A DNA stretch of 43,514 nt from an uncultured Bacteroidales bacterium. GTDB lineage: Bacteria > Bacteroidota > Bacteroidia > Bacteroidales > F082. Positions 1 to 43,514 of the stretch are shown one piece after another. The position numbers were made by a program, and so were the translations under genes. The DNA lies in NCBI GenBank assembly GCA_900318085.1, contig ONJF01000019.1, positions 1 to 43,514 on the forward strand, read 5' to 3'. The notes below the pieces were generated by a model that was not told where the DNA came from, ran no database searches, and saw only the letters and a program-made list of their open reading frames with translations. Numbering within the stretch: the stretch's first letter is position 1; the number at the start of each line of letters is the position of its first letter.

Positions 1-1101
1 TCCAGTACGGGATTGTTTGCTATCTTTGCTTCATACAACAACGGAGGAGGCACGATGCACTACACCCTGAAAGACCACCAAGGCAACCTGACGGCCACCG
101 TTTGCGGCGATGCCGTGGAGCGGTTGAGCTACGACCCTTGGGGCCGGCGGCGCAACACCACCAACTTCGGCTACGACAACATTACCTATACCTTCGACAG
201 AGGCTACACCCTGCACGAGCATTACGACGAGTTCGACCTCATCAACATGAACGGACGGCTTTATGACCCCATCCTTGGCCGCATGCTTTCTCCCGACGTG
301 GTAATCCAGGACGAACAAAACTCGCAGGCATATAATCGATACAGCTACTGCTTCAACAATCCGCTGAGGTTCGCTGATCCGAGCGGGTATGTGGTGGAGG
401 ATGATTGGTACGTGGATAAAAACGGAAGAATAGTTTGGGATGATAATGTGACCAGTGTGGCTAACACCCCAGATGGAGGAACATACATCGGCTCCAACGA
501 CAAAGACATCTTGAAGTATTATGGACTTCGCGAATATTATGACAATATTAGTATGAAAAGATGGTGCCTTTCTTTGAATGGTGTAATGATGGAGTACGAC
601 CATAACGGGAACCTCTTTCCAAACCAAAGACCTTGGCTCGTCCCAACTATTATGAGCAGTAGCATTGAAGGACGTTTGACAATTGAGGTTAATGTAAGAT
701 ATGATACGGATGAGGCCTCAGGAACAAACAAACAGGTAAGAGTTTTTAAAGGAATCACTTTTAACTTTGTTCTCTCTCAATCTGCTCAATCGTTCAATTA
801 CCGCGGCAATGCAGGTGTGTTTTGGGACGGCAAACTTAAAGAAAATCGCCTTGAGCATGAAACAAATGCCTTTTTTGAGGTAGATGGTAAACAATTTACA
901 AAAACACAAATCTTTATCTCGGCCGATAATATAAAAGCAAAAAAAAGTTTCATGAGAGCTCAAATCCGAGCAGGTGCAATTAATGGAATTTCGATGTTCG
1001 GCCCTCGCCCTATTAAGATGATATGGGATTTAGCTCCATCCAAACCTGTTACAAATCAAAACCAATATACTTTTAAATACTATTTTTTATATGAAAAATA
1101 A
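1..1101 (+). CDS. Rhs/YD-repeat protein, C-terminal part with variable tip (5' truncated by window)
   Basis: The reading frame is open from base 1, so the gene starts upstream of the window. Roughly residues 1-125 are the conserved Rhs-associated core end: a YTLKDHQGNL motif, an RLSYDPWGRRR motif, the LYDPILGRMLSPD motif and a final NPLRFADPSGY. After that, about 240 residues form an unrelated AT-richer C-terminal tip that I do not recognise. In Rhs proteins the core forms a beta-cage and the tip is often a toxin or other effector; here the toxic activity is inferred from architecture only. The next gene starts 11 bases before this stop and a second core fragment lies at 1791, the usual arrangement of polymorphic Rhs loci. 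The tip could instead be a non-toxic surface domain. Confidence 0.85.
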   Translation, partial: SSTGLFAIFASYNNGGGTMHYTLKDHQGNLTATVCGDAVERLSYDPWGRRRNTTNFGYDNITYTFDRGYTLHEHYDEFDLINMNGRLYDPILGRMLSPDVVIQDEQNSQAYNRYSYCFNNPLRFADPSGYVVEDDWYVDKNGRIVWDDNVTSVANTPDGGTYIGSNDKDILKYYGLREYYDNISMKRWCLSLNGVMMEYDHNGNLFPNQRPWLVPTIMSSSIEGRLTIEVNVRYDTDEASGTNKQVRVFKGITFNFVLSQSAQSFNYRGNAGVFWDGKLKENRLEHETNAFFEVDGKQFTKTQIFISADNIKAKKSFMRAQIRAGAINGISMFGPRPIKMIWDLAPSKPVTNQNQYTFKYYFLYEK

Positions 1102-1786
1102 GGTTTCCATATTTTTTACATTGATACCAATGCTGATGTTGTCATGCATTCGGATTGTTCTACCTGAAGATTCCTTAAATGGCAAGAATTTCTGTGATTC
1201 TTGCAGGACTAAAACGGGAGAACTCTTTTTCAAGTGGCAATGGGAAGATCGCAATGATAAGTATTTGGATTCAATAATATCTATAATCGATTATGCATTG
1301 CCAAAATGCGATGATGAGTATTCAAAATACAAAATGTCACTCCTCAAATTATCTTCGCTGTGCGCAAAGAATGAGTACGATAGAGCTTTCGATTTCTTTG
1401 ATTCTATCAACTTTAAAGATTATGAATATTTGTACTACAAACAAGTGATATTCAATAGAATTCATGCGATGGAACGCCAGTCCGTTGAAGATATCCCCGG
1501 AAGAAACCTTTATCTTCAAAATTCTATTGACTTAATACACGACTATCTCTCAGAGAACAAGTTGGATGTCAATTCTGTTTGGCTATATCAGGAAGAGATG
1601 ACCCATGACTCATTATGGATCGCAACACTTCAGTATTATCATTATTTTTCTATTCTTAAAGGCTATGAAGACGCTGTTAAAGAACTTGATTCATTGTATA
1701 TCAACCGTTTAATGAATGAGTACTGTTATAAGAGGTTGGTTAACGAGAGCGAGAATGCTCAATTAAAATGGTTTTTAGGCATCTAA
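1091..1786 (+). CDS. Lipoprotein overlapping the Rhs tip; candidate immunity protein
   Basis: This encodes 231 aa with an N-terminal lipoprotein signal (basic MKNK, hydrophobic core, LSC lipobox with Cys at about residue 19). The mature part is alpha-helical in appearance, rich in Tyr, Asp and Leu, and has no motif I recognise; the spacing of Tyr/Leu suggests short helical repeats. It starts inside the end of the Rhs gene (ATG at 1091, Rhs stop at 1099-1101), so the two are translationally coupled. Base composition is much lower in GC than the housekeeping genes to the right, consistent with horizontal transfer. Position directly behind a polymorphic tip makes an immunity role plausible, but this is inference from context; a lipoprotein would protect against a toxin acting in the periplasm or envelope. 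Confidence 0.7.
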   Translation: MKNKVSIFFTLIPMLMLSCIRIVLPEDSLNGKNFCDSCRTKTGELFFKWQWEDRNDKYLDSIISIIDYALPKCDDEYSKYKMSLLKLSSLCAKNEYDRAFDFFDSINFKDYEYLYYKQVIFNRIHAMERQSVEDIPGRNLYLQNSIDLIHDYLSENKLDVNSVWLYQEEMTHDSLWIATLQYYHYFSILKGYEDAVKELDSLYINRLMNEYCYKRLVNESENAQLKWFLGI

Positions 1787-1790
1787 CGCC

Positions 1791-1980
1791 ATGCTTAACA
1801 TACCCATCGTGAATAAGTATAACCACAAAAAACAAGACCTCCTTTCCGCCACGGGATTATTCGCTATCTTTGTGACATATAACTCAGGAGGAGGCACGAT
1901 GCACTACACCCTGAAAGACCACCAAGGCAACCTGACGGCCACCATCCATGGCAACTCCATGGAGCGGCTGAGGTATGATG
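1791..1980 (+). pseudogene. Displaced Rhs core fragment
   Basis: The translated frame repeats the Rhs core end seen at the window start (ATGLFAIF..., YTLKDHQGNLTAT, MERLRYD). Bases 1887-1943 are identical to 43-99 over 57 bp. Similarity stops at about 1980, where the first copy continues with the WGRRR motif but this copy runs into unrelated sequence and ends at 2174. It lacks the core end, the DPSGY junction and any tip. It looks like the remains of an orphan core-tip cassette; orphan cores let Rhs loci swap tips by recombination. Confidence 0.7.
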
Positions 1981-2010
1981 ACAACAATTCATTAAAAGGA
2001 GAATCAAGAA

Positions 2011-2181
2011 ATGAAAAATATCACAAAAAGTATCATCCTCATAATAGCAGTGGCGGTTATAACCACCCTGGAAATCAAAGCAGACAGTTTAAAAGAGGAC
2101 TCTATGAAAGCCTTCTACGAGCGGATGCGGCGGTGGGATGCACTGCATGGAGGGATGAGGCAAAGGGAGAGTGACAAATGA
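2011..2181 (+). CDS. Small putative secreted peptide (56 aa), possibly a gene remnant
   Basis: ATG at 2011 is preceded by a purine-rich AAAAGGAGAA ribosome-binding site (1994-2003). The product begins MKNITK followed by a hydrophobic stretch and a KADS segment, which looks like a Sec signal peptide, then about 30 charged residues and a stop at 2179-2181. It overlaps the displaced Rhs frame in another phase. It may be the start of a second immunity or secreted protein cut short by the same deletion that removed the second Rhs tip. I recognise no family, and translation is uncertain. Confidence 0.35.
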   Translation: MKNITKSIILIIAVAVITTLEIKADSLKEDSMKAFYERMRRWDALHGGMRQRESDK

Positions 2182-2216
2182 CTCTCCCTAAACGGATGTA
2201 ACGATTCCATGACACA

Positions 2217-2276
2217 TTTGGCTTTGGCAGGCTGGTCGTGATGAAATATGCAAATCGACCGGCCTGTCAAGTCAAA
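2217..2276. repeat. Long imperfect hairpin
   Basis: Bases 2224-2238 pair with 2256-2270 over 15 bp, with only two G-U wobbles, and the pairing continues outwards with one bulge to about 2217/2276. The loop is about 17 nt. The wobbles suggest an RNA structure. No U-tract follows, so it is not a classical terminator. Confidence 0.5.
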
Positions 2277-2465
2277 GTGATTCCCTGAACTCCTGCGGGG
2301 AAATCGAAGATTAGCTACGCTGAATCGATGATTTCGACGTAGTCAATCTCAACTTGTCTTTTCTGAAAACTAAATTTGCTCATTCTATTTGTTCAAGCTG
2401 TTCACGAAAGTTGAAATACCATAGGGAAAAAATCTTGTTTCCTGACGCTAATTGAGTATTTTTAC

Positions 2466-2473
2466 TATTTTTG
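2466..2473 (+). promoter_or_regulatory. Bacteroidota -7 box (TATTTTTG) for the PNGase F-like gene
   Basis: TATTTTTG matches TAnnTTTG and is followed by CGCC. It lies about 60 bp upstream of the ATG at 2534. No well-placed -33 TTTG is evident. Confidence 0.5.
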
Positions 2474-2533
2474 CGCCAATAATTCTGTTCTTTGGCTTTG
2501 AACGGTTTGTCAATATTACTTAAACTTAATATT

Positions 2534-5188
2534 ATGAAAAAACTATTCCTAATCCTTGTGCTCTTGGCTTTCTCCTTCGGGATGAACGCCCAAGTCGAAA
2601 AAACCTTTACCTTCAACGATTATAACGAAGGTCAAATCCTTAATGGTCAAGACGGCTGGTACGTCCGTGTGCACAGCGCAGGTAATGGTAGCATGGGTCC
2701 CATGTATACCGATTATCTTGGCCACTTCTGGGGCACCACGCCGGAAACACCCACGGCCGACGAAACCCTGGGTGTGTTTTCGCATGCCTCCGGCACCAGC
2801 TTTGGCGACATCGCCACGCACGACATCACCCAATACGGCTTCGACTTCTCCAATGGCGGCGTCGTCGAGATCGAATGCGACCAGCTGCGCGAGTGGTGGG
2901 GCACCCTGTTCGGCATCGGCTATGACGGCGACGGCGACGGCTCCGTCCTTCCGCCCATCATGGCAGCCCCCAACCACGCCCTCTACGAACCTATCACCCC
3001 CAATCCCAACAGCACCCTCCCCGACGGCGGCGTCTATTTTCTCCTCACGGGTAGCGACACCGATCCTCTCTTCATCAAAGGCGTGATTTTGCCCAACAAC
3101 ACTCCTGCCTGCAATTTTACACCTAACGCCACAGAGAAGAATTGGGCCCGCTATAAGGTCTCCATTGACTTGGATGCCAACAACGGCGCCGGTGCTGTCA
3201 CCCTGTATGCGATGTATGATGTGCCTGGCGGCGAGTGGGAAGCTGTCCCGGAATGCCAAGGTGTCAACGTCGGTCTGACCCCTGGCAGTGGCGACAAGTA
3301 CGACCCCGCCACATGGCACCACATCTTCATGCTCAACAGCGGCTGGTGCGGCTTCGATAACTTCACCGTTCGCCATTTCCCTGGCGGCTTGACGGCACAG
3401 TTCATCGACTTCACTGAAATCCCCGACCAGTTGGTCTACAACGAACCCATCACCCTTGAAGCCAGCGCCACCTCGGGACTTCCTGTGACCTTTGAAGTCA
3501 TCCAAGGTCCTGCCACCATCGATGGTAACATTCTCACCCTCACCGGCGAGGAAGGCGTCGTGAAAGTACGCGCCTCACAGCCCGGTGACGGCACCCAATG
3601 GCAACCCGCCCCTGCAGTGAACCGTTCCTTCTATGTGGTCGACCCCGAGAACTATGAACCTGAGATCACCATCCGCCGTCCCTACGAAGGCACCAAGGTC
3701 TACATGCCCGATTTTGAAAATCCTGTGATGGTGGTGATCAGCGCTTATATCGACCATGGCTCCATCCTTAAGTTCGAAGAAGTGAAATGCGAAGTCGATG
3801 GACAAGTGCTGACCTTGAAGACCGACTATCCCGACAAACCTGAAAATGGTTATTGGTACACCACTTGGACGCCTTCAGGTGAAGGTTCCTACAACATGAC
3901 CATCTCCATCACCCAAACGGGTGGCAAGGTCACCACGGCCTCCAACACTTTCGATGTGACCACCGACTATGACGACATGAACGTCTCTGCCCTCAACGGC
4001 GAGGTGGTGGTGAACACAACCTATTTCACCGCCTACGGCGAATATCCCTTCCCGACCCATGTCAACGCCTTCAATGCCATCAACTTGCATTATCTGCATA
4101 ACTGCGTGAACGGCGACTGCAACACTTACGACCACCAAAGCTATCTCCGCGTGAAGAACTACCGTGGCGAATGGGTGGAACTCTGCCGTTACATCACCCC
4201 GTTCGGCGTAGAATGTGTCGACGACCTCGACGTGACCGACTTCACCTCCGTGCTGCAAGGACTCGTCGAATTTGAATATTATAGCGAACAATATTCAACC
4301 GGTCAAGGTTATAACCCCACGGCTATCTTTGAATACACCAAAGGCACTCCAGAGTATCCTTACGTGGACTTACAGGAACTGTGGTATGGTAGCTATTCGT
4401 TTGGCGATTACGAGAACTTGTGCCCCATCCCGATGCGTACAGTCGAATTTGATCCTTGTGTCGAAAAGGCCAAGCTGCAAATCACAACCTCGGGACACAA
4501 CTGGAGCGACACGGGCAATGGTGCCTACAATACGGGCAATGCTGCCGAGTTCTACCACGCCAACCCCCACAACATCAACATCAATGGCGCAACGGCCTAC
4601 ACTCAGGATCTCTGGCAAACCTGTACCCCCAATCCCGCTGGTTGCCAGCCCCAAAACGGCACTTGGACCTATGCCCGTGCCGGTTGGTGCCCAGGCAGCA
4701 TGACGATGGTGTGGGACTACAGCCTCGACGACTATCTCGCCGATGGTCACGCGGACGTGCTTTATGAGTTCGACCCGACCTATGTCGACCAATGCCACCC
4801 CAACTACCCCGACTGCGTGAGCGGTCAGAACAGCTGCCCGGATTGTACCAATTCCAGCAACCCGCTCTTAAAGGTCTCCGGTAAGTTGGTGACCTACAGC
4901 CACAACACCGACATCCTGACGGAAGTTCCTGAACTTCCCGATGTGGACGCAGAACCCTTCAATGTGACCATCACCCCCAACCCCGCGAGAGGCCAGATGA
5001 CCATCACCACGGACTACGATAAGGGTAGAGCCAGCGTCGTCATCATCAACCCGCAAGGCGCCAAAGTGCGTGGCTTCAGCGTGGAAGGCCAGCGCACCAT
5101 CGACGTGAGCGACCTGCCTTCAGGCCTCTACTTTGTCCACATCATCGGTGGCAAGATGGTGACGAGAAAGGTGATGATTCAGAATTAA
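2534..5188 (+). CDS. T9SS-secreted PNGase F-like peptide:N-glycosidase
   Basis: An 884-aa protein. The start is placed at ATG 2534 because it opens a clear signal peptide (MKKLFLILVLLAF...NAQ); the frame is open 14 codons further but that extension would bury the signal. Residues about 20-285 look like a beta-sandwich module and about 290-480 like two Ig-like modules. Residues about 500-790 match PNGase F: a TGEW-like GEWVELCRYITPFG, an LDVTDF motif, a TTSGHNW segment and GTWTYARAGWCPG. By my alignment with Flavobacterium PNGase F, the key residues D60, E118 and E206 correspond to D533, E585 and E672, all present. The last ~75 residues are a type A sorting domain (ITPNPARGQ ... LPSGLYFVHI ... 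KVMIQN). Predicted role: release of N-glycans from glycoproteins at the cell surface or outside the cell. The long N-terminal extension is unlike the compact classical enzyme. Confidence 0.85.
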   Translation: MKKLFLILVLLAFSFGMNAQVEKTFTFNDYNEGQILNGQDGWYVRVHSAGNGSMGPMYTDYLGHFWGTTPETPTADETLGVFSHASGTSFGDIATHDITQYGFDFSNGGVVEIECDQLREWWGTLFGIGYDGDGDGSVLPPIMAAPNHALYEPITPNPNSTLPDGGVYFLLTGSDTDPLFIKGVILPNNTPACNFTPNATEKNWARYKVSIDLDANNGAGAVTLYAMYDVPGGEWEAVPECQGVNVGLTPGSGDKYDPATWHHIFMLNSGWCGFDNFTVRHFPGGLTAQFIDFTEIPDQLVYNEPITLEASATSGLPVTFEVIQGPATIDGNILTLTGEEGVVKVRASQPGDGTQWQPAPAVNRSFYVVDPENYEPEITIRRPYEGTKVYMPDFENPVMVVISAYIDHGSILKFEEVKCEVDGQVLTLKTDYPDKPENGYWYTTWTPSGEGSYNMTISITQTGGKVTTASNTFDVTTDYDDMNVSALNGEVVVNTTYFTAYGEYPFPTHVNAFNAINLHYLHNCVNGDCNTYDHQSYLRVKNYRGEWVELCRYITPFGVECVDDLDVTDFTSVLQGLVEFEYYSEQYSTGQGYNPTAIFEYTKGTPEYPYVDLQELWYGSYSFGDYENLCPIPMRTVEFDPCVEKAKLQITTSGHNWSDTGNGAYNTGNAAEFYHANPHNININGATAYTQDLWQTCTPNPAGCQPQNGTWTYARAGWCPGSMTMVWDYSLDDYLADGHADVLYEFDPTYVDQCHPNYPDCVSGQNSCPDCTNSSNPLLKVSGKLVTYSHNTDILTEVPELPDVDAEPFNVTITPNPARGQMTITTDYDKGRASVVIINPQGAKVRGFSVEGQRTIDVSDLPSGLYFVHIIGGKMVTRKVMIQN

Positions 5189-5197
5189 TATTTTCCG

Positions 5198-5206
5198 TAT
5201 CTTTGC
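5198..5206 (+). promoter_or_regulatory. Bacteroidota -7 box (TATCTTTGC) for proS
   Basis: A perfect TATCTTTGC followed by AGCC lies only 10 bp past the stop of the PNGase F-like gene and about 125 bp before the proS ATG, giving proS its own transcript with a leader that carries the GAGACGCGA repeat. Confidence 0.7.
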
Positions 5207-5218
5207 AGCCGTTTTAAA

Positions 5219-5292
5219 AGACGCGAGACTTCGAGACGCGAGACACGAGACGATAAAAAGTCCCGTAGTCTCGCGTCCCGTAGTCCCGTGTC
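5219..5292. repeat. GACGCGA heptamer array with inverted partner
   Basis: Degenerate 7-bp units (GACGCGA, GACACGA) occupy 5220-5254. After a short spacer, the inverted form (GTCTCGCGTC, GTCCCGTGTC) follows to 5292, so the whole can fold back on itself in the proS leader. A related inverted array sits at 16182-16214 upstream of gltX. Confidence 0.6.
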
Positions 5293-5330
5293 AAACAATC
5301 GGTTAAACATTTTAATTACGTAATACTGAA

Positions 5331-7058
5331 ATGAAAGTTGCAACATTATTAGGCGAACGTTTCAAGAAGGCACCGGCCGACTGCGTATTCGACAGTCAGG
5401 CGCTGATGGTGCGTGGTGGATATATCAAGTCGGTAGGTACCGGCCTGTTTTCTTTCTTCATGCCGGCCAAGCGCATCGCGAAGAAGATCGAGAATATCAT
5501 CCGTGAGGAGATGGACCGCATCGACGGTCAAGAAGTGATGTTTCCCGTCGTGATGCCGGGCACGCTGTGGCAGGAGTCGGGGCGTTACAACAGCATCGGC
5601 TCGGAGCTGCTCCGCTTCAAGGACCGTAATGGCATCGACATGGTGCTGGGCATGACCCACGAAGAAGCCGCCGTACAGCTGGCCCGCGATGCCGCGAAGA
5701 GCTACACGCAGTACCCCTTCATGATCTATCAGATCCAGACCAAGTTCCGCGACGAACCCCGTTCGCGCGGTGGTCTCATCCGCACCCGTGAGTTCACGAT
5801 GAAGGACGCCTACAGCTTCCACACCTCACAGGAGGACTTGGAGCAATACTACGCCAAGGCTTACCATGCCTATGACCGAATCTTTGCCCGCGCTGGTGTG
5901 CCGCAGGTCGTAGCCGTCAAGTCCGACTCGGGCATGATGGGTGGCCGCATCTCACATGAGTTCATGCTGCTCACCGACATTGGCGAGGACACCATCGTCA
6001 TTTGCCCTGAATGCGGTTACCGCTCCAACAGCGAGGCCGCCGACTGCATCGTCCACAACGAGGAATACCCCATCGAGCCTTTGGAGGAGGTCTACACCCC
6101 TGAACAGAAGACCATCGAGGATGTGTGCAACTACCTGCACAAGTCGCCTCTGCAGTCATGCAAGGCCGTGCTCTATCAGCGTAACATGGATGACTCGTTG
6201 GTCATCGTCTTCTTACGCGGCGACCTTGAGGTGAACGAGACCAAGCTCCGCAATCTGCTTTGCGCCGAGGTGCATGCCGCCACTGTCACTCCTGAAATGG
6301 GTATTTGCCCTGGCTTCATTGGTCCCAAGGGCTTGCCTGAAGGCATCACCGTGGTCTATGACGAGTCGCTGAAGACCTTGAACAGCTTCGTGGCAGGTGC
6401 CAACAAGGAGAACTACCACTACAAGGGCATGAACATGGCCCGCGACCTCGGCGAGGTGAAGTACGATAGCGTGGCCAAGGCCACCGCTGGCGGCATCTGC
6501 CCCGTGTGCGGCAAGCACAGCATCACCATCAGCCGCGGCATCGAGGTGGGTAACATCTTCCAACTCGGCACCAAGTACACCGAGTCGATGAACATGCAGT
6601 ACCTCGACAGCGACAACACGCTGAAATACCCCATCATGGGCTGCTACGGCATCGGCGTAGGTCGTCTGATCGCTTCGGTCTGCGAGGTGAGCCACGACGA
6701 CTACGGTCCGATATGGCCCATCACCATCGCCCCTTGGCAGGTGCAGATTTGCGCTCTGCGCATCGCTGACGAGAACGTGCGCCGCGTGGCCGACAAGCTC
6801 TACGAAGACCTGAAGAAGGCCGGTGTGGAGGTCATTTATGATGACCGCAATATCAGTGCGGGCGTGATGTTCTCCGATGCCGACTTGCTCGGCGTGCCGC
6901 TGCGCATCGTGGTCAGCCCGAAGACGTTGGAACGCAACGCCATCGAGTTCGCTAGCCGCGACAAGAGCTTCAAGGCCGACCTCAATCCCGACAATGTGGT
7001 CGGCGAGGTCAAGGCCAAGATTGCCGAGATGATTGCGGCGTTGACGCCTGAAGATTAA
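5331..7058 (+). CDS. proS: Prolyl-tRNA synthetase, bacterial type with editing insertion
   Basis: A 575-aa class II aminoacyl-tRNA synthetase that charges tRNA-Pro in the cytoplasm. Motif 2 is seen near residues 139-155 (FRDEPRSRGGLIRTREF) and motif 3 near 437-446 (CYGIGVGRL). The region between, about residues 224-390, is the INS editing domain (a GDLEVNETKL stretch corresponds to the GDHELNEVK region of E. coli), which hydrolyses Ala-tRNA-Pro. The C-terminal anticodon-binding domain covers about 465-575. The length fits the bacterial type. Many Bacteroidales instead carry the shorter archaeal/eukaryote-like ProRS, so the type is worth noting. It has its own promoter at 5198. Confidence 0.95.
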   Translation: MKVATLLGERFKKAPADCVFDSQALMVRGGYIKSVGTGLFSFFMPAKRIAKKIENIIREEMDRIDGQEVMFPVVMPGTLWQESGRYNSIGSELLRFKDRNGIDMVLGMTHEEAAVQLARDAAKSYTQYPFMIYQIQTKFRDEPRSRGGLIRTREFTMKDAYSFHTSQEDLEQYYAKAYHAYDRIFARAGVPQVVAVKSDSGMMGGRISHEFMLLTDIGEDTIVICPECGYRSNSEAADCIVHNEEYPIEPLEEVYTPEQKTIEDVCNYLHKSPLQSCKAVLYQRNMDDSLVIVFLRGDLEVNETKLRNLLCAEVHAATVTPEMGICPGFIGPKGLPEGITVVYDESLKTLNSFVAGANKENYHYKGMNMARDLGEVKYDSVAKATAGGICPVCGKHSITISRGIEVGNIFQLGTKYTESMNMQYLDSDNTLKYPIMGCYGIGVGRLIASVCEVSHDDYGPIWPITIAPWQVQICALRIADENVRRVADKLYEDLKKAGVEVIYDDRNISAGVMFSDADLLGVPLRIVVSPKTLERNAIEFASRDKSFKADLNPDNVVGEVKAKIAEMIAALTPED

Positions 7059-7070
7059 TGAAAAACCTTG

Positions 7071-7105
7071 TGTAGAGACGTGGCGCGCCGCGTCTCTACA
7101 TTTTT
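7071..7105 (+). terminator. Terminator behind proS built from a GTAGAGACG palindrome
   Basis: TGTAGAGACG (7071-7080) pairs perfectly with CGTCTCTACA (7091-7100), with a self-complementary GCGCGC in the loop, followed by T5 (7101-7105). The arms are the same repeat seen at 19086-19113. Confidence 0.65.
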
Positions 7106-7123
7106 AATAGAAAACATGATAAT

Positions 7124-8212
7124 ATGAAATCATATATTACCACCTTCCTCCTTGCCCTTGCGTTCCTCGTGTCATGCGGCTCGGGGACGACCACACAGAA
7201 CAGTGGCGATATCAGCAATGCACCGGTCTCAACGGAAACCGAATATACCGGCGAGGGTGCGTTGCCTGAATTGGTGTTCGACAACTTGACTTTTTCCGAA
7301 ATCGAGTACTATGAACACGCGGAAGTGCCTCCAATCATCCGCAACGCCAAGCGCATTGTGATCAAGGGTGATGAAATCATGATTTCTGACGGCAACAACG
7401 AAACCGTCAGCAAAATCGACTTGAGTTCCGCTTCAGAAGAAGCCAACCCCGACGGCTATTATTGGATGTTCTCCATCAAAGACGGTCAGCCTGTCGACGG
7501 CGCATTCTACATTGTGGCAGAATATGAGGAAGCCTGCATTGTCCGCAACGAAGATCCCAAGCAACGCCCCATTTCCTTATTCTTTGAAGGCAGGGGATGG
7601 CTCTACCCCAAAAACTTCAACTCTTGGGACAACCTCCGCCGTAAAATCACCCCAAACTACCCTTCGGACGAACAATACAATGATCTCCTGCAATACATCA
7701 ACCGTGAAGAGCCCGACCCCTCGGATTTTGAAGACTATGACGATAGTGGCGATGATGCCCTCGAAACCATTGCCATGAAGTTTTGGTCGGAATTACTGAA
7801 AGAATACGACCCGATTGGTACATTGGAGGGTGACGAACTGCCCGATGCCGCCATGATTGCCGACAACCTACAACGCGTCGAAAGCAAAAGCAATACCATT
7901 GCGGTATTTGAAGCTGAAGGCGCAGAAGGCTTCACGGAGACAGCCTCCTGTTACCGTAAAAAAGACGGCTCTTGGATTGTGCTGGACTATGTACAATCCA
8001 ACAACAGTCCCGACCATCGCCTCACGGCCTATTCCTTCACTGACGGCGACCAAATCTCCGTTATCGACTACTATTTTCCTGAGAAATTCTGGGCTAACGG
8101 ACGCTACATGTCATCCATCGACGAGGACGGATTTGCTGTAGTGCACGACACCGACGAAGAAGAAATCGTAGAGTGGTATCGGTGGAACGGCGAGAGATTT
8201 GTAAAACAGTAG
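7124..8212 (+). CDS. Lipoprotein of unknown function
   Basis: A 362-aa protein with a lipoprotein signal peptide (MKSYITTFLLALAFLVSCG; lipobox LVSC, Cys at residue 18) followed by a Ser/Thr/Gly-rich linker. The mature part is acidic, with several Asp/Glu clusters (EEPDPSDFEDYDDSGDD) and aromatic-rich beta-strand-like segments in the C-terminal half (DYVQSNNSPDHRLTAYSF). I recognise no catalytic motif or family. It stands alone between the proS terminator and a bidirectional terminator, so it is monocistronic. The start is the ATG that opens the signal peptide. Confidence 0.8.
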   Translation: MKSYITTFLLALAFLVSCGSGTTTQNSGDISNAPVSTETEYTGEGALPELVFDNLTFSEIEYYEHAEVPPIIRNAKRIVIKGDEIMISDGNNETVSKIDLSSASEEANPDGYYWMFSIKDGQPVDGAFYIVAEYEEACIVRNEDPKQRPISLFFEGRGWLYPKNFNSWDNLRRKITPNYPSDEQYNDLLQYINREEPDPSDFEDYDDSGDDALETIAMKFWSELLKEYDPIGTLEGDELPDAAMIADNLQRVESKSNTIAVFEAEGAEGFTETASCYRKKDGSWIVLDYVQSNNSPDHRLTAYSFTDGDQISVIDYYFPEKFWANGRYMSSIDEDGFAVVHDTDEEEIVEWYRWNGERFVKQ

Positions 8213-8240
8213 AGACGGTAATGCCCTACAAAGTCAAACA

Positions 8241-8270
8241 AAAAAACTCCGGCAAACGCCGGAGTTTTTT
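8241..8270. terminator. Bidirectional terminator between the lipoprotein gene and nrdG
   Basis: A6 ACTCCGGC - AAAC - GCCGGAGT T6: a perfect 13-bp stem with 4-nt loop, poly-A on the left and poly-T on the right. It ends both the plus-strand lipoprotein transcript and the minus-strand nrdDG transcript. The nrdG stop codon (8269-8271) overlaps its right edge. Confidence 0.9.
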
Positions 8271-8763
8271 ATGGCTCGTTTTCAACAACTTCCACTTTCT
8301 TGTTTCGCCTAAACCATTCCGTGATGTCCTTCACACGGCCGTCGGCCAGGCGTTTCATCATACGCTGGTTGGTGGTGACACTGTCCAAAGGACCTAGTTC
8401 GGCAATATAACGCCCCACCTTGATGTAGTCGAAATGGTCTGTCGAGACATTTTGCGGAAGCTCGTTTTTACCTGAATACCACGCCACCTTGACGCCATAG
8501 TCCTTCTTCACTTGGTTGGCCAATTGCGACACCGACTCGGGTTCGTTGTCGCCGCCCATGAAGCACACGCAGGTGATACCTGATTTGTATTGCTCCACAA
8601 GGCGATACAACTCGTTGGTGTCCAATTGTTTACCAGTGTTTTCCCACAAATACTTGCTGTGGCAACCAGGACATTGGTTGGGGCAGTTCGAGATATTAAT
8701 GGCAAGTGTCACTTCTTCAGGGACTTCCTGGAAGACGATATCAAAATTGGCATACTTTAACAT
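8269..8763 (-). CDS. nrdG: Anaerobic ribonucleotide reductase activating protein (radical SAM)
   Basis: A 164-aa radical SAM protein that installs the glycyl radical on NrdD using S-adenosylmethionine and a [4Fe-4S] cluster. The cluster motif CxxxCxxC is visible as NCPNQCPGC near residue 25, followed by a GGDNEP segment (SAM-binding glycine region) near residue 75. Length is normal for the family. The start is the ATG at 8761-8763, because upstream residues in the same frame are only a shadow of nrdD. The ATG overlaps the natural end of the nrdD tail (ATGTTAA), typical of coupled nrdD-nrdG pairs. Its only known partner, NrdD, is frameshifted here, so NrdG may currently lack a full-length substrate. 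Confidence 0.92.
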   Translation of the reverse strand: MLKYANFDIVFQEVPEEVTLAINISNCPNQCPGCHSKYLWENTGKQLDTNELYRLVEQYKSGITCVCFMGGDNEPESVSQLANQVKKDYGVKVAWYSGKNELPQNVSTDHFDYIKVGRYIAELGPLDSVTTNQRMMKRLADGRVKDITEWFRRNKKVEVVENEP

Positions 8764-8897
8764 CTGTCCATCTCCATTTTTCCATAGTGACGGCGGGCGG
8801 CTTCTTCTTGACGCGGCTCGCTGAAATTGCTGACGCGCTTCAGGTAACCGATGATGCGGGTCAGGTAGTCGATGTTGTGGCTGTGGCACTCGGGGCG
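8757..8897 (-). pseudogene. nrdD: Out-of-frame C-terminal tail of nrdD with the glycyl-radical site
   Basis: Reading the minus strand two bases out of the main nrdD frame gives PECHSHNIDYLTRIIGYLKR, then a conserved-looking tail ending MEMDRC and a stop at 8757-8759 that overlaps the nrdG start. This holds the second zinc-site cysteine pair (its first Cys codon has lost its T) and the radical glycine in RIIGYL. The linker normally found between the two CxxC pairs also appears shortened, so the lesion could be a deletion of about 25 bp rather than one base. Confidence 0.8.
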
Positions 8898-10843
8898 TGG
8901 CCACAGTCATTGCAAATCGTGTTCGGGATGTTGAAAGTGAAGTAGTTGCAGCCTTCGCGGGCAGCCACGCGCAGCAACTGGCGGTACTGCTCCTTGGTGA
9001 GGTGTTCCTCCAGGTTGCAGTGCAAGGCCGAGCCACCAGTGAGGTGCTTGATGTACTTCTCGCCGTGGAGACGGAACTTATCCAACACATTGGTGTTCGG
9101 ATCTTCCACGATATAGAAATAGCTGTTGTAGCAGTCGCGGTGCACCTCGTAGCCATCCTCCTTGTCCCACTTGGCGTGCTTCACACCCACGTTCTCGGCA
9201 GGGATCATCTCGCAGTTGAACATGAGGCCGTCTTGCTTCGAGTAGTACTTCTTGTTGTAGCGCTCGATGAGGCCCAACACATCCTGCACGAACTTCTCGT
9301 AGTCCGGGTTGTCCGAAATCTTGATCTTCAGGAACTCGGCGGCTTCCACGAGGCCGTTCACGCCGATGGTGAGGTATTGGCGACCCAAATTGATGTAACC
9401 GGCATCAAACAGCGGCAGCATGCCTTTCTTCTGCAGATCCTTCAGGTTCTCGTTGTAGCAGATCTGTACCTTATGGCAGAGGTCGACGATTTCCTCAAGG
9501 AAGGTGAGGTAGTGCATGTTGTTGCGTGCGGCATACTGGATGCAACGGTTGAGGTTGATGGTAAGCACGCTCTTCGAGCCTGTGCTGACGCCACCGGCAC
9601 CGAGGGTGTAGCTGAAGCCGTTGTCTTGGATCTCGTTGCGCAGGCGGCAGCACGACGATAGTGAGTCGGCGTTGTCGCTGAGGTAGGTGAAGAACGAGTG
9701 GCCTTCGGCATACATCTCGGCGGTGAAGTCACCCCATTCCTTGTCGATGACATCGCCGTCTTTCGAGAGCAACGCCATCGTCTCTACCGGGAAGGTGAGC
9801 ACGCTCTTCAGACGCTCGGCGTTGAACCATTTCATGAAACGCTTCTGGAGCCAGCTCAACGACTCCCAATCGGGTTGCGAGCCGTCGGGGAAGTAGAAGT
9901 TGCCGAACAGCGACTCGAAGTAGTACTTGTCGTAGTAGGCGATGTTCCAGAACACCGACTGATAGTTCCTTGCGCCTGCGGGTTGGTTCAAGGAATAGAC
10001 GATCTGTTGGAAGCAGTCGGTGATGACCTTGTCGATGGTGCGTGGTTTCACCGAGAAGTCGACCACTTGGTCGGCGCGCTTGTAGTAGTCCTTGCCGTAG
10101 TCGAGGCCGATGAAATAGTTCATATACATCAGGAACTCGGGCGTGGCGCAGGCACCAGAGAGTTGCGACGACACCATGAACACCATATTAATGAAGCCAC
10201 CGCAGAACGAACGCAGCTTGGTGGGGGCGGTGCTGTTGCCACCGATCGATGATGTGCCTTCGTTGAGCCAGGGGTACATGGTGATGGAGGCGCAATAGTT
10301 GGCCAAGCTGGTCTCGTCATTCTTGTAGATAAAGTGGTTGTTGAGCAAGTAGAGGTAACGGTCGGCCAATTCCTTGCCGTACACTTCCTTGATGCGGTCG
10401 GTCAGCAGGCGGCGATTAATGCGGATGAAGCTCGACTTGGGCAGCTCGCCGATGAGCGTGGCAATGTTCTTCTTCTCCACATTGGCGTTGGCATCGTACT
10501 TCGAGCCAGTGGCCGCGTTGGAAGCATTGCAGTAGTTGCTCAAGAAGTCGATCTTCTCGCGAATCTCGCGGTCTTCGGTGTGTTTTTGGCGGTACAGGAT
10601 GTAGTTTTTGGCCACAGTGTAATACTGTTCGGCCATCAACGCCGTCTCCACCTGGTTTTGGATCTCCTCCACGGTGATGCCGTTGGTCACGCGGACGCGA
10701 CTCAAGATGCCGTTGAGGTCCTCATCGGTGGCATAGAATCCCGATGCGAGAAAGGCTTTACTGATGGCGACTTTGATTTTTTCGAGTGAGAAGGCTTCCT
10801 GCTTGCCGTCTCTCTTGGTAATGTACAATCCTCCGTTGCTCAT
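8861..10843 (-). CDS. nrdD: Anaerobic (class III) ribonucleoside-triphosphate reductase, frameshifted near its C-terminus
   Basis: As read, 660 aa. NrdD reduces NTPs to dNTPs without oxygen using a glycyl radical. An ATP-cone lies at residues about 5-95 (ITKRDGKQEAFSLEKI) and the catalytic barrel follows (SSCCRLRNE, GSKSVLTINLNR). The first half of the zinc site (CNDC) is present, then the frame breaks after CGH and ends in a spurious APSATATTSTT. The expected ending, a second CxxC, the glycyl-radical motif RIIGYL and the tail YGKMEMDRC, is intact in another frame at 8757-8897. Net effect: loss of one nucleotide (mod 3) near 8895-8898. This is either a recent inactivating mutation or an assembly error. 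The operon is preceded by a cobalamin riboswitch. Confidence 0.88.
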   Translation of the reverse strand: MSNGGLYITKRDGKQEAFSLEKIKVAISKAFLASGFYATDEDLNGILSRVRVTNGITVEEIQNQVETALMAEQYYTVAKNYILYRQKHTEDREIREKIDFLSNYCNASNAATGSKYDANANVEKKNIATLIGELPKSSFIRINRRLLTDRIKEVYGKELADRYLYLLNNHFIYKNDETSLANYCASITMYPWLNEGTSSIGGNSTAPTKLRSFCGGFINMVFMVSSQLSGACATPEFLMYMNYFIGLDYGKDYYKRADQVVDFSVKPRTIDKVITDCFQQIVYSLNQPAGARNYQSVFWNIAYYDKYYFESLFGNFYFPDGSQPDWESLSWLQKRFMKWFNAERLKSVLTFPVETMALLSKDGDVIDKEWGDFTAEMYAEGHSFFTYLSDNADSLSSCCRLRNEIQDNGFSYTLGAGGVSTGSKSVLTINLNRCIQYAARNNMHYLTFLEEIVDLCHKVQICYNENLKDLQKKGMLPLFDAGYINLGRQYLTIGVNGLVEAAEFLKIKISDNPDYEKFVQDVLGLIERYNKKYYSKQDGLMFNCEMIPAENVGVKHAKWDKEDGYEVHRDCYNSYFYIVEDPNTNVLDKFRLHGEKYIKHLTGGSALHCNLEEHLTKEQYRQLLRVAAREGCNYFTFNIPNTICNDCGHAPSATATTSTT

Positions 10844-10867
10844 ATAATGTGCTCGTTTTCAAATTTT

Positions 10868-10884
10868 TGCGTTATATAAACGCA
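10868..10884. promoter_or_regulatory. 17-bp inverted repeat in the nrdD leader
   Basis: TGCGTT-ATATA-AACGCA is a perfect inverted repeat 25 bp upstream of the nrdD start. It could be an operator for a dimeric regulator (an NrdR-like or FNR-like protein) or a small RNA hairpin between the riboswitch and the start codon. The regulator cannot be identified from sequence. Confidence 0.4.
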
Positions 10885-10949
10885 GAATATATCTGTTTTT
10901 CGTATTCTCCGCACACTTCCCTTACTTCCCGAGGGCCATAGTGCTCATC

Positions 10950-11105
10950 GTTCACAAGGCAGGTCTTCTGACTCGCTCCCGCTCAAACTGCCTTCCCGTC
11001 GAGGTCATCCCACGACAGTGGCGGGGGTTGTTCGGCGTTTCCTGAAGCTCACAGCTACGGGTATAGTCCCTGATTTTCACGGGGTTCCCTATTAATCTCC
11101 TCCGA
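10950..11105 (-). promoter_or_regulatory. Cobalamin (B12) riboswitch upstream of nrdDG
   Basis: On the minus strand the sequence shows the ordered conserved blocks of a cobalamin aptamer: GGGAACCCCGTGAAAATC near 11077-11094, CCCGTAGCTGTGAG near 11048-11064, CCCCCGCCACTGT near 11016-11028, GACGGGAAGGCAG near 10988-11000, and the B12 box GAGTCAGAAGACCTGCCT near 10958-10975. A minus-strand promoter sits just upstream (11119-11127), so the RNA starts almost at the aptamer. It lies about 110 nt before nrdD. Known logic: cobalamin represses B12-independent isozymes when a B12-dependent one (class II RNR, NrdJ) exists. The expression platform between 10844 and 10950 is not obvious. Confidence 0.93.
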
Positions 11106-11118
11106 AGAACCTTGTTTT

Positions 11119-11127
11119 GCAAAGGTA
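11119..11127 (-). promoter_or_regulatory. Minus-strand -7 box (TACCTTTGC) for riboswitch-nrdDG
   Basis: TACCTTTGC on the minus strand, with a TTTGG at 11148-11152 about 21 bp upstream acting as the -33 element. The predicted start lies just before the riboswitch aptamer. Confidence 0.7.
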
Positions 11128-11210
11128 TATCATTTTGGTTTTTCCGACCAAATTAATTCTCATTTTTTTTGTCAACAAAATTATCAACAGGGTTAATCGT
11201 ATGATTTCAT

Positions 11211-11218
11211 TATCTTTG
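11211..11218 (+). promoter_or_regulatory. -7 box (TATCTTTG) for rnr
   Basis: TATCTTTGCAGC lies about 35 bp before the rnr ATG. It is divergent from the nrdDG promoter, with roughly 85 bp between the two boxes. Confidence 0.7.
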
Positions 11219-11251
11219 CAGCTGAAATTTAGAATAGAAATCCAAATTATT

Positions 11252-13468
11252 ATGGCAAAAAAGAAAAAAATCGAAAATAAATTGAGCACTTTCACGAGTG
11301 TGATTCTGGGCATTTTCGCCGACCAGCCTTTCCGCCCCAAGAACTACAAGCAGGTCTGCAAGATCATGGGTATCAAGGACCAGGCGGGCAAGGACGTGGT
11401 GTATAACCTCCTCATCGACCTGAAGAACAAAGGCTTGCTGCAAGAGGTGCGCCCCTATAGCTATGTGATGGGTCCGCAAGGCATGGCGCAGTTCGGTCCC
11501 AAGACGAAGTATGTGGAGGGTACGGTGGAGATGAAGTCGACGGGCAAGGCCTATGTGGTGCGCGACGATGGCGACGGTGAGGACATCTTCATCGCCGCTG
11601 CCGACACCGGCAAGGCACTGCATGGCGACCGCGTGCGCGTGGCCATGTTCCCCAAGCGTAACAACAGCAAGCCCGAAGGCGAGATTGTCGAAGTGCTCGA
11701 ACGCAAGCATACCGAATTTGTAGGTGTATTGAGCATCTCGCATGGCTACGTCTTCGTCCGTCCCGATGTGGAGTGGATGCCTGTCGACATCTTCGTCCCA
11801 CGCGGTGACCTCAACGGCGCCAAGGACGGCATGAAGGTCATCGTCCACCTCACCGACTGGCCCGACGGCTCGGGCAACCCCTTCGGCGAGATTGTCCGCG
11901 TGCTCGGCAAGCCCGGCGAGAACGATGTGGAGATGGAATCCATCCTCGCCGCCCACGACTATCCTATCGAGTTCCCGGAAGAGGTGGAGCGTGAAGCTGC
12001 ACAGATTCCGATAAAAATCAGTGACACCGAGATCAAGAAACGCCGTGACTTCCGCAAGACCTTCACCATCACCATCGACCCGGCCGATGCCAAGGACTTC
12101 GACGATGCCATCAGCCTGCAGAAGATGAAAAACGGTCACTGGGAGGTGGGTGTCCACATCGCCGATGTGTCGCACTATGTGCAAAAAGGCTCCGCCATCG
12201 ACAAGGAAGCCCTCGACCGTGGCACCAGTGTCTACCTCGTCGACCGCACCATCCCCATGCTCCCCGAGAAGCTCTGCAACAATGTCTGCTCGCTCCGTCC
12301 CGACGAGGAGAAACTGACATTCTCGGTCGTCTTCGAGATGGACGACGATGCCAAGATCTACGACAAGTGGATTGGCAAGACCATCATCAAGTCGTGCCGT
12401 AGATATACCTACGAGGAGGTGCAGACCATGATTGAAGGCGGCCCTGGCGACTACAAGGACGAAATCCTGACCTTCCACAGCCTGGCTACCAAGTTGCGCG
12501 AGAAACGCATGGAGGCAGGCAGTATCAACTTCCACTCGGAAGAGGTGCGTTTCATCCTCGACGAGAACAAGAAACCCATCGACACCTATGTGCGTGTGCA
12601 GAACGAGTCGCACGAATTAATCGAAGACTTCATGTTGCTGGCCAACCGCACCGTGGCCGAGACCTTCGGTCAGGCTGGAAGCAAATGGAGCAACTACACC
12701 TTCGTCTACCGCGTTCACGATGAGCCTAACCCCGAGAAACTCAACAAGTTCATGCTGCTTATCTCGCGCCTCGGCTATTCCATGAACCTCAGCAACCGCA
12801 CCACTTTGGTAAATTCCTACAACAAACTCTTCGAGGATGTGGAAGGCAAGGGCGAGAAGAACCTCATCCAGACGGTAGCCCTGCGTACCATGGCCAAGGC
12901 CGTCTATAGCACCGACAACATCGGGCACTACGGCTTGGCCTTCGACTATTACACCCATTTCACTTCGCCCATCCGCCGCTATCCCGACTTGATGGTACAC
13001 CGATTAATAGAAAGGTATCTCATCGAGAACCAAGGCTCGGTCAACAAGAAGGAATACGAGGAGATGTGCGTCCACGCCAGCGAGATGGAGAAGCAGGCCG
13101 AGGAGATGGAGCGCCAGAGCATCAAATACAAGCAAGCGGAATATCTGCAAGATAAGATCGGGCAGGTGTTCGAGGGCTTGGTGTCGGGCGTCAGCAAATG
13201 GGGCCTTTTCGTGGAACTGAAAGGCAACAAATGCGAGGGCATGGTGCGTTATGAGGACTTGCCGGGCGACTATTACTACCTCGACGACGACAACTTCCGC
13301 GTCATCGGGCAGGAGACGGGCCGCGTCATCCAGCTGGGCGACGAGGTGCGCGTGGTGGTCAAGGCCGTCGACCTCTTCAAGCACCGTATGGACTTCGAGA
13401 TGCTGGCCGATACCCCGAAAAAGAAGTCGCCTGGCGCAAAGTCTCGCGTTTCGCGTCAAAAAAAGTGA
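11252..13468 (+). CDS. rnr: Ribonuclease R
   Basis: A 738-aa RNB-family 3'-5' exoribonuclease that degrades structured RNA. The order is an N-terminal winged-helix region (residues about 10-75), cold-shock domains, the RNB catalytic domain with the DPADAKDFDDAIS motif near residues 277-289 (acidic residues bind Mg2+), and an S1 domain at about 640-715 (IGQVFEGLVSGVSKWGLFVEL). It ends in a Lys/Arg-rich tail. The start is ATG 11252, which opens a basic MAKKKKIENK; the frame runs further upstream through the promoter, so earlier starts are not credible. Length is typical. Confidence 0.95.
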   Translation: MAKKKKIENKLSTFTSVILGIFADQPFRPKNYKQVCKIMGIKDQAGKDVVYNLLIDLKNKGLLQEVRPYSYVMGPQGMAQFGPKTKYVEGTVEMKSTGKAYVVRDDGDGEDIFIAAADTGKALHGDRVRVAMFPKRNNSKPEGEIVEVLERKHTEFVGVLSISHGYVFVRPDVEWMPVDIFVPRGDLNGAKDGMKVIVHLTDWPDGSGNPFGEIVRVLGKPGENDVEMESILAAHDYPIEFPEEVEREAAQIPIKISDTEIKKRRDFRKTFTITIDPADAKDFDDAISLQKMKNGHWEVGVHIADVSHYVQKGSAIDKEALDRGTSVYLVDRTIPMLPEKLCNNVCSLRPDEEKLTFSVVFEMDDDAKIYDKWIGKTIIKSCRRYTYEEVQTMIEGGPGDYKDEILTFHSLATKLREKRMEAGSINFHSEEVRFILDENKKPIDTYVRVQNESHELIEDFMLLANRTVAETFGQAGSKWSNYTFVYRVHDEPNPEKLNKFMLLISRLGYSMNLSNRTTLVNSYNKLFEDVEGKGEKNLIQTVALRTMAKAVYSTDNIGHYGLAFDYYTHFTSPIRRYPDLMVHRLIERYLIENQGSVNKKEYEEMCVHASEMEKQAEEMERQSIKYKQAEYLQDKIGQVFEGLVSGVSKWGLFVELKGNKCEGMVRYEDLPGDYYYLDDDNFRVIGQETGRVIQLGDEVRVVVKAVDLFKHRMDFEMLADTPKKKSPGAKSRVSRQKK

Positions 13469-13500
13469 TGGGATATTGGGTTGATACTAATTAAAATATG

Positions 13501-13509
13501 TACTTTTGC
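13501..13509 (+). promoter_or_regulatory. -7 box (TACTTTTGC) for the BACON lipoprotein gene
   Basis: TACTTTTGCACC matches TAnnTTTGC, 24 bp before the ATG at 13533, with TTG motifs around 13476-13483 at -33 distance. Confidence 0.6.
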
Positions 13510-13532
13510 ACCATAAATCAACACAGACGGAT

Positions 13533-14345
13533 ATGAAAAAAAGCATCAAAACTATGGTCGTGGCAGCCTTGGCCTTGGTTGCCATAGTCGTCATGGCCTC
13601 CTGCGTCAAAGAATACCACATTACAGTGTCCAACCAGGACCTGTTGTTTTCAGTGAATGAAGAGACCTTAAATGTCGAAGTTACCGCCAACTGCAAATGG
13701 ACCGTGGCGTTGCGCGACACCGCTACTTGGTATACGGTGACGCCGATGAGCGGCAAAAACGATGGCGTCATCTCCGTGAGCGTCAAACCGATGACCGACA
13801 CCGACTATCGTGGCACCACCATCGTCGTTGAATCGCCCGGTGCCCACATCAGGCGCACCATCTTCATCTCGCAAAGCAAACTCAACTTCAGCGGGGTGAT
13901 GAACAAAGTGTTTGGCGTGATGACTCGCGAAAAATGGAATACGGATTATGCCAACCAGATGATTGAAGACTCCTATAGGAAATACGAATACAATCCTTAT
14001 GACTCCATGGTAGGCTATTGGATGTATTTCTACGAAGGTGGCATCGGTTTGCAGCGCGACCATCATACCGACACGGTGGCCTATTGGGTCTTCCACTACG
14101 AATACAAGCCAAACCTCCACGAGTTGTTCATTGAGTTTGAAGACATCGACGGTGCCCCTATCGACTATAATGTCGATGTGTTGGCCGCCTCCGATTCGCT
14201 CTTCCGCTTCATGCATGAGTACGAACCCCATTGGTGGGAGCGTGCCGACATGCGTAAGATTGGCACCATTCACCCTCGAGATATGCAGCTCATGCGTAGT
14301 GCCCTGTCACGTCGCAAAGGCCGCGGCCCGATCTTCCTGGAATGA
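13533..14345 (+). CDS. BACON-domain lipoprotein
   Basis: A 270-aa protein. ATG 13533 opens a lipoprotein signal (MKKSIKTMVVAALALVAIVVMASC, lipobox MASC). Residues about 30-110 form a BACON-type all-beta module: NVEVTANCKWTVAL, a W-Y-T-V-T-P segment, GVISVSVKP and a TIFISQ ending, all typical of this Bacteroidota Ig-like/carbohydrate-associated fold. The C-terminal 150 residues are unique, with several Trp and Tyr and no recognised motif. It overlaps the next gene by 4 bases (ATGA), so it probably forms an operon with the membrane glycosyltransferase-like protein and may act with it at the envelope; that partnership is inferred. Confidence 0.8.
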   Translation: MKKSIKTMVVAALALVAIVVMASCVKEYHITVSNQDLLFSVNEETLNVEVTANCKWTVALRDTATWYTVTPMSGKNDGVISVSVKPMTDTDYRGTTIVVESPGAHIRRTIFISQSKLNFSGVMNKVFGVMTREKWNTDYANQMIEDSYRKYEYNPYDSMVGYWMYFYEGGIGLQRDHHTDTVAYWVFHYEYKPNLHELFIEFEDIDGAPIDYNVDVLAASDSLFRFMHEYEPHWWERADMRKIGTIHPRDMQLMRSALSRRKGRGPIFLE

Positions 14346-15751
14346 GCAACAAGCTGCTCCGAAATATCAGCTTATTCGGCATAGGCCTTTATCTCTTGGC
14401 CCTTGTCGTGATCTGTGTGGCGTTTCATAGCCATGCCCTGCAGCTGAAATGGATGCTCTGGGGCATCGGCGAGGTGCTTTTCTTCTTCGTGCTGACCGCC
14501 GTCTTCTATCCCCGTTGGAAAGACGACGAAACGAAAAAGTTCAAGTGGAAAGTCTTCTTGGTGGCTTTCGTCATCCGCGGCTTGTATGCCTTCCTGATGT
14601 GTTATTACTATTATTGGGAGACAGGCGTCGGCTTCGAATATGGCGCCGCCGACAGCCTTGGCTACCACGCCACGGCCGTGCATCTGTCGAAAGCCGCAAG
14701 AGCGGGTTACATCTCCTATGTGTTCCAGTATCTTCATGCCTATACCATGGGCTGGTCCGACCAGGGCTATCCGCTTTGGCTGACATTGCTTTACACCCTC
14801 TTTGGCCCCATTTGGTTGGTGCCGAGGCTCTTCAAAGCCTTGATGAGCGCCTACCTCTGTGTGGTGGCCTACAAGTTGGGCGCACGCACCTTCGGTGAGC
14901 GCACTGGCCGTCTGGCGGCCGTGATGATGGTCTTCACACCCATCCTCATCCAGATGTGTGGAACGCATCTCAAGGAAATGGAGATGATCTTCCTTTCCAT
15001 CCTCGCCCTCGAGCGTATGGACTACCTCATCCGTAGCAAGCGCTATACGGTTTGGAACATCGTGTTTCCTATCCTGCTTACCGGTTTGACTTTTGGTTTT
15101 CGCACCATCATAGGCATGTGCCTCATCTTTGCGTTCTTGGTCTTCGTGGTGCTGTCGTCGAAGGATTTGGTGGGGAAAAAGGGCAAAGTCATCACCGTGG
15201 CGGCCACCTTGGTCGTGTTTTTGGTCTTTTTGTTCACGCCCATGGGTCGCGAGATGAAGATTATTTATCGGCTGAAATTCTCCAACATGAACTATCAGTC
15301 GGAACAATACGCTTCCAAGGGGTTACAGCATAGTGAATTGGCCAAGAGTTGGGTGATGGCTCCTGGAGCCTTCGTGTTGCCGCTTTCGCCCATGGTGGAG
15401 GAGAGTCCCACACACAACAAGATGATCCATGGCAGCACTTATGTCACCAATTTCCTCGCCTTTTTCGCGATGTTGGCCATCGGCATCGCTTTCCGGCAAA
15501 AGAAATGGCGCGACTTCAGCCTCATCGGGGCCTACGAACTGTCGTATCTGGCCATCATCATGTTCTCGTTTGCCGCCAACTCCGAACGCTACCATGAGCC
15601 TGCCGTGCCGCTAATCATGATCATGGCAGCCTATGCGATGACGCATCTGCGACATAAAAACCTGAAAATCTTCTATGTATATTGCGGTTTGCTCTTCGTG
15701 GCCTTGGTCGTTTGGAACTGGCTGAAGCTGTCGGCACGAGGCCTTGTTTGA
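14342..15751 (+). CDS. Multi-pass membrane protein, GT39/ArnT-like glycosyltransferase family
   Basis: A 469-aa protein with about 10-11 hydrophobic segments spread over its length. After two N-terminal TM helices comes a charged loop with an acidic motif (AADSLGYHATA) followed by a helix, resembling the first external loop of the PMT/ArnT (GT-C) superfamily, where an Asp is catalytic. Later parts (RLAAVMMVFTPILIQ, FGFRTIIG) fit the same fold. Members transfer sugars from polyprenyl-phosphate donors at the outer face of the inner membrane; the substrate cannot be read here. The start ATG lies inside the stop of the BACON gene, so the pair is co-translated. Confidence 0.65.
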   Translation: MSNKLLRNISLFGIGLYLLALVVICVAFHSHALQLKWMLWGIGEVLFFFVLTAVFYPRWKDDETKKFKWKVFLVAFVIRGLYAFLMCYYYYWETGVGFEYGAADSLGYHATAVHLSKAARAGYISYVFQYLHAYTMGWSDQGYPLWLTLLYTLFGPIWLVPRLFKALMSAYLCVVAYKLGARTFGERTGRLAAVMMVFTPILIQMCGTHLKEMEMIFLSILALERMDYLIRSKRYTVWNIVFPILLTGLTFGFRTIIGMCLIFAFLVFVVLSSKDLVGKKGKVITVAATLVVFLVFLFTPMGREMKIIYRLKFSNMNYQSEQYASKGLQHSELAKSWVMAPGAFVLPLSPMVEESPTHNKMIHGSTYVTNFLAFFAMLAIGIAFRQKKWRDFSLIGAYELSYLAIIMFSFAANSERYHEPAVPLIMIMAAYAMTHLRHKNLKIFYVYCGLLFVALVVWNWLKLSARGLV

Positions 15752-15791
15752 AATTTTTCTTTAAAATAGTTGGCGGTTCAGCAAAAAGTCG

Positions 15792-15800
15792 TATCTTTGC
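15792..15800 (+). promoter_or_regulatory. -7 box (TATCTTTGC) for tRNA-Cys
   Basis: A perfect TATCTTTGC 12 bp before the tRNA, with TTGG at 15770-15773, 18 bp upstream, as the -33 element. Confidence 0.75.
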
Positions 15801-15811
15801 AGCCGCAAAAG

Positions 15812-15882
15812 GGTACCTTGCCCGAGTGGTTAGGGATCGGTCTGCAAAACCGGGGACGGCGGTTCGAGTCCGCCAGGTACCT
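15812..15882 (+). tRNA. tRNA-Cys (anticodon GCA)
   Basis: A full cloverleaf folds by eye. The acceptor GGTACCT (15812-15818) pairs with AGGTACC (15875-15881), with discriminator T. The D arm is CCC...GGG. The anticodon stem 37-41/49-53 encloses loop CTGCAAA with anticodon GCA at 15844-15846. The T stem GGCGG/CCGCC has loop TTCGAGT. CCA follows directly in the DNA at 15883-15885. It has its own promoter and terminator. Confidence 0.97.
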
Positions 15883-15887
15883 CCAAG

Positions 15888-15915
15888 AAGCCTGCTGAAA
15901 GAGCGGGCTTTTTTC
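15888..15915 (+). terminator. Terminator of tRNA-Cys
   Basis: AAGCCTGCT pairs with AGCGGGCTT (one G-T pair) around loop GAAAG, followed by a run of T. Confidence 0.85.
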
Positions 15916-15931
15916 GTTTTAGTTTTTTTCC

Positions 15932-15940
15932 TACTTTTGC
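15932..15940 (+). promoter_or_regulatory. -7 box (TACTTTTGC) upstream of gltX
   Basis: TACTTTTGCAACC fits the consensus. Used for gltX it would give a leader of about 300 nt containing the structured repeats at 16016-16214. Confidence 0.5.
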
Positions 15941-16015
15941 AACCCAATAAACAAGAGGCAGGAATACTATGCCGTTATGACGATGAAGGTTCGGATAATA
16001 CTACCTGGTCTTAAG

Positions 16016-16165
16016 TCTTGGCGTCATGGCGGAGGAACATCCGCCATCTCCTACGCTAGAGGGTGTCCCTTTCGATTAGGAGATTGCGGATCGAGTCCGC
16101 AATGACGGCCATGGATCGAGGCTTGCCCCCGTACATTATCCGCCCGCAACGCCATGACGCCAAGA
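16016..16165. repeat. 150-bp element with 16-bp terminal inverted repeats enclosing two REP-like palindromes
   Basis: TCTTGGCGTCATGGCG (16016-16031) is repeated inverted at 16150-16165. Inside are two palindromes in opposite orientation (16023-16052 and 16078-16106) of the GTCAT-GCGGA...TCCGC-ATCTCCT family. It forms most of the noncoding leader of gltX (15941-16252), which otherwise shows only an inverted GACGCGA-type array at 16182-16214. Confidence 0.65.
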
Positions 16166-16252
16166 GACAAGGTGGTACCGTGTCTCGCAGTCTCGCAGTC
16201 CCGCGTCCCGCGTCAATAAAAGAATTGTAATTTATCAAAATAGCATCACAAT

Positions 16253-17770
16253 ATGAAAGAAGTCAGAGTAAGATTTGCCCCCAGCCCGACAGGCCCTTTG
16301 CACATCGGGGGCGTGCGTACCGCATTATACAACTACCTGTTCGCCAAAAAGAACGGCGGCAAGATGATCCTCCGCATCGAGGACACCGACCAGACCCGCT
16401 TCGTGCCCGGTGCCGAGCAATACATCGTCGAGTCACTCGACTGGTGTGGCATCAAGTTCGACGAGAGCGACTATGTGGGCGGCGAATTCGGTCCCTACAA
16501 ACAGAGCAACCGCAAGCACCTCTATAAGCAATATAGCGACGAGCTGCTGGCCAAAGGCTGCGCCTACATCGCCTTCGATACCGCCGAAGAGCTCGACCAA
16601 CACCGCAAGGAAGCCGAAGCCAACAAGCAGACTTTTATCTACAACTGCCAGAGCCGTAAGCACCTGCGTAACAGCCTGACGATGAGTAAGGAAGAGGTCG
16701 ACAAACTGATGGCCGATGGCGTACCCTACACGGTGCGTTTCCTCATCCCCGAGGATCGTGAGATCGTCATGCACGACCTCATCCGCGGCGAGGTGCGCGT
16801 GCAGACCAACACCCTCGACGACAAGGTGTTGTTCAAGAGCGACGGCATGCCAACCTACCACCTGGCCAACATCGTCGATGACCATCTGATGCAGATCAGC
16901 CATGTCATCCGTGGCGAGGAATGGCTGCCTTCGATGCCGCTCCATGTCATGCTCTATGAGGCTTTCGGATGGGAGGCACCGCAGTTTGCCCACCTGCCCC
17001 TGCTGCTCAAACCCGACGGCAACGGCAAACTCAGCAAGCGCGACGGCGACCGTCTCGGATTCCCCGTCTTCCCGATGTATTGGGTCGATCCGAAGACGGG
17101 CGATACCGCCATGGGCTATAAGCAGTCGGGCTACTATCCCGAAGCCTTCATCAATATGCTGGCGCTGCTGGGTTGGAACCCCGGCACCGAGCAGGAGATT
17201 TTCACCATGGACGAGCTCATCCAGGCCTTCTCGCTCGAGCGTTGCAGCAAGAGCGGCGCCAAGTTCAACGTGGAAAAGACCAAGTGGTTCAACCACGAGT
17301 GGCTCATGCGCAAGTCCGACGAGGAAGTCGGCAAGGACTACCAGGCTTGGCTGAAGGAAGAGAAGGGCATCGACACCCCGCTCGACTTTGCCGTGAAAGT
17401 GGCTGGATTGGTGAAAGACCGTGTCAACTTCGTGAAGGAGATCTGGGACCAGAGTTTCTTCTTCTTCGAGGCGCCCATGGAATACGACCCCGTGACCGTC
17501 AAGAAGCGCTGGAAGGAGAACTCGGCCGAGACCATGCTCAAGGTGAAAGAAGTCATCAAGGGCATCGAGCCGTTTGATTTGGCCCATATCGACGAGACGC
17601 TCAACAATTGGATTACCTCCAACGAGCTGAACATGGGTCTGGTGATGAATGGCCTCCGCCTGATGGTGGTGGGTGCCGGCAAGGGTCCCCACATGGGCGA
17701 GATCCTCGAGCTCTTGGGCAAGGAGGAGACGCTGAAGCGCATCGACGCTGGCGTCAAAGCTTTGGGATAA
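16253..17770 (+). CDS. gltX: Glutamyl-tRNA synthetase
   Basis: A 505-aa class I aminoacyl-tRNA synthetase. The HIGH motif appears as LHIGG near residues 17-21 inside [13 protein letters not shown], and the KMSKS motif as KLSKRDGD near 259. The RIEDTDQTR segment after the first motif is typical of GluRS. It charges tRNA-Glu, also feeding transamidation if present. ATG 16253 is the only sensible start, directly before the conserved [12 protein letters not shown]. It is monocistronic; the long repeat-filled leader is unusual. Confidence 0.95.
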
Positions 17771-17779
17771 GAGTATCCT

Positions 17780-17843
17780 AGGTCCCTGAGCCTGTCGAAG
17801 GGCCGACAATAAAATAACGGCCCTTCGACAGGCTCAGGGACCT
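17780..17843. repeat. 26-bp perfect inverted repeat between gltX and the M28 peptidase gene
   Basis: Arms 17780-17805 and 17818-17843 are perfectly complementary (core GTCCCTGAGCCTGTCGAAGG) around a 12-nt AT-rich loop. It sits between converging genes and can act as a terminator for both, although no long T-run follows. A half-copy of the same sequence lies inside a coding region at 34178-34203. Confidence 0.85.
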
Positions 17844-17856
17844 GCAAGACAAGGGA

Positions 17857-19071
17857 TTACCAAACGACCAAGCGTCGGGTGGCGGTCCCTTTTTTCGTGC
17901 TGATTTTCAATACATAAATCCCTGAAGGATAAGCGTCAGTGTCCAAGACGAATTGATTTCCTTGCGCTTCTTTTTGGGATAGGGTCTGCCCGATGAGGTT
18001 CACCACGGTGACGTGTTGGAGTCCGTCGTCAGCCAAAATGGTGACGGATGCTCTTGCCGGATTAGGATAGACCGCCACTTGAGGCAGGATGGTCTCCTCA
18101 ACGCCGTCATGGTTGAGACCTGCCAAGGTGGCCACCGTGCCGAGGTTGAGTTCGGTGAAGCGTTTGCATTGCTCCAAATTGTTGACGCTCACGCCCAAGA
18201 CATCCTGTCGGGTGTGGATGAAAGGCGAGCTGGCATGGGTGTCCTCGAAGGGGTGGATGGCAGCGTAGCCGTTGCGGTTGAACGACGAGTAGTCGCTGTC
18301 GCCCCAGGCGAGCCAGTCCTGCCAGATGCGCATGTCGGGGAAGTAGGTCCTGCTGAAGCGTTTGACATATTTGCCGAGGAGTGAATCCTGTGTAGTGTAC
18401 ATCAGGTTGACATGGATGTCGGAGCCTTGTTCAAGATATCCGGTCATGTCGAGGTTGAAATAGGCGACGATGTCCATGCGTTGTGCGGCACAGTCGGCGG
18501 CGTAGGCAGCGCTACCCACGAGGCCAATCTCCTCGGCGCACCAGTTGGCATAGATGATGGTGCGGTCGAAGGTGCAACGGCTTAATAGCCTGGCGGTTTC
18601 GAGGATGCCTGCCACCCCCGAGGCGTTGTCGTCGGCACCAGGCGAACGGATGGTGTCGGGGTCGTAGCCGTCGGCATTCCACGAGTCGTAATGGGCGCCA
18701 CAGATGACATATTCCTCGGGCGTCTTGGTGCCCCATTGCACAGCGAGGATATTGTCGGCAGTGCCTTGTTCGAAATAGGGCACAGGGAAGTCATGGAGCA
18801 TCACTGTGTCGACACCGAAATCGTTGTAACGGCCTACCAACCAGTCTTGTACCTCCCAAATGTAACGGCTGTCATAGCGACGCGTATGATAGGAGGATAG
18901 GTGCTCGATATTGGCTTTGATGCTGTCGACCGACACGGAATCCATCAAGGCCCTGATCTCGACATTTTGCGTCGTGACGATAGGGTAGGTATGCTCGAAG
19001 AGATGCGGTGCCTGTGCGACACAAAGGTTGCCTAGAAATAGAAACAATAATAGAAAGATGTTGTTTTTCAT
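17857..19071 (-). CDS. Secreted M28-family zinc metallopeptidase with T9SS sorting domain
   Basis: A 404-aa protein with a signal peptide (MKNNIFLLLFLFLGNLCVAQ). The M28 di-zinc core is visible with ligands in GAHYDSW (His), GADDNASG (Asp), CAEEIGL (catalytic and ligand Glu), FNLDMTGY (Asp) and PFIHTRQD (His), all in the expected order. Residues about 335-404 are a type A sorting domain (VAVYPNPARASVTI ... YPSGIYVLKI ... RRLVVW), so the enzyme crosses the outer membrane by T9SS. The likely activity is aminopeptidase-type exopeptidase action on peptides outside the cell; exact specificity is unknown. Transcribed leftwards, it is separated from tsaB by a 28-bp palindrome. Confidence 0.9.
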   Translation of the reverse strand: MKNNIFLLLFLFLGNLCVAQAPHLFEHTYPIVTTQNVEIRALMDSVSVDSIKANIEHLSSYHTRRYDSRYIWEVQDWLVGRYNDFGVDTVMLHDFPVPYFEQGTADNILAVQWGTKTPEEYVICGAHYDSWNADGYDPDTIRSPGADDNASGVAGILETARLLSRCTFDRTIIYANWCAEEIGLVGSAAYAADCAAQRMDIVAYFNLDMTGYLEQGSDIHVNLMYTTQDSLLGKYVKRFSRTYFPDMRIWQDWLAWGDSDYSSFNRNGYAAIHPFEDTHASSPFIHTRQDVLGVSVNNLEQCKRFTELNLGTVATLAGLNHDGVEETILPQVAVYPNPARASVTILADDGLQHVTVVNLIGQTLSQKEAQGNQFVLDTDAYPSGIYVLKISTKKGTATRRLVVW

Positions 19072-19085
19072 GATTTTGGATGTTT

Positions 19086-19113
19086 GTAGAGACGCGATTA
19101 ATCGCGTCTCTAC
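19086..19113. repeat. 28-bp perfect palindrome (GTAGAGACGCG family)
   Basis: GTAGAGACGCGATT followed immediately by its exact reverse complement. The outer arm matches the terminator behind proS (7071-7100). It lies between tsaB and the M28 gene. Confidence 0.85.
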
Positions 19114-19135
19114 CAGATTATTACAACCATGGCCA

Positions 19136-19831
19136 TTAAAGTCCCTTCACATGCGGCTTGCCCGCGATGAAGTCCTTGAGATAGAACGGCTCGAAATAGG
19201 CCACGTCGACGAAGTCATGCTCCCGTAAGGCCTTGTCCACCAAGGGGTACATATAGGCAGCCGAGGGCTTGAAACCGTCAACAATATGGATATTAGGTTG
19301 GTTTTCAAATACTTTGTTGAGTTTCGGCGCGCCGTCGCCAAAGAGCCAGAGCTGATGGTCTTTCAGCAAATCCTCGAACGAGTTCTCGTCGATCACCAAG
19401 GCCGCCGTGTCGTTGATTTTGTTCAGATGTGCATCGAAAATGGCGGCATACACCTCCATCCTTCGGGCGTCGATCATGGGGATGAGCAAGTCGTTCTCGC
19501 CCATCTGGCTGCCGAGCTTGGCTTTCATGCCGTAGGCCATGGCTTCAAGCGTGTCGATGGCCATCAGGGGCAGGTCGGCGGCATAGCAGATGCCTTTGGC
19601 TGTGCTCACCCCGATGCGCAGCCCCGTGTAGGAGCCCGGACCCTTGCTCACCGCCACGGCGTCGAGTTGTGGATAGTCGATATGCCCCGTTTCCATCACC
19701 TCACGGATGAAATTGGTAATCTTCTCTGAATGAGCGTTTTGTCCCTCTGTTTCGCGTATTGCTATGGTGCAGCAGCTATCGTTAAGTGCCACCGAACACA
19801 CCGGTGTGGCCGTTTCCAAACACAGTATCAT
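19136..19831 (-). CDS. tsaB: tRNA t6A37 biosynthesis protein TsaB
   Basis: A 231-aa ASKHA-fold protein, partner of TsaD in threonylcarbamoyl-adenosine synthesis on ANN-decoding tRNAs. The N-terminus MILCLETATPVCSVAL and the motif GPGSYTGLRIGVSTAKG near residues 64-80 are diagnostic. The acidic DARRMEVYAA segment follows. Length is normal. The promoter is likely at 19854-19861 on the minus strand, giving a short leader; it is divergent from the methyltransferase gene. Confidence 0.93.
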   Translation of the reverse strand: MILCLETATPVCSVALNDSCCTIAIRETEGQNAHSEKITNFIREVMETGHIDYPQLDAVAVSKGPGSYTGLRIGVSTAKGICYAADLPLMAIDTLEAMAYGMKAKLGSQMGENDLLIPMIDARRMEVYAAIFDAHLNKINDTAALVIDENSFEDLLKDHQLWLFGDGAPKLNKVFENQPNIHIVDGFKPSAAYMYPLVDKALREHDFVDVAYFEPFYLKDFIAGKPHVKGL

Positions 19832-19853
19832 TTTCTTTCAGTTTTGATGGGGA

Positions 19854-19861
19854 CAAAAATA
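19854..19861 (-). promoter_or_regulatory. Minus-strand -7 box (TATTTTTG) for tsaB
   Basis: TATTTTTGTCC on the minus strand, 22 bp before the tsaB ATG. No convincing -33 element. Confidence 0.5.
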
Positions 19862-19932
19862 GGCAAAAAACAAGTGTTAGCCTACTTTTATTAATTATAA
19901 AATTAATTGAGTTGTTTATAAGTGAAAAAACG

Positions 19933-19940
19933 TATATTTG
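19933..19940 (+). promoter_or_regulatory. -7 box (TATATTTG) for the DNA methyltransferase gene
   Basis: TATATTTGC with TTG at 19912-19914 in -33 position (18-bp spacer). The leader to ATG 20034 is about 85 nt. Confidence 0.65.
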
Positions 19941-20033
19941 CAAGATTAATTTGCCTTAATAGGCACTATTGTATATGTTTGAAATAGAGTTCGTTAAGCA
20001 TTCTTGATGGGACTTAGGAGGCGAAGCTGTATC

Positions 20034-21743
20034 ATGACAGAATCCAACATTTTCATATCAAAAGCCACGCAGCGCAACTGGGACAAGCTGAAAAACGACG
20101 GCACCGAACGCTTGAAACACCGCGCCAACAAGAGCCGTTCGCAGAAGATTGTCACCCCCGAAGGCTATGTGATGGCTGGTAGCCTGCCACGTTTTGTGGA
20201 AGAGCTCAGGGATACCACCTATCCCATCGACGACCTGATCTACACGCTTTGTGCCTTGTATATCGAGCATAATCGGGTGAGCGAGGCCAACAAGAGCCGT
20301 TTCTTTGAGGAATACACTCAATATCAACGGTTGAGTGTCAGCGTGCCACGCCAAATCCTGAAAAACAGGCAAGACGACTGGATCGGTTTCGTCTATCAGT
20401 CGCTGACCACGGAAGGCCGCCGCATCTTGAAGGGTCTTTACTATACGAAGCCCGTAATCGTTAACGAAATGCTTTCCGACATCCGGGTTTTGTCGGGCGA
20501 GCGCTTCCTCGACCCTTGCTGTGGCAGTGGCATCTTCCTGCTGAAGGTGGAACACGCCGAGCTTGAACAGCTTTATGGCATCGACAACGACCCGCTCGCC
20601 GTGATGATTGCCAAGGCCAACCTGATGGTGAAATACAGCGAGGCAACGATATATCCCCAAATCTATCAGATGGACTTCCTGCTGCATGCGGCATCGGCCT
20701 TGGGCGACATGAAATTTGACTACATCGTCACCAACCCGCCATGGGGCACCGAGAAGGGCAAGCTACACACCTCGGAGGTGATTCAGTCGAAAGAGAAAGC
20801 ATCATTATTCTTCACTGAGGCGTTCAAGTTCTTGAACAAAAACGGGATACAACATTTCCTTTTGCCCTCATCGCTGATGAAGATCAAGGTGCATGGCGAC
20901 TTCCGCCGCTTTGTGACACACGAGACACGCATGGAGACCCTGAAATGCTATCGTGAGCGTTTCAAAGGGGTGTTCACCGATTTCCTGAGCTTGAAAGTGA
21001 GCCGGAAACCCATCTTTGGGAGCCAAAACTATGTGGTGTATGGCGCCAACAACGAGGTGTCGCGCAAGGAGTTTAAGCCGCTTGAGGATGACTTCTGCGC
21101 CATCCCCATGCTCAACGACCGCGACGAGGCCATCATCGGCAAGGTGGAGCGCCTGCGTCACGACGACCTCTCGCACAGCCAATGGGCGCTCGGCATCATC
21201 ACGGGCAACAACGCTAAGGTGCTGAAGGACCGCCCGCGCAAGGGCTTGGAACCTATCTATACGGGTAAGGACATCGGCAAATACAGTCTGAAGAAAGCCA
21301 GCCGTTATATCAAGTATAATCGCGTCGATTTTCAGCAGTGTGCCAAGGACGAGTTCTATCGCGCCAAGGAGAAGCTGGTGTACAAGTTCGTTTCGGGTCA
21401 TCTTTGCTTCACCTACGACGACAAGCAGCGCCTCTTCCTCAACAGTGCCAACATTCTCATCCCCGAGGTCGACGGCATGAGTACCAAGACCGTGCTGGCG
21501 TTCCTGAATTCGGCTTTGTTCAACTTCTTGTACACCAAGCGCTTCAATGACCTCAAGATCTTGAAAGGCAACCTCTCGACTTTGCCGTTCCCGAAGATTA
21601 GCGCTGAGCAGAACCAACAACTCTCAGCCCTCGTCGACCGGGCTTTGGGCGGTGACATTAGTGCTGAAGACGAAATCAACGCGTTGGTTTTTTCTTTGTA
21701 TGAGCTTGATCAAGAAGAGATAAGAATGATAGTGACACCCTAA
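20034..21743 (+). CDS. N6-adenine DNA methyltransferase with TaqI-like specificity domain (solitary)
   Basis: A 569-aa protein. The SAM-binding motif DPCCGSGIF lies near residue 160 and the catalytic NPPWG near residue 237, the N6-adenine signature. The C-terminal half (GIITGNNAKVLKD, EPIYTGKDIGKY, LFLNSANILIPE, FLNSALFNFLYTKRF, LSTLPFP) resembles the TaqI/Eco57I target-recognition domain. The N-terminal ~140 residues show no PD-(D/E)XK nuclease motif I can identify, and no restriction gene is adjacent, so it is probably an orphan methylase. Start ATG 20034 (MTESNIF) is chosen; an AGGAGG lies 12 bp upstream, and a TTG/ATG start near 20004-20007 is possible. It has its own promoter at 19933. 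Confidence 0.82.
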   Translation: MTESNIFISKATQRNWDKLKNDGTERLKHRANKSRSQKIVTPEGYVMAGSLPRFVEELRDTTYPIDDLIYTLCALYIEHNRVSEANKSRFFEEYTQYQRLSVSVPRQILKNRQDDWIGFVYQSLTTEGRRILKGLYYTKPVIVNEMLSDIRVLSGERFLDPCCGSGIFLLKVEHAELEQLYGIDNDPLAVMIAKANLMVKYSEATIYPQIYQMDFLLHAASALGDMKFDYIVTNPPWGTEKGKLHTSEVIQSKEKASLFFTEAFKFLNKNGIQHFLLPSSLMKIKVHGDFRRFVTHETRMETLKCYRERFKGVFTDFLSLKVSRKPIFGSQNYVVYGANNEVSRKEFKPLEDDFCAIPMLNDRDEAIIGKVERLRHDDLSHSQWALGIITGNNAKVLKDRPRKGLEPIYTGKDIGKYSLKKASRYIKYNRVDFQQCAKDEFYRAKEKLVYKFVSGHLCFTYDDKQRLFLNSANILIPEVDGMSTKTVLAFLNSALFNFLYTKRFNDLKILKGNLSTLPFPKISAEQNQQLSALVDRALGGDISAEDEINALVFSLYELDQEEIRMIVTP

Positions 21744-21747
21744 GCGT

Positions 21748-21959
21748 GAGAGATGGCGGGTCTTCGCCCGCCATGAGGACTCCCGCTTTGGGTCTCTCTA
21801 ATAAAGCGTTGTTTTCGGTTATCCTTTTCTAAACCTACACGACACCCTCCCGCCCTTTGGCCTCATCGCGGGCGCCAGACCCGTGATCTCCTAAACAAAA
21901 CGACAACCCCTTATGTCCTTATTAAGGGCCCTCATTCCGCGAACGCGGAACGCGATCTC
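21748..21959. repeat. Three REP-like palindromes between the methyltransferase gene and galE
   Basis: Elements at 21748-21777 (arms ATGGCGGG/CCCGCCAT, reverse orientation), 21861-21892 (forward, ending ATCTCCT) and 21931-21959 (arms TTCCGCG/CGCGGAA). They fill the 266-bp gap before galE. No promoter consensus is seen here. Confidence 0.7.
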
Positions 21960-22009
21960 TGACACTAGAGACACACCAATACCAACAAAAAAACAGTGTT
22001 TTTAATCAT

Positions 22010-23020
22010 ATGAACATCCTAGTCACTGGTGGCGCCGGCTTCATCGGCAGCCACACCTTAGTTGAACTCAACGCTGCGGGCCACGAGACCGTAGTCATCG
22101 ATAACCTCTGCAACAGCAACCGCAAGTCGCTCGAGCGCGTGGCGGAGCTGACAGGAAAAGAGATCCCATTCTATGAAGTCGACATCCGCGACCGCGAAGG
22201 CCTCAACCGCGTGATGAGCGAACATAACTTCGATGCCTGCATCCACTTCGCTGGGCTGAAAGCCGTGGGCGAGAGCGTGGAGAAGCCATGGGAATACTAC
22301 GAAAACAACATCGGCGGCACGCTGACGCTCCTCGACGTGATGCGCCAACACGGCTGCAAGAACATCATCTTCTCGTCGTCGGCCACGGTCTACGGCGACC
22401 CAGCTATCATCCCCATCACGGAAGAATGCCCCAAGGGCCATTGCACCAACCCTTACGGCCAGACCAAGAGCATGCTCGAGGAGATCATGATGGATATGCA
22501 GAAGGCCGACAAGGAGTGGAACATCGTATTGTTGCGCTATTTCAACCCCATCGGCGCACACCCGAGCGGTAGGATAGGAGAGAACCCCAACGGCATCCCG
22601 AACAACCTGATGCCTTACGTCACACAGGTGGCCGTGGGCAAACGTGCCGAGTTAGGCGTGTTCGGCAATGACTACCCGACTCCCGATGGCACGGGTGTCC
22701 GCGACTATATCCATGTCGTCGACTTGGCACGCGGCCATGTGGCGGCCCTGCAGGCCATCGAACGCAAATGTGGCTGCGCCATCTATAACCTCGGCACAGG
22801 GCATGGATACTCAGTGCTCGACGTGGTAAAGACCTTCGAGAAGGTCAACGGCATTAAGATTCCATATAGCATCAAGCCGCGCCGCGCAGGCGACATTGCC
22901 ACTTGCTACTCCGACCCGGCAAAGGCGGAACGCGAATTGGGTTGGAAAGCCCAGTATGGCCTCGAGGAGATGTGCCGCGACTCCTGGAACTGGCAGAAAA
23001 ACAACCCCAATGGCTATTAA
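22010..23020 (+). CDS. galE: UDP-glucose 4-epimerase
   Basis: A 336-aa extended short-chain dehydrogenase that interconverts UDP-glucose and UDP-galactose (possibly the GlcNAc/GalNAc forms). The NAD-binding GGAGFIGSH motif is at residues 7-15, the catalytic Ser in FSSSATVYG near 122, and the YxxxK pair in NPYGQTK near 149-153. [14 protein letters not shown] and a [12 protein letters not shown] stretch confirm GalE. Normal length. It is the first gene of the nucleotide-sugar region and is separated from its neighbours by repeats rather than tight operonic junctions. Confidence 0.95.
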
Positions 23021-23059
23021 TGGGTCGGCTAAAGCCTCTTTGACATGTTCCCTCTTAAG

Positions 23060-23199
23060 GAGTCATTGCGGTTCCGCCTCTGCGGAATGAGGCGACCCGC
23101 AATCTCCTGAATAAAACCAACAAATGTATTATTGTCAGAGCCTAAACAACTCAACTACTCTCAAAGGAGTCATTGCGGGCATCAGACCCGCAATCTCCT
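23060..23199. repeat. Two REP-like palindromes between galE and rfbA
   Basis: At 23060-23108 a composite element has outer arms ATTGCGG/CCCGCAAT with an extra inverted pair inside; at 23167-23199 a simple copy has arms ATTGCGGG/CCCGCAAT. Both are forward (GTCAT ... ATCTCCT). Confidence 0.75.
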
Positions 23200-23242
23200 G
23201 AAAGAAACGACAACCTCTGTATAGATAATAACTTTTACAAAT

Positions 23243-24166
23243 ATGAAAGGCATCGTATTAGCAGGCGGTTCTGGAACCCGTCTTTATCCCATTACCAAGG
23301 GCGTCAGCAAGCAGCTGCTCCCCATCTACGACAAGCCGATGGTCTATTACCCCATCTCGGCCCTGATGCTCGCCGGCATCCGCGACATCCTCATCATCAG
23401 CACCCCGTATGACCTGCCGGGCTTCCAGCGTCTGCTGGGCGACGGCTCCGACTACGGCGTCCATTTCGAGTATGCCGAACAACCCTCGCCCGACGGTCTG
23501 GCCCAGGCCTTCATCATCGGCGAGAAGTTCATCGGCGACGACTGCGCCTGCCTCGTGTTGGGCGACAACATCTTCTACGGCAGCGGCTTCACCGGACTGC
23601 TCCGTAATGCCGTCAAAGACGCAGAGGAAAACAACAAAGCCACCGTGTTTGGCTATTGGGTCAGCGACCCCGAACGTTACGGCGTAGCCGAGTTCGACCG
23701 TCAGGGCAACTGCCTCAGCATCGAGGAGAAACCCAAGGAACCCAAGAGTAACTATGCCGTGGTGGGCTTGTATTTCTATCCCAACAAGGTCGTCGAAGTA
23801 GCGAAGAACATCAAGCCCTCGGCACGCGGAGAGTTGGAGATCACCACGGTGAACCAACGCTTCCTGGAAGACGGCGAGCTGAAGGTGCAGGTGTTCGGCC
23901 GTGGCTTCGCCTGGCTCGACACGGGCACACACGACAGCCTCAGCGAGGCCTCCACCTTCGTGGAAGTCATCGAGAAACGCCAAGGCCTGAAGATTGCATG
24001 TCTCGAAGGCATCGCCTACCGCAATGGCTGGATCAGCGAAGAGAAGATGCGCGAACTGGCCAAGCCCATGCTGAAGAACCAATACGGACAGTACCTCTTG
24101 AAGGTCATCGATGAATACAAGTCGGAGATCACTTCCGATACGTTGACGCATCCGAATAGGAAGTAG
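23243..24166 (+). CDS. rfbA: Glucose-1-phosphate thymidylyltransferase
   Basis: A 307-aa nucleotidyltransferase making dTDP-glucose from dTTP and glucose-1-phosphate, the first step of dTDP-deoxysugar synthesis. The signature [11 protein letters not shown] is at residues 8-18, followed by [24 protein letters not shown] and a [12 protein letters not shown] segment, all diagnostic of RmlA. Length is normal with a short extra tail. rfbB follows after about 200 bp; rfbC and rfbD, needed for dTDP-rhamnose, are not in the window. Confidence 0.95.
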
Positions 24167-24178
24167 TACCAAAGCGTG

Positions 24179-24322
24179 GGAGATTGCGGGTCAAGCCCGC
24201 AATGAGGCTTTTCCCGCTTAGGGTGTCTCGTATAGCTAGCTTTAGGGTATTTCCCCTAAACAGCACCTTTACGACACACCACCCCTCAAGCCCTCATTGC
24301 GGGCGCCAGACCCGCAATCTCC
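24179..24322. repeat. Two REP-like palindromes between rfbA and rfbB
   Basis: A reverse-orientation copy (24179-24206, arms ATTGCGGG/CCCGCAAT) and a forward copy (24293-24322) with the same arms. Confidence 0.75.
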
Positions 24323-24361
24323 TGAGCAACACGATAAACCAAACACAAGCATTATACAATC

Positions 24362-25543
24362 ATGACATACAAACGCTCCATCATCATCACAGGCGGCGCC
24401 GGCTTCATCGGCAGCCACGTCGTCCGCCTCTTCGTCAACAAATATCCTGAATACAAAATCATCAACCTCGACAAGCTGACCTACGCCGGCAACCTCGCTA
24501 ACCTGAAGGACATCGAGGACAAGCCGAACTACCGCTTCGTCAAGATGGACATCTGCGACTTCGAGGGTGTCTATAAGCTGATGCAGGACGAACATGTCGA
24601 CGGCATCATCCACCTCGCCGCCGAGAGCCATGTGGACCGCTCCATCAAAGACCCGTTCACCTTCGCCCAGACCAATGTGATGGGAACGTTGAGCCTGCTG
24701 CAGGCAGCGAAATTGTATTGGGAACAGAAAAATGCGGAATGCGAAATGCGGAATGCGGAATTGCCTGCCGGATCCGATCATTCAGCATTTAGATTTTACC
24801 ACATTAGCACCGACGAGGTCTACGGCGCCCTTGAGCTCACCGACCCTGAAGGCATCGTGCCGCCCTTCAGCACCAAGGCCAGCAGCGGCAAGCATCATCT
24901 GGCCTACGGCAGCAAGTTCTTCACCGAGGACCTGAAATACCAACCCCATAGCCCCTACAGCGCCGCCAAGGCCAGCAGCGACCACTTCGTGCGCGCCTTC
25001 CACGACACCTACGGTCTGCCCACCATCGTGACCAACTGCTCCAACAACTACGGCCCCTATCAGTTCCCAGAGAAGCTGATCCCGCTGTTCATCAACAACA
25101 TCCGTCACCGCAAGCCGCTGCCCGTCTACGGCAAAGGCGAGAACGTGCGCGACTGGCTCTATGTGGAAGACCACGCTCGTGCCATCGACCTCATCTTCCA
25201 TGAGGGCAAGGTGGCCGAGACCTACAACATCGGTGGCTTCAACGAGTGGAAGAACATCGACCTCATCAAGGTGCTCATCAACACGGTGGACCGCCTGCTG
25301 GGTCGCCCCGAAGGTGCCGACATGGACCTCATCACCTACGTCACCGACCGCGCCGGTCACGACCTGCGCTATGCCATCGACTCGACCAAACTCCAGAAAG
25401 AACTCGGCTGGGAGCCCAGCCTGCAGTTCGAGGAGGGCATCGAGAAGACCGTCCGTTGGTATCTCGACAACCAGGAATGGATGGACAACGTCACTTCGGG
25501 CGACTACCAGAAGTACTACGAAGATATGTATAAAGGAAGATGA
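24362..25543 (+). CDS. rfbB: dTDP-glucose 4,6-dehydratase, with an in-frame repeat insertion
   Basis: A 393-aa enzyme converting dTDP-glucose to dTDP-4-keto-6-deoxyglucose. [10 protein letters not shown] lies near residue 11, LAAESHVDRSI near 84, the catalytic STDEVYG near 147, and YSAAKASSD (YxxxK) near 199. NCSNNYGPYQFPEKLIPLFI is diagnostic. Between LLQAAKLYWE and FYHISTDEVYG, where the family normally has a short linker, residues about 123-141 are encoded by heptamer-like DNA (GCGGAAT/GCGAAAT units at 24731-24762) plus adjoining sequence, reading NAECEMRNAEL.... The insertion keeps the frame and sits in a surface loop before the active-site strand, so the enzyme is probably active. Confidence 0.93.
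   Translation: MTYKRSIIITGGAGFIGSHVVRLFVNKYPEYKIINLDKLTYAGNLANLKDIEDKPNYRFVKMDICDFEGVYKLMQDEHVDGIIHLAAESHVDRSIKDPFTFAQTNVMGTLSLLQAAKLYWEQKNAECEMRNAELPAGSDHSAFRFYHISTDEVYGALELTDPEGIVPPFSTKASSGKHHLAYGSKFFTEDLKYQPHSPYSAAKASSDHFVRAFHDTYGLPTIVTNCSNNYGPYQFPEKLIPLFINNIRHRKPLPVYGKGENVRDWLYVEDHARAIDLIFHEGKVAETYNIGGFNEWKNIDLIKVLINTVDRLLGRPEGADMDLITYVTDRAGHDLRYAIDSTKLQKELGWEPSLQFEEGIEKTVRWYLDNQEWMDNVTSGDYQKYYEDMYKGR
24731..24762. repeat. GCGGAAT heptamer array inside rfbB
   Basis: AATGCGGAATGCGAAATGCG and onward: four degenerate 7-bp units, in frame within rfbB. They encode the MRNAE-like stretch that is extra relative to the family. Confidence 0.7.
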
Positions 25544-25682
25544 ATTGTCTAAAATGCATGGAATTAAACCTATATTAGTTCGAATAAGTGGTATCCGCTT
25601 CGCTGGGGTTGTGAAACCATTTCCGTAACCCAGACTGAGGCGACGGGCATAACCCGAACTCAGTCAAATGCTTGTTTTTTCT

Positions 25683-25761
25683 GTCATGCCGGACTTGATC
25701 CGGCATCTCCTTAGTCAAAGGAAACGCCTCTTAGGAGATTGAGGGTCAAGCCCGCAATGAC
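25683..25761. repeat. Head-to-head pair of REP-like palindromes before the DUF4954 gene
   Basis: A forward copy at 25683-25711 with the variant arms ATGCCGGA/TCCGGCAT and a reverse copy at 25733-25761 (ATTGAGGG/CCCGCAAT, one mismatch) are separated by about 20 bp. This inverted pairing recurs at 16023/16078 and 28072/28128. Confidence 0.8.
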
Positions 25762-25803
25762 AACAGAGGCCTATTCACAAACGAACACTAATAAAATGGA
25801 TTA

Positions 25804-28014
25804 ATGGATAAAGTAACAATCATAGACTACGACCGGATCTACAAGAACTTCATCGACGAGAAGTTCCTGCACGACGGTCACGACGAATACTACTACCGCA
25901 ACCAACAGGTCAAGAAGCATGAGGGCGGTTGGCGTCACCTGCGCTCCGACGAGATCGAGCGTCTGGTGAAAAACAGCAACTCAGCCACCAACTGGGACGA
26001 CATCTGGGTCACCGACGAGTTCGACACCAATATGATTCGCAACAACCATTTCTTTGGTATGGTGCGTATCGGTCGCGTGTGCAATAAAGTGTTGCAATAC
26101 CACGACCTGCGTGTGCCCATCGGCATCACCGACAGCAGCATCATCTCGTGCGACATCGGCGACGACGTGGCCATCCACGACGTGCATTACATGGCCAACT
26201 ACATCATCGGCGACCGCGCCATTCTCTTTAATATCCAGGAGATTTCGACCACCGACCACTCCAAGTTCGGCAACGGCACCATCAAGGAAGGCGAGCCCGA
26301 GGACGTGCGCGTGTGGCTCGAGGTGATGAACGAGATCGGCACCCGTCGCATCCTGCCCTTCGACGGCATGATCACGGCCGATGCCTACCTCTGGGCCAAA
26401 TACACCGACGACACCAAGCTGCAGGAACGCCTCAAGGAGATCACCCAGGCCAGCGTCGACTTCCACCGCGGCTACTACGGCACCGTGGGCGAGTCGTGCG
26501 TCATCAAGAACTGCTGGATCCTCAAAGACGCCAAAATCGGTCCTTATTGTTATATCAAGGGCGCCAGCAAGCTGAAAAACATCACTATCAATTCGTCGGA
26601 AGAAGAGCCTTCGCAAATCGGCGAGGGCGTCATCCTCGTCAACGGCATCACGGGCTACGGCTGCCGCATTTTCTATTCGGTGACGGCCACCCGCTTCGTG
26701 CTGGGCGACAACTGCAACCTGAAATACGGCGCCCGCCTCATCAACTCGGTGCTGGGCGACAACTCCACCATCTCGTGCTGCGAGGTGCTCAACAACCTCA
26801 TCTTCCCCTCGCACGAGCAGCATCACAACAACTCCTTCCTCATCTCGGCTTGCGTCATGGGACAGAGCAACATGGCCGCCGGCGCCACCATGGGTTCCAA
26901 CCACAACAGCCGCGCCACCGACGGCGAGATTGTGGCCTCGCGCGGCTTCTGGCCGGGCCTCTGCTCCAGCGTGAAACACTCGTCGAAGTTCGCCAGCTTC
27001 ACCCTGCTCAGCAAGGCCGACTACCCCAGCGAACTTAACATCATGCTGCCGTTCTGCCTGGTCAACAACAACACAACCAACAACGAGTTGGAGGTCATGC
27101 CCGCCTACTGGTGGATGTACAACATGTACGCCATCGCCCGCAACACCTCGAAATACCAGAAACGCGACAAGCGCAAGCGCAAGATCCAGAACATCGAGTT
27201 CGAGACCCTCGCCCCCGACACCGTGGAGGAGATTATCGAAGGCCGCAAGCTCCTGGAGGTATGGGTCGCCAAGGCCTATCTCCGCAAGAAAGGCGAGAAT
27301 CCCGACAAATATGAATACTACGACCTGCGCGAATGCGGCAAGAACCTGCTCGACAACGAGCCCTCAACGGTGAAATCACTGGAGGTCTTCGGCGAACACA
27401 TGGAGAAAGGCAAGCGTAAGGTGCGCATCCTCAAGCCTTTGGAGGCCTATCACGCCTATGGCGACATGATCACCTACTACGCCGTCAAGACTCTGATGCA
27501 TTACTTAGAGAACCATCCCGACATCGACATGGAGACCATCGTGAACCACATGCGTGGCAAACGCCTCCGCAAATGGATCAACCTTGGCGGTCAGACCATG
27601 CCCGAAGAGGACGTCGAACAACTGCGTGCCGACATCCGTGAGGGTAAACTCAATACTTGGAATGAGATCCATCGCCGCTACGACGAGCTGTGGGACAATT
27701 ACCAGCTGGAGAAGCTGCGTCACGCCTATTTCTCGCTAATGTTCCTCTACAAGGACGAGACCGACGTGCTCACCAAGGAGATGTGGCACGAGAACCTCGA
27801 CAAGGCCATCTGCATACAGCATTTCATCTGCGACCAGGTGTACGAGAGCCGCAAGAAAGACTACGACAACGAATTCCGCAACGCCACCTTCCGCAACGAA
27901 GCCGAGAAACTGGCTGTAGTCGGCAAGATCGACGAGGTATCGTTCGTCAAGCAGATCCGTCAGGAGACGGAGGATTTCATTGCATTAATCCAAAAATACA
28001 GAAACACCCATTAA
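25804..28014 (+). CDS. DUF4954-type protein with left-handed beta-helix
   Basis: A 736-aa protein found, as far as I know, mainly in Bacteroidota and labelled DUF4954. Residues about 95-145 and 225-375 show hexapeptide-like turns (IISCDIGDDVAIHDVHY, CVIKNCWILKDAKIGPYC, LGDNCNLKYGARLINSVLGD), the pattern of left-handed beta-helix acyl- and nucleotidyltransferase-like proteins. A conserved-looking GATMGSNHNSRATDGEI stretch may be a ligand site. The C-terminal ~250 residues are helical. Position between rfbB and nagB suggests a role in sugar-phosphate or nucleotide-sugar metabolism, but the reaction is unknown. ATG 25804 is the first in-frame start. Confidence 0.75.
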   Translation: MDKVTIIDYDRIYKNFIDEKFLHDGHDEYYYRNQQVKKHEGGWRHLRSDEIERLVKNSNSATNWDDIWVTDEFDTNMIRNNHFFGMVRIGRVCNKVLQYHDLRVPIGITDSSIISCDIGDDVAIHDVHYMANYIIGDRAILFNIQEISTTDHSKFGNGTIKEGEPEDVRVWLEVMNEIGTRRILPFDGMITADAYLWAKYTDDTKLQERLKEITQASVDFHRGYYGTVGESCVIKNCWILKDAKIGPYCYIKGASKLKNITINSSEEEPSQIGEGVILVNGITGYGCRIFYSVTATRFVLGDNCNLKYGARLINSVLGDNSTISCCEVLNNLIFPSHEQHHNNSFLISACVMGQSNMAAGATMGSNHNSRATDGEIVASRGFWPGLCSSVKHSSKFASFTLLSKADYPSELNIMLPFCLVNNNTTNNELEVMPAYWWMYNMYAIARNTSKYQKRDKRKRKIQNIEFETLAPDTVEEIIEGRKLLEVWVAKAYLRKKGENPDKYEYYDLRECGKNLLDNEPSTVKSLEVFGEHMEKGKRKVRILKPLEAYHAYGDMITYYAVKTLMHYLENHPDIDMETIVNHMRGKRLRKWINLGGQTMPEEDVEQLRADIREGKLNTWNEIHRRYDELWDNYQLEKLRHAYFSLMFLYKDETDVLTKEMWHENLDKAICIQHFICDQVYESRKKDYDNEFRNATFRNEAEKLAVVGKIDEVSFVKQIRQETEDFIALIQKYRNTH

Positions 28015-28016
28015 TG

Positions 28017-28056
28017 GGCTTCTGGCTTCTGGCCTCTGGCTTTTGGCCTCTGGCAG
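28017..28056. repeat. CTGGCTT heptamer array
   Basis: Degenerate 7-bp units (CTGGCTT, CTGGCCT, TTGGCCT) start immediately after the DUF4954 stop codon. Related arrays flank the small gene at 29127. Confidence 0.7.
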
Positions 28057-28071
28057 CCTCATTCCCAAGGC

Positions 28072-28156
28072 GTCATGGCGGACAAGGATCCGCCATCTCC
28101 TGAAATAGAAGGTTTGTCTTTGTATTCAGGAGATCGCGGATCGAGTCCGCGATGAC
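28072..28156. repeat. Head-to-head pair of REP-like palindromes before nagB
   Basis: Forward 28072-28101 (arms ATGGCGGA/TCCGCCAT) and reverse 28128-28156 (arms ATCGCGGA/TCCGCGAT). The stem base pair changes on both arms together. Confidence 0.8.
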
Positions 28157-28213
28157 GTATTGGGGAAAGCCACTGAACAACTGAACAACTAAACAACTAA
28201 AAACTATACAACC

Positions 28214-29005
28214 ATGAGAGTCATCATCGAAAAAAACTACGACGCCATGTCGCGTTGGGCCGCCAATCACATTGTTGAACGCATCAAGGCTTTCAAGCCG
28301 ACGGCCAAGAAACCTTTTATCCTCGGTCTGCCTACGGGCTCAACCCCTATCGGCACCTATAAGGAACTCGTGCGTCTCTACAAGAAGGGCGAGATCTCTT
28401 TCAAGAACGTGGTCACCTTCAACATGGACGAATACGTCCGCATCCCTGAGGACCACCCCGAGAGCTACCACAGCTTCATGTGGAACAACTTCTTCAAGCA
28501 CATCGACATCAAGAAGGAGAACGTCAACATCCTCAACGGCAACGCCGAAGACCTCGAGGCCGAGTGCGCCCGCTACGAGGAAAAGATCAAAAGCTACGGT
28601 GGCATCGACCTCTTCATGGGCGGCATCGGTCCCGACGGCCACATCGCCTTCAACGAGCCCGGCAGCAGCCTGACCTCGCGCACCCGCGTGAAGACCCTCA
28701 CCAGCGACACCATCATCGCCAACTCACGTTTCTTCGACAATGACATCAACAAAGTGCCGAAGACGGCATTGACCGTGGGTGTGGGTACCGTCATGGACAG
28801 CCGCGAGGTGATGATCCTGGCCAATGGTCACGGCAAGGCCCGCGCCCTGGCCCACGCCATCGAAGGTGGTGTCAGCCAGATGTGGACCGTCAGCGTGCTG
28901 CAGATGCATCCGAAGGGCATCATTGTCTGCGATGACGCCGCCTGCGATGAACTCAAATACGGCACGGTGAAGTACTTTAAGGACATTGAAAAGAATAATA
29001 TTTAA
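28214..29005 (+). CDS. nagB: Glucosamine-6-phosphate deaminase
   Basis: A 263-aa enzyme that converts GlcN-6-P to fructose-6-P and ammonia, linking amino-sugar use to glycolysis and balancing the hexosamine pool. LGLPTGSTP (phosphate binding) near residue 37, FNMDEYV (catalytic Asp/Glu) near 72 and [17 protein letters not shown] near 136 are all intact. Length is typical. It lies between the DUF4954 gene and a repeat-bracketed small ORF. Its presence fits a region handling GlcNAc-derived sugars. Confidence 0.96.
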
Positions 29006-29108
29006 TGGACTCTGGCTATTGGCTACTGGCCTCTGGCAACTTCAACAGGAGGGAAGGTCTTGATTTTCCAATAAAGCTGCCCGGGACCAATAGCCTTTAG
29101 CAACTGGT
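29006..29108. repeat. TGGC-heptamer module, left copy flanking a four-helix-bundle gene
   Basis: GACTCTGGCTATTGGCTACT and following units, then CAACTTCAACA, a short purine-rich part and an inverted partner (CCAATAGCC...). A diverged copy with the same order lies at 29488-29590 on the other side of the small gene. Confidence 0.7.
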
Positions 29109-29126
29109 AAACAAACACTAAAGACT

Positions 29127-29486
29127 ATGAGAAATTTCAAGAACTATGAAATTTGGATTGACTCTATAGAATTATCTGATGTAATTTATGATATTTGTGA
29201 GAGTTTTCCTCAAAAAGAGCTTTATCAACTAGCTAGTCAGATGGAAAGAGCCGTTGTTTCTATTCCTTCAAATATTGCCGAAGGAGCAGGCAGAAGGTCA
29301 GAAGCAGAGTTTGCCCATTTTCTTGATATTGCTTTAGGTTCTGCATACGAACTGGAAACACAACTCATCATAGCAAAAAGAAGAAAATACATTTCGAAAG
29401 AATTGTTTGAAACTACAGACGAAACCATTATGAGCCTACAAAAAAGAATAGGTTCGTTTATAGCTACAGTAATAGGAGAAAAATAA
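29127..29486 (+). CDS. Four-helix-bundle protein (23S rRNA intervening-sequence protein family)
   Basis: A 119-aa protein. The pattern F..YEIW..S..L, then FP..E.Y.L..Q..RA..SIPSNIAEGAGR, then EFAHFLDIALGSAYELETQL is diagnostic of the small four-helix-bundle family first seen as ORFs inside 23S rRNA intervening sequences. Function is unknown; members are often found singly among repeats. The gene is AT-rich compared with its neighbours and is bracketed by two copies of a TGGC-heptamer module (29006-29108 and 29488-29590), which suggests insertion as a cassette. ATG 29127 is supported by the family N-terminus. Confidence 0.88.
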   Translation: MRNFKNYEIWIDSIELSDVIYDICESFPQKELYQLASQMERAVVSIPSNIAEGAGRRSEAEFAHFLDIALGSAYELETQLIIAKRRKYISKELFETTDETIMSLQKRIGSFIATVIGEK

Positions 29487-29487
29487 T

Positions 29488-30571
<1,084 letters not shown>

Positions 30572-30603
30572 TTTGCCCTTTAGGTTCATCCTTCTTCTCG
30601 GCA

Positions 30604-30797
30604 GTCATAGCGGACTCGATCCGCTATCCCCTGCCCAACAAAGTCCCCTTCCCTTTCGGCGGTCATAGAAGACCTTATCCCCTTCCAATAGGTTCATCCT
30701 TCATCCCGGCAGTCATAGCGGACTCGATCCGCTATCCCCATCCTCAGCAGTACCATTCTATCAACAGGCAGTCACTGCGGACCTGATCCGCAGTCCT
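30604..30797. repeat. Four REP-like palindromes between the WlbA-like gene and the GIY-YIG gene
   Basis: Copies at 30604-30630 and 30712-30738 (both ATAGCGGA...TCCGCTAT), a degenerate copy at 30662-30690, and 30771-30797 with arms ACTGCGGA/TCCGCAGT. The last variant is shared with the inverted copies at 31168 and 31375. Confidence 0.75.
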
Positions 30798-30817
30798 CTC
30801 CAAAGCAGAACGCTTTT

Positions 30818-31195
30818 ATGTCAAAGCGCGGATACGTTTACATTCTAACCAACAACCACAATACAACTTTGTATATTGGTGTCACCAATGACCTGATGCG
30901 AAGGGTGGCAGAACACAGGCTTCACCTTAATAAAGGTTTTACTAATAAATACAAAACAGAGAAACTGGTTTATTATGAAGTCATAGAAGGATTCGATATA
31001 GCCATTCAGCGAGAAAAGCAATTGAAGAACTGGCATAGAGCATGGAAAGAAGCGTTGATTAATGACTTTAATCCCGAATGGAAGGACTTGACTGAAGACA
31101 TAGGGGTGGATGAAGCATTTATGCAATCAGTGAAAGAGTTTTATCAGAATAGGGATTCCGAGGAATCAGGAGACTGCGGATCGAGTCCGCAGTGA
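30818..31195 (+). CDS. GIY-YIG nuclease-domain protein
   Basis: A 125-aa protein. The GIY-YIG core is visible: GYVYILTNN near residues 5-13, LYIGVTNDLMRRVAEH near 18-33 with the conserved Arg, and a catalytic-type Glu in the QREKQLKNW helix near 64-72. It belongs to the small UvrC/YhbQ-like single-domain group whose function is poorly known. The last ~11 residues (EESGDCGSSPQ) and the stop codon are encoded by a REP-like palindrome (31168-31199), so the natural C-terminus has been replaced or extended by repeat DNA. The same palindrome variant stands inverted just upstream at 30771. AT-rich compared with the sugar genes. Confidence 0.85.
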   Translation: MSKRGYVYILTNNHNTTLYIGVTNDLMRRVAEHRLHLNKGFTNKYKTEKLVYYEVIEGFDIAIQREKQLKNWHRAWKEALINDFNPEWKDLTEDIGVDEAFMQSVKEFYQNRDSEESGDCGSSPQ

Positions 31196-31421
31196 CTCCA
31201 AAAGAATCAGGATGACATGAAAAGAAAGCGAATGACTTTCTCCCATTTCATAATGCCAGAACCGCCCCAACAATAGGCAGTCATAGCGGACTTGATCTGC
31301 TATCCCCTGCCCAACAGAACAACTTTCCATCTAGGCCATGGGAGGCCAAGGCATCATAATGGATTCCAGAAAATAGGAGACTGCGGATCGAGTCCGCAGT
31401 GACTCCAAAAGAATCAGGATG
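31168..31421. repeat. Two identical 47-bp palindrome-containing repeats plus a third palindrome, before ugd
   Basis: Bases 31168-31214 and 31375-31421 are identical over 47 bp (palindrome arms ACTGCGGA/TCCGCAGT plus downstream ACTCCAAAAGAATCAGGATG). Between them lies a forward copy at 31280-31306 (ATAGCGGA.../TCTGCTAT). This accounts for most of the 274-bp gap. Confidence 0.85.
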
Positions 31422-31469
31422 TCTTTAATAGAAAGCTAGTTTAACAATCAAATAGCAAACCAAGAAACC

Positions 31470-32768
31470 ATGAACATCGCAGTAGCAGGCACCGGCTACG
31501 TCGGCCTCAGCACCGCCACCCTCTTGGCACAACACAACCACGTCACCGCCGTCGACGTCATCCCCGAAAAGGTAGCCCTCATCAACCAGAAGAAGTCACC
31601 CATCCAGGACGAGTACATCGAGAAATACCTGGCCGAGAAAGAATTGGACCTCACCGCCACCCTCGATGGCGCTGCGGCCTATCGCGACGCCGAGTTTGTC
31701 GTCATCGCCGCCCCCACCAACTACGACCCGCAGAAGAACTTCTTCGACACGAGCCACGTGGAAGAGGTCATCGACCTGGTCCTTTCGGTCAACCCCGACG
31801 CGGTGATGGTCATCAAGAGCACCATCCCGGTGGGTTACACCCGTAGTCTCTACGTGAAGTATGCCGCCAAGGGCGTGAAGCAGTTCAACCTCTTGTTCTC
31901 ACCCGAGTTCCTCCGCGAGAGCAAGGCCCTCTACGACAACCTCTATCCCAGCCGTATCATCGTGGGCTACCCCAAGCCTATCGAAGGCTATGATGCGGAA
32001 AACGAGGCCATCCAACGCTTGGCTCGACCCGACCTGGAAGAGAAAGCCAAAGTCTTCGCCAGCCTCCTCGTCGAAGGAGCCATCAAGGAAGATGTCCCCG
32101 TGTTATTCATGGGCATGAAAGAAGCTGAGGCGGTGAAGCTCTTTGCCAACACCTACCTCGCCCTGCGTGTGAGCTACTTCAATGAGTTGGACACCTACGC
32201 CGAGGTCAAGGGTCTCGATACCCAGGCCATCATCGATGGTATCTGCCTTGACCCCCGCATCGGCTCACACTACAACAACCCGTCGTTTGGCTATGGAGGC
32301 TACTGTCTGCCCAAGGACACCAAGCAGCTCCTCGCCAACTACGAGGACGTGCCTGAGGACCTCATCCGCGCCATCGTGGAGAGCAACCGCACCCGTAAGG
32401 ACTTCATCGCCGACCAGGTGCTGAAGAAGGCGGGCTATTACGACTACTACGACCAAGGACAATACAATGCCGCCCAGGAACGCCATTGTGTCATCGGGGT
32501 CTACAGGCTGACGATGAAGTCGAACAGCGACAACTTCCGGCAGAGCAGCATCCAAGGCGTGATGAAACGCATCAAGGCCAAAGGCGCCGAGGTCATCATC
32601 TACGAGCCCACCCTGCCCGACGGCACGACCTTCTTCGGCAGCCTCGTCGTCAACGACTTGGCCGAGTTCAAGACCAGGAGCCAGGCCATCATCGCCAACA
32701 GATACGACAGCGTCCTCGATGATGTCAAGGAGAAGGTATATACGAGAGACATCTTTAGGAGAGACTAA
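31470..32768 (+). CDS. ugd: UDP-glucose 6-dehydrogenase
   Basis: A 432-aa NAD-dependent enzyme oxidising UDP-glucose to UDP-glucuronate. The N-terminal Rossmann start [20 protein letters not shown], the STIPVGYT segment near residue 115, SPEFLRE near 144, and the catalytic Cys in [13 protein letters not shown] near 276 are present. The C-terminal UDP-binding domain begins around residue 330 ([21 protein letters not shown]). Length and motifs match the short Ugd group; use of UDP-GlcNAc is less likely. It supplies uronic acid for the surface polymer. Confidence 0.93.
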
Positions 32769-32792
32769 GGGCACACAGAAGAATAATAATGT

Positions 32793-32870
32793 CACACAGA
32801 TCTCACAGATTACACAGATGGTATTGAGCCGTGGCTCAATACAATCAGTGAGATTAGTGAAATCTGTGTG
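32793..32870. repeat. CACAGAT 9-bp repeat with central hairpin, left of the GxxExxY gene
   Basis: Three 9-bp units (CACACAGAT, CTCACAGAT, TACACAGAT) lead into a perfect 10-bp hairpin GTATTGAGCC-GT-GGCTCAATAC (32821-32842), then inverted units ending ATCTGTGTG. The right-hand counterpart is at 33281-33353. Confidence 0.75.
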
Positions 32871-32904
32871 AGAAAAAAATAGTGCGACAAAATATCAATA
32901 CGAA

Positions 32905-33276
32905 ATGACCGACAACGAATTGACATACGAGATTAGGGGAGCAATCTTTGATGTATATAATACATTAGGCCCAGGTTTGTTGGAATCCGTGTATGAAGAG
33001 GCTTTGTCATTTGAGCTTCAGCAACGCGGCTTGGAGGTAGTTCGGCAGATGGAAGTCCCTATCATGTATAAAGGAAACGAACTTAAAGCCCCTTTACGTC
33101 TGGATATACTCGTTGAAAACCAAGTTATTGTCGAGTTAAAATCGGTTGAAGAGATGAAGCCCGTATTTGCCAAACAACTACTTACTTATCTTAAGCTTCT
33201 TAATAAGCATGTAGGTATTTTGGTAAATTTCAATACTAATGATTTAAGTGGTAGTATTAAACGGATTGTAAATTAA
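32905..33276 (+). CDS. GxxExxY family protein
   Basis: A 123-aa protein with the name-giving motif in LGPGLLESVYEEALSFEL (residues about 22-39), then a basic strand, LRLDILVENQVIVELKSVE (D...ExK, a PD-(D/E)XK-like arrangement) near 70-88, and a YLKLLNKHVGILVNF ending. The family is widespread in Bacteroidota and other phyla with no established function; the nuclease-like core is a family-level inference. AT-rich, and bracketed by two copies of a CACAGAT/TTGAGCC repeat element. Confidence 0.9.
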   Translation: MTDNELTYEIRGAIFDVYNTLGPGLLESVYEEALSFELQQRGLEVVRQMEVPIMYKGNELKAPLRLDILVENQVIVELKSVEEMKPVFAKQLLTYLKLLNKHVGILVNFNTNDLSGSIKRIVN

Positions 33277-33280
33277 CGAT

Positions 33281-33353
33281 CTACAGTGATCTACAGTATC
33301 CATTGAGCCGTAGGCTCAATAAATAATCTGTGGGATCTGTGTAATCTGTGTGA
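33281..33353. repeat. CACAGAT 9-bp repeat with central hairpin, right of the GxxExxY gene
   Basis: Degenerate ATCTACAGT units, hairpin ATTGAGCC-GTA-GGCTCAAT (33302-33320), then 9-bp units ending ATCTGT (33323-33353). The organisation matches 32793-32870. Confidence 0.75.
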
Positions 33354-33394
33354 AACAACAATCCGTTTTATATACAGATAACTCAGTGTGATTT

Positions 33395-34741
33395 ATGTTC
33401 AACAAAACCGACCCCACTTACTTCGACGGCCCATGGACCTTTGAGAAGACCGAACACGCCGTGCTCGGTCTCTGTAAGATTATCGACCGCTATGCCCCCA
33501 AGCTGACACTGGAGGACCTGCAGAACGACCCGCGCTGCGCCCGCATCCCCGACTTGAGTCTGGAGCGCGTCCAGGAGGTCATCGCCGACGTGGAGGCCAA
33601 GCTCTGGCGTGGCGCCAGGTTCTTCGAGAACGAGGTCATCTACCACACCGGCCCGCATCACGACGACATCATGCTCGGCATCATGCCCTTCATCAACCGC
33701 CAGCTGCGGACACCCACCAACCAGGTGCATTTCGCCATCATGACCTCGGGCTACCACTCCGTCACCGACGACTTCCTGCAACAGGCCCTGGAAGACACCC
33801 TGGACTACCTCCATCAAGGTCGCATCCAGATGGTGCTTTACCCCGACTTCTTCGAGCAGGGCTACCGCTTCAAGCAGGAGAAGGACATCCACCATTACCT
33901 CGACAACGTCGCCCGCCGCAACCCCGACGAGATGCGCCGTGGCTTCTGCCACCGCATCCTCCGCGACGCCGTGGGGCTGTGGGGGCTGAAGAGCGTCGCC
34001 GATGTCGAGGCACGCTTCACGGCGGAGATCGAAAACCTCAAGGCAGGCCAACCCAACAGCCATGAGATACAGAAGCTCAAAGGCGAGGTCCGAGAGTTCG
34101 AGGAAGAACTCGTCTGGGCCTATGCCGGCACCGCCTTGGACCATATCCATCATCTGAGGCTGGGGTTGTATGATCAAGGGTCCCTGAGCCCGTCGAAGGG
34201 CCCGGTTCATGACGATGACATCAACACTATCCTCAACCAACTCCGTACCATCAAGCCCACCGTCCTCACCGTCGCCATCGACTCGGAGGGACAGGGTCCC
34301 AACACGCACTACAAGGTGATGCAGAGCATCGCCGAGGCCGTCAGGCTGTGGGGCGAGGAAGAGGACCTCAGCCGGTTGCGGGTCTTCGGCTACCGCAACG
34401 TGTGGTCGACCTTCCATCCTGCCGAGGCCAACGTCTACGTGCCTGTGTCGCTCAACGCTTTCGCCGTGTTCGAGAAGGCTTTCAAGGACAGCTACCTGAC
34501 CCAATACAAGGCGGAGTTTCCCAACCCCGACTTCGACGGTCCCTTCAGCGAGCTGGCGGAGCAGATCTGGGTGAAGAACTACAAGGACGTGCAGTTCATC
34601 CTCGGGAAGGACTTCTTCTACGAGAACAATCACCCGCTCATCCGCGCCACCCATGGACTTATCTTCTTGAAGGAAATGGATGCGAAGGGATTTGTCGCCT
34701 TGGCGGAGGAGATGGCAAAAAGAATAGTAATTGATAATTGA
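33395..34741 (+). CDS. PIG-L-type deacetylase family protein with a repeat-derived insertion
   Basis: A 448-aa protein. The motif GPHHDDIMLG near residues 88-97 is the metal-binding (P/H)-H-x-D-D motif of PIG-L/LmbE deacetylases, followed by a TSGYHSVTDDF segment; similar domains occur fused to NagB-like deaminases in Bacteroides. The likely role is N-deacetylation or hydrolysis of an amino-sugar compound, consistent with nagB nearby, but the substrate is unknown. Residues about 262-270 (GSLSPSKGP) are encoded by a half-copy of the dispersed repeat at 17780. The C-terminus and stop codon fall in an AATTGAT-type repeat (RIVIDN), so the end may not be original. Confidence 0.75.
   Translation: MFNKTDPTYFDGPWTFEKTEHAVLGLCKIIDRYAPKLTLEDLQNDPRCARIPDLSLERVQEVIADVEAKLWRGARFFENEVIYHTGPHHDDIMLGIMPFINRQLRTPTNQVHFAIMTSGYHSVTDDFLQQALEDTLDYLHQGRIQMVLYPDFFEQGYRFKQEKDIHHYLDNVARRNPDEMRRGFCHRILRDAVGLWGLKSVADVEARFTAEIENLKAGQPNSHEIQKLKGEVREFEEELVWAYAGTALDHIHHLRLGLYDQGSLSPSKGPVHDDDINTILNQLRTIKPTVLTVAIDSEGQGPNTHYKVMQSIAEAVRLWGEEEDLSRLRVFGYRNVWSTFHPAEANVYVPVSLNAFAVFEKAFKDSYLTQYKAEFPNPDFDGPFSELAEQIWVKNYKDVQFILGKDFFYENNHPLIRATHGLIFLKEMDAKGFVALAEEMAKRIVIDN
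34178..34203. repeat. Half-copy of the GTCCCTGAGCC repeat inside the PIG-L gene
   Basis: Matches the left arm of the inverted repeat at 17780-17805 with one change (CCTGTCG to CCCGTCG). It lies in frame within the coding sequence, in the loop after LRLGLYDQ. Confidence 0.85.
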
Positions 34742-34760
34742 TAATTTAAAATTGATAATT
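34729..34760. repeat. TTGATAA heptamer array, left of the second four-helix-bundle gene
   Basis: Three TTGATAA-like units overlap the end of the PIG-L gene and abut the ATG at 34761. A mirrored array (AATTGTC units) lies at 35157-35190. Confidence 0.6.
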
Positions 34761-35108
34761 ATGAGTAATGCAATACAAGATAAAACTAGAGCTTTTGCAA
34801 TTAGAATCATCAATTGTTATAAATTCTTAACCGAAGAGAGACATGAATATGTCATGTCAAAGCAAGTGCTCCGCTGTGGTACTAGCATAGGAGCAAACAC
34901 GCGTGAAAGTAAAAATGCTCAATCACGAAATGATTTTCTTAGCAAACTTAGCATAGCATTAAAAGAAGCTGACGAGACCGACTATTGGCTCGACCTTCTT
35001 CACGCTACAGATTATATAGATGATGATATGTATGATTCTTTAGCAACCGATTGTGCTGAGATTATAAAGATACTTACCGCCATCATAAAAACCCTAAAAG
35101 GCGAATAA
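34761..35108 (+). CDS. Four-helix-bundle protein, second member
   Basis: A 115-aa protein. FAIRIINCYKFL near residue 12, VMSKQVLRCGTSIGANTRES near 32-51, and DFLSKLSIALKEADETDYWLDLL near 58-80 match the four-helix-bundle family related to the gene at 29127 but to a distinct subgroup. Function unknown. ATG 34761 (MSNAIQDK) is chosen; the frame is open upstream only through the AT-rich array. Low GC, like the other small ORFs in this region, and bracketed by TTGAYAA heptamer arrays in opposite orientation. Confidence 0.88.
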   Translation: MSNAIQDKTRAFAIRIINCYKFLTEERHEYVMSKQVLRCGTSIGANTRESKNAQSRNDFLSKLSIALKEADETDYWLDLLHATDYIDDDMYDSLATDCAEIIKILTAIIKTLKGE

Positions 35109-35156
35109 TCCTCAATTGGCTTCATCAAAAAACGGAGTCCTGATTTAATCAGCGAT

Positions 35157-35190
35157 CCAATTGTCAATTGTCAATTGTCAATTTTTAATT
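35157..35190. repeat. AATTGTC heptamer array, right of the second four-helix-bundle gene
   Basis: CAATTGT repeated at least three times, then TTTTTAATT, just before pnuC. On the other strand it reads TTGACAA, mirroring 34729-34760. Similar short arrays precede the genes at 40043 and 41734. Confidence 0.7.
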
Positions 35191-35197
35191 CTATATA

Positions 35198-35800
35198 ATG
35201 GAATTCCTCACCACCCACTGGCTCGACATCACCACCACGGCCCTTGGCCTCGCCTACATCCTCCTGGAATACAAGGCCAGCGTCTGGATGTGGGTCGTCG
35301 GCTTCGTCATGCAGAGCCTCGGCATCGTATTGTATTATCAGAAAGGCCTCTATGCCGACTGTGGCATGGAGTTCTACTACCTCGCCATGACGGTCTACGG
35401 CTTCGTCGCCTGGATGCGTCACAAGCAGAAGGCCAAGGACCTCCCCATCCGTCACATGCCGCTGAGGCTGGCCCTCGTCTGGGTCGGTGTCGCCGCCGCG
35501 GTATGGGCGGCCATCTATTTCCTGCTCAGCAGGTTCACCAACAGCAACGTCCCCGTCCTCGACGCCTTCACCACCGCCTTGAGCATCGTGGGCATCTGGG
35601 CCCTGGCGCGCAAGTACCTCGAGCAGTGGTTCGTCTGGATTGTCGTCGACGTGGTCACCTGCGGGCTCTATTTCTACAAGGACATCCCCTTCAAGGCCAG
35701 CCTTTACGGGGTTTATGTCATCATCGCGGTGTTTGGCTACTTCAAGTGGCGGAAGCTGATGGAGGAGGGGAATAAGGAAGTAAATCTAACGCAAATCTAA
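35198..35800 (+). CDS. pnuC: Nicotinamide mononucleotide/riboside transporter PnuC
   Basis: A 200-aa inner-membrane protein with about seven hydrophobic segments. The Trp- and Tyr-rich pattern VWMWVVGFVMQSLGIVLYY near residue 30, YLAMTVYGFVAW near 63 and the final IPFKASLYGVYVIIAVFGYFKWRK are characteristic of PnuC, which imports NAD precursors by facilitated diffusion coupled to phosphorylation. The last seven residues (EVNLTQI) come from the start of the AAATCTAACG repeat module (35776-35836). It does not fit the sugar theme, except that several neighbours use NAD. Confidence 0.92.
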   Translation: MEFLTTHWLDITTTALGLAYILLEYKASVWMWVVGFVMQSLGIVLYYQKGLYADCGMEFYYLAMTVYGFVAWMRHKQKAKDLPIRHMPLRLALVWVGVAAAVWAAIYFLLSRFTNSNVPVLDAFTTALSIVGIWALARKYLEQWFVWIVVDVVTCGLYFYKDIPFKASLYGVYVIIAVFGYFKWRKLMEEGNKEVNLTQI

Positions 35801-35836
35801 ATTAAATTTTTGTGCTTCGCCCTATCGGGCTTGCAT
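35776..35836. repeat. AAATCTAACG...TTCGCCC module, copy 1
   Basis: AAATCTAACGCAAATCTAAA, then an AT stretch, TTTGTGCTTCGCCC, a short loop and GGGCTTGCA. Other copies: 38010-38069, 40806-40893, 41566-41629. Its first bases encode the PnuC C-terminus. The GCCC/GGGC part forms a small hairpin. Confidence 0.75.
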
Positions 35837-35966
35837 AGCAGCAGGCATGTCATCCCTGCGGAGGATTTGTGGGAGAGCATGGGATCTATGCCTGCGTCTG
35901 AAAGGTATTGACGTCAAATTACACACTAATTACGTTGAAAGGAAGGAAAAGGTGGTCCTGTAGCGT

Positions 35967-36075
35967 AGGAGATCGCGGATCAAGTCCGCGATGACGACAA
36001 GGGGTCGACTTTCAACTCTAAACTGACTCTAAACTCTAAACTCTCAACTAATAACTGACTCTCAACCTTAAACCA
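35967..36075. repeat. REP-like palindrome and first CTCAACT heptamer array
   Basis: The palindrome 35967-35995 (ATCGCGGA/TCCGCGAT, reverse) is followed by CTAAACT/CTCAACT heptamers up to 36075, 10 bp before the next gene. No promoter consensus was seen between pnuC and 36085. Confidence 0.7.
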
Positions 36076-36084
36076 TTAATAACG

Positions 36085-37992
36085 ATGAACCTCATTTCCA
36101 AATACTACAACCGCTTCCTCAGCTACAAGGCCGTCTTCTGCCTCGACATGTTCCTGTCGCTGGCGGCTTCAGTCATCGTGTTGCTGGTGATGACTTTCTT
36201 CGCCGGCTCTCACAGCTATTACGCCGGCACCTTCTCCCTATGGTGGCTGGGCAGCAGCGTCGTGGCCACGGTCGTAGCCTTGTTCCTCTTCAAGAGCTAT
36301 AGGCTGGTGATACGCCACACCTCGTTTCCCGACGTCATTCGCTACTTCCTTACCGCCCTGGTCAAGGTGGTGCTGATGGGCGTGGTCGTCGGCACGGCAT
36401 GCCTCTTCAACTTCAGCGTTGTGGTGGCCTTTGGGCTCGACTTCCTCGTCACCCTGCTCTTCTTCGTCGGCGTGCGCGTGTTGATGATGACCGTCTACAA
36501 CTACCACAAACAGCAGATGAACGAGTTGAAACACCGGCAGCGTGTGCTCGTCTACGGCATCACCGACAAGTCGGTGGCCACGGTCACGAGGCTGCACGAA
36601 TCGCCGCATTACCATATCGTGGGCTTCCTGTCGCACGACACCCTCGACAGGCGCCTCAAGCTCTCCGACATCTCCATCTATTATTACGATACGGAAAGCG
36701 AACTGGAAGAGATTGTCAACAACCTGTCGGTGTCGGGCATCCTCTTCGCCACTGAGGACGACGTGAAAAACGAGACCGCCCTGGTGTCGTTCTGCAGCAG
36801 CCACAAGCTCAAGCTGCTCATCACCCCCACCATCAACGAGGTGGAGGAAGGCGTGCTGCTGAAGAAAAGGGTGCGTGAGGTGAAGATCGAAGACCTGTTG
36901 GGCCGTCCCGAGATCCAGATCTCGATGGACGTCATCCGACAGTCATTCGCCGACAAGGTGGTGCTGGTGACGGGTGCGGCAGGCAGCATCGGCAGCGAGT
37001 TGTGCCGTCAGCTGGCCACCTTCGGCATCAAGCAGCTCATCTTGTTTGACAACGCCGAGACACCCATGCACAACCTGCGCCTCGAGCTGGAAGGCCGCTT
37101 CCCCGAGCTGAGTTTCGTCCCCGTGATTGGCGATGTGAGGCATAAGGCACGTCTCGACTTCGCCTTCAGGCACTATCACCCCCAGGTGGTGTTCCATGCG
37201 GCGGCCTACAAGCACGTGCCGCTCATGGAGGAGAACCCCTGCGAGGCCGTGCTCGTCAACGTGTACGGCTCGCGCAACGTGGCCGACAAGTGCATCGAGT
37301 ACGACGTGGAGAAGATGGTGATGATCAGTACCGACAAGGCGGTGAACCCCACCAATGTGATGGGGTGTTCGAAGCGTTTGGCCGAGATTTACGTCCAGAC
37401 GCTGGGTCTCGCCGTTGCGCAAGGCAAGCACGAGGGGAAGACCAAGTTCGTCACCACGCGTTTCGGCAACGTGTTGGGCAGCAACGGCAGCGTCATCCCG
37501 CGTTTCCGCGAGCAGATCGAGAACGGCGGTCCTGTGACGGTGACCCATCCCGACATCACGCGTTTCTTCATGACCATCCCTGAGGCCTGCCGTCTGGTGA
37601 TGGAGGCCGCCATCATGGGCGAGGGCAACCAGATCTTCGTCTTCGACATGGGCGAGAGCGTCAAGATCGACACCTTGGCGCGCCGCATGATCGAGCTGGC
37701 CGGCCTTGAGGTGGGCAAGGACATCGAAATCAAGTACACGGGCCTCCGTCCCGGCGAGAAGCTCTACGAGGAGGTGCTTTCCAACAAGGAGAACACACTC
37801 CCCACCTCGCATGAGCGTATCCGCATCGCCAAGGTGAGGGAATATGAATACAACGAGGTCGCCGCCATCGTCGACGAGTTGGAAGACCTGTCGCGCAAGG
37901 TGGAGATCCCCGACATGGTGAAGCTGATGAAGCGGACCGTGCCGGAGTTCATTAGCAAGAACAGCCGCTTCGAGATTTATGACAAACATTAA
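36085..37992 (+). CDS. Membrane-bound nucleotide-sugar 4,6-dehydratase (WbpM/PglF/CapD family)
   Basis: A 635-aa protein. Four or five TM helices occupy residues about 15-135, then a first Rossmann-like region, then the catalytic SDR domain from about 280 with TGAAGSIGSELCRQ near 295, HAAAYKHVPLMEENP near 372, and STDKAVNPTNVMGCSK near 414-429. As in WbpM and PglF, Met replaces the usual Tyr of YxxxK (MGCSK). Family members convert UDP-GlcNAc to its 4-keto-6-deoxy form for bacillosamine- or QuiNAc-type sugars. It acts at the inner membrane. ATG 36085 opens the hydrophobic segment. Confidence 0.92.
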   Translation: MNLISKYYNRFLSYKAVFCLDMFLSLAASVIVLLVMTFFAGSHSYYAGTFSLWWLGSSVVATVVALFLFKSYRLVIRHTSFPDVIRYFLTALVKVVLMGVVVGTACLFNFSVVVAFGLDFLVTLLFFVGVRVLMMTVYNYHKQQMNELKHRQRVLVYGITDKSVATVTRLHESPHYHIVGFLSHDTLDRRLKLSDISIYYYDTESELEEIVNNLSVSGILFATEDDVKNETALVSFCSSHKLKLLITPTINEVEEGVLLKKRVREVKIEDLLGRPEIQISMDVIRQSFADKVVLVTGAAGSIGSELCRQLATFGIKQLILFDNAETPMHNLRLELEGRFPELSFVPVIGDVRHKARLDFAFRHYHPQVVFHAAAYKHVPLMEENPCEAVLVNVYGSRNVADKCIEYDVEKMVMISTDKAVNPTNVMGCSKRLAEIYVQTLGLAVAQGKHEGKTKFVTTRFGNVLGSNGSVIPRFREQIENGGPVTVTHPDITRFFMTIPEACRLVMEAAIMGEGNQIFVFDMGESVKIDTLARRMIELAGLEVGKDIEIKYTGLRPGEKLYEEVLSNKENTLPTSHERIRIAKVREYEYNEVAAIVDELEDLSRKVEIPDMVKLMKRTVPEFISKNSRFEIYDKH

Positions 37993-38009
37993 TATAAGGT
38001 AGAGAAGGG

Positions 38010-38254
38010 AAGCAAATCTAACGTAAATCTAAAATAAATCTTTGTGCTTCGCCCTTATCGGGCTTGCACACCCGACACCCAGTCACCCAGTCACACAGAT
38101 ACCACAGATAGCACAGATTATAGCGCGCCTTCGCCGCGCTGCCTACCGGCTGCATTACTCTCAACTTTCCACTGACTCTAAACTCTAAACTCTAAACTTA
38201 CTACTGACTCTCAACTCTAAACACTAAACACTAAACACTCAACCCTCAGCTCTT
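38010..38254. repeat. Composite repeat block before the ATPase gene
   Basis: In order: an AAATCTAACG...CGGGCTTGCA module (38010-38069), CACAGAT 9-bp units (38091-38119), TAGCGCGCCTTCGCCGCGCT...GCTGCAT (38120-38156), and CTCAACT/CTAAACT heptamers (38157-38254). The same order recurs at 39718-40012 and 40806-41330. This is most of the gap 37993-38364; the rest holds a promoter at 38307. Confidence 0.8.
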
Positions 38255-38306
38255 CCAATTATACGGTAATAAACATGGAAGAAAGTATTGTTTTTCAAAA
38301 AGTTTG

Positions 38307-38315
38307 TATCTTTGC
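38307..38315 (+). promoter_or_regulatory. -7 box (TATCTTTGC) for the ATPase gene
   Basis: A perfect TATCTTTGC 49 bp before ATG 38365, with TTG at 38288-38290. Unlike the sugar genes around it, this gene has a clear private promoter. Confidence 0.7.
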
Positions 38316-38364
38316 GATATGAAAAATAACCACCGCGAAAATAACCGCCGCGAAAATTAAGAGT

Positions 38365-39705
38365 ATGAAATTTTACGACAGACAAAAGGAACTTGCTGAA
38401 TTGGAAAGGATTAGGACTGTGGCTTTTTCCGTCAGTTCGCAGATGACTGTGGTGACGGGCCGACGCAGGATCGGCAAGACCAAGCTGATCATGAAGAGTT
38501 GCGAGGCTTCTCCAACGTTGTATCTGTTTGTCAGCCGCAACAACGAGGCAACGCTTTGCAGCCAATTTTCGGAGGAGGCCAGGCGGTCGTTGGGCATTTT
38601 TGTTCCAGAAGGTATCACTTCATTTCGGGATCTGTTCCGACTTTGCATGGAATACGGAAAAAACATGCCTTTCAATCTGATACTCGATGAGTTTCAGGAG
38701 TTTTACAATATCAACCCAGCCATATTCAGCGAGATACAGAACATTTGGGACCAGACCAAAGACAACACCCATGTCAACTTGCTGGTTTGCGGATCTGTTT
38801 TTACTTTGATGCACCGTATTTCCCAGGATGCTAAAGAGCCTTTATACGGGAGAGCATCGGGCTTCATCAAGCTCAAGCCATTTATGCCAAGCGTGCTGAA
38901 GCAGATACTCAAAGACCATAATCCCAACTATTCAAACGACGATCTTTTGGCGCTCTATGCTACCACAGGGGGCGTGCCCAAATATGTGGAGTTGTTGATG
39001 GACAACGGTTGCGTAAAAGTGCAGAGCATATTGGAAAGAATGTGTGGCGAGAATTCCCTCTTCCTAGAGGAAGGGAACACGGTGCTCATTCAGGAGATGG
39101 GCAAGCAATATGGCACCTATTATTCGGTGTTGTCAGCCATTGCGAGTGGTGCAACCGAGAGTTCACGAATTTCACAACTCACTGGAGTTGCAAGTTTGGG
39201 AGGAATCATGCAGCGCTTGGAAGAGGATTACGACTTGGTTGGCAAAAAACGACCGGTGCTGTCTAAGCCTGGAAGCCAAACGGTTAGATATGAAATAAAA
39301 GATCATTTCTTGAGGTTTTGGTTCCGCTATATCGTGAAGTACCAGAATCTCATACAAACGGGGCAATGGGAAAGACTGAAGGATATTGTCGTTCAAGACT
39401 ATCCCACCTATTCGGGTAAGGAGTTGGAAGACTATTTCAAGGATAAGTTATGTGAAGAGTTGCCCATTGGACAAATCGGATCGTGGTGGGAGAACAACCG
39501 AAGCAAGACGAACGACAGCGGCCAACACGAAGTAGACATCGTGGCGATATATCATGACCGCCCCAAAGTCCTCATTGCCGAGGTGAAGCGCGACAAGCGT
39601 AATTTCAAGCGACAGCCTTTTATGGACAAAGTAGAACTGTTACGTGACAAATACTTTGACAAATATGAGGTTGAGCCCCGCTGCTTTAGCTTGACGGACA
39701 TGTGA
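38365..39705 (+). CDS. AAA-type ATPase with DUF234-like nuclease-fold C-terminus
   Basis: A 446-aa protein of the prokaryotic ATPase group often annotated as ATPase/DUF234. Walker A is GRRRIGKTK near residues 32-40, Walker B is NLILDEFQEF near 111-120, and a sensor-like LLVCGSV follows near 146. A winged-helix region lies near 250-300. The C-terminal ~90 residues contain EVDIVAIY followed by IAEVKRDKR, a PD-(D/E)XK-like D...ExK arrangement. Function is unknown; such proteins are common, multicopy and probably mobile in Bacteroidota. It is unrelated to sugar metabolism, has its own promoter and is bracketed by the same composite repeat block on both sides, so it is probably an insertion. Confidence 0.85.
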   Translation: MKFYDRQKELAELERIRTVAFSVSSQMTVVTGRRRIGKTKLIMKSCEASPTLYLFVSRNNEATLCSQFSEEARRSLGIFVPEGITSFRDLFRLCMEYGKNMPFNLILDEFQEFYNINPAIFSEIQNIWDQTKDNTHVNLLVCGSVFTLMHRISQDAKEPLYGRASGFIKLKPFMPSVLKQILKDHNPNYSNDDLLALYATTGGVPKYVELLMDNGCVKVQSILERMCGENSLFLEEGNTVLIQEMGKQYGTYYSVLSAIASGATESSRISQLTGVASLGGIMQRLEEDYDLVGKKRPVLSKPGSQTVRYEIKDHFLRFWFRYIVKYQNLIQTGQWERLKDIVVQDYPTYSGKELEDYFKDKLCEELPIGQIGSWWENNRSKTNDSGQHEVDIVAIYHDRPKVLIAEVKRDKRNFKRQPFMDKVELLRDKYFDKYEVEPRCFSLTDM

Positions 39706-39717
39706 AACCCAGAGCAT

Positions 39718-40012
39718 CCTGACTCTCAACAATAAACTATCCACCGACTCTCAACTCTCAACACTAAACTCTCAACTCCCTCTGTCACACAGATACCACA
39801 GATAGCACAGATAATAGCGCGCCTTCGCCGCGCTGCCTGCCGGCTGCATGACTCTCAACTCTCAACTAATAACTGACTCTCAACTCTAAACTCTAAACTC
39901 TAAACTTTCAACTCTCAACTAAATACTGACTCTCAACTCTCAACTCTCAACTCTAAACTTTCAACTCTCAACTAAATACTGACTCTCAACTCTAAACTCT
40001 AAACTATCAATT
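39718..40012. repeat. Composite repeat block after the ATPase gene
   Basis: CTCAACT heptamers (39718-39779), CACAGAT units (39784-39812), the TAGCGCGCCTTCGCCGCGC segment (39813-39849), then a long CTCAACT/CTAAACT heptamer array (39849-40012) broken by AAATACTGA spacers. Short AATTGTC units lead to the next gene. No gene is seen in 39706-40042. Confidence 0.85.
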
Positions 40013-40042
40013 GTCAATTATAAATTATCAATTAAATACATT

Positions 40043-40798
40043 ATGATCAACGTAGGAATCATCGGCTGCGGCTTCGTAGGAGGAGCCCTCAAAGACTGGT
40101 TGGAACACAACAACCCTGATTGCAAACTCTTCATCAGCGACCCACCCAAGGGGTATAATGATGACTTAAGTAACATCGACATCGCTTTCTTGCAGATCCA
40201 TGTCCCCACCGAGGACGACGGTACCCAAGACCTGCGCCTCATGAAGGAGCTGATCCGTAAGCTCCCCGATGTGCCCGTGTTTGTCCGCACCACCATCCTG
40301 CCGGGCACCAGCGAGATGCTCTCGCGCGAGACGGGCCACCAGGTGTGCTATATGCCTGAGTTCCTCACCGAGCGCACCTTCATTGAGGACTTCAAGAAGC
40401 AGACCATGGTGTTCACTGGGGCACACGAGCTGCTCACCAAGATCTTCGTGGGTAAGAAGTTCACCGTGATGACCCCTTTGGAGGCCGAGCTGACCAAGTA
40501 CATGCACAACGTGTTCGGTGCCTATAAGGTCACCTATTTCAACGCCTGCCGCGAGTACTGCGAGCAGATGGGTGCCGACTGGCGCAAGGTGCACACGGGC
40601 GTGCTGCTCTCGGGCTATATCAACGACACGCACACCTACGTGCCGGGTCCCGATGGCAAGTACGGCTACGGCGGCAAGTGCTTCCCCAAGGACGTGAACG
40701 CCTTCACCAAGATGACCGAGGGCACGCCGCTCGGCACGCTGCTGGCACCGCTCCATGAGCTTAACGTGCATTTCCGTGGGGTGGAGGAACATATATAA
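40043..40798 (+). CDS. Short UDP-sugar dehydrogenase-like protein lacking the C-terminal domain
   Basis: A 251-aa protein of the UDP-glucose/GDP-mannose dehydrogenase superfamily. The Rossmann motif GIIGCGFVGGAL is at residues 4-15, LPGTSE near 89, MPEFLTERT near 106, and the catalytic Cys in YGYGGKCFPKDVNAF near 213-227. Normal members are 390-450 aa; this one stops soon after the catalytic loop and has no UDP-binding C-terminal domain, though it ends cleanly and is not obviously frameshifted. It may dimerise or use a partner to complete the nucleotide site, or act on another substrate. Function unproven. Confidence 0.8.
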   Translation: MINVGIIGCGFVGGALKDWLEHNNPDCKLFISDPPKGYNDDLSNIDIAFLQIHVPTEDDGTQDLRLMKELIRKLPDVPVFVRTTILPGTSEMLSRETGHQVCYMPEFLTERTFIEDFKKQTMVFTGAHELLTKIFVGKKFTVMTPLEAELTKYMHNVFGAYKVTYFNACREYCEQMGADWRKVHTGVLLSGYINDTHTYVPGPDGKYGYGGKCFPKDVNAFTKMTEGTPLGTLLAPLHELNVHFRGVEEHI

Positions 40799-40805
40799 TG
40801 GTTTG

Positions 40806-41330
40806 AAGAAGCAAATCTAATGTAAAGTTTTAAGAAGCAAATCTTACGTAAATCTATAATAAATCTTTGTGCTTCGCCCTGATCGGGCTTGCACTCTCAA
40901 CTCTCAACTCTAAACTCTCAACTGACTCTCAACTCTAAACTCTAAACTCTCAACTCCTTAGTCACACAGATACCACAGATATCACAGATAATAGCGCGCC
41001 TTCGCTGCGCTGCCTAGCGGCTGCATTACTCTCAACTTTCAACTTTCAACTGACTCTAAACTCTCAACTCTAAACTATCAACAACCTAGTCACACAGATA
41101 CCACAGATAGCACAGATAATAGCGCGCCTTCGCCGCGCTTCCTACCGGCTGCAATACTCTCAACTCTCAACTCTTAACTCTAAACTTCCAACTGACTCTT
41201 AACTCTCAACTTTAAACTCTCAACTAATAACTGACTCTCAACTATAAACTCTAAACTCTAAACTTTAAACTCACCCCCAACTCTCAACAAATTTTCAATT
41301 ATAAACTCTCAAATCTCAATTTTCAAATCG
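40806..41330. repeat. Long composite repeat block before capE
   Basis: Two overlapping AAATCT(A)ACG modules (40806-40893), CTCAACT heptamers (40893-40958), CACAGAT units and the GCGCGCCTTCGC segment (40961-41028), heptamers (41028-41088), CACAGAT and GCGCGCC again (41091-41157), then heptamers to 41330. It is the largest noncoding repeat stretch of the window. No gene is seen in 40799-41733. Confidence 0.85.
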
Positions 41331-41395
41331 AAGATTGGCTCCGCCGAAATGCCTTGCATTCGATGTAATCAATCAGAGATTTCAACGTAGTTAAT
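41325..41395. repeat. AAATCGAAGATTGGCT...ATTTCAACGTAGT motif, second copy
   Basis: AAATCGAAGATT(A/G)GCT(A/C)CGC(T/C)GAA and ATTTC(G/A)ACGTAGT(C/T)AAT are shared with 2301-2347 in the same order. This copy ends 11 bp before a -7 box. Confidence 0.6.
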
Positions 41396-41406
41396 TAAAA
41401 AACCCT

Positions 41407-41414
41407 TATCTTTG
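41407..41414 (+). promoter_or_regulatory. -7 box (TATCTTTG) upstream of capE
   Basis: TATCTTTGTCC in a TA-rich context. If used for capE-capF it gives an untranslated leader of about 320 nt that includes another AAATCT...CGGGCTCGCA module (41566-41629) and heptamers. Confidence 0.6.
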
Positions 41415-41565
41415 TCCTTAAATTCCAAAGCGGACCACCAAAAACCAAAAATGAACGTGTTTAGGTAAGTCCGTAAAACCATGAAGACCAGCCCCTTGTC
41501 ACCACGGAATGTGATTGACGGGGCGGAGCCGTTAAGAGAGGTAAGGAAGCAAACGCTCTGCGTTC

Positions 41566-41715
41566 GAAGGAGTCAAATCTTCCGCAAATCTAAAATAAGT
41601 CTTTGTGCGTCGCCCTTATCGGGCTCGCACCCTCGACTCTCAACTTACTACTCTCAACCCTCCACTGACTCTAAACCCTCAACTCTAAACTCTAAACTTT
41701 CAATTGTCAATTATA
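41566..41715. repeat. AAATCT module and CTCAACT/AATTGTC heptamers directly before capE
   Basis: Module 41566-41629 (with TTCCGC in place of TAACGT), CTCAACT/CTAAACT units 41632-41700, then CAATTGTCAATT. These lie in the leader downstream of the 41407 promoter. Confidence 0.75.
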
Positions 41716-41733
41716 AATTCTCAATTATAAAAT

Positions 41734-42825
41734 ATGTCAATATTCAAAGACAAAGTATTACTCATTACCGGCGGCACCGGTAGCTTCGGCAACGCCGTGC
41801 TGCGCCGTTTCTTGACCAGCGATATCAAGGAGATCCGTATCCTCTCGCGCGACGAGAAGAAACAAGACGACATGCGTCACCACCTGCAGGCCAACCACCC
41901 CAACGAGGCGGCCAAGGTGAAGTTTTACATCGGCAACGTGCGCCAGAAAGAGGCTGTCGACTTTGCCATGAATGGCGTCGACTATGTCTTCAGCGCTGCT
42001 GCATTGAAGCAGGTGCCCTCCTGTGAGTTCTTCCCCATGGAGGCCGTGCGCACCAATGTGGAAGGCACCAATAACGTGTTGCTCTCCGCCATCGAGCATG
42101 GAGTGAAGAACGTGGTGGTGCTCTCCACCGACAAGGCGGCCTATCCCATCAACGCCATGGGTATCTCCAAGGCCATGATGGAGAAGGTGGCCATCGCGCA
42201 AGGACGTGCCCTCGGCCCCAACGCCAAGACGACCATCTGCTGCACACGCTATGGCAACGTCATGGCTAGCCGTGGCTCCGTCATTCCGCTGTGGGTGGAG
42301 CAGATGCAGGAAGGTAAGCCCATCACCATCACCGACCCCAACATGACACGTTTCATGATGACGCTCGACGATGCCGTCGACTTGGTCATCTATGCCTTCG
42401 AGCATGGCGAGAATGGCGACCTCTTCGTGCAGAAGGCCCCAGCTGCTACGCTGTCGGTACTGGCTCAAGCCTTGAAGGAGGTCTATGGCCGCATCGACAA
42501 GAAATACCTCGACACCGAGGTCAAGGTCATCGGCACCCGCCACGGCGAGAAGCTCTACGAGACCCTCGTCACACGTGAGGAGATGCTGCGTTCCATCGAC
42601 ATGGGCAACTATTTCCGCATCCCCTGCGACAGCCGCGACCTGAACTACGACAAATACTTCACCGAAGGCGACGACGCCATCTCGCGTACCGAAGACTACC
42701 ACTCGCACAACACAGGTCGTCTCGACGTGGAAGGCATGAAGGAGCTGCTGCTCAAGTTGCGCTTCATCCGCGAAGATTTAGGCCTCGAACCTCGTGCCAA
42801 GTCCAAGGAGATTCGCTCGGAGTGA
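41734..42825 (+). CDS. capE: UDP-GlcNAc 4,6-dehydratase/5-epimerase (CapE/FnlA/WbjB family)
   Basis: A 363-aa SDR enzyme for the first step of UDP-N-acetyl-L-fucosamine synthesis. VLLITGGTGSFGNAVL near residue 8, SAAALKQVPSCEFFP near 88, STDKAAYPINAMGISK near 128-143 (Met in place of Tyr, MGISK), and DPNMTRFMMTLDDAVDLV near 205 are typical. The C-terminal GEKLYETLVTREEM and the SRDLNYDKYF segment match FnlA/CapE rather than the FlaA1/PseB branch. Normal length. It is followed after 119 bp by capF, the next enzyme of the pathway. The symbol follows the S. aureus nomenclature. Confidence 0.9.
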   Translation: MSIFKDKVLLITGGTGSFGNAVLRRFLTSDIKEIRILSRDEKKQDDMRHHLQANHPNEAAKVKFYIGNVRQKEAVDFAMNGVDYVFSAAALKQVPSCEFFPMEAVRTNVEGTNNVLLSAIEHGVKNVVVLSTDKAAYPINAMGISKAMMEKVAIAQGRALGPNAKTTICCTRYGNVMASRGSVIPLWVEQMQEGKPITITDPNMTRFMMTLDDAVDLVIYAFEHGENGDLFVQKAPAATLSVLAQALKEVYGRIDKKYLDTEVKVIGTRHGEKLYETLVTREEMLRSIDMGNYFRIPCDSRDLNYDKYFTEGDDAISRTEDYHSHNTGRLDVEGMKELLLKLRFIREDLGLEPRAKSKEIRSE

Positions 42826-42944
42826 TCTACATCGGCGTTGTTTTAACATCAGAAAAACCAGAAAACACAGAAAGTTAGAAACTATCCTTTCCGATTCTTC
42901 CGGTTATTCCGATGTTAAACGCAAAATAACAAATTGATGTGTTT

Positions 42945-43514
42945 ATGAAAATACTAGTCACAGGCGCGAAAGGGTTCGTGGGAAAGAACCTCTGCGCCTC
43001 ATTGAAGAACATACAAGACGGCAAGGACAAACGTTTCCCCGACCTGAAGATCGATGCCGTCTTCGAGTACGACCTGGGCAATACCCCAGAGGAGCTGGAC
43101 GCCTGGTGCCGTGAGTGCGACTTCGTGTTCAACCTCGCCGGCGTCAACCGCCCGCAGAACCAAGAGGAGTTCATGCAAGGCAACTTTGGCTTCGCCAGCA
43201 CCCTGCTCGACACCCTGAAGAAGCATGGCAACCGTTGCCCCGTTATGCTAAGCAGTTCCCAACAGGCTTCTTTGACAGGCCGTTTCGGCAACTCCGAATA
43301 TGGCCGAAGCAAAAAGGCAGGAGAGGAGTTGTTCTTAAAGTATCAGGATGAGACGGGCGCTAAGGTGTTGGTCTATCGCTTCCCTAATCTTTTTGGCAAG
43401 TGGTGCCGTCCCAACTACAACAGTGCGGTGGCTACTTTTTGCAACAACATTGCCAATGACTTGCCTATCACCGTCAACGACCCCAGCGTGGAGCTGGAAT
43501 TGTTGTATATTGAT
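42945..43514 (+). CDS. capF: UDP-2-acetamido-2,6-dideoxy-hexulose 4-reductase (CapF/FnlB/WbjC family), 3' truncated by window
   Basis: 190 codons to the window edge, no stop. The start ATG 42945 opens MKILVTGAKGFVGKNLCASL (NAD(P)-binding). FNLAGVNRPQNQEEFMQGN near residue 63, SSSQQASL near 102 and the YGRSKKAGEE YxxxK pair near 118-127 match the N-terminal SDR half of CapF. CapF reduces the 4-keto product of CapE; the C-terminal cupin domain lies beyond the window. The third enzyme (CapG/FnlC epimerase) would be expected next. Together they give UDP-L-FucNAc, common in Bacteroidota surface polysaccharides. Confidence 0.9.
   Translation, partial: MKILVTGAKGFVGKNLCASLKNIQDGKDKRFPDLKIDAVFEYDLGNTPEELDAWCRECDFVFNLAGVNRPQNQEEFMQGNFGFASTLLDTLKKHGNRCPVMLSSSQQASLTGRFGNSEYGRSKKAGEELFLKYQDETGAKVLVYRFPNLFGKWCRPNYNSAVATFCNNIANDLPITVNDPSVELELLYID

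Follow-up and report, generated by a model that had tools for sequence, protein, structure and literature searches.

The closest described counterparts of the arrangement reported here are REPtrons and TIRtrons (IS200/IS605-like, REP/RAYT), in which a repeat dispersed among intergenic regions stands in inverted copies on the two sides of a single small gene and ORF-less copies also occur, and the 23S rRNA IVSs with an S23/IVP ORF, which have an inverted-repeat/ORF/inverted-repeat anatomy and in Coxiella a 28-bp stem (PMC4990558). Heptanucleotide arrays of the STRR/LSSR kind (TAACTGA in Beggiatoaceae, GGGAATC in Xanthomonas, GGGGAYT in Nostoc) are 7-nt tandem repeats between genes. The term STRR belongs to the cyanobacterial heptanucleotide repeats and has a history there. 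Catalogues of such arrays exist for cyanobacteria, Xanthomonas and Bacteroidetes, and their source is unsettled, slippage, regulation or horizontal transfer of no apparent mechanism having been invoked (PMC4679880, PMC4692102). In Xanthomonas campestris 70 inverted heptanucleotide pairs were counted, and that study found the arrays to have, in general, no tie to mobile elements (PMC4692102). Free-standing GIY-YIG homing endonuclease elements place a small nuclease ORF at an optional intergenic site, CPR rRNA insertions contain both IVP and GIY-YIG (PMC11270868), and Avd of diversity-generating retroelements has a four-helix fold related to that of IVP (PMC10053308).

Repeat-bounded units in the window

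In the window, i.e., the whole stretch of 43,514 nt that was analysed, the first-pass annotation had placed five ORFs each between matching repeats. The repeat comparison found inverted copies around four of them (two IVPs, one GIY-YIG and one GxxExxY protein), with direct matches accompanying the inverted ones wherever an arm is a hairpin or palindrome in itself, whereas the fifth, the ATPase gene, did not stand. IVP1, a four-helix protein of 119 aa (29127..29486, + strand), belongs to PF05635/TIGR02436 (Pfam E 1e-35) and matches PDB 2gsc, the IVP relative XCC0516 of Xanthomonas campestris (E 3.3e-22). Its left arm (29006..29108, + strand) consists of five heptamers at 29006-29040, the first TGGACTC and the other four of the TGGC type, and, at roughly 29086-29108, an inverted partner that is weaker; its right arm (29488..29590, + strand) consists of TGGC-type heptamers followed by inverted GCCA heptamers at 29561-29590. 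The stretch 29006-29030 is complementary to 29561-29585 at 84%, giving an inverted-repeat score of the flanks (IR) of 15 at this locus (L003); the direct, hairpin-sized copies 29006-29108 and 29488-29590 are also real, with DR 30 exceeding IR 15. IVP2, 115 aa long (34761..35108, + strand; PF05635, E 5.5e-27), lies between AATTGAT heptamers at 34724..34760 and inverted AATTGTC heptamers at 35159..35194 (IR 18, locus L004). The two IVP units occupy the nagB/GFO gap and the gap between a PIG-L-like gene and an NMN transporter gene, outside 23S rRNA. They share with the rRNA IVSs the protein family (two of the four units) and the anatomy, and complementarity alone matches the stem-forming terminal repeats; they differ in lying between protein genes, in their tandem heptamer arms and in their dispersed ORF-less copies. 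A TGGC array at 28017..28056 (+ strand), found by direct and inverted repeat matches, encloses no ORF and is a candidate ORF-less derivative.

The GIY-YIG protein of 125 aa (30818..31195, + strand; PF01541, E 2.9e-18) is preceded by a palindrome with the core AGTCACTGCGGACCTGATCCGCAGTC (30767..30797) and followed by one that reaches into the ORF at its 3' end (31168..31197), with another copy at 31375-31404. Here 30770-30795 and 31172-31197 are 92% complementary (IR 21, DR 36, locus L115), and the unit sits among six clustered palindromes (30600, 30708, 30767, 31168, 31276 and 31375). The GxxExxY protein of 123 aa (32905..33276, + strand; PF13366, E 2e-42; TIGR04256, E 5.9e-44) has a left arm of 9-nt CACAGAT units that folds on itself around TTGAGCC/GGCTCAA (32792..32871) and a right arm at 33281..33353, and 33326-33353 is 86% complementary to 32792-32819. 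In the profile search, two of the four units encode a GIY-YIG or PD-(D/E)XK nuclease domain, and IVP has no nuclease fold. The ATPase_2/DUF234 gene (38365..39705, + strand) is assigned outside this kind of cassette by repeat comparison and profile search, since its repeats are direct and non-specific: the 116-nt blocks 38083-38198 and 39777-39892 match at 86% in direct orientation, and the CACAGAT/GCGCGCC block is found again near 40960 and near 41080, two copies that enclose no ORF.

Among the ten ORFs scanned there was no DDE or HUH transposase and no reverse transcriptase (RVT) as in diversity-generating retroelements, and IVP scored 23.6 bits against DivGenRetAVD, below the 80-bit cut-off. 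The absence of a transposase noted at first pass therefore holds for these ten ORFs and not for the genome, which has eight Y1_Tnp matches elsewhere. A phage origin of IVP1 was rejected because its protein was unmatched in 50,697 phage records; with alignment A1, 12 IMG/VR loci were matched. A defence role was likewise rejected on the PADLOC results: the IVPs and GIY-YIG went unmatched, GxxExxY weakly matched Cas4, and the ATPase matched a PDC-S27 candidate.

Inverted arms follow the protein family

With arms defined by IR of at least 12, 20 congener stretches showed them at 16 of the 17 ORFs belonging to the three families, as against nine of 265 ordinary ORFs (Fisher p = 7e-19) and none of 56 ordinary ORFs of 100-200 aa. 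Throughout the genus the threshold was reached at all 33 IVP loci, at 28 of 30 GxxExxY loci as scored (29 with L089 read on the correct strand) and at 18 of 22 GIY-YIG loci, and, when one locus per position was counted, at 13/13, 8/9 and 8/9, respectively. The GIY-YIG set used 22 of 30 loci, leaving out six ORFs longer than 250 aa (UvrC-like by length) and two truncated loci, and L005, a partial IVP-like match, was left unscored. In the genus, ORFs of these families thus mostly have their repeats, and like repeat pairs are rare around ordinary genes. Direct matches beat inverted ones at 6 of 33 genus IVP, 14 of 30 GxxExxY and 11 of 22 GIY-YIG loci, and at 3 of 26 phylum IVP loci.

The repeat style follows the protein family: 7-nt tandem repeats for IVP (best lag 7 in 26/33 genus loci), 9-nt tandem repeats for GxxExxY (best lag 9 in 23/30) and palindromes of about 26 nt for GIY-YIG, which had no preferred lag. 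That the repeat family differs from cassette to cassette, as first noticed in the window, has in this way become a rule. Protein and repeat match weakly within the genus: over 15 position clusters the Mantel test gave r 0.21, and 89 of 2000 permutations reached that value. The ORFs mostly read in the direction of their neighbours where these are themselves co-directional, at ratios of 37:4, 26:2 and 11:1 with orthologues counted in.

Arms could in principle arise in place, by polymerase slippage and simple-sequence expansion around unstable foreign ORFs, and heptamers are indeed abundant long simple repeats in many bacteria, for which slippage has been proposed (PMC4679880, PMC4692102). We consider this highly improbable here, because slippage yields direct arrays rather than a pair that match in inverted orientation across the ORF, such arrays are mostly missing around ordinary ORFs, and a choice of 9 or 7 nt by ORF family is left unexplained. 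The known heptanucleotide arrays resemble the lag-7 IVP arms, and in our loci the IVP ORFs sit inside such arrays; the words 'S23' and 'four helix' are absent from the main text of PMC4679880 and PMC4692102.

Another account holds that Y1 (RAYT/IS200-type) transposases made and spread all of the repeats, the small ORFs being passengers between two copies. REP/RAYT elements are established (PMC3733652), Y1_Tnp occurs in 43 of 60 genus genomes including the one studied here, and the REPtron/TIRtron layout is found in these genomes too, around Y1_Tnp: 25 of 30 Y1_Tnp loci had IR of at least 12 (cross pairs 16.3%; such cross-pair controls overstate the background because they include orthologous pairs). 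But the palindromes at these loci were others (CCCCGTAGGGG, CATCCCGTAGGGATG, CGCCCCGAAGGGGC), so that RAYT was rejected as the maker of the arms described here. The Y1_Tnp loci showed no period of 7 or 9, the TGGC, CACAGAT and CCCTGAGCC types occurred in none of the 30, and a loose GCGG..CCGC pattern was present in two. Passenger capture would also leave the link between repeat period and ORF family unexplained, and we regard this account as unlikely. Like REPtrons, the units have a gene with a dispersed repeat in inverted copies on either side; they differ in that the enclosed ORFs carry no Y1/HUH domain (ten ORFs scanned), IVP is not a nuclease, and two of the three families have 7- or 9-nt tandem arms.

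Filled, empty and ORF-less alleles

On comparison of related DNA, units of ORF and arms come and go. Of 13 ORF-less alleles read by eye at five junctions on cyanobacterial plasmids, 12 also lacked the arms, and two plasmids of Nostoc sp. ATCC 53789 serve as each other's empty site in adjacent gaps. As ORF and arms are found or missing jointly, the repeats resemble the termini of mobile units of a little-known sort. Aulosira L281 gave one case with a direction: the gene upstream of the unit encodes 77 aa, compared with 89 in L361 and 87 in L366, and the lost tail (QTELDDF) lies in frame directly past the unit. The gene was split by the whole unit, arms included, with its tail downstream, and insertion is therefore shown; the other filled alleles would also be gains. 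Empty sites in relatives and insertion into a gene are features shared with insertion sequences and MITE pairs. No constant target-site duplication was found at the junctions compared; ATG was doubled at one, where a start codon must survive anyway, and TTCTA possibly at another.

In what may be called MITE-like decay, the ORF was lost with arms retained in L043 relative to L045 and in L365 relative to L280. The ten ORF-less alleles of the nagB-GFO gap divide into five without a repeat and five with the repeat only, the latter of the TGGC type in L038, L043 and L051 and of another type in L042 and L048. The first-pass annotation had suggested that a repeat already resident between genes receives an ORF and is duplicated in the process, and the repeat-only alleles at the same junctions (L038, L042, L043, L048, L051 and L365) would suit that model. 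Yet the repeat is missing in five of the ten nagB-GFO and 12 of the 13 plasmid ORF-less alleles, a whole unit interrupts a gene, ORF family and repeat style match, and L043 retains sequence that lies inside the left arm of L045 and L040, as expected for deletion of an ORF. The pair L043/L045 is more simply read as an ORF deletion with both arms kept, and the resident-repeat model now appears very unlikely. The broader idea behind it, that one little-described layout brings small ORFs and repeats together and that relatives differ in it, was borne out.

The arms might instead serve ordinary single-gene loci (autoregulated or toxin-antitoxin-like) as operators or as elements for RNA processing or stability, the genes moving by homologous exchange of neighbourhoods. 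The arms do flank the ORFs directly, the co-directional bias fits, and the 23S rRNA IVSs, which share the stem-ORF-stem form, are cut by RNase III (PMC4990558). Against this, the TGGC array pattern matches 15-136 times per genome with IVP1 (overlapping matches counted), arms and ORF are jointly missing in the ORF-less plasmid alleles, and one unit split a gene, so we hold a purely regulatory role to be decidedly unlikely. Movement in progress was not observed: wherever two ORFs exceed about 85% nucleotide identity they occupy the same position, and unit turnover is therefore slow. A recent duplication of the unit only was rejected for Calothrix brevissima NIES-22, whose copies lie in a larger shared segment.

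Breadth and genome-wide copies

The IVP arm pattern recurs across Bacteroidota and on plasmids of cyanobacteria and Gemmatimonadota. At the phylum level 19 of 29 IVP loci reached IR 12 and 10 fell below (cross pairs 3.2%); L162, L171 and L173 were dropped from later counts, leaving 26. Among named IVP loci beyond the genus, 37 of 56 reached it and 19 fell below (cross pairs 15.5%). On plasmids, 11 of 15 IVP loci had arms (15 of 18 records covered); one pair of loci represents copies of the same segment. IVP units of cyanobacterial plasmids lie between cas6 and cas4 and between cas10 and cmr3, the latter site having an empty allele in PCC 7002. For GxxExxY beyond Bacteroidota, none of three loci (L275, L276 and L278) reached IR 12, with four of eight plasmid records covered.

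The palindrome CCCTGAGCCTGTCGAAGGG is present in 15-62 copies in all seven genomes having its GIY-YIG ORF and at a median of 0 in the other 53, in a comparison that pools genomes irrespective of relatedness; at least 15 palindrome copies occur in 13 of the 53 genomes without the cognate GIY-YIG, and the reversed control gave 0 in 60 genomes. In having bounding palindromes that recur by the dozen elsewhere, the GIY-YIG units differ from the homing elements; their proteins are putative nucleases.

Proposed explanation and significance

We consider it probable that the cassettes are small mobile units bounded by repeats, each composed of an arm, one ORF and an inverted arm, with an arm design that goes with the ORF family. 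Such a unit would insert in or near gaps between co-transcribed genes, mostly reading the same way as its neighbours, and may decay to arms without an ORF, akin to the arrays and palindromes without an ORF that are dispersed in the gaps between genes. Each protein would recognise its own repeat unit, IVP perhaps as an oligomer on tandem heptamers and the nucleases on hairpins or targets, which would let the unit spread or persist; the chemistry that IVP lacks would come from host enzymes or an RNA/cDNA step. As a bolder and more tentative suggestion, at least three unrelated families, namely IVP, the PD-(D/E)XK protein GxxExxY and small GIY-YIG proteins, may independently have become master genes of hairpin-ended mobile elements without a recognised transposase, each with its own repeat grammar (7-nt, 9-nt, palindrome), whose ORF-less progeny could account for a large part of the heptanucleotide and palindromic repeats between genes in Bacteroidota and cyanobacteria.

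Among the open-licence PMC papers that the literature searches listed, no title or abstract tied these small ORFs to repeats. One protein family that in three phyla is enclosed by heptamer-like arrays matching in inverted orientation is a candidate source of heptanucleotide repeats, and the mobile-unit reading suggests what three common protein families without an assigned function may do. Gene-neighbourhood methods can take a warning from it: IVP is named in the legend of a figure on CRISPR association (PMC10910872), yet the IVP units described above sit between cas genes of cyanobacterial plasmids.

Results

Five small ORFs of the window had been described in the first-pass annotation as bracketed by paired repeats. 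The window is a complete contig (G000:C75) from a 3.24-Mb draft genome, and Pfam, and also NCBIfam, identified ORFs 29127 (IVP1) and 34761 (IVP2) as 23S_rRNA_IVP four-helix proteins (IVP), 30818 as GIY-YIG, 32905 as PDDEXK_3 (GxxExxY) and 38365 as an ATPase_2/DUF234 protein. When the repeats were recomputed and read directly in the sequence, the bracketing held for 29127, 30818, 32905 and 34761, whose flanking copies (arms) are mutually inverted. It did not hold for the ATPase 38365, which was rejected as a cassette because its blocks are direct and have two further copies downstream. These composite blocks (38083-38198, 39777-39892, ~40960 and ~41080) combine 9-nt CACAGAT units with ACTCTCA heptamers and a GCGCGCC palindrome, and look like repeat classes nested within one another. 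The coding sequence of a PIG-L-like gene contains, at 34179-34210, the palindrome CCCTGAGCCCGTCGAAGGG, which is a variant of the repeat associated with GIY-YIG.

The best inverted match between the 220 nt upstream and the 220 nt downstream of each ORF was scored, with a threshold of 12, in 60 genomes of the genus including that of the window (uncultured Bacteroidia/Bacteroidales assemblies, e.g. RUG14460, L186). The threshold was reached by 33 of 33 fetched IVP loci, 28/30 GxxExxY loci (L089 scoring 20 on its correct strand) and 18/22 small GIY-YIG ORFs; with one locus per genomic position, the counts were 13/13, 8/9 and 8/9. Mismatched flank pairs, a comparison inflated by orthologues, reached it in 14.7% (IVP, n=1056) and 21.5% (GxxExxY, n=870). 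The cleanest control came from 20 congener stretches, in which repeat pairs were far less common around ordinary ORFs: 9/265 of these reached 12 versus 16/17 family ORFs (Fisher p = 7e-19), none of the 56 with a length of 100-200 aa did so, and four of the nine were nagB, which by chance lies between two TGGC arrays. Hairpin or palindromic sides give a direct match besides the inverted one, and the direct match scored higher in 6/33 IVP, 14/30 GxxExxY and 11/22 GIY-YIG loci of the genus.

As a rule, the style of the arms depends on the ORF family. IVP arms are tandem arrays with a period of mostly 7 nt (TGGCYNN, AGCTNTA, TGACCC, TAGTCTT, AATTGAN and others), sometimes 6 or 8 nt, GxxExxY arms have a 9-nt period (for example CACAGATNN, CACGAATNN and CGCAGAANN), and small GIY-YIG genes are flanked by palindromes of ~26 nt with no period. 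Mean self-match in genus IVP flanks peaked at lags 7/14/21 (0.40/0.34/0.32 vs 0.27 shuffled) and in GxxExxY flanks at lags 9/18 (0.35/0.30); the best lag was 7 at 26/33 IVP and 9 at 23/30 GxxExxY loci. Within the genus, protein similarity predicted arm similarity weakly (r 0.21; 89/2000 permutations as high). In raw counts that ignore genome relatedness, the palindrome CCCTGAGCCTGTCGAAGGG, which brackets one GIY-YIG subfamily, had 15-62 copies in 7/7 genomes with that ORF and a median of 0 in 53 genomes without it, but at least 15 copies in 13 of these; the TGGC array pattern gave 15-136 overlapping matches in five genomes with IVP1 (one IVP1 broken) and a median of 7 elsewhere. The GIY-YIG ORF of locus L126 has the C-terminal end GPSTSSGT, apparently the product of read-through into the ORF's own right-hand repeat, in which case repeat DNA would have turned coding. 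At L038 (8333-9461), a 375-aa ORF, ATPase-like by eye only, lies between inverted AATTGAT heptamers (IR 13).

Y1 transposases (RAYT) could be the source of such arms, as they occur in 43/60 genus genomes, with eight matches in the genome of the window, and inverted palindromes surround them at 25 of 30 loci, which is the known RAYT/REP arrangement again. However, these palindromes differ in sequence and have no 7- or 9-nt period at the 30 loci (L331-L360), where the transposases carry palindrome families of their own (CCCCGTAGGGG, CATCCCGTAGGGATG, CGCCCCGAAGGGGC); the TGGC, CACAGAT and CCCTGAGCC types were absent around all 30, and a loose GCGG..CCGC pattern occurred at two. The layout is found again with other repeats, so RAYT is a parallel case that serves as a positive control but does not explain the arms described here.

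The bracketed arrangement extends beyond the genus. IVP loci reached 12 in 19/29 cases in phylum-wide genomes (cross pairs 3.2%, n=812) and in 37/56 named loci outside the genus (cross pairs 15.5%), which include Flavobacterium, Polaribacter, Alistipes, Prevotella, Saprospiraceae and Ignavibacteriales and show the lag-7 peak again. Eighteen plasmid records matched IVP, and 11 of 15 fetched reached 12, one pair of them being copies of a common segment. Their inverted arrays of ~7 nt, such as (AGTAGGG)n and (AGGTGAC)n, in Pseudanabaena, Stanieria, Nostoc, Anabaena, Geminocystis, Calothrix, Picosynechococcus and Gemmatirosa, are alike in appearance to the heptanucleotide repeats known in cyanobacteria, Xanthomonas and Beggiatoaceae (PMC4692102 and PMC4679880). 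XCC0516 of X. campestris is an IVP relative and the top PDB match of IVP1 (2gsc). The fabD-fabG gap of a Sphingomonas parapaucimobilis plasmid (L275) holds a GxxExxY gene; inverted arms were sought around it and no clear ones were found.

Presence and absence follow whole units. The gene run nagB-GFO-UGD-PIGL-NMN is recognisable in most of the 20 congener stretches, and the bracketed ORFs vary. Compared by eye, the nagB-GFO gap, which holds IVP1 in the window, has 15 alleles including the window: five with ORF and arms (one ORF broken, L041), five of 2-9 nt without repeat, and five with repeats alone (three TGGC type, two another type). The earlier proposal of ORF entry into a resident repeat is not supported as a general account.

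Cyanobacterial plasmids give sharper pairs than this gap. Plasmids pNsp_a and pNsp_c of Nostoc sp. ATCC 53789 have genes X-Y-Z in common (91-98% identity); the X-Y gap of one plasmid holds an IVP unit whose arms are of GAGTCAG type, the Y-Z gap of the other holds a different IVP unit whose arms are of GGGAAAA type, and the gap filled in one is empty in the other, both ways. Further filled/empty pairs are Aulosira vs Microchaete (Fremyella) (91%), Nostoc C052 vs C057 (95%) and Picosynechococcus PCC 7003 vs 7002 (cas10-cmr3 gap, 93%). Among 13 ORF-less alleles viewed at five plasmid junctions, 12 had no arm copy, L362 among them having a short unrelated spacer, and L365 had arms without ORF. The sequence across the Y-Z junction is GAGGTAATGGGATTT in L367, L368 and L369, compared with GAGGTAATG - unit - TATGGGATTT in the filled allele.

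Upstream of the unit on Aulosira plasmid2 (L281) lies a gene that encodes 77 aa ending QKQS, and its counterparts encode 89 aa (L361, ...ELDDF) and 87 aa (L366, ...EVDDF). The lost tail, QTELDDF, follows immediately past the right arm of the unit, still in frame, and therefore the unit inserted into the 3' end of the gene. At the remaining junctions, we infer insertion as the direction of change.

Discussion

Units read with same-direction neighbours in 37/41 IVP, 26/28 GxxExxY and 11/12 GIY-YIG cases (binomial p 1e-7, 3e-6 and 0.006, with orthologues kept in the counts), which is compatible with expression by read-through. ORFs above ~85% nucleotide identity have their position in common, so turnover is slow. 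The IVP unit of L056 is reversed between the same neighbour genes as in L057-L062, as if it had flipped via its inverted arms or two separate insertions had occurred; for L144 versus L130 and L136, a reversed unit is reported by automatic comparison alone. IVP units also lie in the cas6-cas4 gap of Pseudanabaena and Anabaena sp. 90 and in the cas10-cmr3 gap of Picosynechococcus PCC 7003 (L266, L270, L282). Such insertions among cas genes may explain why IVP is included in a CRISPR-association figure, going by its legend (PMC10910872).

IVP lacks a nuclease fold. Its known relatives are XCC0516, which is pentameric (PMC4990558), and Avd, which acts together with a reverse transcriptase, and movement of IVP units might therefore involve a host enzyme or a step through RNA and cDNA. 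The encoded proteins are proposed to recognise their own arms. Each cassette is best read as a mobile unit with repeats at its boundaries and low activity, the ends of which are specific to the encoded protein family, and the ORF-less hairpins are probably decay or non-autonomous products of these units.
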